A stretch of DNA of 7,353 bases from assembly GCA_021160245.1 (NCBI GenBank), contig JAGHCW010000216.1, positions 1-7,353 of the forward strand. The letters are read 5' to 3'. This document shows positions 1-7,353 of this stretch, piece by piece. The position numbers were made by a program, and so were the translations under genes. A model generated the notes under the pieces. The model searched no databases. It was not told the DNA's origin and worked only from the letters and a program-made list of their open reading frames with translations. Source of the DNA: a bacterium. GTDB taxonomy: Bacteria; B130-G9. Numbering within the stretch: position 1 is the first letter of the stretch; each line of letters begins with the position of its first letter.

Positions 1-52
1 AATTTATGATTCTCCCCATTGTTTACTGGCCATCTCGTAGTGTACGTAGAAT

Positions 53-58
53 AGGAGG
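53..58 (+). promoter_or_regulatory. Ribosome binding site of the SUMF1-domain gene
   Basis: A perfect AGGAGG lies 14 nt before the ATG at 73. The spacing is longer than ideal. No in-frame ATG, GTG or TTG lies closer, because the TTG at 62 is in another frame. The site therefore supports the start at 73. Confidence 0.6.
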
Positions 59-72
59 ACATTGTCGTTATC

Positions 73-1182
73 ATGAAAAATCTGAAAAGACGAAGCAAGA
101 AGCTGAAGTTCGTGTTGTTGGCAGTTATGGTATTTGTTGGGACATTCGCATTACTTGTCATTGGCGCCAAATCAGATGGGGAGACACCGTCTGCTTTGAG
201 CCAACTGAGGCACTATGAAGTGCCGGCTGCGCTTGAGGGGGACGCTATCTCATTGCCTGGTGGGACCTTCATGATGGGCGATGGCGCAGGGGTCGGCCAT
301 TTTGGAGAAAGACCGCCTCATTTGGTGAGGATTTCGCCCCTTCGAATGCTGCGTTACGAGGTAACGAGAGGGCAATATGTTGAGTTTCTGAATGCAAGCA
401 GCGTTGCAGTCTCACCGCTTGAGGGATTTAATCAAGGGAGTGAACCTGTTGAAGATTCAGGGCGGCCTTACACAGTTCACACGGAGAGGTTCACTTTGTT
501 ATATGTGCTTTCAGGGGAGATTGGACACGCGGATGGCAAGTTCGAGGTCATAGATGAGCCAGATATTCCCGCAACCGTGACATGGAATGGCGCGGCGCTT
601 TATTGCGCTTGGGCGGGAGGAAGGCTGCCCACTGAGGCGGAGTTTGAGTATGCATCTCGCGCCGGCTCATCGGACGATTACGCGCCGAAAGAGCAGTATT
701 CCAGACCCGACGGATCGGACAGTAAGACGAGACCTCAACTAGCGAAGGTTGGGTCTTACTCAGCCAATGCGTGGGGACTCTATGACTTAACTGGGAACTC
801 ACCCGAATGGTGCGAGGATTGGGATGGCGCATACAATTATGACTTGGAGTACTGGCGGCGCCGTGCGGAGCGCTCGGCCTATTGGGCAGAGAGGTTTTCG
901 TCAATGTTCGCAGATTACGATTCGCTCGTGAATCCCTACTTTGCTGATTGTTTAGAGGATTTTCCTGATGGGATACTCGACCCTTCGGGGCCAGATAAGC
1001 CCGGCAAGTGGTACGACTCCAAAGTGGTTCGAGGTGGGTGGGTGAGCCCTAGGCCGACAGACCCGGGGGCTTGGATGCTCGGTTCAGCTCACACCGGGAG
1101 ATACTCCGCACGCAACAGGGCCAATCCGCCAGACAGCGCAGCGGGGTTCCGTTGCGTCTGGCCTCTAAATGGCGATCGTTAA
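73..1182 (+). CDS. Membrane-anchored SUMF1/FGE-fold domain protein
   Basis: The 369-residue protein starts with a very basic stretch (KNLKRRSKKLK) followed by a hydrophobic segment at about residues 12-31. This should act as a signal anchor or uncleaved signal peptide and place the rest outside the cytoplasm. The body matches the formylglycine-generating-enzyme-sulfatase (SUMF1) fold in order: PGGTFMMGD (62-70), ERPPHLVRIS (79-88), YEVTRGQYVEFLN (95-107), ATVTWNGAALYCAW (167-180), GRLPTEAEFEYASRAG (183-198), GLYDLTGNSPEWCEDW (235-250), VVRGG (318-322) and a C-terminal GFRCV (358-362). The two catalytic cysteines that true FGEs carry after the RGG motif are absent, so sulfatase-modifying activity is unlikely. 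The substrate or partner is unknown. An insertion rich in Trp, Tyr and Arg (about 252-290) is unusual. Downstream lies another membrane-anchored gene, probably co-transcribed. Confidence 0.88.
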   Translation: MKNLKRRSKKLKFVLLAVMVFVGTFALLVIGAKSDGETPSALSQLRHYEVPAALEGDAISLPGGTFMMGDGAGVGHFGERPPHLVRISPLRMLRYEVTRGQYVEFLNASSVAVSPLEGFNQGSEPVEDSGRPYTVHTERFTLLYVLSGEIGHADGKFEVIDEPDIPATVTWNGAALYCAWAGGRLPTEAEFEYASRAGSSDDYAPKEQYSRPDGSDSKTRPQLAKVGSYSANAWGLYDLTGNSPEWCEDWDGAYNYDLEYWRRRAERSAYWAERFSSMFADYDSLVNPYFADCLEDFPDGILDPSGPDKPGKWYDSKVVRGGWVSPRPTDPGAWMLGSAHTGRYSARNRANPPDSAAGFRCVWPLNGDR

Positions 1183-1230
1183 GGCAGAGGACATTTTACT
1201 TGTGGCGGATTTGAGAAGAGAAACGGGAGG

Positions 1231-1932
1231 TTGAACATCCGTAGATACTTGTGGCTACTCCTGCTGATTCCGGTGTCGGGCGTTGTGCTCTTTGCGAATA
1301 TTGGCGCGAATGATTCAAAGGATGCAGAGGAAGAATACGCTCCGGTGGTGAAGTCCCATATTGCCTGGATGGACCTTCACTTGGGCAGTATATATTTCGA
1401 CAATATGACGGTTGAGGAGAAGGAGGCGGATGTAGCTCGATTCTTTGTCGATGGTGAGGTCAGGACTCAGGACTGGGTCCAATCGGCTAAGCTCTTTCGG
1501 GCCTGTTTTCTGCTTGCCTTGATGCTCCCTTCACCCAGTGAGAGCAGGGACGAATTGCTGAAGGTAGCCCTGAAGGGCGCCAAACGGTGTCTGAATCAGA
1601 GAAGCGATACGATGGTGCTCGCTCTTGCACCGTGTAAAATGAAGATACCCGACAAGTGGTTCTGCCGGGAACTACTTGAAATGTACCTAGATAAAGGCCT
1701 TCAATTCGCGCATGAGGCCGTTCGCGCATATTGCGCCTCGTTACTACATGAGGCGCTAGGCGAGAAGAAAGAGGCGCGGTCAGCCATGGAAGAGGCCTAT
1801 CGTCTTGCGCCGGATGACGGCATTATTGCCTACAAGATCAAGGGGATGCGAAAGGATGGCGGGGATTTCTCTGAGGCGTTGGACGCTATTGCGCAATCTG
1901 AAAGCGGCGGGAGACCTGACAGCCTACTGTAA
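1231..1932 (+). CDS. Membrane-anchored helical (TPR-like) protein of unknown function
   Basis: I do not recognise a specific family. The protein has 233 residues from a TTG start. A short basic N terminus (NIRRY) precedes a hydrophobic segment at about residues 6-24, which suggests a signal peptide or single anchor. The rest is mostly helical and cysteine-containing. Residues about 160-200 (HEAVRAYCASLLHEALGEKK, then EARSAMEEAYRLAPDDG) have the spacing and small/aromatic pattern of a TPR-type helical hairpin, with the typical LAPDD turn. The start is uncertain: GGGAGG at 1225-1230 touches the TTG at 1231, which is too close, while a second in-frame TTG at 1249 leaves 18 nt. The gap to the SUMF1 gene is 48 nt and the reading frame is the same, so the two probably form an operon and act at the same membrane surface. 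That functional link is inference. Confidence 0.7.
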   Translation: MNIRRYLWLLLLIPVSGVVLFANIGANDSKDAEEEYAPVVKSHIAWMDLHLGSIYFDNMTVEEKEADVARFFVDGEVRTQDWVQSAKLFRACFLLALMLPSPSESRDELLKVALKGAKRCLNQRSDTMVLALAPCKMKIPDKWFCRELLEMYLDKGLQFAHEAVRAYCASLLHEALGEKKEARSAMEEAYRLAPDDGIIAYKIKGMRKDGGDFSEALDAIAQSESGGRPDSLL

Positions 1933-2251
1933 TAGTTGACATGGGCTTTCACTACATGATCCCGTAAGGCTACTGCTCCAGACCATAAGGGTGAATTGAT
2001 TGCGTCTTTTTGTAGTATCTCCGTCGGAAAACCGACCAATTGGATCGCATCTTCAGATGGGTGGCCTCACGATGATGAGGCGCCTCTCCCCTCCTCCAGA
2101 ATTGCTTTTAGCTGGCGGAGACAATCCGCCGCAAAAGATAGGTGTCCGAATTCGATCGACAAAGACGACTGCTCATCTGGATTGTCCTGGTTTTCAACCT
2201 TGCCTTAAGCAGTTGTATCCTCTGTCCCTATTGAGTAACTTTCAGGAGTAG
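1933..2251 (+). other. Gene-free region with several hairpins, candidate structured leader of the importer operon
   Basis: No convincing gene is seen in these 319 nt. Inverted repeats are: GTCGG/CCGAC closing an AAAA loop (2023-2036); GCCTCA/TGAGGC with a 6-nt loop (2064-2081); GGCGGA/TCCGCC with a 5-nt loop (2114-2130). GACAATCC at 2120-2127 is also perfectly complementary to GGATTGTC at 2179-2186, and that pairing would break the third hairpin. A TTGACA at 1936-1941 could be a -35 box, but no good -10 follows at the usual distance. The position just before a FecCD/BtuC-type permease invites a cobalamin riboswitch, yet I find none of its conserved core or B12 box. Alternatives are an attenuator or simply decayed coding DNA. 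Confidence 0.35.
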
Positions 2252-3379
2252 ATGATCTTACTGAATGAGCATCGGATGGAATTGATGACAGACGCTGAAG
2301 AAGAACACGAAGCCCCTTGCGTGGCCGAGGGCTTCCTGCATAAGAGAAAACTCGTCTGGTCGCTCTGGCTACTTGGGCTGGGCGTCCTGATGGCCGTGGC
2401 CTTTGTTGTTGGGTGTGCCGTTGGGCCTGCCGCTATATCGCCCCTCACCATCCTGAAAATCGTGCTCTCGAAGCTCGGATTTCATTCGCTCGAAGGGGGC
2501 TGGTCGGCAACTCAGGAGATGATAATCCTCGGCATTCGAGTTCCTCGCGTGGTGATGGGCCTTATTGTCGGCGCCTCGCTCGGAGTCGTTGGCGCGGCCT
2601 TTCAATGCATCCTCCGTAACCCTCTGGCGGACCCATTCGTGCTAGGCGTCTCGAGCGGGGCCGCGCTGGGCGCCTCGGTGGCAATCGCCTTTGGCCTCGC
2701 GATCCCGATGCTCCACAGCGCCGGGACGCCCCTGATAGCATTCATGGGCGCGATGCTGGCAACGTTCATCATCTATCGCATCTCGATGGTGCGAGGCAAC
2801 ATAAATGCCCACACACTTATCCTATGCGGTGTGATACTGAACTCATTCCTCGCGTCGGTGATGATGATGATCTACGCGGCCGCAAAGCCCGACAGGATTT
2901 ACTCATTACTGCTTTGGCTAATGGGCGATCTTGAGAGCGCCGGGGACTGGCTCCTCGTGCCAATGCTCATCATGCTGGCGGGGATGGTCTGGGTCTATCT
3001 TCTCTCGCCTAGTATGAATGCCATGACGCTCGGCGATGAGGCCGCATCGGCGCTTGGGGTGAACGTCAAGAGGGCCAAACAGACAATCTTTCTCGTCTGT
3101 GCCCTCATTGTCGGTTCGGCGGTCTCAGCGACGGGCATGATCGGCTTCGTGGGGCTCGTTGCTCCCCACATATCAAGGGCGCTCGTCACGGCGGACCACA
3201 GATTCGTAGTGCCATCATCAGCCCTGCTAGGCGCCGCGCTCGTCGTGCTGGCGGACGCGTTCGGCAGATGGATTTTGTCGCCGGCAGAGCTGCCCGTGGG
3301 CGCTGTGACATCGCTTCTTGGTGCGCCATTTTTCATCTACATCCTCAGAAAGCGGGCGAGAAATGTCTGGTCAGACTAG
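2252..3379 (+). CDS. FecCD/BtuC-family ABC importer permease (iron complex, haem or cobamide)
   Basis: This is the inner-membrane channel subunit of a type II ABC importer. Its 375 residues carry the family hallmarks: RVPRV at 96-100, LRNPLADPFVLGVSSGAALG at 121-140, LGDEAASALGV at 260-270 (the coupling-helix region that contacts the ATPase), GMIGFVGLVAPHISR at 295-309 and ELPVGAVTSLLGAPFF at 346-361. Hydrophobic segments are spread as expected for about ten membrane helices. The N terminus is some 25-30 residues longer than usual and acidic (DAEEEHE), so the start is open: ATG 2252 has AGGAG only 3 nt upstream, and in-frame ATGs at 2276 and 2285 are alternatives. The ATPase follows after 64 nt. 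The family does not separate iron-siderophore, haem and vitamin B12 transport by sequence alone, so no substrate is assigned. Confidence 0.95.
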   Translation: MILLNEHRMELMTDAEEEHEAPCVAEGFLHKRKLVWSLWLLGLGVLMAVAFVVGCAVGPAAISPLTILKIVLSKLGFHSLEGGWSATQEMIILGIRVPRVVMGLIVGASLGVVGAAFQCILRNPLADPFVLGVSSGAALGASVAIAFGLAIPMLHSAGTPLIAFMGAMLATFIIYRISMVRGNINAHTLILCGVILNSFLASVMMMIYAAAKPDRIYSLLLWLMGDLESAGDWLLVPMLIMLAGMVWVYLLSPSMNAMTLGDEAASALGVNVKRAKQTIFLVCALIVGSAVSATGMIGFVGLVAPHISRALVTADHRFVVPSSALLGAALVVLADAFGRWILSPAELPVGAVTSLLGAPFFIYILRKRARNVWSD

Positions 3380-3443
3380 CTGTCCGACGGGCTTTCCAGC
3401 CTGTCCATCGGTTGAATTTCTCGCATGATCGGATCACACCCTA

Positions 3444-4265
3444 ATGGCTAATGAATGCGACGTGAACGGCGCTATTCTCTCAGCGGCCAATATCCGATTT
3501 GGCTATCCAAACTCCGGCTTCGAGCTTGGCCCCGTGGACGTCTCGCTTCATTCGGGGCAAGTGCTAGGGATAATCGGCCCCAATGGTTCCGGCAAGACCA
3601 CGCTGATGAGGCTCCTAAGCGGATTCCTAAATCCCGCCTCGGGTTCGATTCGCTTGCGAGGCGCGGACATTAAACGTATTCGCCCCAGGGACGTTGCGAA
3701 GTCGCTGGCCTTTGTGCCTCATCAAGCCCCATCGACGTTCCCCTATCGGGCGCTTGAGATCGTCCTGATGGGTAGGTTTCCGCACCTTGCGATGTTTCGC
3801 TCGGAGACGCATCAAGACGAGGCGCTTGCGCGTGATGCGATGGCCGCGACCGACACGCTCCAGCTCGCCGATCGCTATTTCAACGAGCTCTCAGGCGGCG
3901 AGAGGCAGCGGGTGATGATAGCGATGGCGCTTGCCCAGCAGCCCAGAGTGCTCCTTCTAGACGAGCCTACTAGCCATCTGGATATTAAGCACATTGTCGC
4001 CATCCTCGACGTGCTCGCCTCGCTTGCGAATGAGGGCGGACTAGCCGTCGCGGCCGTCCTACACGACCTGAACTTCGCGGCGGAGTTCTGCGACCGGCTT
4101 CTCCTGATGAAGAACGGAGCCGTCGAGGCGGTCGGTGCGCCAACTGATGTCCTCTCCGCGGCCAACATCAAGCGCGTCTTCGGGGCGGATGTAACCATCG
4201 GCGTGAATCCCGTCACCGGGTCTCCGTTCGTCTTTCCGATGCCCGGCCGCCGGCGGGAGGAATGA
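3444..4265 (+). CDS. ABC importer ATP-binding protein, FecE/BtuD/HmuV type
   Basis: This is the cytoplasmic ATPase that powers the permease encoded just upstream. All motifs are intact in 273 residues: Walker A GPNGSGKTT (45-53), Q-loop FVPHQ (90-94), signature LSGGERQR (149-156), Walker B VLLLDEP (169-175), D-loop SHLD (177-180) and H-loop VLHDLN (205-210). The phrase FRS.T..DE between Q-loop and signature and the C-terminal RVFGADV..GVNPVTG..F pattern are typical of the iron-chelate/cobalamin group. ATG 3444 is the first start after an in-frame stop at 3426; its ribosome site is weak, so it may depend on translation from the permease. A GTG at 3462 is the alternative. The stop overlaps an ATG at 4262 (ATGA) behind GGGAGG, as in coupled genes. 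Confidence 0.96.
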   Translation: MANECDVNGAILSAANIRFGYPNSGFELGPVDVSLHSGQVLGIIGPNGSGKTTLMRLLSGFLNPASGSIRLRGADIKRIRPRDVAKSLAFVPHQAPSTFPYRALEIVLMGRFPHLAMFRSETHQDEALARDAMAATDTLQLADRYFNELSGGERQRVMIAMALAQQPRVLLLDEPTSHLDIKHIVAILDVLASLANEGGLAVAAVLHDLNFAAEFCDRLLLMKNGAVEAVGAPTDVLSAANIKRVFGADVTIGVNPVTGSPFVFPMPGRRREE

Positions 4266-4321
4266 ATCTTCGCTTTGATGGTCATAACGAGTACTACTGG
4301 CGTAGCCGCAATCTTGGCTAG
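4262..4321 (+). other. 19-codon ORF overlapping the ATPase stop, possible truncated coupled gene
   Basis: An ATGA overlap joins this ORF to the ATPase, and GGGAGG lies 1 nt before the ATG. The predicted peptide begins MNLRFDGHNEYYW and stops after 19 residues. It may be the stump of a former third operon gene, or chance. There is no family match I can name. Confidence 0.15.
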
Positions 4322-4326
4322 ATGTT

Positions 4327-4333
4327 GGGAGGA
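4327..4333 (+). promoter_or_regulatory. Ribosome binding site of the GIY-YIG pseudogene
   Basis: GGGAGGA sits 11 nt before the ATG at 4345 and favours that start over the in-frame ATG at 4363. It shows that the broken gene still has its translation signal. Confidence 0.5.
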
Positions 4334-4344
4334 AGTCGTGCGGT

Positions 4345-4654
<310 letters not shown>

Positions 4655-4732
4655 TAGTTGTTATTGAGCGAATCCCCAGTATTTTTCATTCAGCCAGTGT
4701 CGCCAGCGGGAGTCACATAAGGTATGTGTTCA

Positions 4733-4918
4733 ATGACGGACAGAGTCAAGCTCTGGGATAAGGCGGTTAAGGATTTCCCCGAGGACCCGGCTCTTCAGGA
4801 AGTCCATTATGCTCGATTGAAGATACATCAGAAGACGCGGGGAATGTCGGATGAGGAGTTCGTTCAGTTCATAAAGGCGCAAGCCAAGAAGGCCCGTTCG
4901 ACCGCCCAGAAGTGTTGA
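4733..4918 (+). CDS. Small conserved hypothetical protein, copy 1
   Basis: The protein has 61 residues from ATG 4733; AAGG at 4719-4722 is 10 nt upstream. ATG 4724 is an alternative that adds three residues but lies against that site. The sequence is charged and helical, with the core DFPEDPALQEVHYARLKIH (14-32) and MSDEEFVQFIKAQAKKA (38-54). The second half resembles short helical proteins of many bacteria with an R..I...T.GMS.EE....I...A pattern, often without assigned function and sometimes next to toxin genes. A second, N-terminally different copy lies 780 bp downstream, on the other side of hicBA. Conservation of the reading frame between the copies (40 of 48 shared residues identical) supports a real gene. 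An antitoxin-like role is possible but only inferred from position. Confidence 0.65.
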   Translation: MTDRVKLWDKAVKDFPEDPALQEVHYARLKIHQKTRGMSDEEFVQFIKAQAKKARSTAQKC

Positions 4919-4920
4919 AG
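4771..4920 (+). repeat. 150-bp direct repeat, copy 1 (partner 5551-5700)
   Basis: This segment aligns without gaps to 5551-5700 at an offset of exactly 780 bp, with 18 mismatches (about 88% identity by hand count). It covers the small protein from its DFPEDPALQE motif to just past the stop. Similarity ends abruptly on both sides. Confidence 0.92.
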
Positions 4921-4959
4921 ACTATTAACGGAGCTGAATGAGGATGCGCGCGATCTTGC

Positions 4960-5178
4960 TCATTCGAACTCAGCGCGCGGAATGCCTGACTGTCTTATGA
5001 TGGACATTAGTGTTCCCGTTCTTATTTCGTTGTGGTCTGGGACAGGGACGGTGATTGTGCTGCCCGGTATCTGCTTCTGCATGACCACATGACTTCCACG
5101 CGTCCGTATTTTCTCGAACCCGTGGGACGTGAGGATTTGGCAGACTTCTTTCCCTGACAGGACCTTGAGCCTACCCAA
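4960..5178 (-). CDS. hicA: HicA-type mRNA interferase toxin
   Basis: This 72-residue protein is a small double-stranded-RNA-binding-fold toxin that cleaves mRNA and is neutralised by HicB. The family pattern is complete: LSGKEVCQIL (7-16), GFEKIRTRGSHVVM (20-33) with the catalytic histidine at residue 30, VPVPDHNEI (44-52) and TGTLMSIIRQSGI (54-66). The start is a TTG with GTGGAG about 7 nt upstream, inside the end of hicB, so the two reading frames overlap by 8 nt. The weak start codon and overlap fit translational coupling that keeps toxin at or below antitoxin level (inference). The gene is full length for the family and its catalytic residues look intact. It ends shortly after, and convergent to, the small protein gene on the other strand. 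Confidence 0.94.
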   Translation of the reverse strand: MGRLKVLSGKEVCQILTSHGFEKIRTRGSHVVMQKQIPGSTITVPVPDHNEIRTGTLMSIIRQSGIPRAEFE

Positions 5179-5392
5179 CCGCTATCTCCACTTGGGTTAC
5201 GTACACCTCACCACATAATCTGTTTCTGATTTCATCTTTAGACGCAGTTTCAAAGAAGAGCTCTAATGCTTCTTTCAGATTGTCTCTCGCCTCACCAACT
5301 GTCTCCCCTTGGCTTGCGACATCTACTTCAGGACACAACGCCACGTAACCGTTATCTTCCTTTTCTATGATCGCGGTTAGCTGCCTCATCAT
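5171..5392 (-). CDS. hicB: HicB-type antitoxin
   Basis: The 73-residue partner of HicA starts at ATG 5392, with AGAGGTGA at 5396-5403 as ribosome site; an adjacent second ATG could also serve. It has the HicB partial RNase H-like fold: LTAIIEKEDNGYVALCPEVD (5-24), VASQGETVGEARDNLKEALE (25-44) and LFFETA, which correspond to the conserved CPE, SQG.T..EA..NL.EA pattern. The protein ends right after the fold, so it has no obvious C-terminal ribbon-helix-helix or helix-turn-helix. Autoregulation by direct DNA binding, known for longer HicBs, is therefore doubtful here. hicB precedes hicA, the order common for short-HicB systems. The pair sits between two direct copies of another small gene. Confidence 0.94.
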   Translation of the reverse strand: MMRQLTAIIEKEDNGYVALCPEVDVASQGETVGEARDNLKEALELFFETASKDEIRNRLCGEVYVTQVEIAVG

Positions 5393-5459
5393 AAATCACC
5401 TCTCATCGGCTATTCCCTTCCCTAACCTCTAGACCACCCATAGTACGGGGCAAAAACTA

Positions 5460-5481
5460 AAGCGCTGAAGGAGCGGCGCTT
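5460..5481 (+). promoter_or_regulatory. Hairpin with the Shine-Dalgarno in its loop, before small-protein copy 2
   Basis: AAGCGC (5460-5465) and GCGCTT (5476-5481) are perfectly complementary around a 10-nt loop that contains AAGGAG (5468-5473). The GTG start at 5483 follows 9 nt after that ribosome site. It may merely decide the start, or the hairpin may tune translation. Confidence 0.35.
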
Positions 5482-5482
5482 C

Positions 5483-5698
5483 GTGCTGCTCACAGGGCTC
5501 AACCTGAATATAGGGCGTAGAGGCGACGAATTGTCAAGCAATTCGCTCAGGGATTTTCCCGAGGACCCGGCTCTTCAGGAAATCCACTTCGCCAGGTTGA
5601 AGATACATGAGGCTACCCGGGGAATGTCGGATGAGGAGTTCGTTCAGTTCATAAAGGCGCAAGCCAATAAGGCCCGTTTGGCCGCCCATAAGTGCTGA
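5483..5698 (+). CDS. Small conserved hypothetical protein, copy 2, with a replaced N terminus
   Basis: Its 71 residues start from GTG 5483, chosen for AAGGAG 9 nt upstream. From residue 24 on (DFPEDPALQEIHFARLKIHE and onward to the terminal AHKC) it matches copy 1 at 40 of 48 residues. The first 23 residues (LLTGLNLNIGRRGDE and so on) are unrelated to copy 1's TDRVKLWDKAVK. The reading frame stays open upstream to a TAG at 5441, so this 5' part could be a remnant of another gene fused to the repeat. It may therefore be a chimeric gene or a non-functional partial duplicate. The stop lies 3 nt from the end of the convergent aroB remnant. Confidence 0.5.
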   Translation: MLLTGLNLNIGRRGDELSSNSLRDFPEDPALQEIHFARLKIHEATRGMSDEEFVQFIKAQANKARLAAHKC

Positions 5699-5700
5699 AG
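5551..5700 (+). repeat. 150-bp direct repeat, copy 2 (partner 4771-4920)
   Basis: This is the second copy of the segment at 4771-4920, in the same orientation. The two copies bracket the hicBA module and a 90-nt region upstream of hicB. Most differences fall in the middle (5587-5618), while 5619-5666 is almost unchanged. Confidence 0.92.
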
Positions 5701-5701
5701 C

Positions 5702-5926
5702 CTAGCGAGTCAGCTGCCTCAGCACCCGCTCGATCTCGCCATCATCAATCGGCTCGGATAGGAACGCATCGCCGAAGTCGCGGAGGAGGATGAACCTGAT
5801 CCGGCCATCTTTTGCCTTTGCATCGACGCGCATTTACGGTATCAAAGCCACATCGGCGATATGTCGAGGCAGAGGCAGCGCAATCGCCTTGCTATGACTT
5901 TCAGAGACGCGCGGAGGAACTTGACC
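5702..5926 (-). pseudogene. Decayed 3' fragment of a second aroB-family gene
   Basis: On the minus strand, 5833-5702 encodes MRVDAKAKDGRIRFILLRDF, then GDAFLSEPIDDGEIERVLRQ and LTR before TAG. The intact aroB-family gene at 6656 has MRVDAKAKDGRIRFILLKDF then GDTFLSEP at its own C terminus, so this is the same domain end. Just upstream, a TAA (5836-5834) replaces the codon for the Glu before MRVD; it follows LPLPRHIADVALIP, which matches the intact AGLPTHLPPEIDPASLIP. Further upstream the similarity seems to change frame (KFLRASLKVIARRL, like the helix before that motif). No more of the enzyme is found, because the metallo-hydrolase gene ends at 5927. It cannot be functional as an enzyme. Confidence 0.85.
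5745..5834 (-). repeat. aroB 3'-end repeat, remnant copy (partner 6705-6794)
   Basis: This 90-bp stretch aligns without gaps to 6705-6794 at an offset of 960 bp, with about 16 mismatches (roughly 82% identity, hand count). Several runs are identical, such as the 10 nt of TGAACCTGAT and CATCGACGCG. Both copies are on the minus strand. Confidence 0.88.
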
Positions 5927-6568
5927 TCATTTGTGGGAGGATAGTGCTATTTTCAGTGAACGTTTTATTGCCTCATTGCATCCTTTGAGAAGGGGCTTTC
6001 CGTGACCGAAGTAGATCGACTTGATTTTCCTTCTAGCGATGTCTTTTAGGGCGCTGATGAACCCCGATTCGTAAGAACCTGAGTACCGGATTATCACCGG
6101 GGTATCGCCCACGAAAAGAACACCATCTTCTTCGCAGTAGAGGCAAACCGAGTCGCCTGTGTGCCCGGGGCTGTGAATGACCTCAAATGTCCGGTCTCCC
6201 ATCTTCAGGACATCTTTGTCATAGAGCTTCTGTTTTCTGGGGCATTTCCCATCCTGGGATGATGGATTGACGGGACATCGCTTGTCTTGAAGAGAAAGGG
6301 GGTCCCAAGCATACACGGTCGGCCGAAACGCCTCGCAAACCTGAGTGAGAAGCCCAGTGTGATCGTAGTGGTTATGAGTTAGAACAACCTGAGCCACCCT
6401 TTTCTTGCCGGCCCCCGTCCAGGTGTCGTTGATCATCTGAATCGCCGCTGGGTCTCTGCCCACATCCACGAGCGTGTTCATGTCCGCAAGCGCGTTATGG
6501 TCACCAAGAACGAAGTAAACGTTGCTGGTGTAGGTAGTGCTGTTCTCTGTGAGATTCAGTATCTTCAT
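5927..6568 (-). CDS. Metallo-beta-lactamase-fold hydrolase
   Basis: This is a 213-residue metal-dependent hydrolase of the MBL superfamily, close in style to glyoxalase II-like proteins and lactonases. The dinuclear metal site is complete: THNHYDHTG (64-72; H65, H67, D69, H70), HSPGHTGDS (132-140; H136), FVGDTP (152-157; D155) and FGHGKP (187-192; H189). A cysteine-containing insert at about 95-120 (KRCPVNPSSQDGKCPRK) lies between the first and second motif and may shape the active-site entrance. I chose ATG 6568 because MKILNL..NSTTYTSNVYFV is where the first beta strand normally begins; a TTG at 6628 would add 20 residues without MBL character. There is no strong ribosome site. It follows the aroB-family gene on the same strand and ends at the aroB remnant. 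The substrate is unknown. Confidence 0.9.
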   Translation of the reverse strand: MKILNLTENSTTYTSNVYFVLGDHNALADMNTLVDVGRDPAAIQMINDTWTGAGKKRVAQVVLTHNHYDHTGLLTQVCEAFRPTVYAWDPLSLQDKRCPVNPSSQDGKCPRKQKLYDKDVLKMGDRTFEVIHSPGHTGDSVCLYCEEDGVLFVGDTPVIIRYSGSYESGFISALKDIARRKIKSIYFGHGKPLLKGCNEAIKRSLKIALSSHK

Positions 6569-6634
6569 TTGTCTATCGTCATCGCAAGGGTCTTGTGTTG
6601 AGCATCGCGTCCAAACAGCGAATTCCAATACTAA

Positions 6635-6650
6635 CGGGGTCCGGGCCCCG
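6635..6650 (-). terminator. Possible hairpin between aroB-family gene and MBL gene
   Basis: CGGGG and CCCCG pair around TCCGGG (also readable as a longer imperfect palindrome) 5 nt past the aroB-family stop. No T-run follows on the minus strand (GTTAGTATT). It could be a weak terminator or processing site, or nothing. Confidence 0.25.
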
Positions 6651-6655
6651 AAGCT

Positions 6656-7353
6656 TCATGCTGAGTCGCTCATCTGGCTCAGAATCGAGAAAATTGTTTC
6701 TTCTGGGACCGGCTCAGATAGGAACGTGTCGCCGAAATCTTTTAGCAGAATGAACCTGATCCGGCCATCCTTGGCCTTTGCATCGACGCGCATCTCGGGA
6801 ATGAGGCTTGCGGGATCGATCTCAGGCGGCAAGTGCGTCGGGAGGCCGGCCATCTCGATTAGTTTGCGCTGGAACTCGATCTGCTCGGGCTTCAGGAAGC
6901 CCAAGTTGCTGGATAGAAGCGCCGCGCCGTGCATCCCGATGCCGAGCGCGGTGCCGTGCGCCATCTGATAGTTGGTCACCTTCTCGATTGCATACGTGAT
7001 CGTGTGACCCCAGTCGAGGGCGAGGCGCTCGCCGGAAAGGCCAGTCTCGTCGCGCTCGATTATCGCTATCTTGATGCGGTTTGCCTCAATAATATATTCA
7101 AGCGCCTTGTCCATGTTGCGAGCGGCTATCTCGGGCATATCCGCCGTCAGTCCGTCGATCTTGCCACCGAGGCCCGCGACCTTATTGATAATCTCCGCGA
7201 TGCCGTTGACGAACTCTGCGCCTGGCAGCGTCTCGAGGCATTTAAGGTCGAGTATCGCGGCCCTTGGCTGGTAAAACGTGCCGATGAGGCTCTTGCCGAG
7301 CGGGTGGTCAACCGCGCAGCCACCGATGCCGATGTCAACTTGCGAGAGAAGCG
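6656..7353 (-). CDS. aroB: 3-dehydroquinate synthase (AroB)-family sugar-phosphate cyclase, 5' end outside the window
   Basis: The open frame enters at the right edge and ends at TGA 6656, giving about 232 C-terminal residues; the NAD-binding N-terminal half is outside. Recognisable blocks in order: LLSQVDIGIGG, AVDHPLGKSLIGTFYQP, LETLPGAEFVNGIAEII, RIKIAIIERDETG, ERLALDWGHTITYAIE, MAHGTALGIGM, MRVDAKAKDGRIRFILL. AroB converts DAHP to 3-dehydroquinate in aromatic amino acid synthesis. The three metal ligands known for the family (Glu in AEII, His in GHT, His in AHG) are kept. Several substrate-contact positions differ: GGKTAVNHP is GGCAVDHP (one residue shorter), GKN is GKS, AEVIK is AEIIN, LNLGHTFGH is LDWGHTITY and DKK is DAK. 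It may therefore be a divergent AroB or a related cyclase with another substrate. Confidence 0.85.
   Translation of the reverse strand, partial: LLSQVDIGIGGCAVDHPLGKSLIGTFYQPRAAILDLKCLETLPGAEFVNGIAEIINKVAGLGGKIDGLTADMPEIAARNMDKALEYIIEANRIKIAIIERDETGLSGERLALDWGHTITYAIEKVTNYQMAHGTALGIGMHGAALLSSNLGFLKPEQIEFQRKLIEMAGLPTHLPPEIDPASLIPEMRVDAKAKDGRIRFILLKDFGDTFLSEPVPEETIFSILSQMSDSA
6705..6794 (-). repeat. aroB 3'-end repeat, intact-gene copy (partner 5745-5834)
   Basis: This part of the intact aroB-family gene encodes the MRVDAKAKDG to FLSEP segment and is repeated 960 bp to the left as a gene remnant. Between the two copies lies the complete MBL gene. Confidence 0.88.

Follow-up and report, generated by a model that had tools for sequence, protein, structure and literature searches.

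Insertion with long target duplication is known for restriction-modification (R-M) genes in Helicobacter (Nobusato et al. 2000, Gene 259:99, as related in PMC3031569, PMC2749054 and PMC4978471). As far as these accounts describe it, an addiction-type gene pair is surrounded by long direct repeats of its target, and the length of the duplication is large and variable. A second precedent is given by the T6SS effector-immunity modules of Vibrio cholerae, for which displacement via homology-facilitated illegitimate recombination has been proposed (PMC5361080). The arrangement presented here is a variant of the known insertion geometry, of which several cases occur in one genome: its cargo, a hicBA pair, likewise lies between long direct repeats of the target. 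In contrast to the Helicobacter cases, as far as they are covered by these accounts, the cargoes are toxin-antitoxin and other genes, the targets are gene 3' ends, the copies of one target (aroB) look as if they had diverged under constraint, and no strain with an empty site was found at this locus. With the V. cholerae modules it would share a homologous anchor on one side and an illegitimate join on the other, as well as displaced 3' ends and orphan immunity genes (here antitoxin-like) that are left behind; it differs in the gene families involved, in that cargo was added and no toxin domain replaced, and in that one genome and not a population is considered.

The stretch of DNA analyzed, in the following the window, is the entire contig C5 (7353 bases) of the genome (G000) of an uncultured bacterium; this genome has 3.43 Mb, consists of 244 contigs and is rated 95% complete. 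Its features are:

4362..4654, + strand: GIY-YIG-like decayed gene, recognized by reading the frames; flanks the locus and lies outside the insertion
4733..4918, + strand: small gene copy 1, complete with 61 aa; homologues in bacteria and archaea, with a PIN neighbor there
4764..4959, + strand: left copy of the duplicated target; 3' part of the small gene plus an aroB 3' relic (4919-4959)
4960..5543, no strand: inserted segment, hicBA and its upstream region; 584 bp between sharp similarity edges
4960..5178, - strand: hicA, 72 aa, start TTG; Pfam HicA_toxin (PF07927), E 1.8e-18; G-S-H kept (RTRGSHVVM)
5171..5392, - strand: hicB, 73 aa, overlaps the hicA start; UPF0150 1.5e-4 and HicB_lk_antitox 0.0037, both under the curated cut-off
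5544..5739, + strand: duplicated target, right copy; small gene lacking its 5' end, followed by the aroB 3' end
5702..5880, - strand: displaced aroB 3' fragment, about 55 codons, with an in-frame stop; upper limit approximate
5927..6628, - strand: metallo-beta-lactamase-fold gene, second cargo between aroB copies; Pfam Lactamase_B 4.1e-21
6656..7353, - strand: intact 3' part of aroB, which extends into contig C136; last 15 codons differ from those of relatives

A preliminary description of this DNA had reported ungapped 150-bp direct repeats, about 88% identical, around a hicBA pair on the opposite strand, and these were confirmed: 4771-4920 and 5551-5700 agree at 132 of 150 bases (88%) in register at a spacing of 780, the longest identical run being 50. 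A repeat search of the window extended them to 4764-4959 and 5544-5739 at 82% identity; as the BLAST E-value of the match is 6e-51, the repeats are not due to chance. At both edges (4764/5544 and 4959/5739), the similarity ends abruptly. The further claim that both repeats encode a small protein did not hold. The full gene, with an ATG at 4733 (start assigned by homology) and a stop at 4916-4918, exists in copy 1 only; copy 2 lacks the gene start: its homology sets in within the gene, at 5544, and its listed ORF begins in unrelated sequence. Past the stop of the small gene, both repeats continue with the aroB 3' end, which is encoded on the opposite strand. This end reads DGEIERVLRQLTR followed by a stop in copy 2; copy 1 retains no more than a relic, where 4921-4959 agrees with 5701-5739 at 24 of 39 bases, a value that 0 of 20000 shuffles reach and that is somewhat selected, as the extension of the repeats had itself set the limits of these 39 bases. 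Left flank, target, and right flank form one coherent site, consisting of the full small gene, 3 bp, and the aroB 3' end. As each repeat also carries the aroB 3' end, the small gene was probably arranged tail-to-tail with aroB before the insertion. This neighborhood was seen only at the window locus; a relative with a true empty site, i.e. a single uninterrupted target, was not found for it, nor was a second genomic copy. Mechanically, the two repeats could recombine and thereby delete 780 bp. In the GIY-YIG-like relic on the left, a 13-bp tandem duplication (4393-4418) breaks the frame; its family was assigned by eye, and the piece 4505-4651 had no Pfam match.

The cargo resembles HicBA type II toxin-antitoxin systems in that a HicA with the G-S-H motif and an overlapping HicB-like gene are present; it differs in that HicB is short and under the Pfam cut-off, with hicB preceding hicA. 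HicA is a clear family member, whose conserved histidine is found in RGSHVV. For the HicB-like protein, no DNA-binding domain was detected. The insert border coincides with the hicA stop codon. The 584 bp hold hicA and hicB only and, unlike icd/e14-type integrative elements with a displaced 3' end, no integrase. Within the family genomes, the closest other HicA matches are at most 45% identical, which is consistent with acquisition but no proof of it. Ubiquitin matches for HicA were set aside as sums of weak repeats. Another HicA-domain gene is located just upstream of aroB on contig C136 (L078 599-814).

To the right of hicBA, a second repeat pair (5750-5842 and 6710-6802) consists of aroB sequence, with the metallo-beta-lactamase-fold gene in between, whose best relatives in the family are about 40% identical. 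The intact aroB reaches the window end, which overlaps the end of C136, and carries on there. In two other genomes (G001, G003), a D-Ala-D-Ala ligase-like gene (named by eye) directly follows aroB. The aroB fragment and the intact gene agree at 26 of 28 residues before the tail but at only 3 of the last 15. Compared with relatives, the fragment matches 7-9 of these 15 residues and the intact aroB 3-4. As the tail of the fragment is family-like and that of the intact gene is not, the displaced piece looks like the old aroB end.

A self-comparison, which covered 121 stretches with 1.39 Mb (about 40% of the genome), revealed three further loci of the same shape. On C45 (L118 127-1964), a VapBC-like pair has a NucS-like nuclease gene on one side and a decayed piece from the 3' part of that gene on the other; another piece of this nuclease gene adjoins a transposase-like ORF on C97 (L199). 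On C48 (L121 1574-5548), a type IIG R-M gene is followed by a 270-aa ORF without Pfam match and an R-M 3' fragment with an in-frame stop. On C87 (L160 4202-5912), two HEPN-MNT pairs come after uvrB, the first of them broken, with a copy of the uvrB 3' end between the pairs; the two uvrB ends are identical at 119 of 120 bases. G001 has uvrB-HEPN-MNT once, and its HEPN protein is 57% identical to the outer C87 copy versus 48% to the inner one, so that the inner module is likely the newcomer. In all five loci (hicBA, metallo-beta-lactamase, C45, C48, C87), which were hand-picked and all stem from one genome, the fragment is found on the 3' side of a gene. Other repeats were not counted as loci: those on C7, C16, and C70 resemble dispersed intergenic repeats, the one on C36 a tRNA, and those on C71 internal gene repeats. 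On C111 (L184), a repeat close to gene starts appears to be upstream sequence common to two different genes. Dispersed intergenic repeats occur at L080 6452/7481, L089 15278/18921, and L143 559/1214.

No named family in Pfam, NCBIfam, PADLOC, or PDB matches the small protein convincingly. Relatives were found in Cloacimonadota, Desantisbacteria, Aerophobetes, Deltaproteobacteria, Methanophagales, Loki- and Freyarchaeota, and other genomes. A search of related genomes, which had been suggested beforehand, showed that the small protein occurs without hicBA: in 17 of 25 informative loci (the window locus and one contig-edge locus being left out), a PIN-domain gene, sometimes broken, lies directly upstream, and the proteins encoded there match Pfam PIN. 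The combination with hicBA was not common; hicA was nearby at one other locus only (L014, Freyarchaeota), next to a PIN gene. Given the frequent PIN gene upstream, the small protein probably serves as the antitoxin to PIN toxins of an unnamed family; we infer its toxin-antitoxin function from this pairing, and the two genes constitute a candidate toxin-antitoxin family. As in VapBC-type pairs, a PIN gene adjoins a small gene; unlike there, the small partner lacks a convincing named-family match and comes after the toxin gene, and the window contains no PIN gene. A sequence search of the PDB yielded no relatives of the small protein or of its PIN family. Pairs of a PIN gene and the small gene (motif FPxDPALQxVHxAR) are conserved in bacteria and archaea, for example at L012, L016, L024, L045, and L046; in Methanophagales, the small gene adjoins HEPN-like or MNT-like genes instead of PIN (L018 2391-2829, L023 391-889). 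In the window's genome, 95% complete, a profile of the partner PIN proteins detected no member of this PIN family, and no PIN relic was seen upstream of either small-gene copy; both copies are therefore, as far as visible, orphan homologues of a PIN partner. No relative of the small protein was confirmed in viral contigs or plasmids, and no DNA match of the locus was found in plasmids; carriage on a mobile element was accordingly rejected.

The repeats, their sharp edges, the full left and the truncated right copy, and the aroB sequence in both are directly seen; from these we infer the mechanism of insertion. With moderate confidence, we favor that hicBA was added at the junction of the tail-to-tail orphan PIN-partner gene and aroB by homology-anchored, illegitimately joined incoming DNA, leaving about 196 bp of the target on both sides. 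The incoming DNA, probably from a related lineage, would have found a homologous anchor in the gene end, with an illegitimate join at its other end. The recipient gene would thus keep a complete 3' end, while the displaced end stays behind; the addiction property of hicBA may then help the pair to persist, and the small protein would probably be the antitoxin of a PIN toxin now gone. The proposal that the module had inserted with duplication of a target gene is supported by four similar loci in the same genome, although the target comprises the ends of the small gene and of aroB and not a whole gene.

The choice of this route rests on the divergence of the aroB copies, on the failure to find Ku, and on the presence of ComEC in four family genomes. 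In 84 bases, the aroB copies differ at 12 bases and 2 residues; the changes are mostly synonymous, with dN/dS of about 0.09. Under a null model of local duplication with one copy constrained and the other free, the P-value for so few non-synonymous changes is 0.01-0.05 for aroB, 0.05-0.15 for the nuclease, 0.12-0.25 for the small gene, and 0.7 for the R-M gene; plain duplication followed by decay is thus not rejected for the small gene. This null model is the fairer one, as testing against fully neutral copies overstates the case. For aroB only, the scarcity of non-synonymous changes favors copies that diverged in separate genomes before meeting, and this divergence may indicate that DNA of a diverged relative was taken up with homology as its anchor. 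No Ku was detected in any of the four family genomes; ComEC is common and its presence proves little.

A strict insertion with long target duplication, in which the recipient's own target was duplicated (e.g. by staggered breaks and fill-in) and the copies diverged afterwards, would create the same geometry, and the near-identical uvrB copies as well as the decay-like differences at the R-M locus (dN/dS 0.57) agree with it. However, the two copies of aroB seem to have diverged under constraint, the unusual tail is that of the intact gene, and Ku was not detected; we consider this course of events rather unlikely, though it is the strongest competitor. Still less probable is that the small gene and the aroB end were duplicated in tandem first and that hicBA landed between the copies later by chance. 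The two small-gene copies are indeed sisters, identical at 110 of 126 positions compared with 88 and 84 of 126 to the other Coatesbacteria homologue, but the insert spans exactly the gap from one target edge to the other, and other cargoes show the pattern again. It is very improbable that the small protein is a functional third component of this hicBA system, beside which the two genes were selected to stay: hicBA lies beside small genes at L014 too, but L014 also has a PIN gene, the remaining loci show no hicA and commonly PIN, and copy 2 has no start of its own.

Returning to homology-anchored addition, a wider reading can be put forward tentatively, at somewhat less than even odds: in this lineage, toxin-antitoxin and other small cargoes would be gained recurrently and genome-wide at gene 3' ends by recombination with relatives, displaced ends being left behind, and the small protein would mark an undescribed PIN toxin-antitoxin family of bacteria and archaea. 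As several more genes were inserted in the same way in the same genome, the locus suggests that such pairs are placed beside resident genes through recombination in which the insertion site becomes duplicated. For the question of how small toxin-antitoxin pairs enter chromosomes without a transposase or integrase, a genome that carries several inserts of different age, one of them almost fresh (uvrB, 119/120), would allow the duplicated target, the junctions, and the ancestry of the donor to be read directly.
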